A DNA stretch of 64,000 nt from Bdellovibrionales bacterium RIFCSPHIGHO2_01_FULL_40_29. Lineage in GTDB: Bacteria; Bdellovibrionota; Bdellovibrionia; Bdellovibrionales; Bdellovibrionaceae. The notes under the pieces were generated by a model. The model did not search any database, was not told where the DNA came from, and saw only the letters and a list, made by a program, of their open reading frames with translations. The translations under genes were made by a program, and so were the position numbers. Location: positions 62,001-126,000 of the forward strand of contig MEPU01000006.1 in assembly GCA_001771815.1 (NCBI GenBank). Direction: 5' to 3'. Shown in pieces: positions 1 to 64,000 of this stretch. The first letter of the stretch is position 1; every line of letters starts with the position of its first letter.

Positions 1-175
1 AAAAATCAAAAATTCTTTGATCATCTGTTGCCACATGGATTTCAGATAAAAGTAAACTGGTTCTAGCGCCCTCGACCACCCATTGTAAAATTTTTTTTCC
101 CCGAAGCTCAGCCAACGGTTTCCCAGGAAATCGAGTCGACGCAAATCGCGCAGGAATTATACCAATTATCTTCAT
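1..175 (-). CDS. kdsB: 3-deoxy-manno-octulosonate cytidylyltransferase (KdsB), N-terminal part only
   Basis: The frame read leftward from an ATG at 175 stays open to the window edge, giving 58 residues. It begins MKIIGIIPARFASTRFPGKP and continues with a VATDDQRI stretch, the N-terminal nucleotide-binding signature of CMP-Kdo synthetase. KdsB activates Kdo with CTP for attachment to lipid A, so the cell makes a Kdo-containing LPS. The start overlaps the engB stop in an ATGA arrangement, so the two are probably cotranscribed and translationally coupled. The rest of the gene lies outside the window. The family call is firm; nothing can be said about the C-terminal half. Confidence 0.88.
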   Translation of the reverse strand, partial: MKIIGIIPARFASTRFPGKPLAELRGKKILQWVVEGARTSLLLSEIHVATDDQRIFDF

Positions 176-747
176 TGAGGCTTAATCCAGGCTTTAAACA
201 TAAACTCCTCAACTTCATCACAACCTTTTCTTGTTTGTGATGAAACAGGGAAAACTTCTTCTAGACGAGATTGCTTTTTAATACGAGCCACTGCTTTTTG
301 AATATCCTGTTTTGAAAATTTATCTGCTTTTGTCAAAACAACAGCGACAGGAATATCGTGAGTCATTACAAACTGTGTGATGGACTCTTCATCCATGGCC
401 CAATCACGAGCCATATCCATTAATAGCACAAGCCCAGCTAACTGCGGTCGTTGTTTCAAATAGTTCTCAATCATCTTACGCCATAATTTTATCTCATCCC
501 CTCCACGAGATGCGAATCCGTACCCTGGCATATCCACTAAGCAATAACTCTCATTCATGTTAAAAAAATTAAGAAGCCGTGTCTTGCCTGGAGTCTGACT
601 GACCTTTGCAACCTTGCCCCCCGCCCATGTGTTTATCAATGATGACTTTCCAGCATTCGACCTGCCCGCGATGGCAATTTCTTTTAACTTGTGAACAGGA
701 AAATCCGAGAATTTAACGGCACTTTTTATAAATGTAACTTTAGGCAT
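172..747 (-). CDS. engB: Ribosome biogenesis GTP-binding protein EngB (YihA/YsxC)
   Basis: A single TRAFAC-class G domain of 191 residues, the usual length for EngB. Visible motifs are G1 GRSNAGKSS near residue 28, G2 TPGKTRLLNFF, G3 DMPGYGFA near residue 73, G4 TKADK near 140, and the G5-like SSQT. The G1 form with Asn-Ala and the TPGKT switch are typical of EngB and unlike Era or Der. Family knowledge: the protein acts in late 50S ribosomal subunit assembly in the cytoplasm. It lies directly upstream of kdsB on the same strand with a 4-bp overlap. No sign of truncation. Confidence 0.95.
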   Translation of the reverse strand: MPKVTFIKSAVKFSDFPVHKLKEIAIAGRSNAGKSSLINTWAGGKVAKVSQTPGKTRLLNFFNMNESYCLVDMPGYGFASRGGDEIKLWRKMIENYLKQRPQLAGLVLLMDMARDWAMDEESITQFVMTHDIPVAVVLTKADKFSKQDIQKAVARIKKQSRLEEVFPVSSQTRKGCDEVEEFMFKAWIKPQ

Positions 748-907
748 GAAAAAATTGTAATCCTTTTTCTGAAAATTCTCAATTCTTAGATCACAAAGCT
801 ATTTTAAGAAAATTAAGCACCAAATCGATTATAAGTCACCGCCGCCGCTCCGAAAGAGTGTCCGATTCTTGAATTAGTGATCCGGCAACACAAACAAGGA
901 GCATTCA

Positions 908-2161
908 ATGGCGCAATTTCAAATCGAACTTATGGATGGCAGCGAACAAAAATGGGAAATCTCAGACTACATAAATATTGGAAAAGATAATACTTGTGGA
1001 GTTCAAATATTTGATCCCCATGCCAATGACCGACATGCTCGCTTAGAAAATCGCGATGGTGTTATTCTTCTTAAAGACCTCCGTTCGACAAGTGGAACTT
1101 TCGTCAATGGAGCCCAAATTCTAGAAGCTATTCTCAAAGATGGCGATCTTATTTCTATTGGACAATCTGATTTTGTGATTCATGATTCCAAAATTGTAAA
1201 AAAAGATTTTTCACTCACAAGCAAGTGCGATCACTGGAATCAGCAACTCGAAACACTCAACTCGGTTGGTCAATCAAAATATCCCGTGCTGCTTCTAGGC
1301 CCCTCGGGAACAGGAAAAGATGTCATTGCTCATGCTTTACATGATGTCAGTCCATTTTCCGAAGCCCCTTTTGTAAGTGTTAACTGTTCTGCTTTAACAG
1401 AAACTCTTGTTGAAAGCGAATTGTTTGGACATATCAAAGGAAGCTTCACTGGCGCCATTGCTGATCGCAAAGGTGCCTTTGAATCGGCTCGTGGCGGAAC
1501 ACTTTTTTTGGATGAAATCGGAGATTTAACTTATGGCCTGCAAGCCAAACTACTTCGCGCTCTTGAAAATAACGAAATTCGTCCTGTTGGAAGTGATCGT
1601 TCTGTAAAAACTGATGTTCGTATTATTGCAGCAACACATCAAAACCTTTACCATAAAATTCGCGAAGGAAGCTTTCGCTCGGACTTATTTTATCGTTTGA
1701 ATGTTATCACTGTCGAGACTCCTGCTTTAAAAGAACGACTTGAAGACTTTGATGAACTGCTTTACTCATTTGCTCGGCAAATGAAAGTTCGCTTCTCTTT
1801 CAATGCAATACAGGCTTTAAAAAAACATGATTGGCCAGGAAATATTCGTGAGTTACGCAATGTTGTCGCCAGAGCTTCGGCACTCTTTCCTAAAAAGTAT
1901 ATTGAAGAAAATCATATTGATATTCTACTCAACAAAAAAGAACGTCTTGCGCATCTACCAACTGGAGTTAACTACGCGTCGACTACTGATGCAAATCAGA
2001 TGTCCGTCATCAAAGAAATTGAGAAGCAAATGATTCTTAAGCGGCTTGCGGCAAATAATGGAAATCAAAAACGAACGGCTCTTGATTTGGGCATGCCAAA
2101 ATCAACATTGCATGATCGGATTCGAACATACAGCATTGACTTAGAACAATTCCGCGCCTGA
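908..2161 (+). CDS. FHA-domain sigma-54-dependent transcriptional activator
   Basis: Of 417 residues, the first ~90 form an FHA phosphothreonine-binding domain (DRHARLENRDG; STSGTFVNG) in place of the usual receiver. The central AAA+ domain has Walker A GPSGTGKD near residue 135, the sigma-54 contact loop as GSFTGA near 178, Walker B GGTLFLDEIG, and the WPGNIRELRN segment. A Fis-type helix-turn-helix ends the protein (~370-410). AAGGAG sits before the ATG. Family knowledge: such proteins remodel sigma-54 polymerase at enhancer sites, with FHA probably coupling them to Ser/Thr kinase signalling. The loop carries Ser where most activators have Ala. Target genes cannot be told from the window. 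It converges on the FliL-like gene 6 bp away. Confidence 0.93.
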   Translation: MAQFQIELMDGSEQKWEISDYINIGKDNTCGVQIFDPHANDRHARLENRDGVILLKDLRSTSGTFVNGAQILEAILKDGDLISIGQSDFVIHDSKIVKKDFSLTSKCDHWNQQLETLNSVGQSKYPVLLLGPSGTGKDVIAHALHDVSPFSEAPFVSVNCSALTETLVESELFGHIKGSFTGAIADRKGAFESARGGTLFLDEIGDLTYGLQAKLLRALENNEIRPVGSDRSVKTDVRIIAATHQNLYHKIREGSFRSDLFYRLNVITVETPALKERLEDFDELLYSFARQMKVRFSFNAIQALKKHDWPGNIRELRNVVARASALFPKKYIEENHIDILLNKKERLAHLPTGVNYASTTDANQMSVIKEIEKQMILKRLAANNGNQKRTALDLGMPKSTLHDRIRTYSIDLEQFRA

Positions 2162-2167
2162 TTTTAA

Positions 2168-2983
2168 TCATGGCTTAATAATAAATGATTTTAGCATAGC
2201 ACGGCGAACTTGGCCCTGAGTCAGGTTCGCATTAAGAGACATTTGAAATTTTTGAAGTAAACTTTTTTTCCCCTCAACTGAAACTAAATCATCATAGGTA
2301 AAATCTTCGGCTTGACGCAAAAGTATGTCCTTAAACTCAGCCTCACGATCCTTAATTTCAATAATGGCCTCAGCAGACATTCCTTCGACATTGATTTCAA
2401 TCGCCAACATAGGGTTCGGTCCCGAACTTTCAGAAGATTTCAGATTCACGAACATTTTCGACATCGTCATTAAATTCTTTGCAAATCGAGGGTTATCATA
2501 AAATAATTCCACTTCACTCATGGGATTATAAGAATGCACAGGCAAATCCCATTCAGCGTATGAACGTAAAAATAAGCCTTGGCTCAGAAAGCGATCTGAA
2601 AATCTCACTCCAAAAAAAATAATCCCTAGAGCGACAACAATAAGACCCCAGAAAATAACGAATTTTTTAGGGTCATGATTCACTTGAAATAAATTTTGCA
2701 GATGAAATCTAAGATTGAAGCGTCGAGTTGAATTTTTATTAACTGTTCCCACGGTATCAATGACATTCACCACATCATCAAGAATCGATAGATTCACTGC
2801 CGCAGCATCAATTTTAATATGACTAATTTGTTCCAAAAACTCAGGATCTTCTTCGGTCAACAATTGATCGATATCATCCAATGCTTTTTGACTATCAATT
2901 TCTTCTGCACCGGGCTCAGCTAAAAAATTGACGGTCTCACCATCTTCAACCTGGTCCTGATCTTTTTCATCTATTTCGCTCAT
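2168..2983 (-). CDS. FliL-like single-pass membrane protein with acidic cytoplasmic N-terminus
   Basis: About 271 residues from ATG 2983; a TTG at 3013 would add 10. An acidic N-terminal region of roughly 110 residues precedes a single membrane segment (FWGLIVVALGIIFFGVRF), then a periplasmic domain. The last 80 residues follow the FliL pattern: DREAEFKDILLRQ, a Tyr-Asp-Asp-Leu step, EGKKSLLQ, then GQVRRAMLKSFIIKP. FliL associates with the flagellar stator. No flagellar gene is visible nearby, so it may be a stray FliL paralogue, perhaps for another motor. The fold call rests on motif resemblance alone; the long acidic N-terminus is not typical of FliL. Confidence 0.6.
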   Translation of the reverse strand: MSEIDEKDQDQVEDGETVNFLAEPGAEEIDSQKALDDIDQLLTEEDPEFLEQISHIKIDAAAVNLSILDDVVNVIDTVGTVNKNSTRRFNLRFHLQNLFQVNHDPKKFVIFWGLIVVALGIIFFGVRFSDRFLSQGLFLRSYAEWDLPVHSYNPMSEVELFYDNPRFAKNLMTMSKMFVNLKSSESSGPNPMLAIEINVEGMSAEAIIEIKDREAEFKDILLRQAEDFTYDDLVSVEGKKSLLQKFQMSLNANLTQGQVRRAMLKSFIIKP

Positions 2984-3088
2984 TTCTTCTATAGTAATCA
3001 GGGATTCTTGCAAAAGCTAGTAATGGTCCTAGCCTATGGTCGATGAGTCTCATGCAATACGTCTAAAAATGTTTTATAATTAAAAGGC

Positions 3089-3754
3089 ATGATTAATTTA
3101 ATACACAAAGTAATTTGTAGCCTTTCTATAATCGGGATCCTGAGCCTTCAGTTTTCTTGTGCAAACCATTCGATTAAAACTGTTCATGGTGACCCAGTAG
3201 TCGAATCTCCGATCCCTGTTGCTGACGTTGAAAAAATTGATACTCAACTAACAGATGCTGAACTTCAAAAATACGCATATGAAATCGGATTGGATCCTCT
3301 TAAAGACTTAACTGCTGATGAGCTCACAGCCATCAATAAACGAAAAAAAGTTCGCAACTTAGAACGCACACTTGATTCTCAAAAAGAACGGTTTAGCTAT
3401 TCAAAAGTACTTCCTTGGTTGCAAACAGATGATGAAAAAATTGATTACCTTTCGATTCCTAGCATTGAAGGTCGTCACGCCTGGGTAAATAAAAATAAAA
3501 TTTGGCAGCGAGCGCAGAATCTAAAAAACTTCACTGACATTATGGAGAACTTAGATATTGCTGCAGGCATGCCAGCAGATTATGTGCGAAAGGCCTGGGG
3601 CGAACCGGAATCTGTCGAATTCAGCGGAAATCCAATCTACAAAAATGAACGTTGGAAATACTTAAAGCAAGTATCTACACCAAATGGGTACCGTCAAGAA
3701 AAACGCTTTGTTTACTTCGAAGGTGGTCGCGTGGTCGGATGGGAGACCGAATGA
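3089..3754 (+). CDS. Putative outer-membrane lipoprotein with BamE/SmpA-like C-terminal domain
   Basis: 221 residues with a lipoprotein signal peptide: charged start, hydrophobic core, lipobox LQFSC with Cys near residue 24. The last 70 residues have the BamE/OmlA pattern: a GMPADYVRKAWGEPESV stretch, then ERWKY, then a strand and GGRVVGWETE. BamE folds are used in envelope assembly factors, but this protein is longer than BamE and its middle is unassigned. The stop overlaps the next gene in an ATGA arrangement, so it is probably made together with the outer-membrane protein that follows. Function beyond envelope localisation is inferred. Confidence 0.6.
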   Translation: MINLIHKVICSLSIIGILSLQFSCANHSIKTVHGDPVVESPIPVADVEKIDTQLTDAELQKYAYEIGLDPLKDLTADELTAINKRKKVRNLERTLDSQKERFSYSKVLPWLQTDDEKIDYLSIPSIEGRHAWVNKNKIWQRAQNLKNFTDIMENLDIAAGMPADYVRKAWGEPESVEFSGNPIYKNERWKYLKQVSTPNGYRQEKRFVYFEGGRVVGWETE

Positions 3755-4560
3755 TAAAACAATTTATAGCGCTCACGATTATACTTGGATTAAGTTATCT
3801 TGCCGAAGCAGGTACTGTCACCCAAACCAAGGGCACATCGGCGATCATCGAACTCTCGGATGATGAGATTCAAAACTTGTCTCCCTACACAGGTCAGAAT
3901 ATTCAAATCTCTTTTAATGGCCAGCAGGTTGATGCCACTGTCAGAAAAATTTCGAAAAGAAAAATTTTAGTCAGCACAAGCAAAGTTCTTTCAAAGCAGA
4001 AAAATGTTGAAGTTCTTGCTGGTGGTCCTGGAGTCAGCATATCAAAAAAATCAAGCTACAGCGATAAATCCAAAGCATCGGTTTCGAGTAAAAATTGGAC
4101 ACTTGGAGCGAATGTTAAGTATGTTCTGATGGGAAAAGAAAAACGAACAATCAGCTCTGTCGCCATCGACATTGTTTACAGTGGTTTTGATCTGTCAGGA
4201 ATCGGTTTTTACTATTGGGGATCATTTGGCGTTGGCGTCGAGGGCGAGTACGCTATGCTCCAAGGCAAAGATACAACTGCTTCGCACACAATATCTCAAA
4301 TGCAGATGAGTATCCTAGGTGAATATAAAATAAGTACTATTTCCTTTGGTGCACTCTTCACCATTGCCTCAAACTATAAATCATCAGATGGTGTTGGAAA
4401 TGAACTCTCGGTGAATGGAATGGGTTATGGAATTTTTGCAACATACTCTGTGACACCACAAGTTCGTTTAATTTTCGATTATCGAATGGCAAATTACAAA
4501 CTTGATCCGGCCACAATTGAAATCAGCGACATGCGTATTGGTGCAGGATACTACTTTTAG
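3751..4560 (+). CDS. Secreted protein with predicted outer-membrane beta-barrel C-terminus
   Basis: The start is placed at ATG 3751, which overlaps the upstream stop by 4 bp and begins directly with a signal peptide (MIKQFIALTIILGLSYLAEA). An earlier in-frame start would bury that signal. The 269-residue product has a small N-terminal domain (~25-110), a Ser/Lys-rich linker, then a C-terminal half of alternating hydrophobic/aromatic strands ending in MRIGAGYYF, a C-terminal aromatic typical of barrel proteins. No named family recognised. Probably cotranscribed with the BamE-like lipoprotein. It converges on polA with only 9 bp between. Confidence 0.6.
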   Translation: MIKQFIALTIILGLSYLAEAGTVTQTKGTSAIIELSDDEIQNLSPYTGQNIQISFNGQQVDATVRKISKRKILVSTSKVLSKQKNVEVLAGGPGVSISKKSSYSDKSKASVSSKNWTLGANVKYVLMGKEKRTISSVAIDIVYSGFDLSGIGFYYWGSFGVGVEGEYAMLQGKDTTASHTISQMQMSILGEYKISTISFGALFTIASNYKSSDGVGNELSVNGMGYGIFATYSVTPQVRLIFDYRMANYKLDPATIEISDMRIGAGYYF

Positions 4561-4569
4561 TTGTTTTTT

Positions 4570-7161
4570 TTAATGAGCTTCATCCCAATTGTCGCCTATT
4601 GCAAAATTTACCTTAAGCGGAACTTTTAACTTCGCCACATTTTCCATGATTCTTTTGATAACCGGAGCTTGAGTCTGAATATTCTCATGTGAACCTTCAA
4701 AAATAAGTTCATCGTGCACCTGCAACAACATCGTGACACGCTCGCTGCTCAACTTATCTTGAGAAATTTCTATCATTGCCATTTTAACTAAATCGCTTGC
4801 TGTCCCCTGAATTGGCGCATTGATTGCCGCACGTTCTCCAAATTTTTTAAGCATTCCATTCGAAGAATCCAATTCAGGAATATATCTTCGTCTACCAAAC
4901 AAAGTTTCAACATACTTTTGTTCATGAGCCTTCTGTACAGTTGTTTCAATATAATTCTTGATACCAGAAAATTTCGTGAAATAGCGTTCAATAATCTCCG
5001 AAGATTGCTTGCGCGGTATTCCTAATGTTTCCGCCAATCCATAGGCCCCCTGCCCATAGGCAATACCAAAATTAACAGCCTTTGCAATTCTCCGCTGCTC
5101 TTTTGTTACTTGATCAACAGCAACCGAAAAAACTTCAGCAGCTGTTGCCGCATGAATATCCAAGTCATTCTGAAAAGCACTAATTAATCCGGGATCTTCA
5201 GAAATATGAGCCAAGACCCTCAACTCAATCTGCGAATAATCAACAGAAAGTAACTTCATTCCTGGAGCAGCAATAAAGCTTTTGCGTACGCGTTGGCCAC
5301 GCTCTGTTTTTATGGGGATATTCTGAATATTTGGATTCGTACTCGAGAGTCGACCTGTCGTCGTTAACGCCTGATTAAAACTCGTATGAACACGATTACT
5401 CTGATCCACTGCCGCAGGTAATGCATCCACGTAGGTTGATTTCAACTTGGCGAGCTCACGATAATTTATAATTTCTTTCCCGATGGGATGCTCAAGACCT
5501 TCAAGCACATCATTATCAGTCGAATATCCTGTTTTGGTTTTTTTTTGAGCCTCTAGACCCATTTTTTCAAACAGAATAACGCCTAACTGCTTGGGTGAAG
5601 CAATATTAAAACTTTCCCCGGCCAGCTCATAAATTTTAGACTCTTGCACAGCCAGTTCATCTGCAAGCTGCTGAGAATAGGATTTCAACCCATCAATATC
5701 GATCGTGATGCCTTTCAACTCCATTGCAAAAAGAATTGGAATTAATGGTTTTTCTAGACGTTTATAAATAATAAATAACTGCTTCTCTTCGAGTTGTTTC
5801 TGAACAGCATCATTTAAAAGCATACACGTTTCATAAAACTTCACTGGGGTAAGCTCCGCTGGCAACTCTTCATTTAAGAAGAATGAGGCCAACTTCCGGA
5901 TACTTGAACTATCCGCCGCACGAATAACATATGCACCAAGCATCAAGTCCCAGTCGATTTGTGTCTGCAACTGCACCAATTCACTTTGGTTCACTTTAAA
6001 TCCAATTTCATGCCAAACATTTTTCAAATTAAATCCAGACCAATTAGCCCGAGAAAAATCCAGACGACAGTTTGATTTTTCAGTGACATATAACAAATGA
6101 GAAAATCCTAAAGCGATTTTTTCATTCATTTCGAAAATAAAAAATCGTTCTTTTTCATTTATTCTCAGTTGTATTTCCTCTGTATTCCATAGCTTCGGCT
6201 CAATGATTGGAACTAAGCTTGTTTCTTTTTCAATCACTCCTACAACTTCCGCTCCAGAGCTTACTGTTTCTATAATCGTTGTTGCCATTGGAATAGTTGG
6301 TTTTGCTGGAGCATCTAAAATTGATTTCTCAAAAGTTTTAAAATTCAATTCTTGTAAAAAAGCGCGCAACTCATCCCGCTTCATTTCCTTCAACTTGAAA
6401 TCATCAAGTGTTTTATTCAATGGAACATCGCAAACGATCGTTACCAGTTTTTTTGAAAGAAATGCATTTTTTTCTGAGGCGACAAGTTTTTGCTTTATTG
6501 AAGCACTTTCAATTTTATCTAAATTCTTATAAATTCCATCGACCGAACCAAATTGTTCAATCAATTTAATAGCTCCCTTTGGTCCGATACCACCAACTCC
6601 AGGGATATTATCACTGGTATCTCCAGTGATTGCCAAATAATCAAGAAACTGTTCTGGGAAAACACCATGTTTTTCTTTAACCAATTGCGGTGTGAAAACA
6701 ATATCTTTCATCGTATCATAAAGAAATACGTGATCGCTAATAAGTTGGCAAAAATCTTTATCACCACTGACAATATAGGATTCGTAATCTTCTCTTTCAG
6801 CCATTTTTGCAATTGTTCCAATAAGATCATCCGCTTCAAATGTTGGAACTTCTAAATCACAAATTCCAAATAAATTTGCGACTTGTTTAAGATAGGGCAT
6901 TTGAACTTGCAAATCGTCTGGCATGCTGGATCGATTGGCTTTGTATTCTGTGTAGAGATCTTTACGAAAAGAAGGCTCTTTGCGGTCATAACAAAAAACC
7001 ATGTGATCCGGATTTTTATCTTTGATTAACTTGACGATCATAGAGATGAAACCATAGACGGCGTTAACAGGAACGCCCTTGGTTGATGTGAGCGGGCGAA
7101 CAGCATAAAATGCACGAAAGAACATCGAACTCACGTCGATGATATATATTCTTTTTTTCAT
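4570..7161 (-). CDS. polA: DNA polymerase I
   Basis: 863 residues. The N-terminal 5' nuclease (~1-285) shows FFRAFYAV, YKANR, EADDLIGT, SGDKDFCQL and the helix-hairpin-helix region TSDNIPGVGGIGPKGA. The C-terminal family A polymerase domain has motif A DYSQIELRVLAH, motif B RRIAKAVNFGIAYGQGA and motif C LQVHDELIFE. The middle domain, corresponding to the 3'-5' exonuclease, shows no Asp-x-Glu metal-binding pair: the expected strand reads FFIFEMNEKIALGFS. It is therefore probably proofreading-deficient, as in Taq polymerase. Role: Okazaki fragment processing and repair synthesis. A 70-residue ORF lies 9 bp upstream on the same strand. Confidence 0.97.
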   Translation of the reverse strand: MKKRIYIIDVSSMFFRAFYAVRPLTSTKGVPVNAVYGFISMIVKLIKDKNPDHMVFCYDRKEPSFRKDLYTEYKANRSSMPDDLQVQMPYLKQVANLFGICDLEVPTFEADDLIGTIAKMAEREDYESYIVSGDKDFCQLISDHVFLYDTMKDIVFTPQLVKEKHGVFPEQFLDYLAITGDTSDNIPGVGGIGPKGAIKLIEQFGSVDGIYKNLDKIESASIKQKLVASEKNAFLSKKLVTIVCDVPLNKTLDDFKLKEMKRDELRAFLQELNFKTFEKSILDAPAKPTIPMATTIIETVSSGAEVVGVIEKETSLVPIIEPKLWNTEEIQLRINEKERFFIFEMNEKIALGFSHLLYVTEKSNCRLDFSRANWSGFNLKNVWHEIGFKVNQSELVQLQTQIDWDLMLGAYVIRAADSSSIRKLASFFLNEELPAELTPVKFYETCMLLNDAVQKQLEEKQLFIIYKRLEKPLIPILFAMELKGITIDIDGLKSYSQQLADELAVQESKIYELAGESFNIASPKQLGVILFEKMGLEAQKKTKTGYSTDNDVLEGLEHPIGKEIINYRELAKLKSTYVDALPAAVDQSNRVHTSFNQALTTTGRLSSTNPNIQNIPIKTERGQRVRKSFIAAPGMKLLSVDYSQIELRVLAHISEDPGLISAFQNDLDIHAATAAEVFSVAVDQVTKEQRRIAKAVNFGIAYGQGAYGLAETLGIPRKQSSEIIERYFTKFSGIKNYIETTVQKAHEQKYVETLFGRRRYIPELDSSNGMLKKFGERAAINAPIQGTASDLVKMAMIEISQDKLSSERVTMLLQVHDELIFEGSHENIQTQAPVIKRIMENVAKLKVPLKVNFAIGDNWDEAH

Positions 7162-7170
7162 GGGCTGAGA

Positions 7171-7383
7171 CTACTCGTTCGAATGAAATTTGTCGACTTG
7201 ATCTAAAGAATTTAGCTCTAGCCATTTCTCCGCTAAGGCATCTAATTTTATTTCATGTGAGTAATTATCGAGCTGTGCATTTAGAATCTGTATATCAACT
7301 TGCCCAAGTTCAATTCGACGACGTAATTCCTGACGTGATAGACCTAAACAAAGACGAGCATGATTGAATTGATTCATATCCAT
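7171..7383 (-). CDS. Small hypothetical protein upstream of polA
   Basis: A 70-residue ORF ending 9 bp before the polA start on the same strand, which suggests cotranscription. It is charged and predicted helical (LSRQELRRRIELGQVDIQILNAQLDNYS), with no signal peptide or membrane segment. A second in-frame ATG lies two codons in. No clear Shine-Dalgarno is visible for either start. Not recognised. The helical, heptad-like content suggests a short coiled coil. It could be spurious, but its placement and ordinary composition favour a real gene. Confidence 0.45.
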   Translation of the reverse strand: MDMNQFNHARLCLGLSRQELRRRIELGQVDIQILNAQLDNYSHEIKLDALAEKWLELNSLDQVDKFHSNE

Positions 7384-7520
7384 AGTGTCTAATTAGAGCT
7401 TTTGCTCTATGTTTTGTCAAAACTAAACTCATAAAATAAATCACTCCTAACTTTATAAATACCACCTAATTTCAATATGTTATGGAATCGCGCTGTGCGA
7501 TGCAAAAAGTGAGCTGGTAC

Positions 7521-7832
7521 CTATTCGGAGAAGACGAAGACTAGGTCGTTTTCGCTGACCATGTCTTGGCGGTCGCGGGCTTGGCGTTCGATGTAGGAGG
7601 GATCTTTTGCTTGCTTGATTTGAAGATCTAGTAGGGTGGCTTGATTTTGTGTGGCTTTAATTTGCTCCAGGATTGTGGCTTCATCTCGTCGCAACCCCCA
7701 AACGCGCCAAAGAGTTCCATTTACAAATAATGTCAGCACAAAAATAACTGCGCAAATCAGAGCGACTTTGAATGGCTTATTCAACAGTTGCCGTAATTTA
7801 AAACCTAATTTACGAATATCATTCATACTCAT
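7521..7832 (-). CDS. ftsB: Septum formation initiator FtsB/DivIC-like protein
   Basis: 103 residues with a short basic cytoplasmic N-terminus, one membrane helix (VALICAVIFVLTLFVNGTLW), a periplasmic coiled coil (EATILEQIKATQNQATLLDLQIK) and a C-terminal segment (DPSYIERQARDRQDMV). This is the layout of FtsB/DivIC, including the conserved 'DPxYIExxAR' feature. Family knowledge: FtsB with FtsL and FtsQ relays signals to septal peptidoglycan synthesis. In many proteobacteria ftsB lies just downstream of eno; here eno is about 0.6 kb away but separated by an opposite-strand Gre-like gene. The protein contains two Met codons at its start; the first is used here. Confidence 0.85.
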   Translation of the reverse strand: MSMNDIRKLGFKLRQLLNKPFKVALICAVIFVLTLFVNGTLWRVWGLRRDEATILEQIKATQNQATLLDLQIKQAKDPSYIERQARDRQDMVSENDLVFVFSE

Positions 7833-7988
7833 CTTTTCTCTTTCACTTCTCCAGTCTAATTTTTGACGAATTTAATGACAAAATAAACCCAACGAACTCA
7901 GTACAACTTAGCCTTTGATCGAGATAAACTAATTCTTTACACCCAGTTCACTGTTGCTTGTGTACCAAATTTTCTGATTAAATATGCC

Positions 7989-8459
7989 GTGGATAAAAAC
8001 CAAGTTCTTCAAACCTTACTGGCCCAACTTCATGAAGACTTTAAAATATTAAAACAAGCCGCCCTAGCTACCTATGAAGACGCCACACATGAAGAAACGA
8101 AACCTGAAAACAAGTACGATACACGCGCCCTCGAAGCCTCCTATCTTGCGGGAGCTCAGGCTCAGCGAGTTTCAGACACATCTGAGCTTATTTTATTTTG
8201 TCAAAATTTACGTATTCGACCCCAAGAAAAAGTCGCTGTTGGCGCTTTAGTGACTGTTGAAACGACTGGAAAAAAGAATTACTTCTTTTTTCTTCCCAAA
8301 GGCGGTGGGATTACAATCCAAGATGGTACTGAACAAATTCAAGTGATGACACCATCAAGCCCTCTTGGAAAAGCCCTACTTGGTCTTTCCCAAGGTGATA
8401 CTGCAGAAATCACTATGTCAGGACAAAAAAAAGTTTACGAAATTCTTGCCGTTATCTAA
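7989..8459 (+). CDS. GreA/GreB-like transcription elongation factor family protein
   Basis: 156 residues from a GTG start at 7989; the overlapping ATG at 7983 is out of frame. The N-terminal half is helical and carries an [16 protein letters not shown] block known from a Gre-related family. The C-terminal half resembles the GreA FKBP-like domain, with [18 protein letters not shown] the clearest match. Family knowledge: Gre factors insert an acidic coiled-coil tip into the RNA polymerase secondary channel. This shorter subfamily is poorly characterised, so cleavage activity is not certain. The 3' end overlaps the convergent eno stop by 8 bp. Confidence 0.7.
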
Positions 8460-9720
8460 ATCCAGCCTTGTCCCAGTAAATTCCCATACCGCCAAGATCT
8501 TCTTCAATTCTCAAAAGCTGATTGTATTTCGCGGTCCGCTCACTACGACACAAGCTACCTGTTTTAATTTGATGACAATTCAATGCAACTGCCAAATCAG
8601 CAATTGTCACATCTTCTGTTTCACCACTTCGATGAGACATTACTGTTCGCATCTTATTTCTCTGCGCCAAGTTCACCGCTTCAAATGTTTCTGTTAAAGT
8701 TCCAATCTGATTCACTTTGACCAAAAGCGCATTCGCTGCTTTCTTCTCGATCCCCATGCGCAAACGCTTTGGATTTGTAACAAATAAGTCATCACCCACA
8801 AGCTGAACATGCTTCCCCATTTCAGCAGTAGCACTGATCCAAGACTCCCAATCGTCTTCTGAAAACCCATCTTCGATACTGACCAATGGATATTTTTGTG
8901 ACCATTTCAAATAGATATTCTGTAACTCAGATCCAGAAATTGTTTGTTTTTCCCAGCGGTACTTCCCGCCCTCGAACATCTCTGTGGCCGCAACATCTAA
9001 AGCTAAAAATACATTCTGACCAGCTTCATAACCGGCTTCTAAAATGGCTTGCATTAATAATTCCAAAGCTTCTTCATTTGACTTTAATACTGGCGCAAAA
9101 CCACCCTCATCACCTACAGCCGTTGATAATCCTTTTTTTCCAAGAATCTTTTTCAAGGTGTGAAAAATTTCTGAACCAGCTCGTAGTGATTCTGAAAAAG
9201 AATTATTCACTGTAGGAACAATCATAAATTCTTGAATATCTAAGCCATTATTCGCATGCGCTCCGCCATTTAAAACATTCATTAATGGCACCGGTAAACG
9301 ACAAGCTTGCGATCCCCCCACATAACGATACAGTGGAAGCCCCGCATCTCGAGCTGCTGCATGCGCACACGCTAGTGACACACCCAAGATCGCATTGGCA
9401 CCCAAGTTCGATTTATTTTCAGATCCATCAATATCTCGTAAAAGTTTATCAATATACACTTGCTCAAAAACATTTAATCCAACCACTTCCGGAGCTAACT
9501 TTTCACGGACATGAGAAATCGCTTTTAAAACACCTTTTCCAAGATATCTTTTTTTGTCGCCATCTCGTAGTTCAAAAGCTTCGTGCGCGCCCGTACTGGC
9601 ACCTGACGGAACAGCGGCACGCCCCATATTTCCATCTGCGGTCTTAACCTCGACCTCCAGCGTTGGATTTCCACGACTATCTAAAATTTCGCGCGCGTGC
9701 AAACTGATAATGTCAGACAT
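8452..9720 (-). CDS. eno: Enolase
   Basis: 422 residues, typical length. Signature segments are visible in order: [57 protein letters not shown] with the metal-binding acids, [25 protein letters not shown] with the catalytic Lys, and the HRSGETED loop. It interconverts 2-phosphoglycerate and phosphoenolpyruvate in the cytoplasm. The start overlaps the stop of the upstream 331-residue gene by 8 bp, implying coupled translation. At the 3' end it overlaps the opposite-strand Gre-like gene by 8 bp. Confidence 0.98.
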
Positions 9721-10708
9721 AAAAATCCTCTTTCTTTGATGTTTCGGGTTTATTCTTATCGGGATTATTTAATTTTTTTAATGTTTCCAAACTTTCAAGA
9801 ATAATTTGAGGATACTGATTCTTCACGATATCCCAATCGACGCGTCGAAAGGCTTCTTTAATTCCTGGGGTTTGCTTTTGCCCAGCCGTCAGCAGTGTCA
9901 CCAACTGATGAGCACGAACCATATAGTCATGCAATCGAGATAAGTTTTGTGCGACCTGATGAACGGGACGCTTCATAAACTCAAACTCAGAAAAATCTTC
10001 ATGAATCACCGCACGCTCTTCATCTGAAAAATCACTTCCCCGATTTGTTGCCAAACGCTGAAGTTCTTCGTTACGACGTTGGAGCTCGCGATTTTTTTCT
10101 TCTAAATCTTTACTGCTTTCTTGCAACTGTCGAATAACATCTTGCATGAGCGCCGGAGAAATTTGATGAGACTCATCATTTAAAATACTTGTTTGTTCTG
10201 TCGACCAATCAATTTTCAAATGAATATCATTCCACTCGCAAACTGCAGGAGACTGTCCTACATAAATAGGCAGCGATTCAAAAGCTGCTTTTAAATACAT
10301 CGTGACCAATGGATACTGCTCAGCCGGCAGCGGAATATCAAATGACAAACCTTTTGCAGTACGCGCTAAATTTTCAATTGGCGGTTCAGGTGAAATAAAA
10401 TAGCCCAAAAATTTTTCTGGCTGATGAAAAATTTCTTGTGGCTGCGGCATCATACGAAGCACGCTATCAAGAACACCCCAAACTTTAATTTTTGGAGTGC
10501 AATGCCCTGCTTGCACTAAGATATTTGAACTCAAAGCCAAACGTTCTAAAAAAGCTTCCATATCTGGAGCTCGCATCCAATACGATGGATCACGCAACAA
10601 TTCCCACGGAATATCCGTTTCAGAAAAGTAACCAGACAAATCAATTTTCTCTGATTCCAAATAAGTTAAAATAGCATGAGTGACTTTACAGCTAAAATGC
10701 ACGGTCAC
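9713..10708 (-). CDS. Hypothetical cytoplasmic protein with central coiled coil
   Basis: 331 residues from a GTG start. Residues ~1-180 look like a compact alpha/beta sensory domain ([35 protein letters not shown]). Residues ~190-225 form a coiled coil ([18 protein letters not shown]). A helical region with [19 protein letters not shown] follows. No signal peptide or membrane helix. The shape of sensory domain plus signalling coiled coil recalls the input half of cyclases or kinases, but no output domain is present. Not recognised. It overlaps the eno start by 8 bp, so it is probably cotranscribed with eno. Confidence 0.6.
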
Positions 10709-10783
10709 ACTCTAGTAGAATGGCTTTCGTGTCGCAAGTTCTTATCCATTTAGTGCTGCTGCCCAAATAGGCTGAAACTCGGT

Positions 10784-11920
10784 CTAAGCGGCTTTTATGG
10801 GTTTTTGAAACTTGGATGGTGGATAGTTGATCTTATTATCCAGAATCTCTTGATAAAATGAAGGCATATTTCCGGTTGGCTCAATTCCACCCTCGAGTGT
10901 GCCATCCGATTTTCGAGTCAATTTAGTGATTTCAAAAATTGGGACAACGATATACTTACCCTCTCGATCAATTCCACGAACTTCAGAAATTGCTCCGATT
11001 TTTCGAGACCCATCTGGATATCTTGAAATCTGGACAATAATTTCAATCGCTGATGCCACTTGCGAAGTCAGCGCTTTTTCACTGATTTTGGCATCACCAC
11101 CAGCAGCCAATGCTTCTAAACGAATAATCGCATCCTCGGGAGTATTGGCATGCACAGTTCCCATGCTGCCTTTATGTCCTGTATTCATCGCACTAATTAA
11201 CTCTAAGGCTTCACTGGAACGCACCTCACCCACAATGATGCGATCCGGTCGTAAACGCAATGCACTCCTGAGCAAATCTTTAATCGAAACTTCACCTTGC
11301 CCCTGCTGATCAGCTTGTCGGGTTTCAAATCTCACCACATGTTCATAATCAATTTGAAGTTCAGAGGAATCTTCAATGACTAAAATACGCTGTCCCTTTG
11401 GGATACGAGAGCATAACAAACTCAGAAGCGTTGTCTTCCCCGAGCCAGTACCACCGCTGACAATGACATTTTTTCCAAGAAACATGCACAAATCAATAAA
11501 CTGCCACGCATCACCACTGATTGTTCCCGTTTTAATATAGTCCGCCGGAGATATTTTGCTGGCTGTAAATTTTCGAATACTAATAACCGTTCCCTGACGA
11601 GATACAGGTGGCATCACAGCCGCAATTCGAGATCCGCTCGCAGGATGGCCTTCAATAATTGGCAATCGAGCATCCAAACGAGGCTCCTCTTTGCTAATGC
11701 GACGACCCACCGACTGCGCAATACTATTGATGGCTGCTTGCAAATTATCTTCATCTGGAAATCGAGCATCAGTTAACTCGAGCTTTCCTCGACGCTCAAT
11801 AAAAATTTGACTTGGTCCATTGATAAGAACTTCCGACACCTGCGGATCATTCAAAAATTCTTCGACCGGAGCTAATGCCCGGGCTATGACCTCTTTGAAG
11901 TTTGAATTCTCTCCGGACAT
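10784..11920 (-). CDS. cpaF: CpaF/TadA-type secretion ATPase
   Basis: 378 residues. The N-terminal domain (FLNDPQVSEVLINGP) is followed by the RecA-like ATPase: Walker A SGGTGSGKTTLLSLL near residue 155, the Asp box VIEDSSELQI, Walker B with LRPDRIIVGEVRSSEALE, and the His box TGHKGSMGTVHANT. These are the CpaF hallmarks. Family knowledge: CpaF/TadA powers assembly of Flp/Tad pili from the inner-membrane face. No other tad/cpa gene is in the window, so it is an orphan locally. It follows a secreted cupredoxin gene by 18 bp on the same strand, which is an unusual partner. Confidence 0.93.
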   Translation of the reverse strand: MSGENSNFKEVIARALAPVEEFLNDPQVSEVLINGPSQIFIERRGKLELTDARFPDEDNLQAAINSIAQSVGRRISKEEPRLDARLPIIEGHPASGSRIAAVMPPVSRQGTVISIRKFTASKISPADYIKTGTISGDAWQFIDLCMFLGKNVIVSGGTGSGKTTLLSLLCSRIPKGQRILVIEDSSELQIDYEHVVRFETRQADQQGQGEVSIKDLLRSALRLRPDRIIVGEVRSSEALELISAMNTGHKGSMGTVHANTPEDAIIRLEALAAGGDAKISEKALTSQVASAIEIIVQISRYPDGSRKIGAISEVRGIDREGKYIVVPIFEITKLTRKSDGTLEGGIEPTGNMPSFYQEILDNKINYPPSKFQKPIKAA

Positions 11921-11938
11921 AATGCCTTCTTCTTTGAA

Positions 11939-12484
11939 CTACTCTTCAGATGCCGTTTTGCGAACAGTCACATCTGGAACAACAACAAGTTTTCCGTGAA
12001 CACCGGTTTCAGGGCATTGATATGAAAAAACACCTTCAACCTTAGGTTCGATAACAAAAGTTTTTAAATTTCCATACATTGTATTGTGTGATTGAGTGAA
12101 TGAATCCATTAAAAAACTGGTGTTTTTTTCTTTCATATTCAAATTCACCACATGAATTTTATAGGCTTCTCCCTTTTTTACCTGAACAGTATCTGGAACA
12201 AAACCCGCATCAGTATTCACAATAACAATTTCTCGTGAAATATCGGCCGGATTCACAACATTTTTCAAGGCTTCCATAATTTCTTGATCTGTCGTTTTTT
12301 CAACATTTTTAACATTCAAAGATTGAGACGCGGGCATCCTAACATTCTCAATTTGAGTTGGTTTTGTTTGCCGTCGAGACAAATCAATTTCCCAAGCATG
12401 CACAGTCACTTGCGCAAAAAAACAGAATGAAAAAAGAAAACCTCTAGTGAAGCTCTTTGCGAGCTTGAAATTCGCTGAATTCAC
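11939..12484 (-). CDS. Secreted cupredoxin-like protein
   Basis: The start is set at GTG 12484 because GGAGG lies 6 nt upstream and the product then opens with a clean signal peptide (KSFTRGFLFSFCFFAQVTVHA). A longer reading frame would bury it. The 181-residue product ends in a cupredoxin-type domain: FVPDTVQVKKGEAYKIHVVN, then SFTQSHNTMYG, then SYQCPETGVHGKLVVVPD, where Cys and His could bind type 1 copper. The usual axial Met after the His is not evident. The first 40 bp overlap the 3' end of the 92-residue gene. It precedes the CpaF ATPase by 18 bp. A periplasmic redox or copper role is inferred. Confidence 0.7.
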   Translation of the reverse strand: MNSANFKLAKSFTRGFLFSFCFFAQVTVHAWEIDLSRRQTKPTQIENVRMPASQSLNVKNVEKTTDQEIMEALKNVVNPADISREIVIVNTDAGFVPDTVQVKKGEAYKIHVVNLNMKEKNTSFLMDSFTQSHNTMYGNLKTFVIEPKVEGVFSYQCPETGVHGKLVVVPDVTVRKTASEE

Positions 12485-12722
12485 GAGCCACCTCCAATGC
12501 AACAAAATAAAGGGATTTTTTATCGAAACTATTAAGAGTTGAAACCAGTTGGTCTTTGTTTCCGCGACAGGCATTCACGGATTGGCAAACGTGATGAACA
12601 TGTTTCGGATTTTTAGACATTTCAGCATTGATAGCTTCCCAATCCATGCTGAGCACAGGATCAATGGCACCTATTGTATAAAGCGCATCAAAAACGGCTT
12701 GTAAATCACCTTGTATAAACAT
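12444..12722 (-). CDS. Hypothetical protein, 92 residues
   Basis: A small soluble ORF with a strong Shine-Dalgarno (GGAGGAAGC directly before the ATG). It is helical, with two Cys in a HHVCQSVNACRG segment and a C-terminal EVAREFSEFQARKELH. No signal peptide. It is the first gene of a leftward group with the cupredoxin and CpaF genes; its last 40 bp overlap the cupredoxin start, implying coupled translation. Not recognised. Confidence 0.6.
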   Translation of the reverse strand: MFIQGDLQAVFDALYTIGAIDPVLSMDWEAINAEMSKNPKHVHHVCQSVNACRGNKDQLVSTLNSFDKKSLYFVALEVAREFSEFQARKELH

Positions 12723-12868
12723 GCTTCCTCCGCTGGTTTCTTATCGGCGCCAACCATGGCACCTATGAAACTTTTCGGAGGAATTTTGAATTTACTTGAG
12801 TCAAAATGAGACGATTCTCTGTAACAAACAACAAAACGCGACCAATGCTTAGCTTCGTCGCATATAGA

Positions 12869-13501
12869 TTAGTTCTTTTTTGTTTTTTTCTTCAAAACTT
12901 CAGAGCGTTGATCAAGCACTCGCTGTGCAATATGGGATGGCCCAACAGATCCGCGCATCAAGTTCAACTTTCTTTCAGATATCGCAGCCTTTGAGTATTC
13001 AACATCTGCTCCAGCAATACGTTCGACAATCCGTGCCTCAAAACCTGGACTTTCGTACTGTTTCATCAAATCGGGTTTAAACTCCGCAATGATATTTTCA
13101 AGAACAACTCCCGAAGTCACCTGATCGGATGGATGAACTCCATCGGTCTTTAAATTGGCTATACTTTTATCAACCAAAGCATTAATTGAGCTTTCCCACT
13201 CATCTATATCGTCTAATGGATTTTTAACAATGGAGAGTGTTTTTTCAACCAAGCTGTCCTCATCTGGTCGACTGAGGCAAATTTCCAAACCTTCCTGTAA
13301 AGGCTCTGAACTGTTAGTTCTTTTATACACTCGTACTTTTTCTTGCAAGATTTCGGTCATCTCATCTAAATCCATTAACTTCAAACGGCTGTATGACATT
13401 TCAGTTTGGCGTTCACCTGTTGGACGAATACCTGATACACATCCGGCCAGAAAGAAAACCGTACAAATAGCTAAACATATGTTGGATTTTTTTATTTTCA
13501 T
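12869..13501 (-). CDS. Putative lipoprotein, function unknown
   Basis: 210 residues with a clear lipoprotein signal: MKIKKSNICLAICTVFFLAGC, lipobox LAGC, Cys at 21. The remainder is charged and helical (KLMDLDEMTEILQEKVRVYKR; LSRPDEDSLVEKTL) with a lysine-rich end. No domain recognised. It lies alone between two short spacers on the minus strand. Envelope location is supported by the lipobox; function is unknown. Opposite-strand reading frames in the same place look like shadows. Confidence 0.6.
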   Translation of the reverse strand: MKIKKSNICLAICTVFFLAGCVSGIRPTGERQTEMSYSRLKLMDLDEMTEILQEKVRVYKRTNSSEPLQEGLEICLSRPDEDSLVEKTLSIVKNPLDDIDEWESSINALVDKSIANLKTDGVHPSDQVTSGVVLENIIAEFKPDLMKQYESPGFEARIVERIAGADVEYSKAAISERKLNLMRGSVGPSHIAQRVLDQRSEVLKKKTKKN

Positions 13502-13656
13502 TCAAACACTATATATCAGTTTTTTACATATTTTGAGTGATCCCTGCGTGTCTGGACTTCAGACGAGTCATGTCGAAATTAAAAAAAGATTTTTCGTTTC
13601 CAAATAGCTATGACACACTAATTGAGCTTTAATAAAGAACCAAACCGGAGGATAAA

Positions 13657-14445
13657 TTGAAAACATCACGTATTTTGTCGACCTTAACCGTTATCATTTC
13701 AGCTTTTGTAGTAGCTGCCTGTGCCCCTTCTGCAAAACAGTTGAAAGATGCTGTCGAAAAAGATCCCTCAATCGTTTTTGTTGCGATCGAAAAAGACCCT
13801 GCTAAGTTTATTGAAATCGTAAATAAAGCAGCACAAGACGCACAAAAAGTTGGAGCGGAAAAAGCTCAAGAGGACGAGAAAAAAGCTCGTGAAGCTGAGT
13901 TTGCAAATCCTTTAGTTGCACAAATTGAAGATGGTCGGGTTATTTTTGGAAATAAAAATGCACCGATTACAATTGTTGAATACTCTGATTTCCAATGTCC
14001 GTATTGCTCACGTGGCTTCCAAACAATGAAGCAAGTGCAAAAAGAATACGGCGACAAAGTACGTATTGTATTCAAGCACTTACCGCTCGATTTCCATCCT
14101 TTAGCAATGCCTGCTGCTAAGTATTTTGAAGCTATTGCTGTACAAGACCACGCAAAAGCAGAAAAATTTCATGACATGGTTTTTGAAAACCAAGGCATGC
14201 TCAAAGATAAAGGCGAAGGCTACTTCAAAGATTCAGCTAAAAAATTGGGCGTGGATATGAAGAAATTGGAAGCTGATCTTAAAGATGAGAAAATCCAAGC
14301 TCGCATTAATGCTGATATGGAAGAAGCCAAAAAATTCAATATGAGTGGAACGCCTGGTTTCCTTATCAATGGGGTTTCTTTGCGCGGTGCTTATCCATTC
14401 CCTTCATTCAAAGAAATTATCGATCAACATCTAGCTAAAAAGTAA
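13657..14445 (+). CDS. DsbA-family thioredoxin-fold lipoprotein
   Basis: 262 residues from a TTG start with GGAGG upstream. The lipoprotein signal ends in VVAAC. A helical, Lys/Glu-rich spacer (~30-85) is followed by a DsbA-like thioredoxin fold: YSDFQCPYCSRGF with the CPYC active site near residue 113, a helical insert, and the cis-Pro loop SGTPGFLINGV near 230. Family knowledge: such proteins oxidise or isomerise disulfides in the periplasm. The long spacer would let a membrane-anchored enzyme reach substrates. A rho-independent terminator follows at once. Confidence 0.85.
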   Translation: MKTSRILSTLTVIISAFVVAACAPSAKQLKDAVEKDPSIVFVAIEKDPAKFIEIVNKAAQDAQKVGAEKAQEDEKKAREAEFANPLVAQIEDGRVIFGNKNAPITIVEYSDFQCPYCSRGFQTMKQVQKEYGDKVRIVFKHLPLDFHPLAMPAAKYFEAIAVQDHAKAEKFHDMVFENQGMLKDKGEGYFKDSAKKLGVDMKKLEADLKDEKIQARINADMEEAKKFNMSGTPGFLINGVSLRGAYPFPSFKEIIDQHLAKK

Positions 14446-14465
14446 TTTTTTAGTCTCAGAAAATG

Positions 14466-14500
14466 AAAAAGGATGCCCTGAAGTGGACATCCTTTTTTTT
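14466..14500. terminator. Bidirectional rho-independent terminator
   Basis: The arms AAAAAGGATG (14466-14475) and CATCCTTTTT (14488-14497) form a 10-bp stem with a 12-nt loop, followed by a T run on the plus strand. The minus strand also ends in a T-rich tract. It sits between the converging DsbA-like and sfsA genes and its distal arm touches the sfsA stop codon. Confidence 0.85.
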
Positions 14501-15263
14501 ATTTAATTGGCAAGACTTTCTGACTTAATACAATCCCCTCTTGGGAAATATTCATGAGAACTGGTGTCATGATCAGTCCTTTTTTAAAAGCTACATCAAA
14601 TAATTTTTTATATTCAGGATCTATATCATCTGCAATCGAGAATACGGAAACATCGTCTCGTTGGATTGTAAAAATCAGTTCAGCCTTATGCCCCTCATCG
14701 ATCAAATTCATCAATTCCATAAGATGCTTTTGACCTCGTTCGGTCACGGCATCTGGAAATTGAGCCTGGCCATTGCGCGCCAAGGAGACATTCTTGATTT
14801 CAATGTAATGCTTTAACTCCGAGGGGTTTGTCAGATGGCTCTCATCCAAACAAAATACACCATCCAAACGCGTTTCTTTAGAAATCTTATGTTCCGATTT
14901 ATAGAACGTGTAATTTTCCCAATTTTTAAAATGAGGTTTTTTCGTTTCAATTGACTTCACAGCGGCCAACTGCACAATTTTATTAGGCCATGATGTGTTC
15001 ACCCCAACCCAGGCCCCAGAATTAGCCTGTACAGCTTCTAGCGTGCCTTTTAATTTTCTTTCTGGATCATCACTCAACGAGAACCAGCAGGGATGCGTTT
15101 GATCTTTTTCAATAACCGATTTTAAGCTTCCCGTATTAGGACAGTGAATGGTCAGAGCAATTTTTTTCTGTGAAATTGGGTCAATGTATTCAACGTCTGC
15201 AAAGAAACGCTTATATCGCTTTAGTAAAATACCTTCTGTAAGCTTACTCTTGAACTGAATCAT
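14499..15263 (-). CDS. sfsA: SfsA family DNA/RNA nuclease (sugar fermentation stimulation protein)
   Basis: 254 residues. Recognisable segments are LLKRYKRFFADVEY, HCPNTGSLKSVIE, ETRLDGVFCLDE, and HYIEIKNVSLARNGQAQFPD followed by VTERGQKHLMEL. The Asp/Glu-x-Lys core in IEIKNV matches the nuclease-like active site. Family knowledge: SfsA has been tied to maltose metabolism regulation and shows nuclease activity, but its physiological role is unsettled. Its ATG overlaps the argS stop by one base (TAATG), so it is translated from the argS message. Confidence 0.93.
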   Translation of the reverse strand: MIQFKSKLTEGILLKRYKRFFADVEYIDPISQKKIALTIHCPNTGSLKSVIEKDQTHPCWFSLSDDPERKLKGTLEAVQANSGAWVGVNTSWPNKIVQLAAVKSIETKKPHFKNWENYTFYKSEHKISKETRLDGVFCLDESHLTNPSELKHYIEIKNVSLARNGQAQFPDAVTERGQKHLMELMNLIDEGHKAELIFTIQRDDVSVFSIADDIDPEYKKLFDVAFKKGLIMTPVLMNISQEGIVLSQKVLPIK

Positions 15264-17026
15264 TACATTCTTTCTGGAACAGGAATTCCCAAAAGCGCTA
15301 AGCCTTGCTTCAAAATATTTGCAGTTGCAGTGGCCAATGCCAATCTCGATTTTTTTAAATCTTCAGTTTCAGCTTTACCAATCGCACAGTCGTGATAAAA
15401 AACATTAAACTTCTTTGCTGTTTCATAAAGATAAGTACAAAGCGCCGCCGGCTTGTAATTCTCGGCGGACATCAACGCAACAGAGTTAAAGTTCATCAGA
15501 TGTTGCATCAATTTAATTTCGGCAGCATGAGATAATAATGAACCATCAAAATGATTCGTATCTGTTGCAAATTTTTTAATAACTGATTGAATTCGAGCAT
15601 AACTGTATTGAATAAATGGACCCGATTCTCCATCCAATTTCAACCACTCCGCCATATCAAAAACAATTTTTTTATTGGTATCTTGGCGAATCATCCCATA
15701 TTTAATAGCACCTTGTGCGACAGCATCAGCAACAGTTTCAATATCCTCGGAAGACCACTCATCCTTGTACCGAGATAAATACTCCGTTTTGACATGGTTC
15801 TTCATTTGATTCACCAATGTCATTAAAGGAATAATATTTCCCTTTCGAGAACTCATGGCACCATCTGGAAGCTCAACAAAATTATACTGCAAGTGAAAAC
15901 AATTTTTAGCCTGCGGAAAACCCAAAACATCTAAAGCACGAAAGACCTGTTTGAAATGCAATGCCTGACGGACATCAACAACATAAATTGATTTCTCAAT
16001 ATGATAATCTTCAAATTTTCGACGAGCCAATTCGATATCTTTGGTGGCATAAAGACCCGTGCCATCGGTCTTCAAAAGCATGCAAAACCCAAGATTTTCG
16101 CTCTCGAAATCTAAACCAATAGCGCCCTGGGATTCGACTAGCTTCCCTTGCTCATAGTATTTTTTAATCATTTTTACAGAATCCGCATCCACATCAGATT
16201 CCCAATACCACACGTCAAATTGGACTCCGGCCCATCTGTATACTTTATTCATTAAATCAATTGACCACTGGCGGGTTTCTTTCCAAAGTTCAAAAAAATC
16301 ACCGCGATGTTGTTCAAGCTGTTTCAAAATTTCGGTCAATTGCTGTTTATTGCTTTCATATTTTTCAGTTTTTTCTTCATCTTCCAATTTGATATTAGCT
16401 GCAGAATACATCTGCCCCAACCATTCACCCCGGTTTGGGTCTTGGCGTTTCTGATCAAAAACTTCTAATCCAATGTGATTTTTAATATACCAAAGACACT
16501 TGGCAACGTGAGTTCCAACGTCTCCTGGAAACGTTGTACTGACAATTTCATGGCCGGAATACCGCAGCAATCGAATCAAGGCATCTCCCAAACAAAGATT
16601 TCGCATGTGACCTACGTGAATTTCTTTATGTGTATTGGGTTGAGAATACTCGATCATTCCTTTGGGTGTTTTTTCTGTTAATTTTCTTTTAAATAACTCG
16701 AACGAAACCGCAGGCTTCACAACATGCTCAGCTAATAATGCTGCTGAAAATTTAAAATTCAAATAAGGTCCTGCGACTTCGATCGAACTCACGCCGTCAA
16801 TCGCACCAACAAGTGCTTTCAGCTCTGCGGCTGCCATAGGTGGAGCTTTTTTTAAATTTTTCGCTAAAATAAAACAGCCAAAGGCTAAATGCCCCAAATC
16901 AGTATTGGGTGGCTCAACAAGTTGGTTATAAATTTCAGCTTTTTCTAAACTTACGCCTAAGGTCGAAATGGCATTAAATAGAGATTTAGACACTAGAATT
17001 CGGAGCGGATCGTGCATTAGATTCAT
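15263..17026 (-). CDS. argS: Arginyl-tRNA synthetase
   Basis: 587 residues, class I aminoacyl-tRNA synthetase. An N-terminal additional domain (NFKFSAALL) leads to the HIGH motif HVGHMRNL near residue 133 within SQPNTHKEIHVGH. The KMSKS region reads MSSRKGN near residue 390, the usual degenerate ArgRS form. The C-terminal anticodon-binding domain includes SGPFIQYSYARIQSV and ends IPVPERM. It charges tRNA-Arg in the cytoplasm. sfsA follows with a 1-bp overlap. Confidence 0.97.
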   Translation of the reverse strand: MNLMHDPLRILVSKSLFNAISTLGVSLEKAEIYNQLVEPPNTDLGHLAFGCFILAKNLKKAPPMAAAELKALVGAIDGVSSIEVAGPYLNFKFSAALLAEHVVKPAVSFELFKRKLTEKTPKGMIEYSQPNTHKEIHVGHMRNLCLGDALIRLLRYSGHEIVSTTFPGDVGTHVAKCLWYIKNHIGLEVFDQKRQDPNRGEWLGQMYSAANIKLEDEEKTEKYESNKQQLTEILKQLEQHRGDFFELWKETRQWSIDLMNKVYRWAGVQFDVWYWESDVDADSVKMIKKYYEQGKLVESQGAIGLDFESENLGFCMLLKTDGTGLYATKDIELARRKFEDYHIEKSIYVVDVRQALHFKQVFRALDVLGFPQAKNCFHLQYNFVELPDGAMSSRKGNIIPLMTLVNQMKNHVKTEYLSRYKDEWSSEDIETVADAVAQGAIKYGMIRQDTNKKIVFDMAEWLKLDGESGPFIQYSYARIQSVIKKFATDTNHFDGSLLSHAAEIKLMQHLMNFNSVALMSAENYKPAALCTYLYETAKKFNVFYHDCAIGKAETEDLKKSRLALATATANILKQGLALLGIPVPERM

Positions 17027-17139
17027 ATAGCTTTAAGAAATAACAAAAGCAGGGCATTTTGCAATACAAAATCTGTCTATCTGCTTGTTAAGTCCTGCCA
17101 AAAGGGCTAAAACTGGGGACTCTAAATACAGAGGATTTT

Positions 17140-18093
17140 ATGTCTGAAGTTATTGCTAAAACTCGTGTTCCAAAACCTGACTGGCTTAAAGTGCGCGCAC
17201 CTGCAGGTGATAATTATGGCCGCATCAAAGATATGCTGGGTGAGCTTAAATTAGCCACTGTCTGCCAAGAAGCCAGATGCCCCAATATGGGCGAATGTTG
17301 GTCCGGTGGAACAGCTACATTTATGTTGATGGGGGAAGTTTGCACTCGTGGTTGCAAGTTTTGCAACGTCAAAACTGGAAATGCGAAGTTGGGTCTTCCC
17401 CCAGTGGACCCTTTCGAACCAGAAAAAGTTGCCTTTTCAATTTCGCAGATGAAACTGAACTATGTTGTGATCACTTCCGTTGATCGCGATGATATGCCAG
17501 ATCAGGGCTCGGATCATTTTGCTCGAACTGTAAAAACAATTAAAAAATTGGATCCAAATCTCATCGTTGAAATTCTGACTCCGGACTTCCGGGGCGATGA
17601 AAATTTAGTTCGGCACTTAGCTGAAGCAAAACCAAATGTCTTTGCTCACAATATTGAAACAGTTGAACGCCTGACTCCAAAAGTCCGTGATCCTCGCGCC
17701 AAGTACCGTCAATCTCTTCGCGTTTTAGAAACGGTAAAAGAATTTGATCCGACAATATTTACAAAATCGTCGATCATGCTGGGCTTGGGCGAAACTGACG
17801 AAGAAATCCTGCAAACATTAAAAGATCTTCGTGGTGTTGGATGTGATGTTGTCACTTTCGGTCAGTACTTACAGCCAACAGAAAAACATTTAAAAGTAAT
17901 TGAGTACATAACTCCTGAAAAATTCAAAGAGTGGCAAACTTTAGCTGAGGGGCTGGGCTTTTTATATGTCGCCAGCGGACCTCTGGTGCGAAGCTCTTAC
18001 CGCGCTGGTGAATTTTTTATGAAGGGAATCATCGAAAAACGCAACAAGGAAGCAGCTTCAGTTTCTGCTTCAAACTCTGAAAGGATTTCATAA
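17140..18093 (+). CDS. lipA: Lipoyl synthase
   Basis: 317 residues, radical SAM enzyme. The auxiliary [4Fe-4S] cluster Cys lie in CQEARCPNMGEC, the radical SAM cluster Cys in CTRGCKFCNV, and the conserved RSSYRAGE Ser near the C-terminus. LipA inserts two sulfurs into protein-bound octanoyl groups. AGAGGA precedes the ATG. The stop and the E2 start overlap by one base (TAATG). The downstream order E2, E3, lipB makes a local lipoate assembly and use module. Confidence 0.97.
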   Translation: MSEVIAKTRVPKPDWLKVRAPAGDNYGRIKDMLGELKLATVCQEARCPNMGECWSGGTATFMLMGEVCTRGCKFCNVKTGNAKLGLPPVDPFEPEKVAFSISQMKLNYVVITSVDRDDMPDQGSDHFARTVKTIKKLDPNLIVEILTPDFRGDENLVRHLAEAKPNVFAHNIETVERLTPKVRDPRAKYRQSLRVLETVKEFDPTIFTKSSIMLGLGETDEEILQTLKDLRGVGCDVVTFGQYLQPTEKHLKVIEYITPEKFKEWQTLAEGLGFLYVASGPLVRSSYRAGEFFMKGIIEKRNKEAASVSASNSERIS

Positions 18094-19745
18094 TGGCATC
18101 AACAGACGTAAAACTACCTGAACTCGGCGAGGGCGTTACCGAAGGCGAATTGGTAAAATGGCTTGTTCAACCAGGCGATTCCGTGAAAGCAGATCAAACT
18201 GTTGCTGAAATCATGACGGACAAAGCCACTGTCGAAGTTCCATCACCAGTTGCTGGCGTGGTCAAAGAATTAAAATTTAAACCCGGACAAGTTATCAAAG
18301 TTGAAAATATTATTTTAACTCTAGATGGCGCTTCAACCAATACGACAACAAATGTTGCGGCCACTACTGCACCACCAACTAAATCAGCACCCACTCCAAC
18401 CTCAGCCCCTGCTGTTGCTTCACCAATATCAAATGGAACTAATGGAAAATCTTTAGATGTTAAACTCCCTGAACTTGGCGAGGGTGTTACCGAGGGCGAA
18501 TTGGTAAAATGGCTTGTTCAACCAGGTGATTCCGTGAAAGCAGATCAAACTGTTGCTGAAATTATGACGGACAAAGCCACTGTCGAGGTTCCATCACCAG
18601 TTGCTGGCGTGGTCAAAGAATTAAAATTTAAACCCGGACAAGTTATCAAAGTTGAAAATATTATTTTAACTTTATCGGGCGCTACTGGCTCCGCACCTGC
18701 GCCGCAAGCTTCAGCACACACGGGTGTCACAGCAAATGCACCGACACCCGCTTCTACAAAATCATCACCTACTATGGCTATGGCAACGTCGACGACTGGT
18801 GTTTTTCCTCCGGTTGCAGATTCAAAAGTTTTAGCAACTCCGGCGACTCGCCGTCTGGCGCGCGAACTGGGTGTTGATATCAATGGTATGACCGGTTCGG
18901 GACTTGCTGGTCGAGTCACTCGTGACGATGTCACTCAAGCCAAAAGTGGTTCAGCACATGTATCCCATGGTGCTGGAGCAACCTCGGCTGGTTCCCCAAC
19001 TATGAATTTCCCGAAACCTGCATTCAACTCGACAAATGCATCTTTGGAAGAGCGAGTTGATTTAATCGGAATTCGTAAAAAAATTGCGCAAAATCTGCAG
19101 ATGTCTAAATCAATTATTCCCCATTTTACATTGATGGATGAAGCCGATGTTACGCAATTAGTAACGCTGCGAGAATCACTTAAAGTTTTTGCCGAGAAGA
19201 ACGAAACTAAAATCACGTATCTTCCTTTTGTAATGAAAGCTTTGATTGCGACCATCAAAGAGTATCCACAGTTTAATGCTTCTATTGACGATGCGGCTTC
19301 TCAAATTGTCTATAAAAAGTATTTCAATATTGGCTTTGCAGCCGATACACCAAATGGTTTAGTTGTTCCCGTTATTAAAAACGCAGATCAAAAATCGGTT
19401 TTAGAAATTTCTAAAGAGATTATAGATTTATCAAAGCGTGCTCGCGATGGAAAATTGAAACCTGACGAAATGAAAGGCGCATCCATCACCATCACCAATA
19501 TCGGTTCAGTTGGCGGCACTTATGCAACTCCGATCATCAATCATCCTGAGGTGGCTATTTTAGGAATGTATAAAATCTCGGATAAACCTATTCTTAAAAA
19601 TGGCGCTATTGCATTCATTAAATCAATGAATTACACCGTGACTTGTGATCATCGTTTAATTGACGGCGCGGTTGCAGCCAATTTCTTGAAGTCATTTTTT
19701 CAAAAAATTCAAAACCCAGGAGTTTTGATGATGGGGATGTCATAA
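18093..19745 (+). CDS. 2-oxoacid dehydrogenase E2 (dihydrolipoyl acyltransferase), two lipoyl domains
   Basis: 550 residues. There are two N-terminal lipoyl domains (residues ~5-77 and ~122-194), each with Lys in EIMTDKATVEV, separated by Ala/Thr/Pro-rich linkers. A peripheral subunit-binding domain follows at ~250-285 (ATPATRRLARELGVDINGMT), then the catalytic domain with CDHRLIDGAV (HxxxDG) near residue 518. The two lipoyl domains are identical over 73 residues. The substrate (pyruvate or branched-chain) cannot be decided because no E1 gene is in the window. Overlaps lipA and lpdA by one base each. Confidence 0.93.
   Translation: MASTDVKLPELGEGVTEGELVKWLVQPGDSVKADQTVAEIMTDKATVEVPSPVAGVVKELKFKPGQVIKVENIILTLDGASTNTTTNVAATTAPPTKSAPTPTSAPAVASPISNGTNGKSLDVKLPELGEGVTEGELVKWLVQPGDSVKADQTVAEIMTDKATVEVPSPVAGVVKELKFKPGQVIKVENIILTLSGATGSAPAPQASAHTGVTANAPTPASTKSSPTMAMATSTTGVFPPVADSKVLATPATRRLARELGVDINGMTGSGLAGRVTRDDVTQAKSGSAHVSHGAGATSAGSPTMNFPKPAFNSTNASLEERVDLIGIRKKIAQNLQMSKSIIPHFTLMDEADVTQLVTLRESLKVFAEKNETKITYLPFVMKALIATIKEYPQFNASIDDAASQIVYKKYFNIGFAADTPNGLVVPVIKNADQKSVLEISKEIIDLSKRARDGKLKPDEMKGASITITNIGSVGGTYATPIINHPEVAILGMYKISDKPILKNGAIAFIKSMNYTVTCDHRLIDGAVAANFLKSFFQKIQNPGVLMMGMS
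18105..18323 (+). repeat. Lipoyl-domain repeat, copy 1
   Basis: 219 bp encoding residues 5-77 of the E2 protein. Aligned codon by codon with 18456-18674 it differs at 10 positions, all synonymous, so the two encoded domains are identical. The 3' portion is nearly identical in DNA as well. Confidence 0.95.
18456..18674 (+). repeat. Lipoyl-domain repeat, copy 2
   Basis: Second copy of the 219-bp lipoyl-domain sequence, encoding E2 residues 122-194. The 10 synonymous differences from copy 1 lie mainly in the 5' half. Such a direct repeat could recombine to a one-domain form. Confidence 0.95.
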
Positions 19746-21187
19746 TGCAAACATTTGATATTGTTGTTATTGGCTCGGGTCCGGGTGGATATGTCTCTGC
19801 AATTCGTGCGGCTCAATTAGGATTTAAAACGGCAATTATCGAGCGCGAAGCACTTGGTGGTGTTTGCTTGAACGTTGGATGTATTCCATCAAAAGCCATG
19901 ATCACGGCGACCCATCTTCTTCATAAAGCCCAACATGATTTCAAAACCATGGGTTTAAACATCAAAGGTGGTATTGATGTCGATATGAAGACCTTGGTGA
20001 AATGGAAGCAGTCTGTTTGTGATAAAATGTCAGGCGGTGTTAATCAGCTTTTAAAAGGCAACTCTGTGACAATAATAAAAGGAACGGCTGAGTTTAAATC
20101 TTCAAAAGAAGTTCTTGTCAAATCAACCACTGGAACGGATAGCATCACAGCAAAATATTTTGTGGTCGCAACGGGTTCTCGCCCTATTGAAATTGGTGGA
20201 TTCCCTTTTGACGAAAAAGATATTTGCTCATCCACGGGAGCATTGGCTTTTGATGAAATCCCTAAGCGTGTTGCCGTTATTGGTGGTGGCTATATTGGTT
20301 TAGAAATTTCATCTTATCTTCGAAAATTGGGAACTGAAGTCACAATTATCGAAGCTCAAAATTCACTACTTGCTGGCGTCGTTGATCCTGAATGCGCTCA
20401 AGTTGTGACTCGTAAAGCAGAAAAAGCAGGAATAAAAATCATTTACGGCGCCAAAGCAAAATCTCAGAAAAAATCAGGTTCATCTTATGATGTAACCTAT
20501 GAAGTAAATGGAAAAAATGAAGTGATCAAAGTTGATAAAATTTTGGTGACTGTTGGACGCAGACCAAATGGCGACCAAAGTCAGTTAAAAGCCGCGGGGA
20601 TCGCCATCGATGAACGTGGGTTTGTTAAAGTTGATGCTCAACGACGCACAAATATTCAAAATATTTTTGCTATTGGTGACATCTGTGGCCAACCGATGTT
20701 GGCGCACAAAGCCTCGTACGAGGGTGTGATGGTTGCAGAAATTATATCAGGACAAAATCGCGCCTATGATGTGAAAACTGTCCCAGCTGTTGTATTTACA
20801 GATCCTGAAATAGCTTCTGCCGGAATGACAGAAGCTGAAGCACGAACCAAGGGCTTTAATGATCTCTTGATTTCAAAGTTTCCATTTACTGCGAATGGCC
20901 GTGCTGTGAGCATGAGTGAAACTGAAGGCTTTGTGAAAATGATTGCCGATAAGAAAACTCATATTTTACTGGGTGTTCATATTGTCGGACCTGAGGCTTC
21001 AAATCTGATCTCTGAAGCCGTACTGGCTATTGAAATGGGCGCTCGTTTAGAAGATATCGCCCTTTCTATCCATCCACATCCAACGCTGGGCGAAACAATG
21101 ATGGAGGCCGCAGAGGCTACTCTTGGACATGCTATTCACATCATCCAAAAACCACTTGGGACTGCAAGCAAATCAGCTCATGCCTGA
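19745..21187 (+). CDS. lpdA: Dihydrolipoyl dehydrogenase (E3)
   Basis: 480 residues, flavoprotein disulfide reductase. The FAD-binding GSGPGGYVSAIRAAQLG starts the protein. The redox disulfide is in GGVCLNVGCIPSKA near residues 40-46, the NAD-binding glycines in VIGGGYIGLEISS, the second FAD motif in NIFAIGDICG, and the active-site His-Glu in HPHPTLGETMMEA. It reoxidises dihydrolipoyl groups of E2 and of the glycine cleavage H protein encoded in this window. It starts within the E2 stop (1-bp overlap). Confidence 0.96.
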   Translation: MQTFDIVVIGSGPGGYVSAIRAAQLGFKTAIIEREALGGVCLNVGCIPSKAMITATHLLHKAQHDFKTMGLNIKGGIDVDMKTLVKWKQSVCDKMSGGVNQLLKGNSVTIIKGTAEFKSSKEVLVKSTTGTDSITAKYFVVATGSRPIEIGGFPFDEKDICSSTGALAFDEIPKRVAVIGGGYIGLEISSYLRKLGTEVTIIEAQNSLLAGVVDPECAQVVTRKAEKAGIKIIYGAKAKSQKKSGSSYDVTYEVNGKNEVIKVDKILVTVGRRPNGDQSQLKAAGIAIDERGFVKVDAQRRTNIQNIFAIGDICGQPMLAHKASYEGVMVAEIISGQNRAYDVKTVPAVVFTDPEIASAGMTEAEARTKGFNDLLISKFPFTANGRAVSMSETEGFVKMIADKKTHILLGVHIVGPEASNLISEAVLAIEMGARLEDIALSIHPHPTLGETMMEAAEATLGHAIHIIQKPLGTASKSAHA

Positions 21188-21217
21188 CTTTCAAATTCAA
21201 CTGGATATTTTTATTAA

Positions 21218-21859
21218 ATGATCTTTGAAGACTGGGGCCTCATCGACTATGAGGTCGCCTTAAAAAAACAAATGGAATATGTCGAACTGGTCGCTCAGGA
21301 TAAAGATCATCCTGGTTTTTTAATTTTCTGTTCTCACCCTGAAGTTGTTACCACTGGGCGGCAGACCCAAGCCGGTGATATTTTTTCATGGAGTGGTCCT
21401 CGCATAGAGGTTTCACGAGGTGGACGCGCCACCTATCATGGACCATCTCAAGTCGTCGTTTATCCCATTATTAGCCTTAGAAATCCCCGATCAGGGCGTG
21501 CCGCTCAGGAAGTTCGGGGCTACATCCGTGCTTTAGAAAACTGTGTTGTATCGACTTTGCACGAATACCAAATTCTATCTCATGGGAAAACTCAGGACAA
21601 CACGACGAATAGTCTTGAAGACACAGGCGTTTGGGTTGGAAAACATAAAATCGCCTCACTTGGCATTGCTGTTCGCAAATGGATTACTTTTCATGGTGTC
21701 GCGATCAATGTTGCGCATGATGAAACTGCATTTCAGGGGCTTCATCCCTGCGGTTATAACTCCAGCGTTATGACCAATCTTGAAAAATTACTGAATGAAC
21801 CCGTTGATTTAATGGCTTTTAAATCTCAACTTAAAAAGTACTGTCTTAAAAATCTTTGA
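21218..21859 (+). CDS. lipB: Octanoyl-[acyl-carrier-protein]-protein N-octanoyltransferase
   Basis: 213 residues. LipB motifs: TGRQTQAGD, RGGRATYHGPSQVVVYPI, KHKIASLGIAVRKWITFHG with the catalytic Lys near residue 143, and HPCGYNSSVMTNL with the catalytic Cys near 178. It moves octanoyl from ACP to apo-lipoyl domains, the step before LipA. It follows lpdA by 30 bp, closing the lipA-E2-E3-lipB group. It converges on a histidine kinase gene 1 bp away with no visible terminator between. Confidence 0.96.
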   Translation: MIFEDWGLIDYEVALKKQMEYVELVAQDKDHPGFLIFCSHPEVVTTGRQTQAGDIFSWSGPRIEVSRGGRATYHGPSQVVVYPIISLRNPRSGRAAQEVRGYIRALENCVVSTLHEYQILSHGKTQDNTTNSLEDTGVWVGKHKIASLGIAVRKWITFHGVAINVAHDETAFQGLHPCGYNSSVMTNLEKLLNEPVDLMAFKSQLKKYCLKNL

Positions 21860-21860
21860 T

Positions 21861-23462
21861 TTAATTTTTTGGTAAGCACTTCAAACGAAATACAAAGCGC
21901 GTATATGATGATTTTGGATCATAAAAGAACTGGCCACCATGCGCTTCTGCAATTTGCTTGGACAAGCTCAGCCCCAGACCAGTCCCCTGCCCTGTTGGTT
22001 TAGTCGTGAAGAAAGGAGCCATCATTTTATCAGCGATATCTTTTGGAATTTTTTCTCCGGAATCAATAATTTCTATTTGGTAATGCAGATTAACTCGCGA
22101 TAATTTGATCTTAACCCAACCTGCTTGTTGATTTTGAATAGCATCAAACGAATTGCTTAATAAATTCACAAGAACTTGAATAATTTCTGTACTACGAACT
22201 TCAACTAAATCTGTATAATCAATTTTACTAGTGATTTCAAAGGAGAGCGATTTATGATGCTTTTGAAATCGCTCTCTGCAAATTTCAAAACTTTCTTCAA
22301 CAATTTTGGCAATCGAAAAGAATTCATATGGATCTTTTTCTGATTTTCGGGCTAAGGCTTTTGAAGAATTAATAATTTTCTGAATCCGATGTCCATTTCT
22401 CTCAATCAGTTCTAAATCTTTTTGTAACTTTTCATTATCCATTAAACCCATCGAAAGCTTTTCTTGTATTAGTTGCGATTTGCCTTGGATGATTGCCAAT
22501 GGATTATTAATTTCATGCGCAATTTCGGCAGCCATTTCTCCAAGTGCAGCCATTTTAGATTGCCCAATGAGTGAATTTTGAATTTGTTTTAGCTTTCGCA
22601 AATCACTGCCTGTATAGGCATAAAAAACATCCGAAGACTCTGGCCCTACAGGAACAGAAAAAATCTGCAACCACACTGGAATTTCTTCGCCGGATAATGA
22701 ACTGATAATCGTAATTTCACCCTGCCAGCTTTCAGAATTTCGAAGATTTGGCAAAATATCGTCTAAAAAATTCTGTCTGTCATGAGGTGATAGATAATCC
22801 GCAAAATGCTTTTTTCCAGTTTGAATACCTAAAATGTCTTGACCCGTTTTATTCACATAGACTGTCACACCAAAGTTATCGGTAAATCCAAATAGATCGC
22901 CTGAAGAATCAATCAACGAAATCATAAGTCGAAATTGAGAATCCAATTTATTTTTTTCAGCAATGTCTCGATCTTTATCTTTTGCAAAAACCGGGTCTGG
23001 AATAGCATCCATAATGCGTTCTAAGAAAATTTTACTTTTATTGAGTTCTTTTTTTCGAAGCACTTCAGAGGTCGCCTCCCATGCCATTCCAGAAATCAGC
23101 ATTAATGTACCCTCAGTGTTTCGCATTTTAATTGCTCGACTTCGAATATACCGAGGTTCTTTTGACTTCATCTGAATGCGAAGCCGCATCTCAACAGGAC
23201 TATCAAAATCCTCGTCACTTTCTAAATATGCTCTGAAGATTTTCGCGTCACTAGGGTAAAAAAGTTCTAAAAAATCAGATACTAAATAATTGCTATTTGT
23301 ATTGGCTTTCAGCCCTAAAATTTGCGTCAGCCCTGGATCTATGAATATATTTTTTTGAGTTGAATCGATTTCCCACATACCCATTTTGGAATGATGGAGA
23401 AGTGTTTGATATTTAGCTAAGAGTTTTTTCGTGTCTGAGGTCACACGTTTCTTGAACCCCAA
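21861..23462 (-). CDS. PAS-domain sensor histidine kinase
   Basis: 533 residues. PAS domain 1 is at ~10-130 (GMWEIDSTQKNIFIDPGLTQ) and PAS domain 2 at ~175-295 (FGFTDNFGVTVYVNKTGQ). HisKA has the phospho-acceptor in AEIAHEINNPLAIIQGK near residue 309. The HATPase_c domain has LVNLLSNSFDAIQN (N box) and GTGLGLSLSKQIAEAHGG (G2). No membrane segment, so it is a cytoplasmic sensor. No response regulator is adjacent. The listed start is TTG; a GTG at 23444 overlaps the MaoC stop as GTGA and is an equally good candidate. Confidence 0.93.
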   Translation of the reverse strand: MGFKKRVTSDTKKLLAKYQTLLHHSKMGMWEIDSTQKNIFIDPGLTQILGLKANTNSNYLVSDFLELFYPSDAKIFRAYLESDEDFDSPVEMRLRIQMKSKEPRYIRSRAIKMRNTEGTLMLISGMAWEATSEVLRKKELNKSKIFLERIMDAIPDPVFAKDKDRDIAEKNKLDSQFRLMISLIDSSGDLFGFTDNFGVTVYVNKTGQDILGIQTGKKHFADYLSPHDRQNFLDDILPNLRNSESWQGEITIISSLSGEEIPVWLQIFSVPVGPESSDVFYAYTGSDLRKLKQIQNSLIGQSKMAALGEMAAEIAHEINNPLAIIQGKSQLIQEKLSMGLMDNEKLQKDLELIERNGHRIQKIINSSKALARKSEKDPYEFFSIAKIVEESFEICRERFQKHHKSLSFEITSKIDYTDLVEVRSTEIIQVLVNLLSNSFDAIQNQQAGWVKIKLSRVNLHYQIEIIDSGEKIPKDIADKMMAPFFTTKPTGQGTGLGLSLSKQIAEAHGGQFFYDPKSSYTRFVFRLKCLPKN

Positions 23463-23869
23463 CTGATCATGATTGTTGCCTCACCTTTCATGACGATTTC
23501 GCCATTTTCTTTTTTAGCAGTGGTTTGAACAGTTCCAAACCCTCGCGCCTTGTGCAACTTAGTAATCTCAAGTTCAAAAATCAAAATATCGTCAATAAAA
23601 ACAGGATTTGTGAACTTCAATGTCTGTGCTAAATAAATGCCACCTGATCCAATTGTTTCATTCAAATAACGCGAACATAATGCACCAAGAATCATACCAT
23701 GTGCGATTCTTCTCTTAAATCGAGTAGTCTTTGCAAACTCTTCATCCAAATGTATAGGGTTGGTGTCCCCAGACATCTCTGCAAACTGACGAACCATTTG
23801 ATCCGTAATTTGAATCTTTCGAATAGCTTTATATCCAACGTCCCGGTCAGCATCATTTTCAACAGTCAT
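23441..23869 (-). CDS. MaoC-like hotdog-fold dehydratase
   Basis: 142 residues with the MaoC/(R)-specific enoyl-CoA hydratase signature MSGDTNPIHLDEEFAKTTRF (catalytic Asp and His) and the following RIAHGMILGALCSRYL. Family knowledge: these enzymes hydrate trans-2-enoyl-CoA or act in fatty-acid metabolism; the real substrate is unknown. It lies between the PhoH gene and the histidine kinase, all leftward; its stop overlaps the start region of the kinase. Confidence 0.87.
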   Translation of the reverse strand: MTVENDADRDVGYKAIRKIQITDQMVRQFAEMSGDTNPIHLDEEFAKTTRFKRRIAHGMILGALCSRYLNETIGSGGIYLAQTLKFTNPVFIDDILIFELEITKLHKARGFGTVQTTAKKENGEIVMKGEATIMISWGSRNV

Positions 23870-23878
23870 AAAGTCTTC

Positions 23879-25204
23879 CTATAAAATATTAGCAGCTAAT
23901 TCAGCCAGCGGAGAACGCTCGCCTTTTGTTAACGTCACATGGGCTGCAATGCTTTGTCCCTTAAACTTTTCAACAGCGTGAGTTAATCCTGAGTTTGCTG
24001 AATCGACATAAGGATTATCGATCTGATAAACGTCACCAGTCAGAACAATCTTGGTACCTGATCCAGCCCGAGTCACAATTGTTTTGATTTCATGGGGAGT
24101 TAAATTTTGAGCCTCATCAACAATCAAATACTGTTTTGGAATGCTTCGACCACGAATATATGTCAGTGGTTCAATGTTTAACATGCCTTGATTAATTAAC
24201 TCTTGAGCACGGCCTTGAGCCTTCTTATCAGCACCCATTAAAAATTCAACATTATCAAAAATGGGCTGCATCCACGGATTCAGTTTTTGTTCAATATCAC
24301 CCGGAAGATAACCAATATCTCGTCCCATTGGAAAAATGGGTCGCGAAACTAATAGTCGCTGATAACGTCCTTCATCCAATGTTTTAAAAAGACCGGCGGC
24401 AATAGCCAATAAGGTTTTACCTGTTCCAGCTTTTCCAACCAATGATACCATTTGAATTTCATCATTAAGTAACGCATCTAAAGCAAAACTTTGTTCAACA
24501 TTTCGAGCCTGAATTCCCCAAATGCTGTCCGGAGGATTCAAAAGTGGAATAATCGCTTTTTCAACCAAAGAATAACGACCAATAGCAGAATGATTTGGAT
24601 TTGAACTATCCTTTAAAATAACATACTGATTGCCATAGACTTTTTGATCCACTTCGATTTTTTTAGTTTTATAGAATTGATCAATTTTATCAGGGGCTAC
24701 TGAAATTTCCAGATAACCTTCATACAGTGATTCTTGATCTACCGTTGATGTATCATAGTCTGTGGCATAAATTCCATAGACGTCAGCTTTGATACGCAAA
24801 TTGATATCTTTGGTTATCAACTCAACTTTTGTACGAGGATGTTGTTTCTGCAGCGCCAGGGCCGTGCTCAAAATTCGATTATCAGCTTTAGCTTGATCAA
24901 GCTCTGCAGGTAAACCTGACATACCTAAATCTGTTGTGATGTAGACCATGGTTTCATGGTTATCAATTTGTACACCATTTGCCAGGCTGCCTTTTTCGCG
25001 TAGCACATCCACGAATCGTGAAAATTGACGAGCATTACGCCCGTTTTCACCCTGGTCTCGCTTAAATTTGTCGACTTCTTCAATCACGGCGAATGGAATG
25101 TGAATATCAGCGTCACCAAATTTTAACAATGCAAACGCATCGAATAGGATGACATTGGTATCAATTACTACTTTTCGTCGCTTGGTCTTTGGTGCTGTCG
25201 TCAA
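23879..25204 (-). CDS. PhoH-family ATPase with N-terminal PIN domain (PhoH2 type)
   Basis: 441 residues from a TTG start preceded by AGGAGG. The N-terminal PIN nuclease domain (~8-150) has VIDTNVILFDAFALLKF and later acids including TKDINLRIKAD. The C-terminal PhoH ATPase has Walker A GKAGTGKTLLA near residue 260 and Walker B YLIVDEAQNLTPHEIKT, followed by GTKIVLTGDVYQID. Family knowledge: PhoH2 proteins combine RNA unwinding and cleavage. It is first in a leftward run with the MaoC and kinase genes. No antitoxin-like partner is seen immediately upstream. Confidence 0.93.
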   Translation of the reverse strand: MTTAPKTKRRKVVIDTNVILFDAFALLKFGDADIHIPFAVIEEVDKFKRDQGENGRNARQFSRFVDVLREKGSLANGVQIDNHETMVYITTDLGMSGLPAELDQAKADNRILSTALALQKQHPRTKVELITKDINLRIKADVYGIYATDYDTSTVDQESLYEGYLEISVAPDKIDQFYKTKKIEVDQKVYGNQYVILKDSSNPNHSAIGRYSLVEKAIIPLLNPPDSIWGIQARNVEQSFALDALLNDEIQMVSLVGKAGTGKTLLAIAAGLFKTLDEGRYQRLLVSRPIFPMGRDIGYLPGDIEQKLNPWMQPIFDNVEFLMGADKKAQGRAQELINQGMLNIEPLTYIRGRSIPKQYLIVDEAQNLTPHEIKTIVTRAGSGTKIVLTGDVYQIDNPYVDSANSGLTHAVEKFKGQSIAAHVTLTKGERSPLAELAANIL

Positions 25205-25299
25205 ATCGACCTCCTGTTGTCTTCATTAAATTCGACAATACAGCAGGATCAAAGTCACTCTTTTTACAGTGAACCGACAAAGATATTTTTTATAAAAGT

Positions 25300-25812
25300 T
25301 TATGAAATTTTAGGCACCATCATGTCACCTTCGTCTTTTTTAAGACCCTGACTGACGGATTCGATAAATCGCACAAAATACTGAAGTGCGGCATCTGTTG
25401 CTGCCCCTTTCATGAAAACGGCTCCATGACGGACAACACCCTCATCCTTCTCTTCTTTTAAGTGCTTGATTTTGATTGAAATTGGAAAATAAGTTTTACT
25501 ATTCAGGTAAACACGCATGGAAACGTCTTCATCAACTTGAAACTGTCCCTGCTCAAAATCCACATCAAATGAAATTCCCTCTTCCGAAATATCATAGATA
25601 GCAACTTTCAAAAGACCCTTTTCTGGCAACACCACCATGGCACTAACAAACTCGGTTAATATAGTTCGTTTCACTTCACGACGCTCGTGATAAATCATCT
25701 TCTGACGAAGTTGATCAAAATCCATCACCTCTGTACTTGGCGTGAATTCGGCCTTCGGCGCTTCCCCAGCAACAGTTTTTAAACGTGGAACTAAATCTAT
25801 AACCTTTGACAT
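25300..25812 (-). CDS. PilZ-domain protein
   Basis: 170 residues from ATG 25812, which has GGGGG upstream; an earlier ATG at 25827 lies over that Shine-Dalgarno. The PilZ c-di-GMP-binding pattern is present: RREVKR (RxxxR) near residue 48 and DISEEG (DxSxxG) near 80. An extra segment precedes it. No output domain or membrane helix. It is a likely stand-alone c-di-GMP receptor, one of two in the window. The closest cyclase gene is the FHA-GGDEF at 31026-31937. Confidence 0.82.
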   Translation of the reverse strand: MSKVIDLVPRLKTVAGEAPKAEFTPSTEVMDFDQLRQKMIYHERREVKRTILTEFVSAMVVLPEKGLLKVAIYDISEEGISFDVDFEQGQFQVDEDVSMRVYLNSKTYFPISIKIKHLKEEKDEGVVRHGAVFMKGAATDAALQYFVRFIESVSQGLKKDEGDMMVPKIS

Positions 25813-25931
25813 GAAACCCCCATGCACTGTCTTTATCGGCTTAAAACCGTCTAAACTTGAGATCTCCGATTGCCTGTAATTTCGACTTAAAAACCTTTGA
25901 AACCCATCTCATTTTAGACTAGCTTGAACCC

Positions 25932-26735
25932 GTGCGAAACCTTGGCCTGTTCATTTTTTTTAGCATCCTTCTGCACCTGACTTCACTTACAGGCCTTAGC
26001 CTTTACGCGCCAAATACCTTTGGTAACCATGTTGCTGATGTCACCGAAATCGATTTTATCGAAGACTCCGATTTAGAAAAAATAGCTCCCGCTGAAAAAC
26101 CTGTGGTAAAGCAACTGGATTCGGATAACTCGCTGAATGCTGATAACGAAGCTCGCTTTAGTTCAGAAAAAACTCAACGTGTAAAAGTTGAAACCAAGGC
26201 TTCGCAAATTGGGGAGTCTCGCAATCAATCGACATCTCAAGGCGAAAAACAAAAACCGCCTGTTGAAAGTGATGGCGAAGTTCCCGAATTTGCCCGCGCG
26301 GTCAGTTCAAATCCCAATCATGTCAACCCGTCACAAATTGGCTATGACCTGCCCTCAGATATTCGTTTTTCAGACACAACAAATCTCAACACGGACGCCA
26401 ATATTTATTACTCTTTTTATGACCGCATTGATCAATTGGTTCGCGTCAGATGGGTGGAGCGACTGGATTACTACTGGAATCGTATTTCTTTTGAGTTCAA
26501 GAAAGAAAACCTTGTCGGTCGCATCTGGTCCACTACTTTTGAAATCACCTTAAAAGAGAGTGGTGAGTACTACAAAGCTGTGATTCTTCGCTCTAGCGGA
26601 TACAAACCCTTTGATGAAGCTGCCATTTATGCCTTCAAAAATGCACGCTATTTTCCAAATGTTCCTCGGGCCAAAGTCGAGTCCGATGGAATGGTTCGGC
26701 TTAAGTACAGATTTAGTGTTCATGTTGGTCCTTAA
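25932..26735 (+). CDS. TonB-family protein
   Basis: 267 residues from a GTG start with no evident Shine-Dalgarno. A single N-terminal membrane anchor (LGLFIFFSILLHLTSLTGL) is followed by an acidic, Pro/Lys/Gln-rich spacer and a C-terminal TonB-like domain (LKESGEYYKAVILRSSGYKP; FDEAAIYAFKNARYFPNVP). Family knowledge: TonB transmits proton-motive force to outer-membrane transporters. No exbB/exbD is in the window. The short spacer and lack of partners leave open a TonB-like envelope role such as gliding or AglZ-type systems. Confidence 0.75.
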   Translation: MRNLGLFIFFSILLHLTSLTGLSLYAPNTFGNHVADVTEIDFIEDSDLEKIAPAEKPVVKQLDSDNSLNADNEARFSSEKTQRVKVETKASQIGESRNQSTSQGEKQKPPVESDGEVPEFARAVSSNPNHVNPSQIGYDLPSDIRFSDTTNLNTDANIYYSFYDRIDQLVRVRWVERLDYYWNRISFEFKKENLVGRIWSTTFEITLKESGEYYKAVILRSSGYKPFDEAAIYAFKNARYFPNVPRAKVESDGMVRLKYRFSVHVGP

Positions 26736-26762
26736 CTGCCATCATTAGATTAGAATATCTCT

Positions 26763-27323
26763 ATGGTCAAAAATATCGTCTCTGCACTCTTGGTATTGAC
26801 AACAAGCCTATCCGCCTCCGCAATTATGATTGAATTGGGATTGGCTTACAGTTTTCAAAAGAAAACGTTCAATGCTGCCAACTATTACCAATCGGACTCT
26901 AAATCAGCCTCAGTTTCACTCTATTTTATTGAAAAATTGGCTCTTGAGTTGAGCTATTCAGATGGCTTCTACGAGGGGCAAGAGTCTGATACAAATTCAA
27001 CTCGAACGATTCAACAGTCTACAAAAATGACTGACGGATCGATCATCTATATGTTGATGGATAAGAAAAGTTTAATTCAACCCTATGCCAAAGTTGGCGT
27101 GGCTTATATTCAAAAAAAGCAAGAGGTCCGTTATCTCAATGCATCTGTGATTTCGATTCCGGAATCCATTGGTTGGGCACCAAGTTATGGCGCTGGCTTG
27201 AAGTTTGTCCTTTCGGATCGCTTTTCGATTCGCCTTGGTTATGATGTTTGGCAAACACCGCTCAGTGACGGATCAAAATCAGATGACTCGGCCTTTAAAG
27301 CAGGCTTAACTTGGTTTCTTTAA
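26763..27323 (+). CDS. Small outer-membrane beta-barrel protein
   Basis: 186 residues with a signal peptide (MVKNIVSALLVLTTSLSASA) followed by eight or so alternating amphipathic strands (LGLAYSFQKKTF; SVSLYFIEKLALELSYS; IRLGYDVWQTPL) and a C-terminal aromatic (AGLTWFL). This is an eight-stranded OmpA/OmpW-like barrel pattern. It lies between the TonB-like gene and the aminopeptidase on the same strand with short spacing. Function is unknown. Confidence 0.65.
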   Translation: MVKNIVSALLVLTTSLSASAIMIELGLAYSFQKKTFNAANYYQSDSKSASVSLYFIEKLALELSYSDGFYEGQESDTNSTRTIQQSTKMTDGSIIYMLMDKKSLIQPYAKVGVAYIQKKQEVRYLNASVISIPESIGWAPSYGAGLKFVLSDRFSIRLGYDVWQTPLSDGSKSDDSAFKAGLTWFL

Positions 27324-27325
27324 TC

Positions 27326-28387
27326 ATGCCTTTGAAGGTATTATTGATAGCCGTTCTTGGCTTAACTCTTTTCTCAGGATGCCAAATTGGCTATCTTATT
27401 CGCTCCAGCTACGATCATTTATCCATGCTCTCGTCGCGAGTTCCAATCGAAAAGGCCCTTCAATCAGAAACACTCTCCTCGGAACACAAAAGAAAAATCG
27501 CAATCTCTCAAGAAGCCCGGGATTTTGCATTCAATGATTTGGGATTCAAGCGCAGCAACAATTACTCCCACTTTGTTCAGCTAGATCGCCCTTATATCAC
27601 TTATGCTGTTATGGCTGCTCACAAATGGAAGTTCGAACCCTATCATTGGGATTTTCCATTCATTGGAAAAGCTCCTTACAAAGGATACTATAACGAACTC
27701 TCCGCGAAAGAAGAAGCCTTACTCATGAAGGAAAAAGGGTTTGATGTTTATGTTCGCGGAGTTTCGGCTTATTCAACATTGGGACGACTGAATGATCCGC
27801 TACTATCGTCAATGCTTGCTTATAAAGAACATGATCTGGTGAATACCGTTATCCACGAACTTGTTCACACCCATCTTTTTATAAAAAGCAGTATTGATTT
27901 CAATGAGCGCTTAGCCGTTTTTGTTGCCGCCAAGGGCACGGAACTGTTTTATCTTAAAAAAGAAGGTCTGGATTCAGAAACTTTGAAGCTCATAAAAAAT
28001 GAAAATGAAGATGACCGTCTTTTTTCTGAATTTATCACCTCTGAGTTGATTGACCTTAAATTGTGGTATGAAAACAACTCGTTTTCGCCAAGTTTAACCG
28101 CGGAAGCTCAAGAAAAAATACGTCAAGATCGATTTCAAGAAATTCGAAATCATTTCATCAGCCAACTTGTACCAAAGTTAAAAACAAAATCATATGCTCG
28201 ATTCACTGATGGAGAAATGAACAATGCCCGACTCGGGAATTATCAAACCTATATGAAAGATCTACAAGATTTTGAAAAAGTTTTTGCTAAAAGTGGACGT
28301 CATATAGCTACTTTTTTAAAAAAGTGCGCCGAACTAAATGATACAAAAGATCCTGAACTCGAACTAAAAAAATGGGCGAATGAATAG
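27326..28387 (+). CDS. Putative lipoprotein aminopeptidase (zinc-dependent, HExxH)
   Basis: 353 residues from ATG 27326, just after the previous stop. A lipoprotein signal ends in LFSGC (Cys near residue 18). The sequence QIGYLIRSSYDHLSMLSSRVP and a HELVH motif near residue 178 match the uncharacterised 'predicted aminopeptidase' family. The His pair and a downstream Glu would bind zinc. Location: periplasmic face, lipid anchored. It may be cotranscribed with the barrel gene. Aminopeptidase activity is inferred from family naming. Confidence 0.8.
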   Translation: MPLKVLLIAVLGLTLFSGCQIGYLIRSSYDHLSMLSSRVPIEKALQSETLSSEHKRKIAISQEARDFAFNDLGFKRSNNYSHFVQLDRPYITYAVMAAHKWKFEPYHWDFPFIGKAPYKGYYNELSAKEEALLMKEKGFDVYVRGVSAYSTLGRLNDPLLSSMLAYKEHDLVNTVIHELVHTHLFIKSSIDFNERLAVFVAAKGTELFYLKKEGLDSETLKLIKNENEDDRLFSEFITSELIDLKLWYENNSFSPSLTAEAQEKIRQDRFQEIRNHFISQLVPKLKTKSYARFTDGEMNNARLGNYQTYMKDLQDFEKVFAKSGRHIATFLKKCAELNDTKDPELELKKWANE

Positions 28388-28427
28388 CTTTTGACAACTT
28401 GCACGCTTTCAGAATAGAGCTAATATC

Positions 28428-29324
28428 ATGGTAAAAAAATATGCAAATCACGCCTACAAAAGTTTAACGACTCAGCCACCCGTTACTCTGATTATTTCAT
28501 TTTATAAAAATACACGGATGCTAGATCTGGTTTTGGCTTCGTTGATAAACCAAACCTACAAAAACTTTGGTGTTATTATTTGTGATGACGGCTCACCTGC
28601 GGAAATTGTTGCTCTTGTCCACAACCAATTGGAAAATCTCTCCATTCCGTGTCAGCATCTTTGGCATGAGGATATTGGGTTTCGCAAAAATAGAATTCTT
28701 AATTGGGGAATTCAGAACACAACATCCGATTATTTAGTTTTTATTGATCAAGACTGTATTCTGCATCCGGAATTCATGCGCGAACATGTTGAAGGAAAAA
28801 AAGAAAATGGAGTCCTTTGTGGTCGACGCATCAACTTAACCCATACAGTTAGCAAACTGCTTAGCCCAAAACGAGTTGTTTCAGGTTTCATTGAGAAAAA
28901 TATTTGGTGGATCCTATTGGCTGGTTTATTCATGAAGGACAACAACGGCATCAAAGGAATTTATTATCGAAATCCCTTTCTTCGCATGTGGGCCAATCAA
29001 AAACCCCGCGGCATAGTTGGGTGTAATTTTTCACTACACCGAAAAAATTTATTGGATATCAATGGTTTTGACACCCGTTACGAAGGCGCTGGTTTTGGCG
29101 AGGATTCTGACATTGAATATCGCTTGACCTTAAATGGAGTTCGAATGATTCCTGCTTGCAATACGACGGTACAGTATCATATTTATCACCGCTTGCTGAC
29201 CCGAGCTAGTCAAAACGAAGCCCTTTTTGACTCCGTCATTCACGAGAAAAGAGCTCGAACAAATACGGGACTCTCAGAACAGCTTAATCTATCCCCAGAA
29301 TCCGACTCCGATCGATGTCACTAG
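28428..29324 (+). CDS. Family 2 glycosyltransferase
   Basis: 298 residues, GT-A fold. The N-terminal VTLIISFYKNTRMLDLVLAS and the donor-binding VIICDDGSPAEI are followed by the DxD-like FIDQDCILHPEFM near residue 105. The C-terminal GIVGCNFSLHRKNLLDINGF with GAGFGEDSDIEYRL is the acceptor/galactosyl-type motif. Probably adds sugar to LPS or another surface glycan. Its last 36 bp overlap the opposite-strand 72-residue ORF. Confidence 0.88.
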   Translation: MVKKYANHAYKSLTTQPPVTLIISFYKNTRMLDLVLASLINQTYKNFGVIICDDGSPAEIVALVHNQLENLSIPCQHLWHEDIGFRKNRILNWGIQNTTSDYLVFIDQDCILHPEFMREHVEGKKENGVLCGRRINLTHTVSKLLSPKRVVSGFIEKNIWWILLAGLFMKDNNGIKGIYYRNPFLRMWANQKPRGIVGCNFSLHRKNLLDINGFDTRYEGAGFGEDSDIEYRLTLNGVRMIPACNTTVQYHIYHRLLTRASQNEALFDSVIHEKRARTNTGLSEQLNLSPESDSDRCH

Positions 29325-29507
29325 TCTTCGTTCTAGAAATACCCTCGCCTTTGACCACTTGGTTTGTGATCTCATTTCTGTTTTTTCCACAGCAGACATA
29401 ATTTTGTCATGCAATTGGTCAAAAAATAGATCATCCATAGGAAGCTCTACGGGATCTTCTTTTTTTAATTTTTCTTTGATAAAAATTTCTTTTCTAACGG
29501 CTTTCAT
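29289..29507 (-). CDS. Small ORF after the ECF sigma gene, possible shortened anti-sigma factor
   Basis: 72 residues, starting on the sigma-factor stop with a 1-base overlap (TAATG). The N-terminus DLFFDQLHDKIMSAVEKTE looks like the start of a sigma-interacting helical domain. A basic, possibly helical tail follows and the ORF ends without a membrane segment, which the usual anti-sigma factors carry. The 3' end lies in the antisense of the glycosyltransferase gene, so the missing part may have been lost by rearrangement. An intact cytoplasmic anti-sigma protein is the alternative. Confidence 0.5.
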   Translation of the reverse strand: MKAVRKEIFIKEKLKKEDPVELPMDDLFFDQLHDKIMSAVEKTEMRSQTKWSKARVFLERRLVTSIGVGFWG

Positions 29508-30139
29508 TATTCAACCTCCACATACTTATTATTCAGCTCCATAAAAAATCCTCCCACGTCCTCAGTCCATCTTTTTAATTCATGCTGTGTTTCAAAAATT
29601 TCTTTCAGCTTCAATAGTGCATGTCTGTAGTTTGCTTTTGCAGTATCATATGGACACTCCATAATTTCAGCAATTTCGCTGAAACTCAGATCTTCATACA
29701 CTCGCAAAACCAATGCTGTTTTTTGCTTGAATGGAAGTCGGTCGACTTCTAATTGAATCATGTCACTAACCGCTGCATGCACTAACTTTCTTTCAGCCGT
29801 TGGAGCCACGCTCAATTGAACGTCATCAATATCTGAAAAATCATACCGATTCTCACGAAGCTTATTGCGAGCTGTGTTGACGGTAATTTGATACAGCCAA
29901 CTTTTAAAACTCGCTCGACCTTCAAACATATTCAGCTTCTCGTAGCTTTTGATGAATGCATCCTGCACCACATCTTGAGCCACATCCAAGTCTTTCACAA
30001 ATCTCATACTCAGCCGTAGCATACCTCTTTGATGTCGTTTCACGAGTTGTGAGAATGAAGCCCGATGACCCGCACGAACTTCTTCGACCAATTGTTGATC
30101 TGTCTTTTCAGTTAGATCTTGATTGATTTCTCTTTTCAT
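29507..30139 (-). CDS. ECF (RpoE-like) sigma factor
   Basis: 210 residues from ATG 30139 (GAGGAA upstream; a GTG two codons earlier is less well placed). Region 2 has LVKRHQRGMLRLSMRF, DLDVAQDVVQDAFIKSYEKL, and the -10 recognition segment FKSWLYQITVNTARNKLR. Region 4 has LPFKQKTALVLRVYEDLSFSE and the HTH ECPYDTAKANYRHALLKL. Family knowledge: RpoE-like sigma factors direct envelope or heat stress genes. From memory, B. bacteriovorus carries an RpoE-like sigma gene (bd0743) beside the FHA-GGDEF gene dgcB, matching this layout. A small ORF starts on its stop codon. Confidence 0.92.
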   Translation of the reverse strand: MKREINQDLTEKTDQQLVEEVRAGHRASFSQLVKRHQRGMLRLSMRFVKDLDVAQDVVQDAFIKSYEKLNMFEGRASFKSWLYQITVNTARNKLRENRYDFSDIDDVQLSVAPTAERKLVHAAVSDMIQLEVDRLPFKQKTALVLRVYEDLSFSEIAEIMECPYDTAKANYRHALLKLKEIFETQHELKRWTEDVGGFFMELNNKYVEVE

Positions 30140-30357
30140 AGACACTTCCTCAGTCTAATCTCGGTTAATAATTTTCCGTCCCCTCGCGACTTTTGTCCGG
30201 CCTTCTCCGGTATCAACTCGTCACTTGCTAAGAGTAAAAGCAATACGGAGGCCACTGGAGCATGGTCAAAATAGCACTAAATCGTTGATACTACTGAGGA
30301 ATTTAAAAAAGACTGATGCCTGACATTAAAATAATTTATACGCATAGAACTGAGAAT

Positions 30358-31029
30358 CTATGCTAGAGAGTGCAGTAAATCTTCACAGATATTTTGAATT
30401 TTATTTTGAATAAGTTGTGTAGATTGAACAAATTCAATTCCTAAGGTTTGACCACCTTTTATTTGATTTCGCTCAACATGCTTTATATGGCCACCTATGT
30501 TCAGCTCCGATCTGCGAAATATTTTAAACTGCACATGGACCAATTGATTTTTCTCATATCGTGGCAATTCTGCCATAACATGAACCTTAATACCCGATAA
30601 CGAAATTTCAATAACTCTCATTTTGGCAGATAACATTTTTTTGCTGGAATCCGAAATAAACCCACTCTGAGGCCAATAAGATGGCACATTGTAGCGCGTA
30701 CTCTTTCGTCGAATCAATTTGAAAATTGAAAATGGCCCTTGAATATAAAGACGCGAACTTTTTAAGAATATTTTCGTTTTAAAAAAAAATACTTCAGTTC
30801 CGATAGAAATTTTAAAAGTGCCCTCACCCGAATTAAAATCTGTACTCTTAGAAACTTGAATATGAAAAAGACCAGGCTCCAAAGCGGCATGTAGATCAGC
30901 TGTTACAATTTTATCAGAATCAGATAATTTGAATTTTGTTGAATATTTTTTGGTTTTTAAATTTTCAAGAAAATTTTTACTTTCTTTGAAATTCATTTCA
31001 GATAAATAATCTAAAATTTCAGAGTTCAT
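30358..31029 (-). CDS. PilZ-domain protein, YcgR-like
   Basis: 223 residues. The N-terminal ~100 residues resemble a YcgR-type domain (FHIQVSKSTDFNSGEGTFKI). The PilZ domain begins with RRKSTRYNV (RxxxR) near residue 110 and has the EISLSGIKV (D/ExSxxG variant) near 142. It ends in LGIEFV before a C-terminal helix. Its ATG overlaps the TGA of the FHA-GGDEF gene (ATGA), so a cyclase and a candidate c-di-GMP receptor are translationally coupled. The sigma factor follows after ~220 bp. Confidence 0.83.
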   Translation of the reverse strand: MNSEILDYLSEMNFKESKNFLENLKTKKYSTKFKLSDSDKIVTADLHAALEPGLFHIQVSKSTDFNSGEGTFKISIGTEVFFFKTKIFLKSSRLYIQGPFSIFKLIRRKSTRYNVPSYWPQSGFISDSSKKMLSAKMRVIEISLSGIKVHVMAELPRYEKNQLVHVQFKIFRRSELNIGGHIKHVERNQIKGGQTLGIEFVQSTQLIQNKIQNICEDLLHSLA

Positions 31030-31937
31030 GCTGCCGCAGTGACCTTGTTCCGACCATTCTGCTTGCTCGCATAAAGAGCCTTATCAGCCCGATTATAAAC
31101 CTGTTCCCAATTGTCAGTCGTTGAGCGCTCGGCAACCCCTACAGAAATTGTAATGGGAATAACTTTATCCTGAAAAATAAATGAATGCATCTGTACCGTT
31201 TGTCGAATTCGCTCAGCCACATCTTGAGCCGTTTTCAAAGGAGTCGCCTGAAGAATAATAACAAATTCTTCTCCGCCATAGCGAGCAAAGTAATCATTGG
31301 ATCGAACCAACTTATTTTGCATCAATTGGCCAAGCTCTCTGAGGACATAATCGCCACCTGGATGCCCATAAGTATCATTCACTTTTTTAAAATGATCGAT
31401 ATCAAATGTAATGACAGACATCGGCTCATTCAAGGTCTCGGCTCGCTTAATGGCCTCGGGACCCTTTTCTAAAAGAGCCCCCTTGCTATAGGCGGTCGTT
31501 AATGCATCCTTCTGAGCTTTTTCAAAAACAGTCTGATTTGAAATAGCCTCAAGGCTACCGCGCTCAAGAAATTTAAAAATAATATTACCCGCTTTAATTT
31601 GATCATTGTTCGTCAAACGTTTTGCCGTCAGGGCTGGAAGCGGTTGCCCGTTAACCATGGTTTTATTTGTTGAACCCAAATCTAGAATTGATATTTCACT
31701 TCCAACCACGACAAATTTAGCATGCGCTCGACTAATTGACACATCAGAAATATAAACATCACTTTCAATGGATCGACCAATTGTCATATCTGTTTTGGTT
31801 AGTAGCCATTGCTTGCCGACATAACCCGTTGGACCAACAAGCACAATGATTGCCGGTGGAGCCTCGTCCGCCGCGCGCAACTTTCCTTTGAAAGTCTCAC
31901 TTGATACAATACTTGTTTTATCGACAGTTTCTGCCAT
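31026..31937 (-). CDS. dgcB: FHA-GGDEF diguanylate cyclase (DgcB-like)
   Basis: 303 residues. An N-terminal FHA domain (~45-115; TIGRSIESDVYISDVSISRAH; DLGSTNKTMVNG) precedes a GGDEF domain with signature GGEEF near 221-225 and the inhibitory I-site RSND five residues before it. AAGGAA precedes the ATG. It makes c-di-GMP from two GTP and should be product-inhibited. Known from the literature: in B. bacteriovorus the FHA-GGDEF cyclase DgcB is needed for prey invasion. Architecture and the neighbouring sigma gene support orthology, though no alignment was done. Confidence 0.9.
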   Translation of the reverse strand: MAETVDKTSIVSSETFKGKLRAADEAPPAIIVLVGPTGYVGKQWLLTKTDMTIGRSIESDVYISDVSISRAHAKFVVVGSEISILDLGSTNKTMVNGQPLPALTAKRLTNNDQIKAGNIIFKFLERGSLEAISNQTVFEKAQKDALTTAYSKGALLEKGPEAIKRAETLNEPMSVITFDIDHFKKVNDTYGHPGGDYVLRELGQLMQNKLVRSNDYFARYGGEEFVIILQATPLKTAQDVAERIRQTVQMHSFIFQDKVIPITISVGVAERSTTDNWEQVYNRADKALYASKQNGRNKVTAAA

Positions 31938-32024
31938 TTATCGTTTCCTTAAGATTCAATTCTATACACCAAACATCCAAAATATTATTCATGATTACGA
32001 ACGCGCAGACAATTGGACAAACGC

Positions 32025-33128
32025 CTAGGCGACCGCAACATCTTCTTCAATTCGATGAAAACCCTTCCACTCTTTTAAGCGGCCACGAGGTCTGGTTTCT
32101 TGATCCCGATACTCTAACAGAACAAAAGTTAGTTTTGTGATTTTACCCAATGACACAACATCCAACGAGGTCAACTCAGTCCACGTCCCCGTATTAAAGT
32201 ATTCTTTCTGGTTGCCCCATTGTCGATACTCATAAACATGAGTATGTCCAAAGATCACCGTATGAATGCGATTGTCATTCAAAATCTTTTTAGCCGAAGA
32301 GCTCAGATCTGGAAAAATAGCGCTTTCTAAGGCTATCTTTAGCAAATTTTTTATATTCCAACGAAAACGTTGCTCATTCAAAAACAACACGCGGTATCCA
32401 TACTTGAATAACTCTAGGAACGCACGAATAGTCATTGATGTCTCATTTAATAATGACCAGCGAATCATTTGGCCAAAGGGGCGTACTTTATCTATATGAG
32501 GATACTTATTTTTAATTTTAAGAACAAGATCAACAAAGAAATGCGAGCCAAATGGCAAATTTAAAATGGGCTCTGGCCACCCCTGCTTAAGAAAGAATTT
32601 TTTAGGGTCCATACGGTTGGCAGCCTCATGCATATGCCCATGCTCGATATGAACACCATCAAAATAGTAAATTAAGTTTTTATACTGAAGCGCATAACCC
32701 ACAATCTGGTTGAGATAATCTCGACATCCCTGAAACATCATGCCCTGATCATGATTTCCAATAACATAAGTGATTTTTCGATTTGGCATTGATAAAAAAT
32801 CCCCCATCGCACGAAACACCTGAGGATGCCCTTTAATAACAGATTTTAAAATCTCTAAAGCAATAGATTCTGTAATGATCGTTAAAAAATGCCCGCGATA
32901 ATCCACCTGTAAGAAATTAAGAAAATCTCCATTAATGATAATTTCAACATCATATTCTCGGTAAGCTCCACTCGAATAATACTGAATAAACTCTACCAAC
33001 TTATCGGCATAATAGAATTCTTCCAACGAGTTAAGACTGCCGTTCTCAAGTTGGCGGCCTTTTCCCAAGTGAAGGTCACTTATGACAAGTTTGATTTTTT
33101 TTAAAGAGGGCTTGGATTCCTCGCTCAT
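32025..33128 (-). CDS. Calcineurin-like metallophosphoesterase
   Basis: 367 residues from ATG 33128; a TTG 4 codons upstream overlaps the previous gene. Metal-site motifs are complete: LVISDLHLGKGRQ, IINGDFLNFL, YVIGNHDQGM, IEHGHMHEA and VIFGHTHVYEYR. This resembles the UDP-2,3-diacylglucosamine hydrolase-like branch, but the chain is longer and has a central helical insert (~210-270). No signal peptide. Substrate unknown. It lies between a coiled-coil gene and the FHA-GGDEF gene, all leftward. Confidence 0.85.
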   Translation of the reverse strand: MSEESKPSLKKIKLVISDLHLGKGRQLENGSLNSLEEFYYADKLVEFIQYYSSGAYREYDVEIIINGDFLNFLQVDYRGHFLTIITESIALEILKSVIKGHPQVFRAMGDFLSMPNRKITYVIGNHDQGMMFQGCRDYLNQIVGYALQYKNLIYYFDGVHIEHGHMHEAANRMDPKKFFLKQGWPEPILNLPFGSHFFVDLVLKIKNKYPHIDKVRPFGQMIRWSLLNETSMTIRAFLELFKYGYRVLFLNEQRFRWNIKNLLKIALESAIFPDLSSSAKKILNDNRIHTVIFGHTHVYEYRQWGNQKEYFNTGTWTELTSLDVVSLGKITKLTFVLLEYRDQETRPRGRLKEWKGFHRIEEDVAVA

Positions 33129-33132
33129 ACTG

Positions 33133-34344
33133 TTAATCAACTTTTTTCAGTGCGGGTTTATTTTCTTCTTGAAGTTCTAAGTTAGCCATTGCTAAACGCA
33201 AGGCTCGCGTGGTTCGCTTAAATGAATCTTGATTCACCTCAAGAGTCTTATTCAAATCAACACACTTCTGACGGTAGCTTTCGACTTCCATCTGCAATAC
33301 ATCCATCTTTCGACGCAAATCTAAAATTTGCTCGTCCTTAGACTTGGTTAAAGCATTTTTTTCGGCCCGAATCAGCTCAAGACGATTTTCGAGTTCACGC
33401 TCACGAATTCGAATTTTTTTCATATCAAATTTTAATCGAGAATCTAAATCATCTATTTTAAGTTGAGCTTTCTGCAGCTCAACTTCCTTGCGTTGCAAAT
33501 GTCCCTTTAACAAAGCAATTTCATTCTTAAAAGATTCTTCTAAGTTCTCTTTATCATTCTTGTACTCATTCACCTGAGACGTTAACAAATCAGAGCGCTC
33601 TTTGATAATATCCGAAGCGGAAATAAGTTCTTCATTTTGAATACGAAGATTCTCATTTTCTTTTTCCAAATCAAGAATCTTTTCTTGAGCCATTCGCAAG
33701 TTCTCGGCTTGCCCGAGACTGGCTTCAGATCCGCTTCCCCAGCCAGCATAACCTTGAGAATATGCCGAACGATTTTGTCCGATTGAAATTTTAACTTTAT
33801 CTTGGTAATCATCAACAGGCTTATTGTGAAATCCTGTGACTGCCAAAGTCTTATCACCAGCATTAAAATCATCTGGCAATGCAGCTTTGTAAGGATTCCC
33901 TTTTGCATCGCTCGTGACCACAACTTGATTCGAAGTATTCGCCTGAGTTACAGCCGCATCATCACTTGCAAACAATGATTCAGATTCAGATGCGTTGATA
34001 ATGGGTTCAGGTTCTTGCTCTTTGAAGACTGATTCAGGTACTGATTTATTAGCAATTGGCTCAGCAGATTCCTCGAACTGACCCATCTCTAGTAAAGCTT
34101 TTTCAACATCTTCAATATCTATTTTTTGAGTGCTTTCAGGCAACCGAGTTGCCTCATACTCAGATTTAGTATCTAAATCGAACTGATTATCTCCATCACC
34201 CAGAAAAGACAGTTTCTCATTATCAGATGAATCCGCAGAATCCGCGATCTCGATATTTAAAATATCCTCGTCAGCATCACCAACTTCTTTTAAAAGTGAG
34301 GCCATTAGATCTTCAGCAGGATTGTTTTTCTTTGAACGAACCAT
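33133..34344 (-). CDS. Coiled-coil hypothetical protein with acidic N-terminus
   Basis: 403 residues. Residues ~1-150 are acidic and low in complexity (GDADEDILNIEIADSADSSD), and ~210-395 form a long coiled coil (LDLEKENENLRIQNEELISA pattern, many heptads with Arg/Glu/Leu). No membrane helix or signal. The layout of disordered acidic head plus long rod suggests a scaffold or polar organiser. It is the first gene of the leftward signalling block, and its stop lies 5 bp before the phosphoesterase ATG. Not recognised. Confidence 0.65.
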   Translation of the reverse strand: MVRSKKNNPAEDLMASLLKEVGDADEDILNIEIADSADSSDNEKLSFLGDGDNQFDLDTKSEYEATRLPESTQKIDIEDVEKALLEMGQFEESAEPIANKSVPESVFKEQEPEPIINASESESLFASDDAAVTQANTSNQVVVTSDAKGNPYKAALPDDFNAGDKTLAVTGFHNKPVDDYQDKVKISIGQNRSAYSQGYAGWGSGSEASLGQAENLRMAQEKILDLEKENENLRIQNEELISASDIIKERSDLLTSQVNEYKNDKENLEESFKNEIALLKGHLQRKEVELQKAQLKIDDLDSRLKFDMKKIRIRERELENRLELIRAEKNALTKSKDEQILDLRRKMDVLQMEVESYRQKCVDLNKTLEVNQDSFKRTTRALRLAMANLELQEENKPALKKVD

Positions 34345-34427
34345 GCTTATTTTATCGGTTTTGAGACACTTGAACTTAAACTTTAATTAGCAATCTAAAT
34401 GACTTAACGCCTCTCCAGACCATTGTC

Positions 34428-35339
34428 TTAAATTGAGATTGTCGCCTTAAGCTGAGTGAGATGATTTTCATAATTGATATGATCAACCCTGAGCAAGGCT
34501 TTCAGACTAAAGTCCTGAATAGTTTGACTGGATAATACAGTGCCAGCCAAAACAGCCCGCTTCAGGTCAATCCATGTTGGTCGAGCTGTGCATTGTGAAG
34601 CCAGTAAGCCAAAAAATCCACCCGCAAAACTATCTCCAGCTCCGGTTGGATCAATCACATCCTCTATAGGCAATGCTGGAACTTGAAAAAATCCATCCGT
34701 CTTTGAATACAACGTCGAACCATACTCGCCTCGCTTAACAACAACATACTGAGGCCCCATTTCTGCAACACGCTTGACTGCTGTGACCGGATTGCGTGTC
34801 TGAGTCAGCATTTTGGCCTCAGTCTCATTCATAAATACAATATCCACTTTTTTCAAAACACTGATCAGATCCTTCTGCTTTGAATCGATCCAAAAATTCA
34901 TTGTATCCATTCCAACAAATAAAGGCTCTTTGGCCTGTGATAAAACTTGTAACTGCAATACGGGATCAATATTTGCCAAGAATACAAATCGACTGTCTTT
35001 ATAGGACTCTGGCAACTCGGGATTGAATGCTGCAAACACATTCAACTCTGTCTTCAAAGTGATTGCATCACTCAAGCTCTTTTCATAAGACCCTTCCCAA
35101 TGAAAAGTTTCGCCTTTTACAGTTTGCATACCTTTAAGATCAACATTGCGGTCTAAGAGAATTTTTTTGTCCGAATCCAAATAATCTTCGCCGACAACTC
35201 CAACAACGCGAACTTTCGCAAATAAGCTTGCTGCAACAGAGAAATAATTTGCTGATCCCCCCAGGGATTTATCAGCTTTTCCTGATGGAGTTCTTACAGA
35301 ATCATACGCGAGGCTGCCCACTACTAAAACTTCTGACAT
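34428..35339 (-). CDS. PfkB-family sugar kinase
   Basis: 303 residues, ribokinase fold. N-terminal VVGSLAYDSVRTP and SLGGSANYFSVAASLF form the sugar-binding lid region, and DPTGAGDSFAGGFFGL near residue 230 is the PfkB signature 2 with the catalytic Asp. It phosphorylates a sugar or nucleoside; the substrate is unknown. Its first 38 bp overlap the 3' end of rlmN, so it is translated from the same message. Confidence 0.9.
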   Translation of the reverse strand: MSEVLVVGSLAYDSVRTPSGKADKSLGGSANYFSVAASLFAKVRVVGVVGEDYLDSDKKILLDRNVDLKGMQTVKGETFHWEGSYEKSLSDAITLKTELNVFAAFNPELPESYKDSRFVFLANIDPVLQLQVLSQAKEPLFVGMDTMNFWIDSKQKDLISVLKKVDIVFMNETEAKMLTQTRNPVTAVKRVAEMGPQYVVVKRGEYGSTLYSKTDGFFQVPALPIEDVIDPTGAGDSFAGGFFGLLASQCTARPTWIDLKRAVLAGTVLSSQTIQDFSLKALLRVDHINYENHLTQLKATISI

Positions 35340-36438
35340 TGACTCCTCCGATTTTTGAATTGGATATATCCATACTTTCTGGACGATCCACTTTGGTTGT
35401 TAACTGGCCACAGGCTGCAAAAATATCGCGCCCCATCGTTCGTCGTAACAAAACCTGAGCTCCAAGCCCCATACACTCTGTATGAAATGCTTGAACGGTC
35501 TCATCAGAAGGACGTTCAAAACCCGATCCTGGGTGTTCATTAAATGGAATTAAATTAATCTTACACGGAACATCTCTTAATAATTTTACCAACTCATGCG
35601 CATGTGAAATTTGATCTGTAATTCCTTTTAAAAGAACATATTCCATTGTGATTTTATCACCAGTTGCACGGTAATAACGTTTGCATTCATTCAACAAATC
35701 CCGCAGTGGATATTTTTTATTAATCGGCATAATTTGCGAACGAACATCATCGTTATAACCATTCAAACTAACGGCTAGACGCACTTTAGCCTCTGATACG
35801 CGATACATTTCTGGAATTAAGCCAGATGTCGATACCGTGATTTTCTTACGCGAAAGATTGACTCCCCACGGAGAATGAATCACGTCAATTGCACCAAAAA
35901 CAGCCTCAGGATTATCAAGTGGCTCACCCATCCCCATAAATACAATGTTCGACAGTTTTAATCCTTTTTGACCAATAACGTCTTGGACTTGCATAAACTG
36001 ACCAACAATTTCTGAGATCTCGAGTCTGCGTTTAAGCTTTTGCTTTCCAGTAAAGCAAAAATGACAAGCCATATTGCAACCAATTTCCGAAGACACACAT
36101 AAAGTCAATCGATCGTCAGATGGAATAACCACAGCTTCAATTGAATTCCCATCGCGAACATCAAAAAGAAACTTTTGAGTCCCATCAACACTTATCAAAT
36201 GTTTTAAAATAGGAGGCAGTTCAAATGTAATTAAATTTTTAAGCTCTGCGCGAAGATCTTTAGATAGATTCAACATCAAATCAAAATCGGTAACTCGTTG
36301 CTCATAGACCCATTTAAAAATTTGCTGGGCCCGGAACTTTTCTTTTCCATACTGTTTTAAATAGGCCTCTAAGCCCTCGAGTGTGAATGAATAAAAATTA
36401 CGAATTTGTGATGTTGATTCATTGATAGCCTCTGCCAT
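35302..36438 (-). CDS. rlmN: 23S rRNA (adenine2503-C2)-methyltransferase
   Basis: 378 residues from ATG 36438, chosen for AGAGGAG just upstream; another ATG 27 bp earlier lacks one. The radical SAM cluster Cys are in CNMACHFC near residues 116-123. GMGEPLDNPEAVFGA and SGLIPEMYR match RlmN, and the methylated Cys is in FAACGQLTTK near the C-terminus. It methylates A2503 of 23S rRNA and often A37 of some tRNAs, acting on decoding accuracy. The PfkB gene starts inside its 3' end. Confidence 0.95.
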   Translation of the reverse strand: MAEAINESTSQIRNFYSFTLEGLEAYLKQYGKEKFRAQQIFKWVYEQRVTDFDLMLNLSKDLRAELKNLITFELPPILKHLISVDGTQKFLFDVRDGNSIEAVVIPSDDRLTLCVSSEIGCNMACHFCFTGKQKLKRRLEISEIVGQFMQVQDVIGQKGLKLSNIVFMGMGEPLDNPEAVFGAIDVIHSPWGVNLSRKKITVSTSGLIPEMYRVSEAKVRLAVSLNGYNDDVRSQIMPINKKYPLRDLLNECKRYYRATGDKITMEYVLLKGITDQISHAHELVKLLRDVPCKINLIPFNEHPGSGFERPSDETVQAFHTECMGLGAQVLLRRTMGRDIFAACGQLTTKVDRPESMDISNSKIGGVNVRSFSSGQPRV

Positions 36439-36589
36439 TGGGTACTCCTCTGGGTGCAGATTCATTTCTGCTCTGCTTATAACAGCAGTTGGGTTAATTC
36501 CCTGTTTATTAAGATCTATTAGGTATATAAATTAGGGCCGAAAGTAAAGCAAAACAGAATCTAAAAAACTCCAGCTCGTTTAAATGAGG

Positions 36590-37627
36590 CTATATTCCCA
36601 TCGACTGTATAGAACTTATAAGATCGGCAGTCTCACAAGGGACGCAACCCACTTTACCAACAACAACTCCCGCAGCAAAATTAGCAATCATACAAGACTC
36701 TGTCAGTGGTAATCCCGCGGCAACACCCAATGCAAGTGCAGCTATAACTGTATCTCCAGCACCCGTAACATCAAAAACTTTCTTCGCAAAAGTAGGCACT
36801 TGGGTGACCTGTTGATTCTGAGAAAATATTGTCATCCCGTGAGCCCCTTGAGTCAGGACCACTTGACCGGCACCCGTCATTTTTTGCAATGTGCGCCCAA
36901 CATGAAGGACTCGCTCGGCATTGTCTTCGATGTTTTCTTCATGAACTTTTGTCAAAGCCAATGCTTCGCTGTAGTTCGGCTTGATCAAATCAACACCTTT
37001 ATAAAATTCTGCAAACTTAGTCTGATGCGGATCTACCATCAAAAATTTTCCAGCATCTTTTGTGATCGCAACTATTTTTTGAACAAGTCCTTGCGAAAAA
37101 ATTCCTTTTGCATAATCTTCCAAAACGACAACATCCACTTGGCTGATCAAAGTCTGTAGCTTCTCAAGTAGGGCCACTTCAGATTTTTCAGACAAACCTT
37201 TGCGAATCTCGTGATCAATTCTCACTAAATGATGTTGCCCGCTCATAATACGCATTTTTCGAGTTGTCGGACGACTTGGATCAAATATTAATCCCTGCCC
37301 CGGAACATTTGATTTCTTAAGAAGTGATTTTAAAATTTCAGCACCATCATCCGATCCAATCACTGAAAGAAGGTGTACAGAACCGCCCAAGCTCACGACA
37401 TTTTGAGCCACATTGGCAGCCAAACCCAATCGTTTATCTTCATTTTCAACATCTAAAACTGGAACAGGAGCTTCAGGGCTAATACGTTTGACAGCACCCA
37501 TCACATACTCATCAACACCAACATCACCAATCACCAGAATAGTTTTACCCTTGAATAAAGAAATTTTTTCAACAAGCCGTTGGCGTGTTGCAGGATCTAC
37601 GGAAAGAGGCTGAATGAAATTTGACAT
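36590..37627 (-). CDS. rfaE1: D-glycero-beta-D-manno-heptose-7-phosphate kinase (HldE kinase domain only)
   Basis: 345 residues from ATG 37627; a longer frame would run into the divergent gene. The kinase signature VKRISPEAPVPVLDVENED and LGLAANVAQNVVSLGG are characteristic of the HldE N-terminal domain, and DVTGAGDTVIAALALGVAAG is the PfkB motif. The C-terminal adenylyltransferase domain of bifunctional HldE is absent, as in HldA/RfaE1 organisms. It makes heptose-1,7-bisphosphate for the LPS core. The divergent AlkB-like gene starts 28 bp away. Confidence 0.92.
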   Translation of the reverse strand: MSNFIQPLSVDPATRQRLVEKISLFKGKTILVIGDVGVDEYVMGAVKRISPEAPVPVLDVENEDKRLGLAANVAQNVVSLGGSVHLLSVIGSDDGAEILKSLLKKSNVPGQGLIFDPSRPTTRKMRIMSGQHHLVRIDHEIRKGLSEKSEVALLEKLQTLISQVDVVVLEDYAKGIFSQGLVQKIVAITKDAGKFLMVDPHQTKFAEFYKGVDLIKPNYSEALALTKVHEENIEDNAERVLHVGRTLQKMTGAGQVVLTQGAHGMTIFSQNQQVTQVPTFAKKVFDVTGAGDTVIAALALGVAAGLPLTESCMIANFAAGVVVGKVGCVPCETADLISSIQSMGI

Positions 37628-37655
37628 GTGAGCCAACCTATTGCAATTAGTGTAA

Positions 37656-38504
37656 GTGTTCAAACCAAAACTCAATCAGCATAGCCGATCTTCGCAACAA
37701 TATCAAAATTTGATTTATAAACCAGGTTACGTTAAGCCCAGCATAAAGAAAGAAATTCTTGAGTATTTGAGCACCCTATACCCGATTTGGGAGATGCGCT
37801 TTTCGAATAGCAATCCACCTCCCGAAGGCGAACCCAACCGTGAACTTTTGAGACCTGTTTATTGGCTGGGAAATTGGCAATTTGCATGTCTTGACTACTA
37901 TCACCCTCCAAAAGGAATTCGTAACCGCTGCGTTTCTGCAGAAGAGTATCCCACTATTTTACAAAGAATGGTTTCTGAGATTGAAAACGAAGTTCGCCAA
38001 TCATTTTCACCAAAAGATATTCCCGAAAATTGGCATTTGAATACCTGCTTGATTAATTTTTACGGTAATAAGTATTACGATGATACCGCTGTTGATTGTG
38101 CACGGGTTGGTGAGCACAAAGATTTTGAACCCGGCCCCGTTGCTAGCGTATCTTTTGGAGAAAGAGCTTATTTTCAATTCGTAAAAAGTGAAGGTAAACA
38201 ACAAAAAAGCCAAGTGGTTTTGCATCAATGGCTTGAAGACTCCAGTTTACAAATTTTTGGTGGCGATAAGTTTAAAAAACAACTTTTTCACCGCGTTCAA
38301 CGAGTTGAAAACAAAGGAATTATATTCAAAGAATTGAACACAACCGGATTTGAAACACGACGAATTAATTTTACATTCCGCTATGTGCCCCGCGAACACA
38401 TCCTCCCCTATCGCTCACTCCCCGAAAACCTCCGCACCGATCTGAAAAATTATGTTACCGAGTTGGCAAACCATTCCGATTTTTGGAAAAACCAAATCGA
38501 TTAA
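37656..38504 (+). CDS. AlkB-like 2-oxoglutarate/Fe(II) oxygenase
   Basis: 282 residues from a GTG start. The double-stranded beta-helix shows GEHKDFE with the His-x-Asp iron ligands near residue 160, then SVSFGERAYFQF, the distal His in FHRVQRV near residue 210, and the 2-oxoglutarate-binding RRINFTFRYV near 245. This ordering matches AlkB-type dioxygenases. Substrate could be alkylated nucleic acid or protein. The gene precedes a pyrimidine tract and a transposase, so it may sit in a variable spot. Confidence 0.78.
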   Translation: MFKPKLNQHSRSSQQYQNLIYKPGYVKPSIKKEILEYLSTLYPIWEMRFSNSNPPPEGEPNRELLRPVYWLGNWQFACLDYYHPPKGIRNRCVSAEEYPTILQRMVSEIENEVRQSFSPKDIPENWHLNTCLINFYGNKYYDDTAVDCARVGEHKDFEPGPVASVSFGERAYFQFVKSEGKQQKSQVVLHQWLEDSSLQIFGGDKFKKQLFHRVQRVENKGIIFKELNTTGFETRRINFTFRYVPREHILPYRSLPENLRTDLKNYVTELANHSDFWKNQID

Positions 38505-38579
38505 GACAGCGGATGACAAAATACTTTTTGCGACGACACCCATAGCGCCGAAACTCTCTCTCTGAGTAAGCGGCTTGAA

Positions 38580-38653
38580 CTTCTTTTCTTTTCTTTTCTT
38601 TTCTTTTCCTTTTCCTTTTCCTTCCTTTTCCTTCCTTTTTTCTTTTTTCTTTC
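38580..38653 (+). repeat. 74-nt uninterrupted polypyrimidine tract with TTTTC pentamer repeats
   Basis: From 38580 to 38653 every base on the plus strand is C or T. The left part is five consecutive TTTTC units, degrading into CTTTTC and TTCC variants and then T-rich heptamers. Neither strand codes convincingly here: the reverse frame gives a Lys/Arg/Glu run that is only a translation of the purine strand. Such tracts can form triplex (H-DNA) structures and change length by slippage. It sits in the 263-bp gap between the AlkB-like gene and the transposase. Confidence 0.95.
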
Positions 38654-38767
38654 ATTCATTCTCTCCGGCCGTTTTTCCTACTTTCTTCCGGATTTCGAAG
38701 TTCCCAAGACTTCTAATTAAACTCATGGGTATCGGTCACGCCACAGGTTTTGCATTAATGATTTGCT

Positions 38768-39322
38768 ATGAAAAAACAACTTCGACTCTCTGGTTTTACA
38801 TTTGGACATCAGTTTCAATCTGGCGGACTTTTACGAAACACCCGTCGCGGTCGAAGGATGCGCTCACTTTCGACAAAAGAACCTCTGCACCTTGTCTTCA
38901 AAGTAAATCGTCAAACACTTAAACGTGGCCTAAGAAGCCCTCGAAACTTTGCACTTATCACAACTATCATAACCCGATATGCCAAACACTTTTCCATTCG
39001 ATTAGAACAAGTCAGTATTCAAAACGACCATCTTCATTGCTTAATTCGAGCATCACATCGCCATTTATTTCAAAATTTTTTCCGAGTTGTTGCTGGTCAA
39101 ATTGCACAACGAATTGAAATGGTGACCGACACCCCAAATTCAAAAAAACTTTGGAAGTATCGACCCTTTTCACGCGTGGTGCGTGGCTATAATGCGCTTA
39201 AAATTGTCCGCGACTACATTCAATTGAACGAGCTAGAAGCCCTTGGAGTTATAAAATACAATAAGAAAAGACTTTGCGGACTTTCAACATCAGAATGGGA
39301 AATACTAAGCACCAAAGAATGA
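38768..39322 (+). CDS. RAYT/IS200-type single-strand transposase (Y1-Tnp family)
   Basis: 184 residues. The HUH motif is NDHLHCLI near residue 88 (His-x-His), and the nucleophile Tyr is in IVRDYIQLNE near residue 149. The N-terminal KEPLHLVFKVNRQTLKRG is typical of REP-associated tyrosine transposases. No second transposase gene or terminal IS inverted repeats bound it. Known: RAYTs process palindromic REP DNA and are often single-copy domesticated genes. The minisatellite and 30-bp palindrome directly downstream may be the cognate DNA. Base composition is similar to its neighbours. Confidence 0.82.
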   Translation: MKKQLRLSGFTFGHQFQSGGLLRNTRRGRRMRSLSTKEPLHLVFKVNRQTLKRGLRSPRNFALITTIITRYAKHFSIRLEQVSIQNDHLHCLIRASHRHLFQNFFRVVAGQIAQRIEMVTDTPNSKKLWKYRPFSRVVRGYNALKIVRDYIQLNELEALGVIKYNKKRLCGLSTSEWEILSTKE

Positions 39323-39410
39323 TACCAAGCCAACACTGCGCCATGTATTTCACTCGCTGAATACAGTATTCTGACCAGGTATCTGATATCAGAACTCTGG
39401 ATTCTGTTCC

Positions 39411-39550
39411 GTATTCTTAATTCTGTATTCTTAATTCTGTATTCTGAACTCTGTATTCTGAACTCTGTATTCTGAACTCTGTATTCTGAACTCTGTATTC
39501 TGAACTCTGTATTCTGAACTCTGTATTCTGAACTCTGTATTCTGTATTCT
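39411..39550 (+). repeat. 14-bp tandem repeat array (minisatellite)
   Basis: Seven exact consecutive copies of GTATTCTGAACTCT occupy 39439-39536. They are preceded by two copies of the variant GTATTCTTAATTCT (39411-39438) and followed by two 7-bp half-units GTATTCT (39537-39550). The unit is itself two related 7-mers. Upstream partial matches extend to about 39380. The array lies in the 283-bp gap between the transposase and the hydrolase gene. Confidence 0.97.
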
Positions 39551-39575
39551 GTATTCTGAATTCAGAATACAGAAT
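39546..39575. repeat. 30-bp perfect palindrome
   Basis: The 15 bases 39546-39560 are the exact reverse complement of 39561-39575, with no spacer; the centre is GAATTC. The left arm is built from the tandem-repeat unit, and the right arm is complementary to it, so it can also pair with any upstream repeat copy. It lies between the converging transposase and hydrolase genes and could act as a terminator or as transposase substrate. Confidence 0.95.
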
Positions 39576-39605
39576 TAAAGCGTTCTGTCCTCTCACGTCA
39601 CAAAT

Positions 39606-41012
39606 CTATGGTAGGGTTTCTCCCCACTGAATTTTAAATAAATCAATGATGAATTCCCAGCGATAATCAGTTACAAACCCGCAATGAATACCTCGATCCA
39701 ATTCCAAAATCTCAGTCTTCTCGAATACTCCTGGCTGCCGACGTTGTCCAATCAATGAAGTGTTAATCGCTGTTGGGACCAAGGGGTCATTGGGTGTCGT
39801 CATAATCAAAATTGGGGTTTTCTTATTCTTGTAGTATGGCCAAAAATTATTTAAGTCAGAAAATGATTTTGCAGATTGAAAATGATCACGCAGTCCTTTC
39901 GGCCATTGAATGTTTATGGGCATTTCCACAGACGGACGTAATTGATTTTTTTCCAAATAACGCATTATCCCTGGAACATATCGCGGTTTAAAATCCAAAA
40001 TGGTTTGCCACCAATCGACAGGATCCAATTCTGTCATGCGTTCGCGAACTGCTTGCAACCTACGATAATTCCACAGATCAATAATTCCTGCCGCCAATTG
40101 TGAGTCCTGATTTTGGGTCAACGTCTTAACCAAGTTGATAACTGGACAGAGCGCCATCACACTTTTAAGTTGTCGTTGATTTTCCTCATCCAAGGTCTGA
40201 GTTAAAAATATCCCATTCGCACCCAAACTGATTCCAAGCAAATGGATATCAGTTATCAAGTTTTTAATCCCAGACTGTTTTAAATTCTGCAATATAAAAT
40301 ATGTTTGTAAGCCCTCATCTACGCCCCCAAATGTAATGGGATTATCAAGCGCTAAATAACCATGACTCGTCAAATTTTCGAGGGCTAAAAAATTAAAGCC
40401 AAAATCCTCGTAAATAATTTTAGCCAAAAACCTTTCTGCTAAAAACTCATCGACGTTACCATGAACGCCCATTCGTAGAATAACTAAGGGACGCGGCTTT
40501 TGGCTGTCATGAACCCCAAATAGCCCTCGGACATGGACATTTTTACCAGGCTGAGAACTAGGTATTTTAAAAATAGCCTTTCGGAAATGTTCTGGATCTG
40601 AAATATCAAACTCGACGGACAAGGCCCGAACGACTTTACGAAGGTCCCCCATATCTGCGGCTTCAGGTAAATAAGCACAATCAGGGTTATTTTTTAGAAA
40701 TTGACTCGCTTCGGAAACACGCGCACTCAGCGTTTGTGATGAAAAACTAAGCCGACACTGCGAGATTTTACTGATATCACCAATGACTCGAGGCTCCCAG
40801 TTTAGAAAATACGTGTAGATTCCTTGCAGCCAAAGCGGATACGTTGAATAGACGTCTCCTTGGGCCGATGATGCGCTCTGGACTATTGTCATTGCTGTTT
40901 GAAATTGGTCCCATTTCACTGCCGCATCAGAACTTGCATTCGAAGGCCAATTTACTAAAAAGACACCCACTAGGACCAATATCGTTGTCAAAATATTTGC
41001 TCGACAGTTCAT
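39606..41012 (-). CDS. Secreted alpha/beta hydrolase
   Basis: 468 residues with a signal peptide (VLVGVFLVNWPSNASSDA). The nucleophile elbow is in LLGISLGANGIFL near residue 260, the acid probably in TTPNDPLVP near 410, and the His in RGIHCGF near 440. The N-terminal ~150 residues form an uncharacterised cap. It is probably periplasmic or exported, acting on esters or amides; substrate unknown. It ends next to the palindrome described above and starts 49 bp from the divergent dehydrogenase gene. Confidence 0.8.
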   Translation of the reverse strand: MNCRANILTTILVLVGVFLVNWPSNASSDAAVKWDQFQTAMTIVQSASSAQGDVYSTYPLWLQGIYTYFLNWEPRVIGDISKISQCRLSFSSQTLSARVSEASQFLKNNPDCAYLPEAADMGDLRKVVRALSVEFDISDPEHFRKAIFKIPSSQPGKNVHVRGLFGVHDSQKPRPLVILRMGVHGNVDEFLAERFLAKIIYEDFGFNFLALENLTSHGYLALDNPITFGGVDEGLQTYFILQNLKQSGIKNLITDIHLLGISLGANGIFLTQTLDEENQRQLKSVMALCPVINLVKTLTQNQDSQLAAGIIDLWNYRRLQAVRERMTELDPVDWWQTILDFKPRYVPGIMRYLEKNQLRPSVEMPINIQWPKGLRDHFQSAKSFSDLNNFWPYYKNKKTPILIMTTPNDPLVPTAINTSLIGQRRQPGVFEKTEILELDRGIHCGFVTDYRWEFIIDLFKIQWGETLP

Positions 41013-41061
41013 AGAGGTTTTTCTACACTTGTTTCACTATCTTTTTAAGGAGTTTTTTTCC

Positions 41062-42351
41062 ATGAACCAGCACAATTTGAATCCTGAATCTGAGTCTCAT
41101 TTAAATGGTCCACTGTTCCAGAATACTTTGCAGACAATTGATGAGGCTGCTAAGATAATTAATTGTGACCCAAATATCATGGAGCGCTTAAGAAAGCCTC
41201 GCCGCTGTGTCACTGTTTCAATCCCCGTCCGCATGGACGATCAAACAGTTAAAGTTTTTACCGGCTACCGCGTTCAATACAACTCCACTTTAGGTCCTTA
41301 CAAGGGCGGTATTCGCTATCACCAGAATGTAGATCTGGCTGAAGTTGTTGGCCTTGCAGCGCTGATGACTTTTAAAAACTCTGTTTTAGGCTTACCACTT
41401 GGAGGAGCCAAAGGTGGTGTTTGTGTTGATCCTTCAAAACTTTCTCGCACTGAAAAACAAAATCTAACCCGTCGATATGCTTCTGAGATTTCACCCTTTG
41501 TAGGACCAACAAAAGATATTCCTGCGCCAGATGTTGGAACAGATCCACAAACTATGGCTTGGTTTATGGATACCTACTCGCAAGAGCAGGGTGGTTTTGC
41601 TCAACCCGGTGTTGTCACTGGAAAACCTGTTGAAATTGGTGGTTCATTGGGACGAAATCATGCCACAGGCCTAGGAGTTATTTACGTTTGTGAGCGCGCT
41701 ATGGAAATGCTCAATATGACTATGGCTGGATCACGCGTTGTGGTTCAAGGTTTCGGTAATGTTGGTTCTTTTGCCGCTAAGTTTGCCTATGAGCGCGGTG
41801 CTCGAGTTATCGCCGTCAGCGATGTCACTGGAGGAATTTTTAATGGTGATGGCCTTGATATTCCGGAACTGCTTGAATATGTAAAACAGAATAAAGGTGT
41901 TCGCGGTTATCCAAAATCACAAGCCATTACTAATGAACAACTTCTTGAAACGGAATGTGAAGCACTGTTGCCTTGCGCACTGGAAGGTCAAATCGATATT
42001 CATAATGCCGAGAAAATTAAGTGCAAACTCATCGTTGAGGGAGCAAACGGTCCCGTGACAAATGCGGCCACAAAAATTTTGCACCAACGCGGTGTCTTTA
42101 TTGCTCCAGATGTTATTTCTAATGGTGGCGGTGTTATCGTATCCTATTTTGAATGGGTTCAAGATATTATGTCTTTCTTCTGGGATGAGGCCGATGTGGA
42201 TTTCAAACTGAAAGGTATTATTTTGAAAGCCTTTGATAACGTTTACAAATTACAAAAAGAGAAAGATGTAGACATGCGATCCGCAGCTTTAGCGGTTTCA
42301 ATTGCTCGCTTAGAAAAAGCAATGCTTCTGCGCGGACTTTATCCTCGTTAG
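41062..42351 (+). CDS. gdhA: Glutamate dehydrogenase (Glu/Leu/Phe/Val family)
   Basis: 429 residues from ATG 41062, preceded by AAGGAG. The substrate domain has GPYKGGIRYH, LPLGGAKGGVCVDP with the catalytic Lys, and IPAPDVGTD. The Rossmann domain has VVQGFGNVGSFAAKFAYE and ISNGGGVIVSYFEWVQ. It interconverts glutamate and 2-oxoglutarate with ammonia. Cofactor preference cannot be read with certainty. pyrD starts 4 bp after its stop. Useful to a predator living on amino acids, though this is inference. Confidence 0.93.
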   Translation: MNQHNLNPESESHLNGPLFQNTLQTIDEAAKIINCDPNIMERLRKPRRCVTVSIPVRMDDQTVKVFTGYRVQYNSTLGPYKGGIRYHQNVDLAEVVGLAALMTFKNSVLGLPLGGAKGGVCVDPSKLSRTEKQNLTRRYASEISPFVGPTKDIPAPDVGTDPQTMAWFMDTYSQEQGGFAQPGVVTGKPVEIGGSLGRNHATGLGVIYVCERAMEMLNMTMAGSRVVVQGFGNVGSFAAKFAYERGARVIAVSDVTGGIFNGDGLDIPELLEYVKQNKGVRGYPKSQAITNEQLLETECEALLPCALEGQIDIHNAEKIKCKLIVEGANGPVTNAATKILHQRGVFIAPDVISNGGGVIVSYFEWVQDIMSFFWDEADVDFKLKGIILKAFDNVYKLQKEKDVDMRSAALAVSIARLEKAMLLRGLYPR

Positions 42352-42355
42352 TTTG

Positions 42356-43360
42356 ATGAAGCCTTGGCTGGTATTACCTGCACAAATAGCACATGATCTC
42401 AGCCCGATAGGGTTGAAACTGTATTCATTGCTCAATGAAATTCCCACACCGGCATGGAAATCGTTTGTGTGGGAAAGTATAGTTTTCAAAAATCGCTTAG
42501 GTATCGCTGGGGGAGTCGACAAGAATGGCGAGCTGCTTGATGTTTGGAATAGTATTGGGTGTGGATTCGCAGAAATTGGAACGGTCACTCCAGAGCCTCA
42601 AGAGCCCAATCCTGGAAAAATTCTAGATCGCAGCTTAAAAGATTTTGCACTCTGGAACCAAATGGGATTTCCCTCTGCGGGGGCCGATGATGTCTTTTTC
42701 AATATTCGAAACTTCAAAATGACCTCGTCGCTGCCCGTTTTTGTAAATATTGGTAAGAATCGACAAACCAGTAATGAAAATGCTCATCAAGACTACACAC
42801 GCCTATTACAGAGATTTTACTCTGTTGCTGATGCCTTTGTTGTTAACATAAGCAGTCCTAATACAAAAGGACTTCGAGAGCTAGCTCAAGCTAAAAATCT
42901 CGAGGCTTTTTTGAATCCTCTGCAAATTGCCCAACGTAACCTTTACGAGCAGCATGGCTTTAAAAAGCCTGTTGTTCTCAAGCTCAGCCCAGATTTAGAA
43001 TCTGATGATTTTAAAAATATAATAGACACCAGCTTAAAGAATAAAATAGACGGATTTGTCTTAACAAATACAACTTTATCTCGAACAACTGAAAAGAGTT
43101 TTCCGCCAACAGGCGGAGTCTCTGGAAAACCATTACAAGACTTGTCAAAAAAAGCGCTTCAAATCGTTTGCAGCCACTTAGGATCAGAAAAACATAAAAA
43201 ACTGATAATTTCCGTCGGTGGAGTGATGACAGCTGAAGATGTTTTTGAAAGAATTGATCTTGGAGCTGATCTTGTTGAAGTTTACACAACTTTAATATTT
43301 CAGGGACCAGGTTTCTTTAAAGGGGTTGCTCAAAAAATTCATGGCAAAAATGGAAAATAA
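42356..43360 (+). CDS. pyrD: Dihydroorotate dehydrogenase (quinone), class 2
   Basis: 334 residues from ATG 42356 (a TTG one codon earlier also exists). FMN and substrate motifs are AGGVDKNGELLDVWN, AEIGTVTPEPQEPNPG, NISSPNTKGLREL with the class 2 catalytic Ser, VLTNTTLSR and GGVSGKPLQDLSKKAL. It oxidises dihydroorotate using the quinone pool in pyrimidine synthesis. The Nudix gene starts inside its 3' end. A membrane-associating N-terminal helix is suggested but short. Confidence 0.94.
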   Translation: MKPWLVLPAQIAHDLSPIGLKLYSLLNEIPTPAWKSFVWESIVFKNRLGIAGGVDKNGELLDVWNSIGCGFAEIGTVTPEPQEPNPGKILDRSLKDFALWNQMGFPSAGADDVFFNIRNFKMTSSLPVFVNIGKNRQTSNENAHQDYTRLLQRFYSVADAFVVNISSPNTKGLRELAQAKNLEAFLNPLQIAQRNLYEQHGFKKPVVLKLSPDLESDDFKNIIDTSLKNKIDGFVLTNTTLSRTTEKSFPPTGGVSGKPLQDLSKKALQIVCSHLGSEKHKKLIISVGGVMTAEDVFERIDLGADLVEVYTTLIFQGPGFFKGVAQKIHGKNGK

Positions 43361-43829
43361 AACCAACAGCAAGGATCCCAAATCAGGTGATATTCGCCCA
43401 CGAAAAGCCCATGTCAAAAAGAATTGGATTCCGGTTGTTGCTGGGATCTTAAAAAAAGATGGCAAAATCCTGGTTGGTCAACGTCCCGAAAATCACACCC
43501 TGGCTGGACTGTGGGAGTTTCCCGGTGGAAAAATCGAACTTGGAGAAACTCCTGAAGAGGCCCTTGCTCGTGAACTGAATGAAGAACTTGGAATTGAAGC
43601 TATTGTTGGAGATCTTAAGCTAGCCTGCTCACACTCGTACGGAGATGTTGGTATTTTAATACTATTCTATGAGATCCTATTTTGGAAAGGCGAACCAAAA
43701 GCTCAACATCATGTTGAGCTTGAGTGGATCTTTCCGGCAAATCTTGGTGATAAAAAAATACCCGATGCCAACCGAAAAAATCTATCTCGGATATTTAAAG
43801 CCTTTGATTTAAAAGGTGAAAAAGAGTGA
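43341..43829 (+). CDS. Nudix hydrolase, MutT-like
   Basis: 162 residues from ATG 43341; a further ATG at 43350 and a TTG at 43326 are alternatives. The Nudix box is complete: GKIELGETPEEALARELNEE followed by LGI (Gx5Ex7REUxEExGU). The preceding VGQRPENHTLAGLWEFPGG is characteristic of MutT, which removes 8-oxo-dGTP from the nucleotide pool. A 25-residue basic N-terminus precedes it. It overlaps the pyrD 3' end by ~20 bp and the next gene by 4 bp (GTGA). Confidence 0.88.
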   Translation: MAKMENKTNSKDPKSGDIRPRKAHVKKNWIPVVAGILKKDGKILVGQRPENHTLAGLWEFPGGKIELGETPEEALARELNEELGIEAIVGDLKLACSHSYGDVGILILFYEILFWKGEPKAQHHVELEWIFPANLGDKKIPDANRKNLSRIFKAFDLKGEKE

Positions 43830-44806
43830 TCTCCGTACTTGTTTATTCGCAATCACGCGGAGATATGGCTGAAAGAATTGTGGAACAATTGGATTTGCTT
43901 GGATATCATGCCGAATCCTCTCAGCAAATAAATATCCCTCGATTGGTATTGAATTCATATCAAATCATACACCTGATCGTTCAAAACTTGCCCCTGAGTT
44001 TAAACGAAATTATTTGCATCACCGCTGCAAAAGCACTTGGAAAAGCCGTTGTTTTATCCTTGATGGATACACCAAATTCATCACAAATCAAAAATTTAAC
44101 CTGGCTGAATCCAGATGCCATCACTGTCAGTCAGACAAATTTTTTAAAATTTTTTCGAAATAAAGCCATTCCAAAAATGATCTTGCCTGAACTTTTTTCT
44201 CCATCATTAAAAAAGCATCCCGCGCATTCAGAAGATCAACCCCTTGAAGGTTTTGTTTTCCCATTACAAAGCTCGCTTCACGAAGCCATAGGTATTTGTA
44301 CTGAAAAACCAGTCTATTGCGATGGACGAAAGCTTTTAGAAAAAAAAACATCCAGTACTTTACGAAAGGACTGGACTTTGATGATTCAGCAAAAAAAGAT
44401 AAGTTCAAATTTTCAACTGATCCTATCCGAAGGAAGTCTAAATACACTTTTTGCTCGAACCAAGCTGGCCCTGATCGTTGCTAGTTCAGAAATGAAAAAT
44501 TCTGATTTTGAAAAGTGGCTGCGCCTTTCTTTGGATTATCGGCATATTTTAATTTTAAACCAATTTCAAGCCACAGGATTCTCGGGGCACTGGACTTCTG
44601 GCCAAAACTGTCTTGTGATTTCGGCCCATGACTGGCTGAAGGATCTGAATTCTAAGCTGGAAACCGTTGATTTTAGCAAAATTAGTAGTGCTCAAGAAAT
44701 CAATCAAAAATCTCTTGATCTGCTATTTAATGATTTATCTCGACTTTATACAAAAATAATCTATCAAAAGACTTCCCTGTTGGATTCAGGCTCAGCTAAA
44801 ATATAG
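43826..44806 (+). CDS. Hypothetical protein coupled to a glycosyltransferase, GT-B-like N-terminus
   Basis: 326 residues from a GTG start within the Nudix stop (4-bp overlap). The first ~130 residues look like a degenerate Rossmann domain (ISVLVYSQSRGDMAERIVEQ; LGKAVVLSLMD). The rest has no recognised motif; there is a second alpha/beta segment with LALIVASSEMKN. It ends 3 bp before the next glycosyltransferase. It may be a decayed or divergent glycosyltransferase acting with that protein. Not recognised. Confidence 0.55.
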   Translation: MISVLVYSQSRGDMAERIVEQLDLLGYHAESSQQINIPRLVLNSYQIIHLIVQNLPLSLNEIICITAAKALGKAVVLSLMDTPNSSQIKNLTWLNPDAITVSQTNFLKFFRNKAIPKMILPELFSPSLKKHPAHSEDQPLEGFVFPLQSSLHEAIGICTEKPVYCDGRKLLEKKTSSTLRKDWTLMIQQKKISSNFQLILSEGSLNTLFARTKLALIVASSEMKNSDFEKWLRLSLDYRHILILNQFQATGFSGHWTSGQNCLVISAHDWLKDLNSKLETVDFSKISSAQEINQKSLDLLFNDLSRLYTKIIYQKTSLLDSGSAKI

Positions 44807-44809
44807 CGA

Positions 44810-46114
44810 ATGAGTACTGAATTTGAAATCCCTAAAAAATTGCGCATTTGTCTGGTTGGACAAAAAATTCCAGTACTTAGTCGCGCCAGCGATACCGGAT
44901 TATTGTGGCCACTGGCTCGTGGATTAACTGAACGCGGTCATGATGTTACAATTATTTCAACATCAACACCCCTCAGAAAGCCTGAACTTTTTCGAGATGG
45001 AATTAAAGCCTACTATTTAAATGAAGGCCAACCCCAGTATAAAACAGTGCGCTTCTCTGATGCCGTTCATCGAAAATTTGTCTCTTTAAATAAAGAGAAT
45101 CCTTTTCACTTGGTTCACAGCATGGATCAAAGTGGTTTTAAAATTGGTCGACACAAGAAAAACCTTAATATCTGCATGGCTTATGATGTTGAAGCAACTC
45201 AAATGGCACAACTCTTTACCATTTTATCAGAAAAACAAAACTCTGTCGGCGCCATGGTGCAAAACTCGATTCGTCTTGGTTTTAAATTTTTACAGACTTA
45301 TTTTTTACAAGATCGAGCTATTCTAGATACTGCCGACGGTCTTTTTGTAACCACTCCTCAGCAACGACTGATCCTGGAACGTTACTATCTTTTTCCTGAT
45401 TTCCATACCTACACTGTACCCTATGGTATTAATTTAGGTGATCTGACCCCCAAAGCAGAATCTGAAAACTTTAAAATGAAACTGAATATACCGGATAATG
45501 CTCAAATTATTTTAGCCATTTCGGATTTTTCAAATTCCTTTGAAGTAAAACCATTACTAAAAGCTTTCGAAAGAATTGTTCTTAAGAAACCCAATACTTT
45601 TTTGCTCTTGCTTGGGGATGGACCACAATGGAAAGAAGTTGAATTTGAAATGCTGAATTTGGCCTTAGGCAGCCGGGTAATAATGCCGGGCTCAGTAACA
45701 GCCGAAGAAATGTTAGAATGCATTTTAGCCTCGCCTATTTATGTCGATTTAAGCTCGCGCTCAACAGGACTAGAACCCAGTTTGATCGAAGCAATGGCAC
45801 AGAAGAAAATTGTAATTGGATCTGAGCTCAGTCCCATTTCAGAAATCATCGAAGATGGAATTGATGGATTTTTGGTGCGTCCGGCCGATGTGGATACTCT
45901 AGCTCACCTGTTGGATCGCCTTATTTCTGATAATCAAGAAAACAAAGAGGAAATTGGGGAAAAAGCAAGATTGAAAGTTGTAGAGGTTTTCAATCGTCAA
46001 AAGATGATAGACTCGCTTATAAATGCCTATACCCAAATTTTGAAAAATTCAGGTAAATTTAAGCGCCGCGCAACTCTAAAGAGCTTCTTTTCAAAGCTCA
46101 CAAAAACAGTATAA
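44810..46114 (+). CDS. GT4-family glycosyltransferase
   Basis: 434 residues, GT-B fold. The N-terminal acceptor domain has LWPLARGLTERGHDVTIIST. The C-terminal donor domain has FLLLLGDGPQWKEVEFEM, VIMPGSVTAEEMLECI and the SRSTGLEPSLIEAMAQKK (E-x7-E) signature. It transfers sugar from a nucleotide donor, probably in envelope glycan synthesis. It is directly preceded by the 326-residue hypothetical gene (3-bp gap) and followed by HU. Confidence 0.9.
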   Translation: MSTEFEIPKKLRICLVGQKIPVLSRASDTGLLWPLARGLTERGHDVTIISTSTPLRKPELFRDGIKAYYLNEGQPQYKTVRFSDAVHRKFVSLNKENPFHLVHSMDQSGFKIGRHKKNLNICMAYDVEATQMAQLFTILSEKQNSVGAMVQNSIRLGFKFLQTYFLQDRAILDTADGLFVTTPQQRLILERYYLFPDFHTYTVPYGINLGDLTPKAESENFKMKLNIPDNAQIILAISDFSNSFEVKPLLKAFERIVLKKPNTFLLLLGDGPQWKEVEFEMLNLALGSRVIMPGSVTAEEMLECILASPIYVDLSSRSTGLEPSLIEAMAQKKIVIGSELSPISEIIEDGIDGFLVRPADVDTLAHLLDRLISDNQENKEEIGEKARLKVVEVFNRQKMIDSLINAYTQILKNSGKFKRRATLKSFFSKLTKTV

Positions 46115-46145
46115 TAAAAGTGTTTTCAATAACTTAGGGGATCCA

Positions 46146-46424
46146 ATGACCAAAGCGGACTTAATTAACTTGGTATCTGAAAAAGCCGGCATTACACGTG
46201 TTAAGGCTGAGGCCGTCGTGAATACTATTTTTGATACAATGGTCGAAGCTTTAATGAAAGATGATCGTATTGAAATTCGCGGTTTTGGATCATTTGTAAA
46301 TCGGAAATATGATTCCTATAAGGGGCGAAATCCCCGCACGGGTGAGGTCATCGCTGTTGATGAAAAGAAATTGCCTTTTTTCAAAGTGGGCAAAGAATTA
46401 AAAGAAGAAATTAATAAAAGTTAG
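46146..46424 (+). CDS. HU/IHF-family DNA-binding protein
   Basis: 92 residues, the standard length. MTKADLINLVSEKAGITRVK starts the dimerisation helix; DDRIEIRGFGSFVNRKY and GRNPRTGEVIAVDEKK form the DNA-embracing arm with the conserved Arg-Asn-Pro; the end is FKVGKELKEEINK. GGGG precedes the ATG. It bends and compacts DNA as a dimer. The sequence does not separate HU from IHF firmly. Its last 14 bp overlap the convergent protease gene. Confidence 0.93.
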   Translation: MTKADLINLVSEKAGITRVKAEAVVNTIFDTMVEALMKDDRIEIRGFGSFVNRKYDSYKGRNPRTGEVIAVDEKKLPFFKVGKELKEEINKS

Positions 46425-47256
46425 AATTCTCATTCATAACATCTTGAATCCATTTTTTGTACGAAAACACTAAAGCCAGGGTTGAAGTTCCCTCACAAAT
46501 TTTATCTTCATTACCGCGCCCAAATGAGTTAACTCCCAAAATTTGAGGCTCATTATCAATGAGCACAAATGCCGGTCCACCCGAATCACCATAGCAAATC
46601 CCTTTTCCATTGGATTGGTCCACTCGAACTTTTTCAATATCTTTCTTAATCACATAATCGGATCGCTGCAATGATGTTTTTCTTAAAACACCCGAGTCCT
46701 TATTGTGACTACCTGTAACACCATAACCATAGAAATAGATTCGACTATTTCTGACCATTTGTGGATCTGCAATTTTAAAAATGGGATAACTGCTTGGTGC
46801 ATCGACTTCTAAAAAAATCAGTGCGATATCATTTATAACTTCAGTCGTAGTTGTTTTATCTTGATAATCTTCATGGACAACTGTTTTTAAAACTCTTTGA
46901 GTGTTGGCAATATTAAATCCGCTTTCACAGCTAAGCGATGTGTGAAAAGCCACCTTTATTTTATCTGGTGTGGCTGTGATACAATGAGCCGCTGTCAAAA
47001 GAACACGCGATGAGATCAATGTTGCTGTGCAAATTCCTGTCGCATCGCCATCTTCATCGGATAAAATCATGGCCACTCTATTGGCATCACTATCGTTCTG
47101 CTGAACACGCGGACCACCTATGATACCTGTTGCTAGCAATTCATCCTCTGGAACGCACCCTTGAAATTGCTTTTTAGAATCGACATCATTCGACGATTTT
47201 GAACATGAAGTGAATGCAACCCAAATAAATGTTCCGATAATGACTAATTTGATCAC
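46411..47256 (-). CDS. Trypsin-like serine protease, lipoprotein
   Basis: 281 residues from a GTG start. A lipoprotein signal ends in AFTSC. The chymotrypsin fold shows TGIIGGPRV (activation-type N-terminus), VLLTAAHCITA (His near 91), INDIALIFLE (Asp near 143) and ICYGDSGGPAF (Ser near 223). Paired Cys suggest disulfides. A lipid-anchored, possibly surface or periplasmic protease of the S1 family, common in bdellovibrios. It runs convergent with HU, overlapping 14 bp. Confidence 0.9.
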   Translation of the reverse strand: MIKLVIIGTFIWVAFTSCSKSSNDVDSKKQFQGCVPEDELLATGIIGGPRVQQNDSDANRVAMILSDEDGDATGICTATLISSRVLLTAAHCITATPDKIKVAFHTSLSCESGFNIANTQRVLKTVVHEDYQDKTTTTEVINDIALIFLEVDAPSSYPIFKIADPQMVRNSRIYFYGYGVTGSHNKDSGVLRKTSLQRSDYVIKKDIEKVRVDQSNGKGICYGDSGGPAFVLIDNEPQILGVNSFGRGNEDKICEGTSTLALVFSYKKWIQDVMNENSNFY

Positions 47257-47387
47257 TCAGCCCCCGCTTAGATGGGTTGGACTTTAATGCATTTTATGGG
47301 CATAAGCGATCGCAATCCAAATTGCGGTAAATATTCAAAAGTTGTAAAAAAATAAGACAGCGATTCTTTTCCCTTATCAAATATATT

Positions 47388-48575
47388 CTATTTGATAACG
47401 TTTTTTATTTCTTTCTTTCTGTATAGGGCCATATACAGGCGCTCTAACCCCACAGCAATTCCAGCTGATGGAGGCATTCCGTACTCTAATGCCGTAAAAA
47501 AATCCTCATCTAATGAAACTGCTTTTTTTTGCAGTAGGACCTTTTTCTGAAGATCATCTTCAGCGCGCAGTCGTTGTACATCTGGATTATTGAGTTCATG
47601 AAAAGCATTGGCCAGTTCGAGGCCATTCCAATACACTTCAAATCGTTCTGCCCAACCGTCATTTCCCACGCGCGCCAAAGCCGCTTGATACGGAGGATAT
47701 TTTTCGACAAAAACCAATCGATCCGATGGCCATTGGAATTCGATTTTTTCCATAAAAATAAGAAAGAAATAATCATCTATTGTACGTGCTCCCGAGACAT
47801 CAACTCGTAACTTCTCGGCCAATATTTTTAACTCAGCTTCGGTTGTTGTTGGCGTGAGTTCAAATTGGCAGTACTTTTTAAATAAATCAGCCACAGTAAA
47901 TGTTAAAACCTCAAGCGGACGATCGACTTTCATTTGATCTGATAAATACTCAACAAGTTCAATCATATCCATTTTAATGACTGAAAAACTACTAAACGCC
48001 CGATACCATTCTAGCATCGTGAACTCTGGAGCATGGGTGTCTGTGAATTCATTATTTCTAAAAACGGGTGCTATCTCAAAAATGCGCTCAGCCCCTTCAA
48101 CGAGAAGTTTTTTTAAATTCAATTCTGGGGATGTAGGTAAAAAAAACTTTGTTTTCTTAGAACCCAACTCAAACTCAGTTTCAAAAGGATCTAAACTTGG
48201 CTCTGTTCCGGGACAAACAACTAATGTTGCTGTTTTGACATCCTGAAAACGTTTCTCTTTAAAAAAAGTCCTCGTTAATGAAAGAAAATCAAACCATTTT
48301 TTTTGCTCGGGCCATTTGTCATATCGGGGGACTCTATCTGTGCGATTAGCTGCTAATAGTATCAATTGATTGGATGGCATGAGCGCCACAAGATCACCAT
48401 CGACCAAGACATCGCCGCCCTTAATTGCAGGAGCATCTTTGAAGCTCCACTCCTGCAGATTCTGGGTACCAATGCGATTTTGTTCAGTTCGCCCGTATCG
48501 CAAAGCGCCGCGCGGCATCTCCGGGTACTTAATCCAGTGTTTTTGCAAATATTCGTCTCTTCTTTTGCTCATCAT
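47388..48575 (-). CDS. epmA: EF-P lysine aminoacylase-like protein (EpmA/PoxA/GenX) with N-terminal extension
   Basis: 395 residues. From about residue 110 it follows the EpmA pattern, a class II LysRS catalytic core: FPTSPE-like FFLPTSPELNLKKLLVEG (motif 2 region), IAPVFRNNEFTDTHAPEFTM, NGLELANAFHELNNPDVQ, and PSAGIAVGLERLYMAL (motif 3). EpmA attaches beta-lysine to elongation factor P. Typical EpmA lacks the OB-fold domain and is ~325 residues; here ~90-110 extra N-terminal residues (GDVLVDGDLVALMP) are present. No EF-P or EpmB gene is in the window. It starts 20 bp from the divergent tldD. Confidence 0.82.
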   Translation of the reverse strand: MMSKRRDEYLQKHWIKYPEMPRGALRYGRTEQNRIGTQNLQEWSFKDAPAIKGGDVLVDGDLVALMPSNQLILLAANRTDRVPRYDKWPEQKKWFDFLSLTRTFFKEKRFQDVKTATLVVCPGTEPSLDPFETEFELGSKKTKFFLPTSPELNLKKLLVEGAERIFEIAPVFRNNEFTDTHAPEFTMLEWYRAFSSFSVIKMDMIELVEYLSDQMKVDRPLEVLTFTVADLFKKYCQFELTPTTTEAELKILAEKLRVDVSGARTIDDYFFLIFMEKIEFQWPSDRLVFVEKYPPYQAALARVGNDGWAERFEVYWNGLELANAFHELNNPDVQRLRAEDDLQKKVLLQKKAVSLDEDFFTALEYGMPPSAGIAVGLERLYMALYRKKEIKNVIK

Positions 48576-48595
48576 TCAAAGATGGCTTATAAAAA

Positions 48596-50026
48596 ATGCC
48601 TATGCAAACTGAATTTAATAAATATAAAAAAGATGCCGATTTTGTTGCCTTTAAAACCATTCATGAACGCACTCGTGATCTGAGTGTTCGAGACGGCAAA
48701 CCAGACTCATTTAACGAATTCGAGGACTCTGGTTTATTGATTGAAGTCATGCGAAATGGTCAGATGGGGTATAGTGCCACATGCGAAACCACCTCTCAGG
48801 GAATTAAAATAGCTTTTGAAAAAGCGATTGCTATGACAACCGCTAGTTCAAAGTATCCTCTATTTAAATTTGATCAACGAATCCGTCCACCCTCAAAAGG
48901 CAAATACGAAACAACGAAAAAGACTAAATTGGATTCACTTTCAACTTCAGAAATTTATGATTTTTTAAAAAAAACGTCCTTAGCATTAAAAGTGAGTGAT
49001 AAAATTATCTCTTCAACATCCGATGCTATGGTCATCACCTGTCAGCAAAATTATATGTCCTCGATCGGTGCGGAATTTGAACAAAACTTTGATATCGTTA
49101 TCAATTCGATGGCAGCCACAGCACGCGAAGGCCAAGAAACACAGACTCGCTCGCTTCATGGTGGACGGGGAAATTGTTTGCAAATTGGCGCCGAACATTT
49201 TCAACTCGATGCTGCTCTTAAAGACTGCGATCAAATCTCGCGCGAGGCTTTAGAATTACTGAGCGCCGAGAATTGCCCCACTGAGATTTGTGACCTTATT
49301 CTGGCTCCAGATCAAATGCTTTTACAAATCCATGAATCCATTGGGCATCCGCTTGAATTGGATCGCATCCTCGGCGATGAGCGAAATTTTGCTGGGTGGA
49401 GCTTTGTTCAACCTTCAGATTTTGGCCAACTCAAATATGGCAGCGACATGATGAACGTGGTTTTTGATCCGACAGTCAGTCATGAAATTGCCAGTTATAA
49501 GTTCGATGAGACTGGAAACCCTGCAGAAAAAAAATATTTAATTAAGAATGGAATTCTTCAAACAGGCCTCGGCAGTCTCGAGAGTCAACAGCGTTCGGGA
49601 TTAAGAGGGGTTGCAAATGCTCGCTCTAGCTCTTGGAATCGTGCCCCTATTGACCGCATGGCCAATATCAATCTGGAGTGTGGTGATCTGACACTGGAGG
49701 AAATGATTGCAAAAGTCGAAAATGGAATCATGATGTTTGCTAACAAGTCATGGTCTATCGATGATTACCGTCGTAAGTTTCAGTTTGGTTGTGAATATGG
49801 AAAAAAAGTTGAAAATGGAAAAATCACCAAAACTTTGAAAAATCCAAATTACCGAGGCATCACAGTCCCTTTTTGGAATAGCTTAGCGGGATTAACAAAG
49901 CCCGATACAAAAGAATCCTATGGGTCCCCTTATTGTGGAAAGGGCGAGCCCAGCCAAGTCATTCGCGTTGGTCACTCCTCACCCTATGCGCTATTCAAAA
50001 ATATTGAAATTTTCGGTGGAGGCTAA
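48596..50026 (+). CDS. tldD: Metalloprotease TldD
   Basis: 476 residues. The zinc motif is HESIGH (HExxxH) near residue 245, in QIHESIGHPLELDRILGDE, with C-terminal CGKGEPSQVIRVGH contributing the distal Cys ligand. Family knowledge: TldD pairs with TldE/PmbA as a heterodimeric protease that trims unfolded peptides such as microcin precursors and CcdA. pmbA follows 1 bp after the stop. It diverges from epmA. Confidence 0.93.
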   Translation: MPMQTEFNKYKKDADFVAFKTIHERTRDLSVRDGKPDSFNEFEDSGLLIEVMRNGQMGYSATCETTSQGIKIAFEKAIAMTTASSKYPLFKFDQRIRPPSKGKYETTKKTKLDSLSTSEIYDFLKKTSLALKVSDKIISSTSDAMVITCQQNYMSSIGAEFEQNFDIVINSMAATAREGQETQTRSLHGGRGNCLQIGAEHFQLDAALKDCDQISREALELLSAENCPTEICDLILAPDQMLLQIHESIGHPLELDRILGDERNFAGWSFVQPSDFGQLKYGSDMMNVVFDPTVSHEIASYKFDETGNPAEKKYLIKNGILQTGLGSLESQQRSGLRGVANARSSSWNRAPIDRMANINLECGDLTLEEMIAKVENGIMMFANKSWSIDDYRRKFQFGCEYGKKVENGKITKTLKNPNYRGITVPFWNSLAGLTKPDTKESYGSPYCGKGEPSQVIRVGHSSPYALFKNIEIFGGG

Positions 50027-50027
50027 T

Positions 50028-51359
50028 ATGTCGACTCACGTGCTCACTTATCTTAAAAAATTTTCTACTGAAGCCTTCTCTCAACTAAAGAACAACGAAG
50101 ATGTCGCTCTTAATTTGCACTCTGAGGAAAGTGATTTCATTCGTTTTAGCCAATCAAAAGTCCGACAGAACACATCCGTCAACCAACATGAAATGACGGT
50201 GCAGTATCAATGCGATCAACGAACGTATCGATTAAAATTTAATCTGACCTTGGATTTTGCAATGGATATGAAAAAATTTAACGAAGCCCTGGCTGAAATA
50301 CGCCTACAGCTTCCAAAGACGGACCCCAATCCCCAGTTTGTACCCCTGAAAAATAATGGAACTTCTGAGATATTTAAAAAAGCAAGTCGCCCAGAAACAT
50401 CCGAAATTATCTCCACCATTTGCTCGACTTTTTCTGACTCTGATATGGCTGGGTTGTGGTGTTCTGGCCCCCTTCGGCGTGCTGCTATCAACTCGAAAGG
50501 GCAATTTCATTATTTTGAGACAGATTTCTTTTTCTTAGATTATTCGCTCTATGATGGACCGCGAGCAGCAAAATCATTTTACGCTGAAACAGAGTGGCAC
50601 CAGCAAAACTTTCTAAATACAGCTCAACAAACTAAAAATACGCTGTCTTTACTCAAAAGGTCTTCAATAAAAATTAAGCCTGGAGCCTATAAAACCTATC
50701 TTGGACCCATGGCCGTTGCCGAGCTTATGACTATGTTCTACTGGCGTGCACTCAGCCGTTCCTCTTATGAGCAAGGGTTTGCCCCCCTTAAAAAACTTTA
50801 CGAGAAAGAAGTTTTATTTTCAGAACAATTCACAATGCTTGAAAATTTGAACTTGGGATACTCGACCCCATTTAATGCTTTGGGTGAAGTTAGCCCCAAA
50901 GACTTGATGTTGATTGAAAAAGGCCGGCTTCAAAATTTTCTCATCAGTACGGCAACTGCGACTGAGTACCAACTGGAATCTAATTTTGCAGAGCCCAGCG
51001 AAATGATGAAATCTCCTGAAATTAGAGCTGGTACTCTAGAAGAAGCTTATATTCTTAAAGAACTTGGTACTGGCCTGTACCTGTCCAATTTACACTATAT
51101 CAACTGGAGTGATCCTCAAGCCGCCCGCATTACGGGAATGACACGATTTGCTTGTTTCTGGGTTGAGAACGGAGAAATTCAAGGTCCAATTCAAGATATG
51201 CGGTTTGATGAAACTCTTTTCAATATATTCGGGAAAAATTTAATCAATTTAACAAAAAACCAACAAGTCTACGTCAATACCTCAACTTATATGCAACGTG
51301 AACTTGGTGCCATGAAGGTTCCCGGTGCGCTCATCCAAGAAATGAATTTCACTCTGTAA
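50028..51359 (+). CDS. pmbA: TldE/PmbA, partner of TldD
   Basis: 443 residues from ATG 50028, chosen because GGAGG ends 5 nt upstream; a longer frame would overlap tldD. It has the PmbA/TldE fold (VALNLHSEESDFIRFSQSK; FNALGEVSPKDLMLIEKG; ARITGMTRFACFWVENGEI) but no HExxxH, as expected of the non-catalytic partner. The pair makes a TldDE complex. A hairpin terminator follows. Confidence 0.9.
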   Translation: MSTHVLTYLKKFSTEAFSQLKNNEDVALNLHSEESDFIRFSQSKVRQNTSVNQHEMTVQYQCDQRTYRLKFNLTLDFAMDMKKFNEALAEIRLQLPKTDPNPQFVPLKNNGTSEIFKKASRPETSEIISTICSTFSDSDMAGLWCSGPLRRAAINSKGQFHYFETDFFFLDYSLYDGPRAAKSFYAETEWHQQNFLNTAQQTKNTLSLLKRSSIKIKPGAYKTYLGPMAVAELMTMFYWRALSRSSYEQGFAPLKKLYEKEVLFSEQFTMLENLNLGYSTPFNALGEVSPKDLMLIEKGRLQNFLISTATATEYQLESNFAEPSEMMKSPEIRAGTLEEAYILKELGTGLYLSNLHYINWSDPQAARITGMTRFACFWVENGEIQGPIQDMRFDETLFNIFGKNLINLTKNQQVYVNTSTYMQRELGAMKVPGALIQEMNFTL

Positions 51360-51400
51360 TCGCCGGCCAGAGGTTAGACCAATTACCTATTGTGGTTTTG

Positions 51401-51440
51401 TGCAAAATCCCTTATAAAAATAGGGATTTTGCATTTTATA
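51401..51440 (+). terminator. Rho-independent terminator after tldD-pmbA
   Basis: TGCAAAATCCCT (51401-51412) pairs exactly with AGGGATTTTGCA (51422-51433), a 12-bp perfect stem with a 9-nt AT-rich loop, followed by TTTTATA. It lies 42 bp after the pmbA stop and upstream of the next gene's promoter region. The stem is moderate in GC, so efficiency is uncertain. Confidence 0.72.
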
Positions 51441-51475
51441 ATAATTTGCAATTTAACCTAACAAAGGGGTCTCAA

Positions 51476-51883
51476 ATGGCGGCATTAAATAAAATTCAAA
51501 CCTTTATCAAAAAATTGTCCGAGTCTCAGAATGTAAAAAAAGTTGTGAAAGATATCCAAACAGTTTCTGAAGATTTACAAAAACGCGTTCCACATTTATC
51601 AAAAGAAGATGCCATTAAAAAATACAAAGAAATTATGAAAAAAGTCACTCAAACAGAGGGTGATCTTGAAAAAGAAGTGAACAAAGTTATTGGAAAAATT
51701 AAAAAGTCAAAATCTGAAGTTGAAAAAGGACTTCAGGACTACCGCAAAAAAGCAATCGCTCGTAAAAAGGAATTTGAAAAGATTTTGAAAACCAAAGCTG
51801 TCAAAAAATCGACAGCAAAAAAAACAACTAAAAAGACTGCTCAAAAAGCACCACGAAAAAAAGCAGCCTCGGCTAAAAAATAG
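51476..51883 (+). CDS. Lysine-rich, histone H1-like protein
   Basis: 135 residues from ATG 51476, with AAAGGGG upstream. Residues ~1-100 are charged and helical (SEDLQKRVPHLSKEDAIKKY; QTEGDLEKEVNKVIGKIKKS), followed by a C-terminal Lys/Ala tail (KKSTAKKTTKKTAQKAPRKK) like the tails of eukaryotic H1 and bacterial AlgP/Hc1. It is likely to bind DNA or polyphosphate, or act as a phasin-like coat. No signal peptide. It stands alone between two terminators, a sign of strong monocistronic expression. Not an HU relative. Confidence 0.72.
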   Translation: MAALNKIQTFIKKLSESQNVKKVVKDIQTVSEDLQKRVPHLSKEDAIKKYKEIMKKVTQTEGDLEKEVNKVIGKIKKSKSEVEKGLQDYRKKAIARKKEFEKILKTKAVKKSTAKKTTKKTAQKAPRKKAASAKK

Positions 51884-51900
51884 GTTATTTTGAATTTATC

Positions 51901-51940
51901 ACTTGAGGGGGAATCCCCCTCAAGTTTCCTCATTTTATAG
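51901..51940 (+). terminator. Strong rho-independent terminator
   Basis: ACTTGAGGGGGA (51901-51912) pairs exactly with TCCCCCTCAAGT (51914-51925), a 12-bp stem with a one-base centre, so about 10 bp would form with a small loop. TTCCTCATTTTAT follows. It ends the histone-H1-like gene and is the most GC-rich terminator in the window. Confidence 0.85.
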
Positions 51941-52100
51941 CTTTCGAAGCATCCATCGCTTAAATCTTGCCTCTCTATAGTTCTCCTGCCCAAAAAGGCT
52001 TCAGTTCAGTCTTTGAAGCCATTTGTCATTTTCTACATCCTCCTCATTTCTCGCCCAGTATGTTAGATTTACTCAACCTTTTACACTTGGGGAGTCTTCC

Positions 52101-54959
52101 ATGTCGTCATCTCAAACCGCAAATACAATGCTAACCACCCATTCTGAGTTTCAACGTCGCCACGTTGGCCCATCTGATATCGAAAAACAAGAAATGCTAA
52201 AAACACTTGGGTTTAATCACATTGATGAACTGATGACTAAAGTTGTTCCTAAAACGATTGTCACAAAAGATAAAATGGCTATTGGAGATGGGATTTCTGA
52301 ATTTGAAATTTTAAATCAATTAAAAAAAATAATGTCGCAGAACAAAATTTTTCAATCACTGATTGGAATGGGATTCCACGACACCATCACACCGTCTGTG
52401 ATTGCTAGAAATATTTTTGAGAATCCCGTTTGGTACACCGCTTACACTCCATATCAGCCTGAAATTTCACAAGGGCGCCTGGAAAGTCTTTTGAATTTTC
52501 AAACCATGATTTGTGATTTAACCGCAATGGAAATTTCCAACGCATCACTTTTGGATGAGGGCACTGCTGCTGCAGAAGCCATGGCCATGGCGCATGCCGC
52601 TTCCAAAAAAGACAACGTCAATACTTTCTTAGTTCATCCTGAAATGCATCCTCATGTGATTGAAGTATTGCAAACACGTGCTGAACCCCTCGGTTTAAAA
52701 CTATTGATTCAAGATCCGATGACATTTGATTTTAAAACAGATGTGTTTGCTGCTTTTTTTCAGTACCCAACAACCACTGGAAAAATTGAAAATTACAAAT
52801 CGATTGCAGAAAAATTACACGCTCATGGTGCTTTTGTAGTTGCCTCTGTAGATCTGTTGGCTCTAGCTCTGATCACACCGCCCGGGGAATGGGGAGCTGA
52901 TATGGTCGTCGGCAATACCCAACGATTTGGAGTGCCATTGGGATTTGGTGGTCCGCATGCCGCTTATTTAGCAACTAAAGATCAGTTCAAGCGTACAATG
53001 CCAGGGCGTTTGGTGGGAGTTTCGATTGATAGCCAAGGCAAAAAAGCGTTGCGCTTAACATTGCAAACTCGCGAACAACATATTCGACGTGAAAAAGCGA
53101 CATCTAATATTTGTACAGCACAAGTTCTATTGGCAAACATGGCGGCAATGTATGCGATTTACCACGGACCTCAAGGGCTTAAAAAAATCGCTGGCCGCAT
53201 TCACCGCTTAACCCAAATTGCAAAATTGGGTTTAGAGAAATTAGGCCAAACAGTCATCACTCCCGTATTCTTTGACACGCTTGAAGTTTCAACGACTCAT
53301 TTGGATCAACTCAAAAATGAATCTACAAAGTTAGAAATCAATCTTCGCTATTTTAAAGCAAGTGTTGGCTTTTCACTGAATGAAACTTCCACTTTAAAAA
53401 CAGTTGATGATCTTTTGACTATTTTCAATGGTGGAAAACCTGCCAACTTCAGCGCGGCTGAATTAGATATCGCCGTAACCACAACGATTCCGGCCGAACT
53501 TATTCGAAAAACAGAAATTTTGAATCATGCTGTTTTCAACAGTTATCATTCAGAAACAGAGTTGATGCGTTACATTTATTCACTTCAAAACAAAGACATC
53601 ACACTGACCCATTCGATGATTCCGCTGGGTTCATGCACAATGAAATTAAATGCAGCCACTGAGCTTGCACCGATTTCTTGGCCCGAGATCAATAAACTGC
53701 ATCCCTTTGCTCCGATTGCCCAGACCCAGGGTTATTTGCATTTAATTAAAGATTTAGAAGCTAAGCTTTGTGCCATCACCGGATTTGCAGCCGTATCACT
53801 GCAACCAAACTCTGGCGCTCAAGGTGAGTATGCTGGGTTGTTAGTTATCCGTGAATTTTTTAAACAGAATAAACAATCACACCGAAATATCTGTTTGATT
53901 CCGGCTTCGGCACATGGAACCAATCCAGCATCGGCAGTGATGGTTGGTTTTCATGTTGTGGTGGTTCTTTGTGATAGCAATGGCAATGTGGATGTTGCCG
54001 ATTTAAAATTGAAAGCGGAACAACATCAAAATAATTTGGCTGCTCTGATGATTACCTATCCTTCAACTCATGGTGTGTTTGAAGAAGGTATTACTGAAAT
54101 TTGTGAAATCATTCATAAAAATGGTGGTCAAGTTTACATGGATGGTGCCAATTTAAATGCGCTTGTTGGCGTGGCCCGTCCCGGGAAATTTGGCCCGGAT
54201 GTTTCCCACATGAATTTACACAAAACTTTTGCTATTCCTCATGGAGGTGGCGGTCCTGGCGTTGGTCCAATTGGCGTTGCTGCTCATTTAGCACCTTATT
54301 TACCAAAACAGTCGATGGTCAAAGAATCTGGCCCCGAGTCTGGAGTTTCAAGCACGACATCTGCTCCGTGGGGAAGCGCCAGTATTTTACCAATCAGTTG
54401 GTCCTATATTACCATGATGGGCGATGCCGGACTACGTGATGCTACGACCACCAGTATTTTAAATGCCAATTACATTGCCAAAAAATTAGAGCCTTATTAT
54501 CCCGTCGTTTACAAAGGTAAAGAAGGCCTTGTGGCTCATGAATGCATTATTGATGTTCGTCCATTAAAAAAATCTCACAATGTTGATGTGAATGACATTG
54601 CAAAGCGATTGATGGACTACGGGTTTCATGCACCGACCATGTCTTGGCCAGTTGCCGGAACATTGATGATTGAACCCACAGAATCAGAAAGCAAAAAAGA
54701 ATTGGATCGCTTTTGCGATGCCATGATTGAAATCCGCAAAGAAGCTGATGCCTGTCCTGATGTTTTAAGAAATGCTCCGCACACGGCTGACGTGTTGCTC
54801 GCAACAGAATGGAAAAACTCGTACACTCGAGAAAAGGCGGCCTATCCATTAAAATGGGTTCAAGCTAATAAATTTTGGCCACCCGTCAGTCGCGTTGACA
54901 ATGCTTATGGTGATAAAAATATTGTTTGCTCTTGCCCCCCAATGGAAGACTACAAATAG
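52101..54959 (+). CDS. gcvP: Glycine dehydrogenase (decarboxylating), P protein
   Basis: 952 residues from ATG 52101 with GGGGAG upstream; the frame runs further upstream but without a better start. The single-chain P protein has RRHVGPS near the start, two PLP-type domains, ITPPGEWGADMVVGNTQRFG, the C-terminal SAHGTNPASAVM, and the PLP Lys in HMNLHKTFAIPHGGGGPG near residue 707. It decarboxylates glycine and loads the aminomethyl group onto GcvH. No glycine riboswitch is recognised upstream. gcvT and gcvH lie 2.6 kb downstream. Confidence 0.96.
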   Translation: MSSSQTANTMLTTHSEFQRRHVGPSDIEKQEMLKTLGFNHIDELMTKVVPKTIVTKDKMAIGDGISEFEILNQLKKIMSQNKIFQSLIGMGFHDTITPSVIARNIFENPVWYTAYTPYQPEISQGRLESLLNFQTMICDLTAMEISNASLLDEGTAAAEAMAMAHAASKKDNVNTFLVHPEMHPHVIEVLQTRAEPLGLKLLIQDPMTFDFKTDVFAAFFQYPTTTGKIENYKSIAEKLHAHGAFVVASVDLLALALITPPGEWGADMVVGNTQRFGVPLGFGGPHAAYLATKDQFKRTMPGRLVGVSIDSQGKKALRLTLQTREQHIRREKATSNICTAQVLLANMAAMYAIYHGPQGLKKIAGRIHRLTQIAKLGLEKLGQTVITPVFFDTLEVSTTHLDQLKNESTKLEINLRYFKASVGFSLNETSTLKTVDDLLTIFNGGKPANFSAAELDIAVTTTIPAELIRKTEILNHAVFNSYHSETELMRYIYSLQNKDITLTHSMIPLGSCTMKLNAATELAPISWPEINKLHPFAPIAQTQGYLHLIKDLEAKLCAITGFAAVSLQPNSGAQGEYAGLLVIREFFKQNKQSHRNICLIPASAHGTNPASAVMVGFHVVVVLCDSNGNVDVADLKLKAEQHQNNLAALMITYPSTHGVFEEGITEICEIIHKNGGQVYMDGANLNALVGVARPGKFGPDVSHMNLHKTFAIPHGGGGPGVGPIGVAAHLAPYLPKQSMVKESGPESGVSSTTSAPWGSASILPISWSYITMMGDAGLRDATTTSILNANYIAKKLEPYYPVVYKGKEGLVAHECIIDVRPLKKSHNVDVNDIAKRLMDYGFHAPTMSWPVAGTLMIEPTESESKKELDRFCDAMIEIRKEADACPDVLRNAPHTADVLLATEWKNSYTREKAAYPLKWVQANKFWPPVSRVDNAYGDKNIVCSCPPMEDYK

Positions 54960-54962
54960 TCC

Positions 54963-55931
54963 GTGGCAAAAACGAAAGTCTTTTTCATTCGTCTCGATAA
55001 AATCGGAGATTTGATCTGCACCCTACCTGTAGATCAAATCCTGGATGAAAATCTTTTCGACGTGACCTGGATTATTCAGAAAAATCTTGGTGGCGTTGTC
55101 GACTTAGGAACAAAAAAAAGAAATTACATTGAACTCGACAAATCCACTCCAAAAGAATCTGCACGGAAATTAAAAAAATTAATTTCCGAAATAAAACCTG
55201 ATGTTGCCATCAGTTTCCAAGGCCCTTGGTGGGTTCATTTTGAGCTTTTTAAAGCCCGCATTCCCATTCGCAGTGGAGTCTATAGCCAATGGCATAGTTT
55301 TCTATTTTTAAATACTGGCTTAAGACAACGTCGGTCACAGGCTACCCAGCATGAGTTTGATTACAATAAAGATCTTGTATTAAAGACTTTTAATTACAAA
55401 GACGACAAACGTTTTCACTACTTTGAAATCAGCAAACCTCATGACACAACAATTTTAAAAAAGTTTAACCTGGAACCTAGAAATTATATTGTTGTTCATC
55501 CCGGAATGATGGGCTCTGCATTGAATTGGACTCAAACTCAGTATATTGAATTCATCCACGAAAAAATTGCAGAAAAAAAAGTAATCTGTATCACTGGAAC
55601 ACCTGCCGATGAACCTTACTTGACTGAAATTAAAAACGAGTTTCAAAATCATCCCGCAGTTCGCTGGCTGCAAAATCAATTAAACTTAAAAGAACTGATT
55701 CAGTTGTTGTCTGAATCCGAATATACGGTAGCCCCCTCGACAGGAGTCGCCCATTTAGCGGCCAGTGTAGGTGCGTTGATTCACGGAATTTATTCACCCG
55801 TGCGGGTTCATCATCCACGACGATGGGCACCACGGGGGCCAAATGTTATTGTGCATGTTCCTGAGAATACATCACCCGGAGATGAAGTCGCCAGCATGTT
55901 AAAATTGAAAATTGATACTCACAAAAACTAA
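54963..55931 (+). CDS. GT9-family glycosyltransferase (heptosyltransferase-like)
   Basis: 322 residues from a GTG start 3 bp after the gcvP stop. FFIRLDKIGDLICTLPVDQI at the N-terminus, IVVHPGMMGSALNW in the middle, and VAPSTGVAHLAASVGALIHG near the C-terminus are the GT9/ADP-heptosyltransferase motifs. Likely adds heptose or a similar sugar to the LPS inner core, linked to the heptose kinase gene elsewhere in the window. The 3' end overlaps a convergent gene by 4 bp. Confidence 0.88.
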   Translation: MAKTKVFFIRLDKIGDLICTLPVDQILDENLFDVTWIIQKNLGGVVDLGTKKRNYIELDKSTPKESARKLKKLISEIKPDVAISFQGPWWVHFELFKARIPIRSGVYSQWHSFLFLNTGLRQRRSQATQHEFDYNKDLVLKTFNYKDDKRFHYFEISKPHDTTILKKFNLEPRNYIVVHPGMMGSALNWTQTQYIEFIHEKIAEKKVICITGTPADEPYLTEIKNEFQNHPAVRWLQNQLNLKELIQLLSESEYTVAPSTGVAHLAASVGALIHGIYSPVRVHHPRRWAPRGPNVIVHVPENTSPGDEVASMLKLKIDTHKN

Positions 55932-56455
55932 TTTTCTAAAGAAAATGGCTTAATGTCACCACAGTTTGCAGAAAGAAACTTTCCGTAAAACTCCATTTTC
56001 ATTTTGCCTCGAGCCGTTTCCATTTCGGTCCAGCCTTTGTAGTTATTTTCTGATACTTTATGGTATTCAGACTGACCTGAACCATTTTCGCACTTTAGCT
56101 TAAAACGAATACCATTTTTAAGTTCGACACGATCTTCAATTTTGCATTTTTGTTCTTTTTGACTTTGTACAAGGGCTTGGTCTTGGGATTCTTTTGTATG
56201 ACAAATTTTAACTGCATTGCCGGATCCCATACCGATCCCTTTTTGACTCATCATTTTTTGTAATTTTTCACGTTGAGCGGCTGGCATGGCTTTCATAGAT
56301 TCATTCATTTTTGCCATAGCATTGAACTGCTCGCCATTGATTTGACTGGTATACCGAATATCCCAGAGCCCAGGCTTCAATTGAAACTTTTCAGCCTTAG
56401 CATTCAAACTAAAACCAAGTGTAAAAACAGTTAAAAAAATGACCAGTTTTCCCAA
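55928..56455 (-). CDS. Secreted DUF3617-type protein
   Basis: 175 residues from a TTG start with AAGGAGG upstream. The signal peptide is LVIFLTVFTLGFSLNAKA. The mature start EKFQLKPGLWDIRYTSQING and the paired Cys (ICHTKESQ; KCKIEDRVE; KLKCENGSG; SANCGDI) match the DUF3617 family of small periplasmic proteins. Function is unknown. It is the only opposite-strand gene within the glycine-cleavage region. Confidence 0.78.
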   Translation of the reverse strand: MGKLVIFLTVFTLGFSLNAKAEKFQLKPGLWDIRYTSQINGEQFNAMAKMNESMKAMPAAQREKLQKMMSQKGIGMGSGNAVKICHTKESQDQALVQSQKEQKCKIEDRVELKNGIRFKLKCENGSGQSEYHKVSENNYKGWTEMETARGKMKMEFYGKFLSANCGDIKPFSLEN

Positions 56456-56537
56456 TGAGAACCTCCTTGTTTATAAATATAAAGTCTAATAACAAAACAG
56501 CCTGCGAGCCAACTAATACTTGTACGGAGCTCAAGGA

Positions 56538-57542
56538 GTGTTTATTATTCCACAAATGTTCCCAATAGAAAGTCCCCCGCAAATTTCAAATTTAACGACC
56601 GATATCATTCGACTATCCGACTATTTTATTAACAATCCTGATAGTCAAACGCCGTGGAATGAACATTATTGTCAAAATGCGTACCGCAATTATTTTTTAC
56701 CTCTCAATTACTTGCGCGTGGTCAATGTGATTCGTCGGGGACAAAGTGTTGATTTTTTTACGGGATTTCAGTCAACAATTGACTGGGGTGCTGGCCCAGG
56801 AACGGCCAGCTTTGCCATTGTGGACAACCTTAAGAATCAAATAAAAAAACAAATTTTAATCGAAAAGTCTTCCACAGCACTTCGTCAATTTTCTGATTTG
56901 CACGAAAAACTTATTCACCCTGAAACCACAACGGAACTCACTTTAAAAAATTTAAATGTTCAAGCTGACAGAACGTTATTGATTTTTTCGTATTCACTAA
57001 CTGAAATGAAATCACTTCCGCCCAACTGGGATCAGTATGAAGGGCTTATGATTTTAGAGCCTGCAACCAGTCAAGATGGCCGCAAACTTTTAGCCTTAAG
57101 AGAGTCCTTGATTAAGCACGGTTATACAATCTGGGCACCTTGCACACATCAAAATGCTTGTCCGCTTTACACCGAATCAAAATATGATTGGTGTCACGAT
57201 CGATATCACGTCACTGCTCCCCCTTGGTTTAAACAGCTCGAAGAAAATCTTCCTATGCGCAACAATACTGTGACAACCAGCTATCTTTTAGCCCGAAAAA
57301 CAAAACCCAAAAATGATTTCACCAACACGGCTCGCCTCACAGGTGATTCCCTGAATGAAAAAGGCAAAACCCGACAGTTGATGTGCCGAGGGCCAGCTCG
57401 CGAGTTTTTGACCTGGATGCACAAAGATATGGATGCACAAACTTTAAATCGTGGTGAGCTGATTGAAATTCCTGAAAAAGTAGTCCTCAAGTCCAATGAA
57501 GTGCGCACCCAGCAGATCGTGAAGTTGAAGCATTTTAATTAA
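56538..57542 (+). CDS. Rsm22-like small-ribosomal-subunit methyltransferase
   Basis: 334 residues from GTG 56538 with GGAG 8 nt upstream; TTG 56520 or ATG 56556 are alternatives. The SAM-binding loop is TIDWGAGPGTASFAI near residue 83. The Cys-rich TIWAPCTHQNACPLYTESKY and the DWCHDRYHV that follows match Rsm22, whose Cys ligate an iron-sulfur cluster. Known mainly from mitochondria, where it helps small-subunit assembly; bacterial members are less studied. It lies 51 bp upstream of gcvT. Confidence 0.82.
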   Translation: MFIIPQMFPIESPPQISNLTTDIIRLSDYFINNPDSQTPWNEHYCQNAYRNYFLPLNYLRVVNVIRRGQSVDFFTGFQSTIDWGAGPGTASFAIVDNLKNQIKKQILIEKSSTALRQFSDLHEKLIHPETTTELTLKNLNVQADRTLLIFSYSLTEMKSLPPNWDQYEGLMILEPATSQDGRKLLALRESLIKHGYTIWAPCTHQNACPLYTESKYDWCHDRYHVTAPPWFKQLEENLPMRNNTVTTSYLLARKTKPKNDFTNTARLTGDSLNEKGKTRQLMCRGPAREFLTWMHKDMDAQTLNRGELIEIPEKVVLKSNEVRTQQIVKLKHFN

Positions 57543-57593
57543 CGCTTACCATAGTCCTTGCAGCCATTGGGCTCGAAATGTTAATTCTTTGTT

Positions 57594-58679
57594 ATGTCAA
57601 ATTCTCAAAAAACTCCGCTTTATGATGAACATATTAAATTGGGTGCCCGCATGGTTGATTTCGCCGGATGGGTCATGCCTATTCAATACGAAGGCCTCAA
57701 AGAAGAACACCACGCCACCCGAAACAATGTGGGTCTATTCGATGTTTCTCACATGGGTGAAATTCGTGTAAAGGGACCAAAAGCCCTTGAAACATTGCAA
57801 TGGCTCACAACAAATGATGTTGCCAAACTTGACCGCGGCCAAGCCCAGTATGGGCTTTTACCGAATGATCAGGGCGGCCTTGTTGATGATATTTTTGTGT
57901 ACTGTTTAGAAAAAAATGCGGACTACCTCGTTTGCGTGAATGCTTCAAATACTGATAAAGATTTTGCCTGGATGATGAAACACAACAAGGGTGCTGATAT
58001 CATCAATGAATCTTCAGCCTGGGGACAGATTGCTATTCAGGGACCAAAAGCCATAGAACTTTGTGATGCTCTTTTTTCTGAAAAAGTAAGCCAGATGAAT
58101 CGCAATGAAATCCGCGTATCAAAATTTCAAAATTACAAAATCATGATAGCGACAACGGGCTATACAGGTGAAAAAGGCTGCGAAGTTTTTGTAGAATCAG
58201 CAGGTACAGCAGCTCTTTGGACGGCCCTTTTAGCGCATCCGATCGGAGCTAAACCAATTGGCCTTGGCGCACGTGACACTCTTCGCACGGAAATGAAATA
58301 TTCTCTTTATGGTCATGAAATTGATGACACCCTGAATCCCTACGAAGCAGGTCTGGGGTGGGCCATAAAACCACTAGCCAAAGATTTTATGAATCGCACT
58401 GGTATCGTCGCGGTCAAAGAGAATGGCCTAAAGAAAAAGCTAATTGGATTAAAAATGATCGATCGAGGCATTCCTCGCCAAGGATATGAGATAAAAACAG
58501 CAGATGGTCAAAAAATAGGCTGGATTACCAGCGGAACTCACTCACCAACTCTTGATGAACCTATCGGAATCGCTTATGTTGAGACTGCAAAATCAAGCGA
58601 AGGCTCAGAAATTTTCGTGGATATTCGCGGGAAATTAGTTAAAGCTTGCGTAGTTAAAACACCGTTTGTTATGAAATAG
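57594..58679 (+). CDS. gcvT: Aminomethyltransferase, T protein of glycine cleavage
   Basis: 361 residues, usual length. GARMVDFAGWVMPIQYEG, FDVSHMGEIRVKGPKA and DIFVYCLEKNADYLVCVNAS mark the N-terminal folate-binding domain; TGYTGEKGCEVFVE and GARDTLRTEMKYSLYGHEID are later GcvT signatures. It transfers the methylene group to tetrahydrofolate and releases ammonia. gcvH follows after a 22-bp gap. Confidence 0.95.
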   Translation: MSNSQKTPLYDEHIKLGARMVDFAGWVMPIQYEGLKEEHHATRNNVGLFDVSHMGEIRVKGPKALETLQWLTTNDVAKLDRGQAQYGLLPNDQGGLVDDIFVYCLEKNADYLVCVNASNTDKDFAWMMKHNKGADIINESSAWGQIAIQGPKAIELCDALFSEKVSQMNRNEIRVSKFQNYKIMIATTGYTGEKGCEVFVESAGTAALWTALLAHPIGAKPIGLGARDTLRTEMKYSLYGHEIDDTLNPYEAGLGWAIKPLAKDFMNRTGIVAVKENGLKKKLIGLKMIDRGIPRQGYEIKTADGQKIGWITSGTHSPTLDEPIGIAYVETAKSSEGSEIFVDIRGKLVKACVVKTPFVMK

Positions 58680-58701
58680 TTTGCAAAAAATTGGAGATAA
58701 A

Positions 58702-59091
58702 ATGGGATTTCACATACCAGAAGATTTTTATTACACAAAAGATCACGAATGGGCTCAGGTTGATGAGAATATCGTGACTGTTGGTATTACTGAGTTTGCC
58801 CAGGATCAGTTGGGTGAAGTCGTTTACGTAGATCTTCCAGAAGAAGGACAAAAAATCACACAAAACCAGACCTTTGGTGTTGTTGAATCAGTTAAAGCTG
58901 TTTCAGATTTATTTGCTCCCGTTTCTGGAACAGTCATCGAAGTGAACTCAGCATTGATTGATGATCCCTCATCATTAAATGATGATCCAAATAACGAAGG
59001 CTGGTTGGTCCGCATTGAAATGGATTCTGAAAAAGAACTTGCCAATTTGATGCGTTCTCCTGAATATAAGAAACTTATCGCCGAGAAATAG
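58702..59091 (+). CDS. gcvH: Glycine cleavage system H protein
   Basis: 129 residues from ATG 58702 with TTGGAGA upstream. The lipoylated Lys is in VVESVKAVSDLFAPVSG near residue 65, with YTKDHEWAQVDEN at the start and LVRIEMDSEKELANLM at the end. It shuttles the aminomethyl group between GcvP, GcvT and the E3 protein. Its lipoate would come from LipB/LipA encoded at 17-22 kb. A hairpin terminator follows. Confidence 0.96.
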   Translation: MGFHIPEDFYYTKDHEWAQVDENIVTVGITEFAQDQLGEVVYVDLPEEGQKITQNQTFGVVESVKAVSDLFAPVSGTVIEVNSALIDDPSSLNDDPNNEGWLVRIEMDSEKELANLMRSPEYKKLIAEK

Positions 59092-59105
59092 TCTCGGAAA
59101 AATTC

Positions 59106-59133
59106 GCTCTTTCAAATAGAAAGAGCTTCTTGC
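59106..59133 (+). terminator. Hairpin terminator after gcvH
   Basis: GCTCTTTC (59106-59113) pairs with GAAAGAGC (59119-59126) around AAATA. A short T/C-rich run TTCTTG follows, weak for a terminator. It separates gcvH from the tRNA-Leu gene. Confidence 0.55.
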
Positions 59134-59157
59134 CCGCACTTGTCTTTTATTAGAAGT

Positions 59158-59242
59158 GCCCAGTTGGTGGAATCGGCAGACACACTAGGCTTAGAACCTA
59201 GCGCCGCGAGGCATGGGGGTTCGACTCCCTCACTGGGCACCA
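59158..59242 (+). tRNA. tRNA-Leu (anticodon UAG)
   Basis: 85 nt including an encoded CCA. The acceptor arm GCCCAGT pairs with ACTGGGC; the D arm has GGTGGAATCGGCAGACAC; the anticodon loop CTTAGAA gives TAG (reads CUA, and CUN by wobble). A long class II variable arm (CGCCGCGAGGCA) and the TTCGACT T loop confirm Leu. It stands at the left edge of an accessory-looking stretch. Confidence 0.96.
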
Positions 59243-59260
59243 TTTTTATCTAAATCTCTT

Positions 59261-59740
59261 ATGATAATAAATTATCGGTCTGCAAATATTTCTGATCTTG
59301 AGCAACTTGTGCAGTTACGCATTCTTATGCAACTTGAAGTTAATGGGTTATCCAAAGATAAAGTCACAGACGACTATGTTCAAAAAGTTAGAACATACTT
59401 TCAAAATACCATTGAGACTAAAAAATATTTTAGCGCTATTGCTACTGATGGAGATAAAATTGTAGGAACAGCGGGAGTTTGCTTTTATGAAAAGCCTCCA
59501 AGCATTTCTACGGGATCAGGACTAGTCGGCTATGTAACAAATGTTTACACCCTGCCATTTTATCGTAAAAAAGGCGTTGGCACGACTCTTATGCGAAAGC
59601 TTAACCAAATAGCTAGTGAATTAAATGCACACAAACTTCATTTAGGTGCTACTTTAGATGGGCTTAGTATTTACAAAGCTGTCGGATACGAAGAGCCCCG
59701 CTTTGTAAATTTAGAAATTAAATTAGTTACCCCAATTTAA
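59261..59740 (+). CDS. GNAT-family N-acetyltransferase
   Basis: 159 residues from ATG 59261, 18 nt after the tRNA CCA. An earlier frame would overlap the tRNA. No Shine-Dalgarno is visible. GNAT motifs: strand and loop VTNVYTLPFYRKKGVGTTLM (acetyl-CoA binding R/QxxGxG/A as RKKGVGT) and LHLGATLDGLSIYKAVGYEE at the C-terminus. Substrate unknown. It converges on the two-gene module with 3 bp between stops; its last codons fall within the 41-bp direct repeat. Confidence 0.83.
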   Translation: MIINYRSANISDLEQLVQLRILMQLEVNGLSKDKVTDDYVQKVRTYFQNTIETKKYFSAIATDGDKIVGTAGVCFYEKPPSISTGSGLVGYVTNVYTLPFYRKKGVGTTLMRKLNQIASELNAHKLHLGATLDGLSIYKAVGYEEPRFVNLEIKLVTPI

Positions 59741-59778
59741 ATCCTAAACAATTTCTCTGTCGACCAGACCTTCAATAA
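59738..59778. repeat. 41-bp direct repeat, left copy
   Basis: Identical over 41 bp to 60972-61012; the preceding 7 bases also match with a one-base difference in T number. This copy covers the stop of the GNAT gene and the last ~11 codons and stop of the RHH-like gene. The two copies enclose 1.2 kb containing the whole two-gene module. Confidence 0.95.
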
Positions 59779-60283
59779 TTGCAGCATCACTTAGTCCACT
59801 TTTCTTTTTAAGAAGTTCAATCTTACGGATAGTTTGTGGAGTCAGCCGAAATGTCTTCATTAATTTTTTATTATCCAAGGTTTTTGTACGTCGATCGTTT
59901 AAAGAAATATTCATCCATACTTTTATTTTTTTATAAGGCATATTTAGAAAATCACTTCCGTTCTCTTTTTCTTCACGCAAATCAATGAGAACTTGTTTTA
60001 GAAGTAGTTCTTCCTTTGTATTGTCATGATTAAATGCTTTTGGTAATCGAAGCACGGCTGCTGGCAACACTTCCAAAATGCGGGGTTCTACATTTTGGCC
60101 AGCCCAGATAAGATCTTTTACCCAAACTCGAGCTTGAAAATACGGTTCAAAGTTTATATTTGTTTTAAGAAATCCTTTTTTCACTAAAAAAGCCATAGCT
60201 TTTTTGTAACGAATATCCTTTCGTTTTTTATCATCCAGCAAGGCTGCTTTTTTAATTTGCTCAATCAAGTTCTTGTTATTCAT
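59744..60283 (-). CDS. Protein with C-terminal ribbon-helix-helix-like domain, possible antitoxin
   Basis: 179 residues, second gene of a leftward pair; AGGATAAG precedes the ATG. The last 40 residues (MKTFRLTPQTIRKIELLKKK then SGLSDAAIIEGLVDREI) have the strand-helix-helix spacing of RHH DNA-binding proteins. The N-terminal part is helical and basic and unassigned. It starts 8 bp after the stop of the upstream partner. An antitoxin or repressor role is inferred from layout and RHH resemblance. Its last codons are repeated upstream of the module. Confidence 0.55.
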   Translation of the reverse strand: MNNKNLIEQIKKAALLDDKKRKDIRYKKAMAFLVKKGFLKTNINFEPYFQARVWVKDLIWAGQNVEPRILEVLPAAVLRLPKAFNHDNTKEELLLKQVLIDLREEKENGSDFLNMPYKKIKVWMNISLNDRRTKTLDNKKLMKTFRLTPQTIRKIELLKKKSGLSDAAIIEGLVDREIV

Positions 60284-60291
60284 ATCTTATC

Positions 60292-60786
60292 CTATATAAA
60301 TTTTCTTAATTCCCCGCCCGCAGCCACTATTCTTGAAATTAAATTGGGATACTCTTCTGATGCTATGGCTTGTCTGATAAGTTGAATATTCTTTTCAGGC
60401 GCCTTTACCGCTTTACTGACAAGCGCTGATTCTGGATCAATAACCACAACTTCAATCATGGTTAAATTTAAAAAAGTAGAAAAATGACTTCCTTCTGGAA
60501 TAAATATCAAATAGCTATCTTCGTCATATATAAAACCATAATCGGGTAGAATTTCTTTTAAATTCTTTTTAACAAAGTGGTCCGCCAGAAGTTGCGCATC
60601 CAAATCGCCTGTTTGAGCTAAAGTTAATTTAACAGTTAGCTCGGGCTGAATAAGCAGACTTGTTTGCCCCAGGATTTCAATCCGAGCGTGAGGAATAAAA
60701 CGCGCTCCACTTAAACGACGCCGCTTATTCTCATTTTCAACCTGCTTATTAAGTTTTGTGAATACCTCTACAAGTTTATCTTTCAT
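60292..60786 (-). CDS. Possible nucleotidyltransferase-like (DUF6036/AbiEii-like) protein of a two-gene module
   Basis: 164 residues with AGGAGC upstream. After a charged helix and LSGARFIPHARIEILG, the segment AQTGDLDAQLL recalls the Thr-x-Asp-x-Asp metal motif of minimal nucleotidyltransferases. Later VVVIDPESALVSKAVKAPEK recalls the 'DPedLialKl' helix of the same fold. The usual Gly-Ser motif is not seen. Paired with an RHH-like protein, it fits a toxin-antitoxin or abortive-infection type module, but the match is weak and rests on eye only. Confidence 0.5.
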   Translation of the reverse strand: MKDKLVEVFTKLNKQVENENKRRRLSGARFIPHARIEILGQTSLLIQPELTVKLTLAQTGDLDAQLLADHFVKKNLKEILPDYGFIYDEDSYLIFIPEGSHFSTFLNLTMIEVVVIDPESALVSKAVKAPEKNIQLIRQAIASEEYPNLISRIVAAGGELRKFI

Positions 60787-60900
60787 TATAGCTCCTGATT
60801 ATATTATCGGCTATTTTAATAGTAATGTAAATACACTATATTTCTTTGTAATATCAAATAGTTGTATGATATATCGCTTCAAACCGAATTGCGAACTTCG

Positions 60901-60941
60901 AAGAAATCTTGAGGTCACAATTTGTGACCTCAAGATTTCTT
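60901..60941. repeat. 41-bp near-perfect palindrome (20-bp arms)
   Basis: The 20 bases from 60901 (AAGAAATCTTGAGGTCACAA) are the exact reverse complement of 60922-60941, with a single central T. It lies 115 bp upstream of the first gene of the two-gene module, in the 275-bp gap that also carries the right direct repeat. No T run follows on either side, so it is better read as an operator or cruciform than a terminator. Confidence 0.95.
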
Positions 60942-60971
60942 AATAATTTCAATTACTTAAGATGTCCCAAT

Positions 60972-61012
60972 TAAATCCTAAACAATTTCTCTGTCGACCA
61001 GACCTTCAATAA
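60972..61012. repeat. 41-bp direct repeat, right copy
   Basis: Exact copy of 59738-59778. On the minus strand it still reads IEGLVDREIV and a stop, that is, an isolated C-terminal tail of the RHH-like gene with no gene in front. It looks like the remnant of a second module copy or of a target-site duplication. Confidence 0.95.
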
Positions 61013-61061
61013 AATGTTTTTACAGGCCGATCGAATATAAGTGGTACTTTGTTGAAATCGG

Positions 61062-61874
61062 TCACTTTGATAAGTTTTTTTGTTGTTCACTAAGAAATAG
61101 ACTTACCTTTTCACACGCTTGATAAGTTCCATCTGTCTGTATTTTTTGACAAATTACAGACCAAACATTAGAGTAAATATCATGAACAGCTAAAGTATCA
61201 TCTATTACTTTAAATTTAAGAGTTTTAATTTTTCCCTCACGAATAATTTTCGCATCTTGTAGACCTAGTGGCAGACTATCTTTGACTTTAAAATAAGTTA
61301 ACAGATCAGGAATGCGTGTCTTACCAAGACTTAAAATAACATCAGATTTTTTAAAAATACTATCTTTGATGTTCACATCATCGATGATAAGTACGCCGCC
61401 TGTCATATCTTTAGTAACCGGATTTACAAGCTCTCGAGAGGCTTCCTCAATTTTATCAGGAACCCCTATACTGCGAAAATTAGCACCGCATGTATACATC
61501 GTAACAAACAACGGAGTCATTTCTGCGACTGGATAAGAATTCGTGTGCACAACAGGAGTTTGCCCTATCATACTTGTAGTTGAATAGGATTGATATGATG
61601 TTTGAGTAGAGCTTAAATCCTTTGTCATGGTTACAAGAGCATATTGTTTTTTTTCAGCACAATCCTCAAACGCACCGAGCATTGAATATCGTCGTGCAGC
61701 TTCTTTAGAGGTCATAGTATTTCCTCTAAAAACACTTAGATTAGAATCATTTTCTTTAGAAATCTCCAAACCAAATCCATACTGATTCATTGTCTTATAT
61801 TGAATATCCGTTGCACAAGAAAAAGTAGATGCAAGTATTGCTACAATCACGATTTTGATTACAATTTTTTCCAT
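61062..61874 (-). CDS. Lipoprotein with PDZ-like C-terminal domain
   Basis: 270 residues with a lipoprotein signal (VAILASTFSC). The N-terminal part (YGFGLEISKENDSNLSVFRG; TSKEAARRYSMLGAFEDCAE) resembles small envelope lipoproteins of the 'YS..GF' type. The C-terminal TGGVLIIDDVNIKDSIFKKS, DVILSLGKTRI and IIREGKIKTLKFKV are laid out like a PDZ domain. A serine-rich loop lies between. Probably an envelope scaffold or sensor; no protease domain is present. Not recognised as a named family. Confidence 0.62.
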   Translation of the reverse strand: MEKIVIKIVIVAILASTFSCATDIQYKTMNQYGFGLEISKENDSNLSVFRGNTMTSKEAARRYSMLGAFEDCAEKKQYALVTMTKDLSSTQTSYQSYSTTSMIGQTPVVHTNSYPVAEMTPLFVTMYTCGANFRSIGVPDKIEEASRELVNPVTKDMTGGVLIIDDVNIKDSIFKKSDVILSLGKTRIPDLLTYFKVKDSLPLGLQDAKIIREGKIKTLKFKVIDDTLAVHDIYSNVWSVICQKIQTDGTYQACEKVSLFLSEQQKNLSK

Positions 61875-61994
61875 AGCCGATGACTATACTCGATACTATA
61901 GTAATTCATGAAATATTATTTTTTTGATAGGCATTTTATTATGCTCGTCGGGCAGAAAACTAATCTTGAGATTGCAAATTGCAACATCAGTGAA

Positions 61995-62366
61995 TTATTT
62001 ACAATCTGAATCGATTTTTTGATACTCACGAGAAGCAGCAATCATTGCTGACATTTCCTCTTCAACTTTTATATTTGGAAATTTAACATACCCCGAGTCG
62101 TCAGCATCAGGATGATCTGGCAGATATTTAGTAACGTAATTTGCAAGGGCAACAATTTTACAGTTTTTATTTTCACAATGAATTTCTTTTTTTCGATACG
62201 CACCACCCTCAGGAGTTCTGGTGGCACTTATATTCTCTATATTTGATGAAATGGCATTCATCTCTAATCGTTTATTGCTTAACATATCCTGACATTCGCT
62301 TTTATCAATTTTTGCCGCAAATGAAATGGAAGAAACCAAAAGCATAGAATAAATAATGAACTTCAT
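61995..62366 (-). CDS. Small secreted protein, unknown
   Basis: 123 residues with GGAGG upstream and a signal peptide (MKFIIYSMLLVSSISFAA). The mature part has four Cys (SECQDML; IHCENKNCKIV; SDCK at the end), consistent with two disulfides. No family recognised. It lies between the PDZ-like lipoprotein and the divergent zinc-ribbon membrane protein in the stretch between the two tRNA-Leu genes. Confidence 0.6.
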   Translation of the reverse strand: MKFIIYSMLLVSSISFAAKIDKSECQDMLSNKRLEMNAISSNIENISATRTPEGGAYRKKEIHCENKNCKIVALANYVTKYLPDHPDADDSGYVKFPNIKVEEEMSAMIAASREYQKIDSDCK

Positions 62367-62611
62367 AAACGACCTCCACTTTATTATACTTTGAATTTAT
62401 AGAAAAGAACTGGATTAACGCCTAGAATGTGGTCTCAATTTAGAGGTTAGGCTATTTGAGATATTAGAATATCAGTTCGCACAGTTAAAAACCTTTTTCA
62501 GATACGATAATAAAGTTCGGGGCACTCCATCAAAATTTACAAAATAGAATATTAACATTGTTGCAGATCGATTTTCGTAGAATGCTGTTCGTGTTCTTAG
62601 GAGTTGTTAAA

Positions 62612-62974
62612 ATGAGTTGGATTCTTCAAACTAATGATTATAAGCAGAGCTTTTTTTCTCATGATGAAAACCGCTGTTCATTAAAACAAAGAACTCTTTC
62701 TGCTCTAAAGAAGGTTTTACTTTTTTGGATTTTTGCAATTGCTAGTATTGTTGTTCCATTATTGCATTTTATTTTAGTTCCAGGTTTTTTAATCGGTGGA
62801 GTTATTGCGTTTCGATTGCATATGCGAAATACCCATTATCTTGATAACGTCCAATTTCTTTGCCCCAATTGTGGTAAAGGAAATACTCAGAAAAAGTTTT
62901 ACTTTTTTTCAGGAAAACGCATCAGATGTTCGCACTGCTCTCATCAAGCCAGTATTATTGCCACTGCAAGTTAA
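62612..62974 (+). CDS. Small membrane protein with C-terminal zinc ribbon
   Basis: 120 residues from ATG 62612 with AGGAG 8 nt upstream; the frame extends further upstream but without a good start. Two adjacent membrane helices (KKVLLFWIFAIASIVVPLLH and FILVPGFLIGGVIAF) are followed by a zinc ribbon: CPNCGKGN and, 16 residues on, CSHCSHQ. Such proteins may sense or bind DNA/RNA or metal at the membrane; no function is known. It is in the accessory stretch near tRNA-Leu. Confidence 0.6.
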   Translation: MSWILQTNDYKQSFFSHDENRCSLKQRTLSALKKVLLFWIFAIASIVVPLLHFILVPGFLIGGVIAFRLHMRNTHYLDNVQFLCPNCGKGNTQKKFYFFSGKRIRCSHCSHQASIIATAS

Positions 62975-63063
62975 AGCCAAATCCTGCCTGCTTTCCATTG
63001 CGAATCTATCAATAATTACTTTGTCAAAATCTTATAGATTTGCTTTAATTTAACACGGCATCC

Positions 63064-63148
63064 GCGCGGGTGGTGGAATTGGTAGACACGCAGGTCTCAG
63101 AAGCCTGTGTCGAAAGATGTAGGGGTTCAAGTCCCCTCTCGCGCACCA
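63064..63148 (+). tRNA. tRNA-Leu (anticodon CAG)
   Basis: 85 nt with encoded CCA. The acceptor GCGCGGG pairs with CTCGCGC including one G-T pair; the D arm has GGTGGAATTGGTAGACAC; the anticodon loop CTCAGAA gives CAG (reads CUG). The variable arm is long (class II) and the T loop is TTCAAGT. It bounds the accessory-looking stretch on the right. Confidence 0.96.
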
Positions 63149-63217
63149 AATTTTTTTCTCGGCCTATATTTTGCAAACTTCACAATCGACGTACAAGAAA
63201 AATGACCGGAGGTTTTT

Positions 63218-63556
63218 GTGAAAAAACACTGTCTAATGTTAGTTTTTTGCCTTATCTGTTTTCCATTTTCTACTTTTGCTGAGGAGGCTCAAAAGCCCTC
63301 CGAAATGCCAAAGCCTATGTCTGAATCCCCAAGCGAAGAAGCCAAAAAGAGAGCTCATAAAAAAGTAGAAGTAAGAAAAAAAGAACTTCTAAAGAAACTG
63401 AAAAATCAAGATTCTCCAGAGGCCATTGGTAACGCCAAAGCTCGTGTGCAAATTGATCGTACGGAGAGCAATCGACAAGACTATCTAGATCAAGAAAAGA
63501 AAAAGACCGCCAAGAAAGACTGCGTAGCTCCAGACTGCCCCGAAATTTCAGAATAA
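63218..63556 (+). CDS. Small secreted charged protein
   Basis: 112 residues from a GTG start with GGAGG upstream. The signal peptide is LMLVFCLICFPFSTFA, followed by a Pro/Ser/Glu-rich stretch, a Lys/Glu helix (EEAKKRAHKKVEVRKKELLK) and an end with two Cys (KKDCVAPDCPEISE). Probably periplasmic; unknown family. It follows tRNA-Leu(CAG) by 69 bp. Confidence 0.6.
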   Translation: MKKHCLMLVFCLICFPFSTFAEEAQKPSEMPKPMSESPSEEAKKRAHKKVEVRKKELLKKLKNQDSPEAIGNAKARVQIDRTESNRQDYLDQEKKKTAKKDCVAPDCPEISE

Positions 63557-63604
63557 ATCATCTTTACTTCTGAGTATTCAGTAAAAGCAATACATACAGT
63601 CCTG

Positions 63605-64000
63605 TTACGGTAACGGTGTCTCCGGAAGCGGAGTAAATTCTGTCTCGCCTTCGATTTGTCCGATTCTATTGTTTTTCCAATCATCTGCGGCTTTGTGAAT
63701 GCGCTCTTTACTTGAAGATACAAAGTTCCACCAAATGAAGCGCTCTTCAGGAAATGGCTTGCCACCAATCACCAGAACGCGCGCATCTGTTTTCGCTTTA
63801 ATCGAAACCTGAGCTGGATCACCCACTAGAATCAGATCATCGACCTTAAGATCATGCCCGTCTATTTCACAACTTCCAGCCACAATCAGAAAGCCAATTT
63901 CTTCTTCACCAAATGAAAATTCATAATTTGAGTTCGCTTTGCATTCGCAATCTAAATAGAGCGTGCGCCAAAGCGTTGGTACAGGCGATGCTTTTTCTTG
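63605..64000 (-). CDS. Pirin-family protein, C-terminal part only
   Basis: The frame is open from the window edge to the stop at 63605 (131 residues). FSFGEEEIGFLIVAGSCEID, then KTDARVLVIGGKPFPEERFI, and SSKERIHKAADDWKNNRIG match the pirin C-terminal cupin. Pirins are cupin proteins, some acting as quercetinases or redox-sensitive cofactors. The N-terminal metal-binding His cluster lies outside the window. The gene start is off the right edge. Confidence 0.82.
   Translation of the reverse strand, partial: QEKASPVPTLWRTLYLDCECKANSNYEFSFGEEEIGFLIVAGSCEIDGHDLKVDDLILVGDPAQVSIKAKTDARVLVIGGKPFPEERFIWWNFVSSSKERIHKAADDWKNNRIGQIEGETEFTPLPETPLP

Follow-up and report, generated by a model that had tools for sequence, protein, structure and literature searches.

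We found that two small leftward genes in a Bdellovibrio-like bacterium, one for a minimal nucleotidyltransferase (NT) and the other for a protein with an RHH domain, look like an undescribed toxin-antitoxin system. In our judgement the pair is probably a toxin-antitoxin operon that spreads horizontally, across distant lineages, as a stand-alone unit of ~1.1 kb, whose second protein represses its own synthesis and whose right-hand flanking repeat is the leftover of a gene end. Of the features of type II toxin-antitoxin systems, a compact operon, a DNA-binding partner and a conserved upstream motif are present. The initial annotation of this DNA had proposed an undescribed toxin-antitoxin or defence pair, and the toxin-antitoxin proposal gained support from the operator motif and the asymmetric gene loss, from which we infer toxicity.

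Layout of the locus

The window, that is, the whole 64-kb stretch of DNA that was analysed, contains the two leftward genes 8 bp apart (59744-60283 and 60292-60786), just as first annotated. The annotation had also placed them between exact 41-bp repeats; exact direct repeats do enclose the pair, and their length is 42 bp, not 41 bp. The features of the locus are as follows.

59158..59242, plus strand: tRNA-Leu (TAG), left border of the variable region (ARAGORN)
59261..59740, plus strand: GNAT acetyltransferase gene (Pfam Acetyltransf_1, E=7e-12, on ORF 59213-59740)
59737..59778, unstranded: direct repeat, left copy, 42 bp exact, containing the RHH gene 3' end
59744-60283, minus strand: RHH gene, predicted antitoxin, 179 aa (alignment A3, AlphaFold2, RHH_1, CopG/Arc-type matches)
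60292-60786, minus strand: NT gene, predicted toxin, 164 aa, minimal nucleotidyltransferase (alignment A4, hhalign to DUF6036, AlphaFold2)
60827..60834, unstranded: GTAAATAC (GTATTTAC on the coding strand), predicted operator with the GTAnnTAC motif, ~40 bp ahead of the NT start
60901..60941, unstranded: perfect 41-nt palindrome with 20-bp arms and a 1-nt loop, between the promoter and the right repeat
60971..61012, unstranded: direct repeat, right copy, 42 bp, geneless, putative remnant of an RHH gene 3' end
63064..63148, plus strand: tRNA-Leu (CAG), right border of the variable region (ARAGORN)

The start of the GNAT acetyltransferase gene was put at 59261 because the earlier ATG falls inside tRNA-Leu (TAG); this gene is the convergent neighbour of the RHH gene and lies outside the module. 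The G+C content of the pair is 35%, among the lowest 5% of the 1-kb stretches of the window. The palindrome at 60901-60941 is the longest perfect hairpin of the window, and no T-run follows it. An imperfect palindrome related to it lies 1 kb off, at 61962-61989.

The variable region between the two tRNA-Leu genes spans 59243-63063. In the genus of the window genome, tRNA-Leu (TAG) comes after gcvH. The two tRNA-Leu genes are 50 bp (L074) and 60 bp (L075) apart at two loci, a third has a 5.4-kb gap between them filled by other genes (L076), and at a fourth an integrase gene begins 48 bp downstream of the equivalent tRNA-Leu (TAG) (L071). Based on these arrangements, the window pair is part of the accessory cargo in a genus-level hotspot whose cargo differs by species. 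The 3.8-kb region around the pair is absent or different in the genus, where no relative shows the pre-insertion state. Close to gcvH in genome G078, we also noticed a nucleotidyltransferase gene of the DUF6036 family preceded by a small ORF (L154, 1462-2723); sites of this kind may thus be open to another NT gene.

The two proteins and their relation to known systems

The 41 members of the NT family (alignment A4) have in common the invariant residues G40 Q41, T59, D61, D63, D88 and S124 K125, with the motifs GQ, T-x-D-x-D and SK. The nucleotidyltransferase-like character first suggested for this protein was borne out by profile-profile comparison, in which the NT profile matched DUF6036 with an hhalign probability of 93.6 (E=2e-7, 125 columns), against 0.1 for an unrelated control pair (alignments A3/A5). 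The alignment set GG of DUF6036, from proteins of the same phylum, over GQ, and DhD over DhD. The AlphaFold2 model of the NT had a mean pLDDT of 95. Profile and structure searches had both been recommended: the former gave the DUF6036 match, and the latter, a Foldseek search of the NT model against PDB, gave nothing significant, with terminal uridylyltransferases at ranks 1 and 7 and E above 0.3. A PDB sequence search with the NT profile likewise returned nothing significant. As the first reading had implied in naming no family, Pfam, NCBIfam and PADLOC held no family above cut-off for either window protein.

In the downstream protein, the N-terminal part is all-helical and contains the invariant motif EPR..E.LP, and the C-terminal part is an RHH domain; the AlphaFold2 model of this protein had a mean pLDDT of 93. 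Its RHH-like nature, also noted earlier, held up: Pfam RHH_1 was matched by 12 of the 52 members (best E=2.6e-6), and Foldseek on the RHH part matched CopG, Arc and VapB, with a probability of 0.87 for CopG but E above 1. A PDB sequence search with the protein profile gave a weak NikA match only (E=0.02). The protein resembles CopG, VapB and NikA-type RHH proteins in its C-terminal RHH DNA-binding domain, and differs from them in the helical domain fused to it. This domain of ~130 residues, the best conserved part of the family, is new, belonging to no known family. A Pfam match to ParcG (E=7e-4) occurred in one member only and was judged spurious.

By its sequence, the NT is nearer to DUF6036 than to the DUF1814 toxins. 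The DUF6036 (PF19502) pairs of Bdellovibrionota likewise join a small NT with G-x, T-x-D-h-D and K motifs to an adjoining putative partner gene, often HTH. They differ from the present pair in that our NT family falls below the Pfam cut-off (2 of 41 members match, best E=0.018) and in that the partners come from other families; when the RHH protein was compared with the DUF6036 partners, no similarity was detectable. In the open-access literature we found no description of DUF6036 pairs as toxin-antitoxin systems. Two DUF6036 genes occur elsewhere in the genome of the window. In the DUF6036 two-gene units of Bdellovibrionota (L132-L149) the partners fall into at least two families, of which one has an HTH at the N terminus and neither is clearly in Pfam; these units may be further toxin-antitoxin families.

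We then compared the pair with AbiE/MenAT. In these two-gene operons an antitoxin restrains a nucleotidyltransferase toxin of the DUF1814 type, which carries DhD and lysine motifs (PMC3985639, PMC10435456). A DNA-binding, autorepressing antitoxin is common to AbiE and, by prediction, to our pair. Motif I of AbiEii/MenT, hG[G/S], of which the first G alone is essential in AbiEii (PMC3985639), corresponds here to invariant G40 followed by invariant Q41. Motif II (DhD) is present, with T59, D61 and D63 invariant in the 41 members, and so is the motif III lysine, with S124-K125 invariant, whereas motif IV (+DxxD) is absent and the corresponding stretch reads KNxxL, with N133 invariant. AbiE/MenAT has a COG5340 winged-helix antitoxin, although MenA antitoxins vary (PMC10435456); the partner here is of the RHH or HTH_3 type, the RHH domain being combined with an unrelated helical domain. 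In addition, the predicted toxin gene comes before its partner in our pair, unlike in AbiE/MenAT. The AbiEii model of PADLOC matched 1 of the 41 members (E=0.0056) and not the window protein. Since it lacks motif IV, departs from motif I at the second residue and has a different type of antitoxin, the pair is not a member of AbiE/MenAT, but it is predicted to work like it.

As for earlier descriptions, the nucleotidyltransferase pair named in a comprehensive survey of two-gene toxin-antitoxin systems is MNT-HEPN, and no NT-RHH pair came up when the survey was searched by term (PMC2701414); an earlier description elsewhere is possible. Our search of the open-access literature found no description of nucleotidyltransferase toxin-antitoxin systems in Bdellovibrio.

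Operator, autoregulation and the roles of the two genes

To characterize the upstream region, we counted the motif GTAnnTAC, typically TGTATTTACA or GTATATAC, within 120 bp upstream of the NT start. It was present in 26 of 43 members versus 2 of 276 other genes of the same loci (Fisher p about 1e-24), and in Markov-resampled upstream regions the mean count was 1.5 and the maximum 6, compared with 26/43. Two members, L128 and L130, have HTH_3 in place of the C-terminal RHH domain. They are without GTAnnTAC and share the palindrome TATTATAC-N6-GTATAATA; its only two copies in 642 kb lie immediately ahead of the L128 and L130 NT genes. DNA-binding domain and operator have thus switched jointly, and this joint change supports the role of the second protein as repressor of the operon. 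Because the tree places L128 and L130 as sisters, the switch counts as one event.

A toxin gene should not outlive its antitoxin. Among the 369 genomes searched, all 24 intact NT genes adjoin an RHH gene, whereas 10 of 34 intact RHH genes are without an intact NT gene; in 4 of these the NT gene is missing and in 6 it is truncated or frameshifted, a class that assembly errors in bins may inflate. The loss is asymmetric (Fisher p 0.002-0.004), and from it we infer that the NT would be the toxin and the RHH protein the antitoxin.

We also considered the reverse assignment, in which the NT is an antitoxin that modifies its partner as MntA does HepT, and the helical-RHH protein is the toxin. Minimal nucleotidyltransferases do serve as antitoxins in HEPN/MNT systems (PMC7641770), and these too are two-gene modules with a minimal nucleotidyltransferase. 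We nevertheless regard such a reversal as highly improbable: the partner here is not HEPN, with no HEPN family match in any partner; it bears a DNA-binding domain typical of antitoxins, swapped between RHH and HTH; and the losses run one way (10/34 against 0/24), which points to the NT as toxin. It also seems quite unlikely that the two are ordinary regulatory or metabolic genes. In favour of that reading, the NT lacks motif IV of DUF1814 and its toxic role is deduced, but the patchy mobile distribution, the signature of autoregulation and the asymmetric gene loss all speak against it.

If the pair is a toxin-antitoxin operon, we predict that the small NT would arrest growth by attaching a nucleotide to some target in the cell, the likeliest one, by analogy with MenT, being tRNA 3' ends. 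The helical N-terminal domain of the RHH protein would bind and silence the NT, and its C-terminal RHH domain would bind the GTAnnTAC operator and repress its own operon. The promoter and two genes (~1.05-1.25 kb) have entered many unrelated sites as a unit, and direct repeats would be left by the insertion or by later duplication. Loss of the module would free the toxin, which could help to keep the direct repeats from collapsing.

Distribution, mobility and flanking repeats

A profile search of 84,980 GTDB species genomes found 51 loci, and one further copy was found in a provirus-like contig (L131). The initial annotation had recommended looking for the pair in other bdellovibrios, and these 51 loci, constant in gene order, answer that call. 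They fall in Bdellovibrionota, Myxococcota and Desulfobacterota/Dadabacteria, and in single bins labelled Streptomyces and Lysobacteraceae; the latter two labels are probably wrong, because the matching contigs (G032:C5, G181:C2) fall in the window's own family and phylum. Wherever both genes were found (~50 non-redundant loci), the two genes share a strand and the NT gene immediately precedes the RHH gene; their stop and start codons often overlap. The RHH protein had a match in 38 of the 369 genomes of the phylum, from 33 genera, and in 1 of the 14 genomes of the window's genus, namely the window genome itself. Phyla are mixed in the RHH protein tree, with 12 changes of phylum label against the least possible 4, which suggests horizontal transfer, the taxon labels of bins being rough. 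Because most of the genomes are metagenome bins, misassembly could account for some of the broken NT genes and some of the repeats.

In the same tree the window protein stands beside that of the provirus-like contig (70% identity). One may ask whether the pair is kept mainly as anti-phage (abortive infection) cargo of prophages or islands, an idea that is compatible with the toxin-antitoxin explanation and concerns retention only. This closest relative, L131, adjoins an integrase, L061 adjoins an integrase and an excisionase-like gene, the window locus has its tRNA in common with the L071 integrase island, and AbiE, of related architecture, confers phage resistance (PMC3985639). However, most copies stand alone among housekeeping genes and without defence genes, the window pair had no PADLOC match, and no match to the pair was found in the plasmid and phage collections searched. 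On balance, we consider retention mainly as anti-phage cargo somewhat less likely than not.

DNA similarity between copies mostly ends at the pair and its promoter. It amounts to 96.8% over 1114 bp for L110/L115, 91% over 1060 bp for L112/L113, 86-87% over about 1040 bp for L118/L121 and L118/L122, and 79% over 1102 bp for L087/L088. Exceptions are L087/L090/L092, which have neighbouring genes in common, and L121/L123, which are the same region. The nearest neighbours are varied and mostly housekeeping genes, with no family more than 3 times among 93 and 82 neighbours in two batches. We found no recombinase of the module's own and no recognisable ends, the moving DNA being the two genes only (attC-like ends were judged by eye, in one case). 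In the genus of G153/G197, an 84-bp intergenic element (L110 1706-1789, L115 4352-4435, L159 1501-1579) occurs once per genome, before the module in one genome, after it in another and without it in a third; it seems to travel with the module. An interpretation of this element at L110 and L115 as an integron cassette was unsupported on inspection by eye.

Direct repeats within 400 bp flank 6 of 51 modules versus 5 of 1808 random intervals on the same contigs (binomial p about 7e-9), and a separate BLAST version with 1.5-kb flanks gave 8/56 versus 3/113. Counted per control locus instead of per interval, the enrichment is not significant, with 1 test per module and ~35 per control locus. Most modules have no detectable flanking repeat, and the repeats vary in sequence and length from site to site. 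At L068 the repeat is a whole tRNA-Ala (74 bp, 99%), at L069 the promoter and 5' end of an acyl-CoA dehydrogenase gene (185 bp, 88%), and at L118 and L106 unnamed DNA; the RHH gene end is repeated in the window and, more weakly, in L125. Two cases were set aside as examples: the L097 repeats, which resemble dispersed terminator stems (this locus is still among the 6/51), and the L061 repeats, which lie partly in the integrase gene.

The L069 module has empty sites in G188 (same genus) and G146 (same family), where the flanking genes are joined and one repeat copy is present. Therefore, the module and the extra repeat copy at L069 arose by insertion. The single copy that had been expected in relatives without the pair was thus found, for the same module, at this locus. 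For the tRNA-Ala of L068, a search for an empty site found no close relative. At this locus (7096-7183, 8389-8693) the tRNA-Ala (CGC) gene is duplicated, and an 11-bp segment from the tRNA start recurs beyond each copy, as if dispersed repeats had inserted there.

The window repeat is 42 bp long when exact, or ~48 bp if one 1-base indel is allowed, and is present only twice in the whole genome. If a tandem array (39.4 kb) and a pair of repeats (18 kb) are set aside, no exact repeat in the window is longer. The array (39436-39575) is made of a 14-bp unit (TCTGTATTCTGAAC) with a 30-bp perfect palindrome at its end; the diverged direct repeats at 18144-18671, 351 bp apart, are perhaps duplicated lipoyl domains. 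Since flanking repeats occur in 0.3% of same-size random intervals on related contigs, the 42-bp repeat is not due to chance. An exact search of viral contigs with 25 of its bases found nothing.

As first annotated, the left copy includes the final codons and the stop codon of the RHH gene, and no gene adjoins the right copy. Within the gene, the repeat matches the L131 orthologue at 71% identity, compared with 72% for the remaining gene, and identity falls to 34% past the stop codon; therefore, the repeat derives from the gene and the right copy is a remnant of an RHH gene end. Both copies might otherwise be target-site duplications of a single insertion, in line with the host DNA repeats that flank the module elsewhere (the tRNA-Ala of L068, the gene 5' end of L069) and the one-copy empty sites of the L069 insertion. 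We think this unlikely for the window, because a duplicated target would be host DNA, whereas the window repeat is homologous to the RHH gene itself up to its stop codon. Judged from this one 42-bp remnant, the most economical account is that the module was once doubled in tandem and that one copy was later deleted down to its last 42 bp; template switching that copied the RHH gene end to the other side would have the same appearance. The initial annotation had offered insertion with duplication or deletion of a tandem copy, and the former now has a case at L069, while the latter is the simplest reading of the window remnant.

It seems improbable to us that the bare pair moves on its own without a recombinase, duplicating tens to nearly two hundred target bases by an undescribed mechanism in which its proteins are perhaps involved. 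With the bare modules flanked by repeats, and with their empty sites in relatives, the transposase-free movement of solitary toxin-antitoxin pairs becomes open to testing, and the paired change of DNA-binding domain and operator amounts to a natural experiment on antitoxin evolution.
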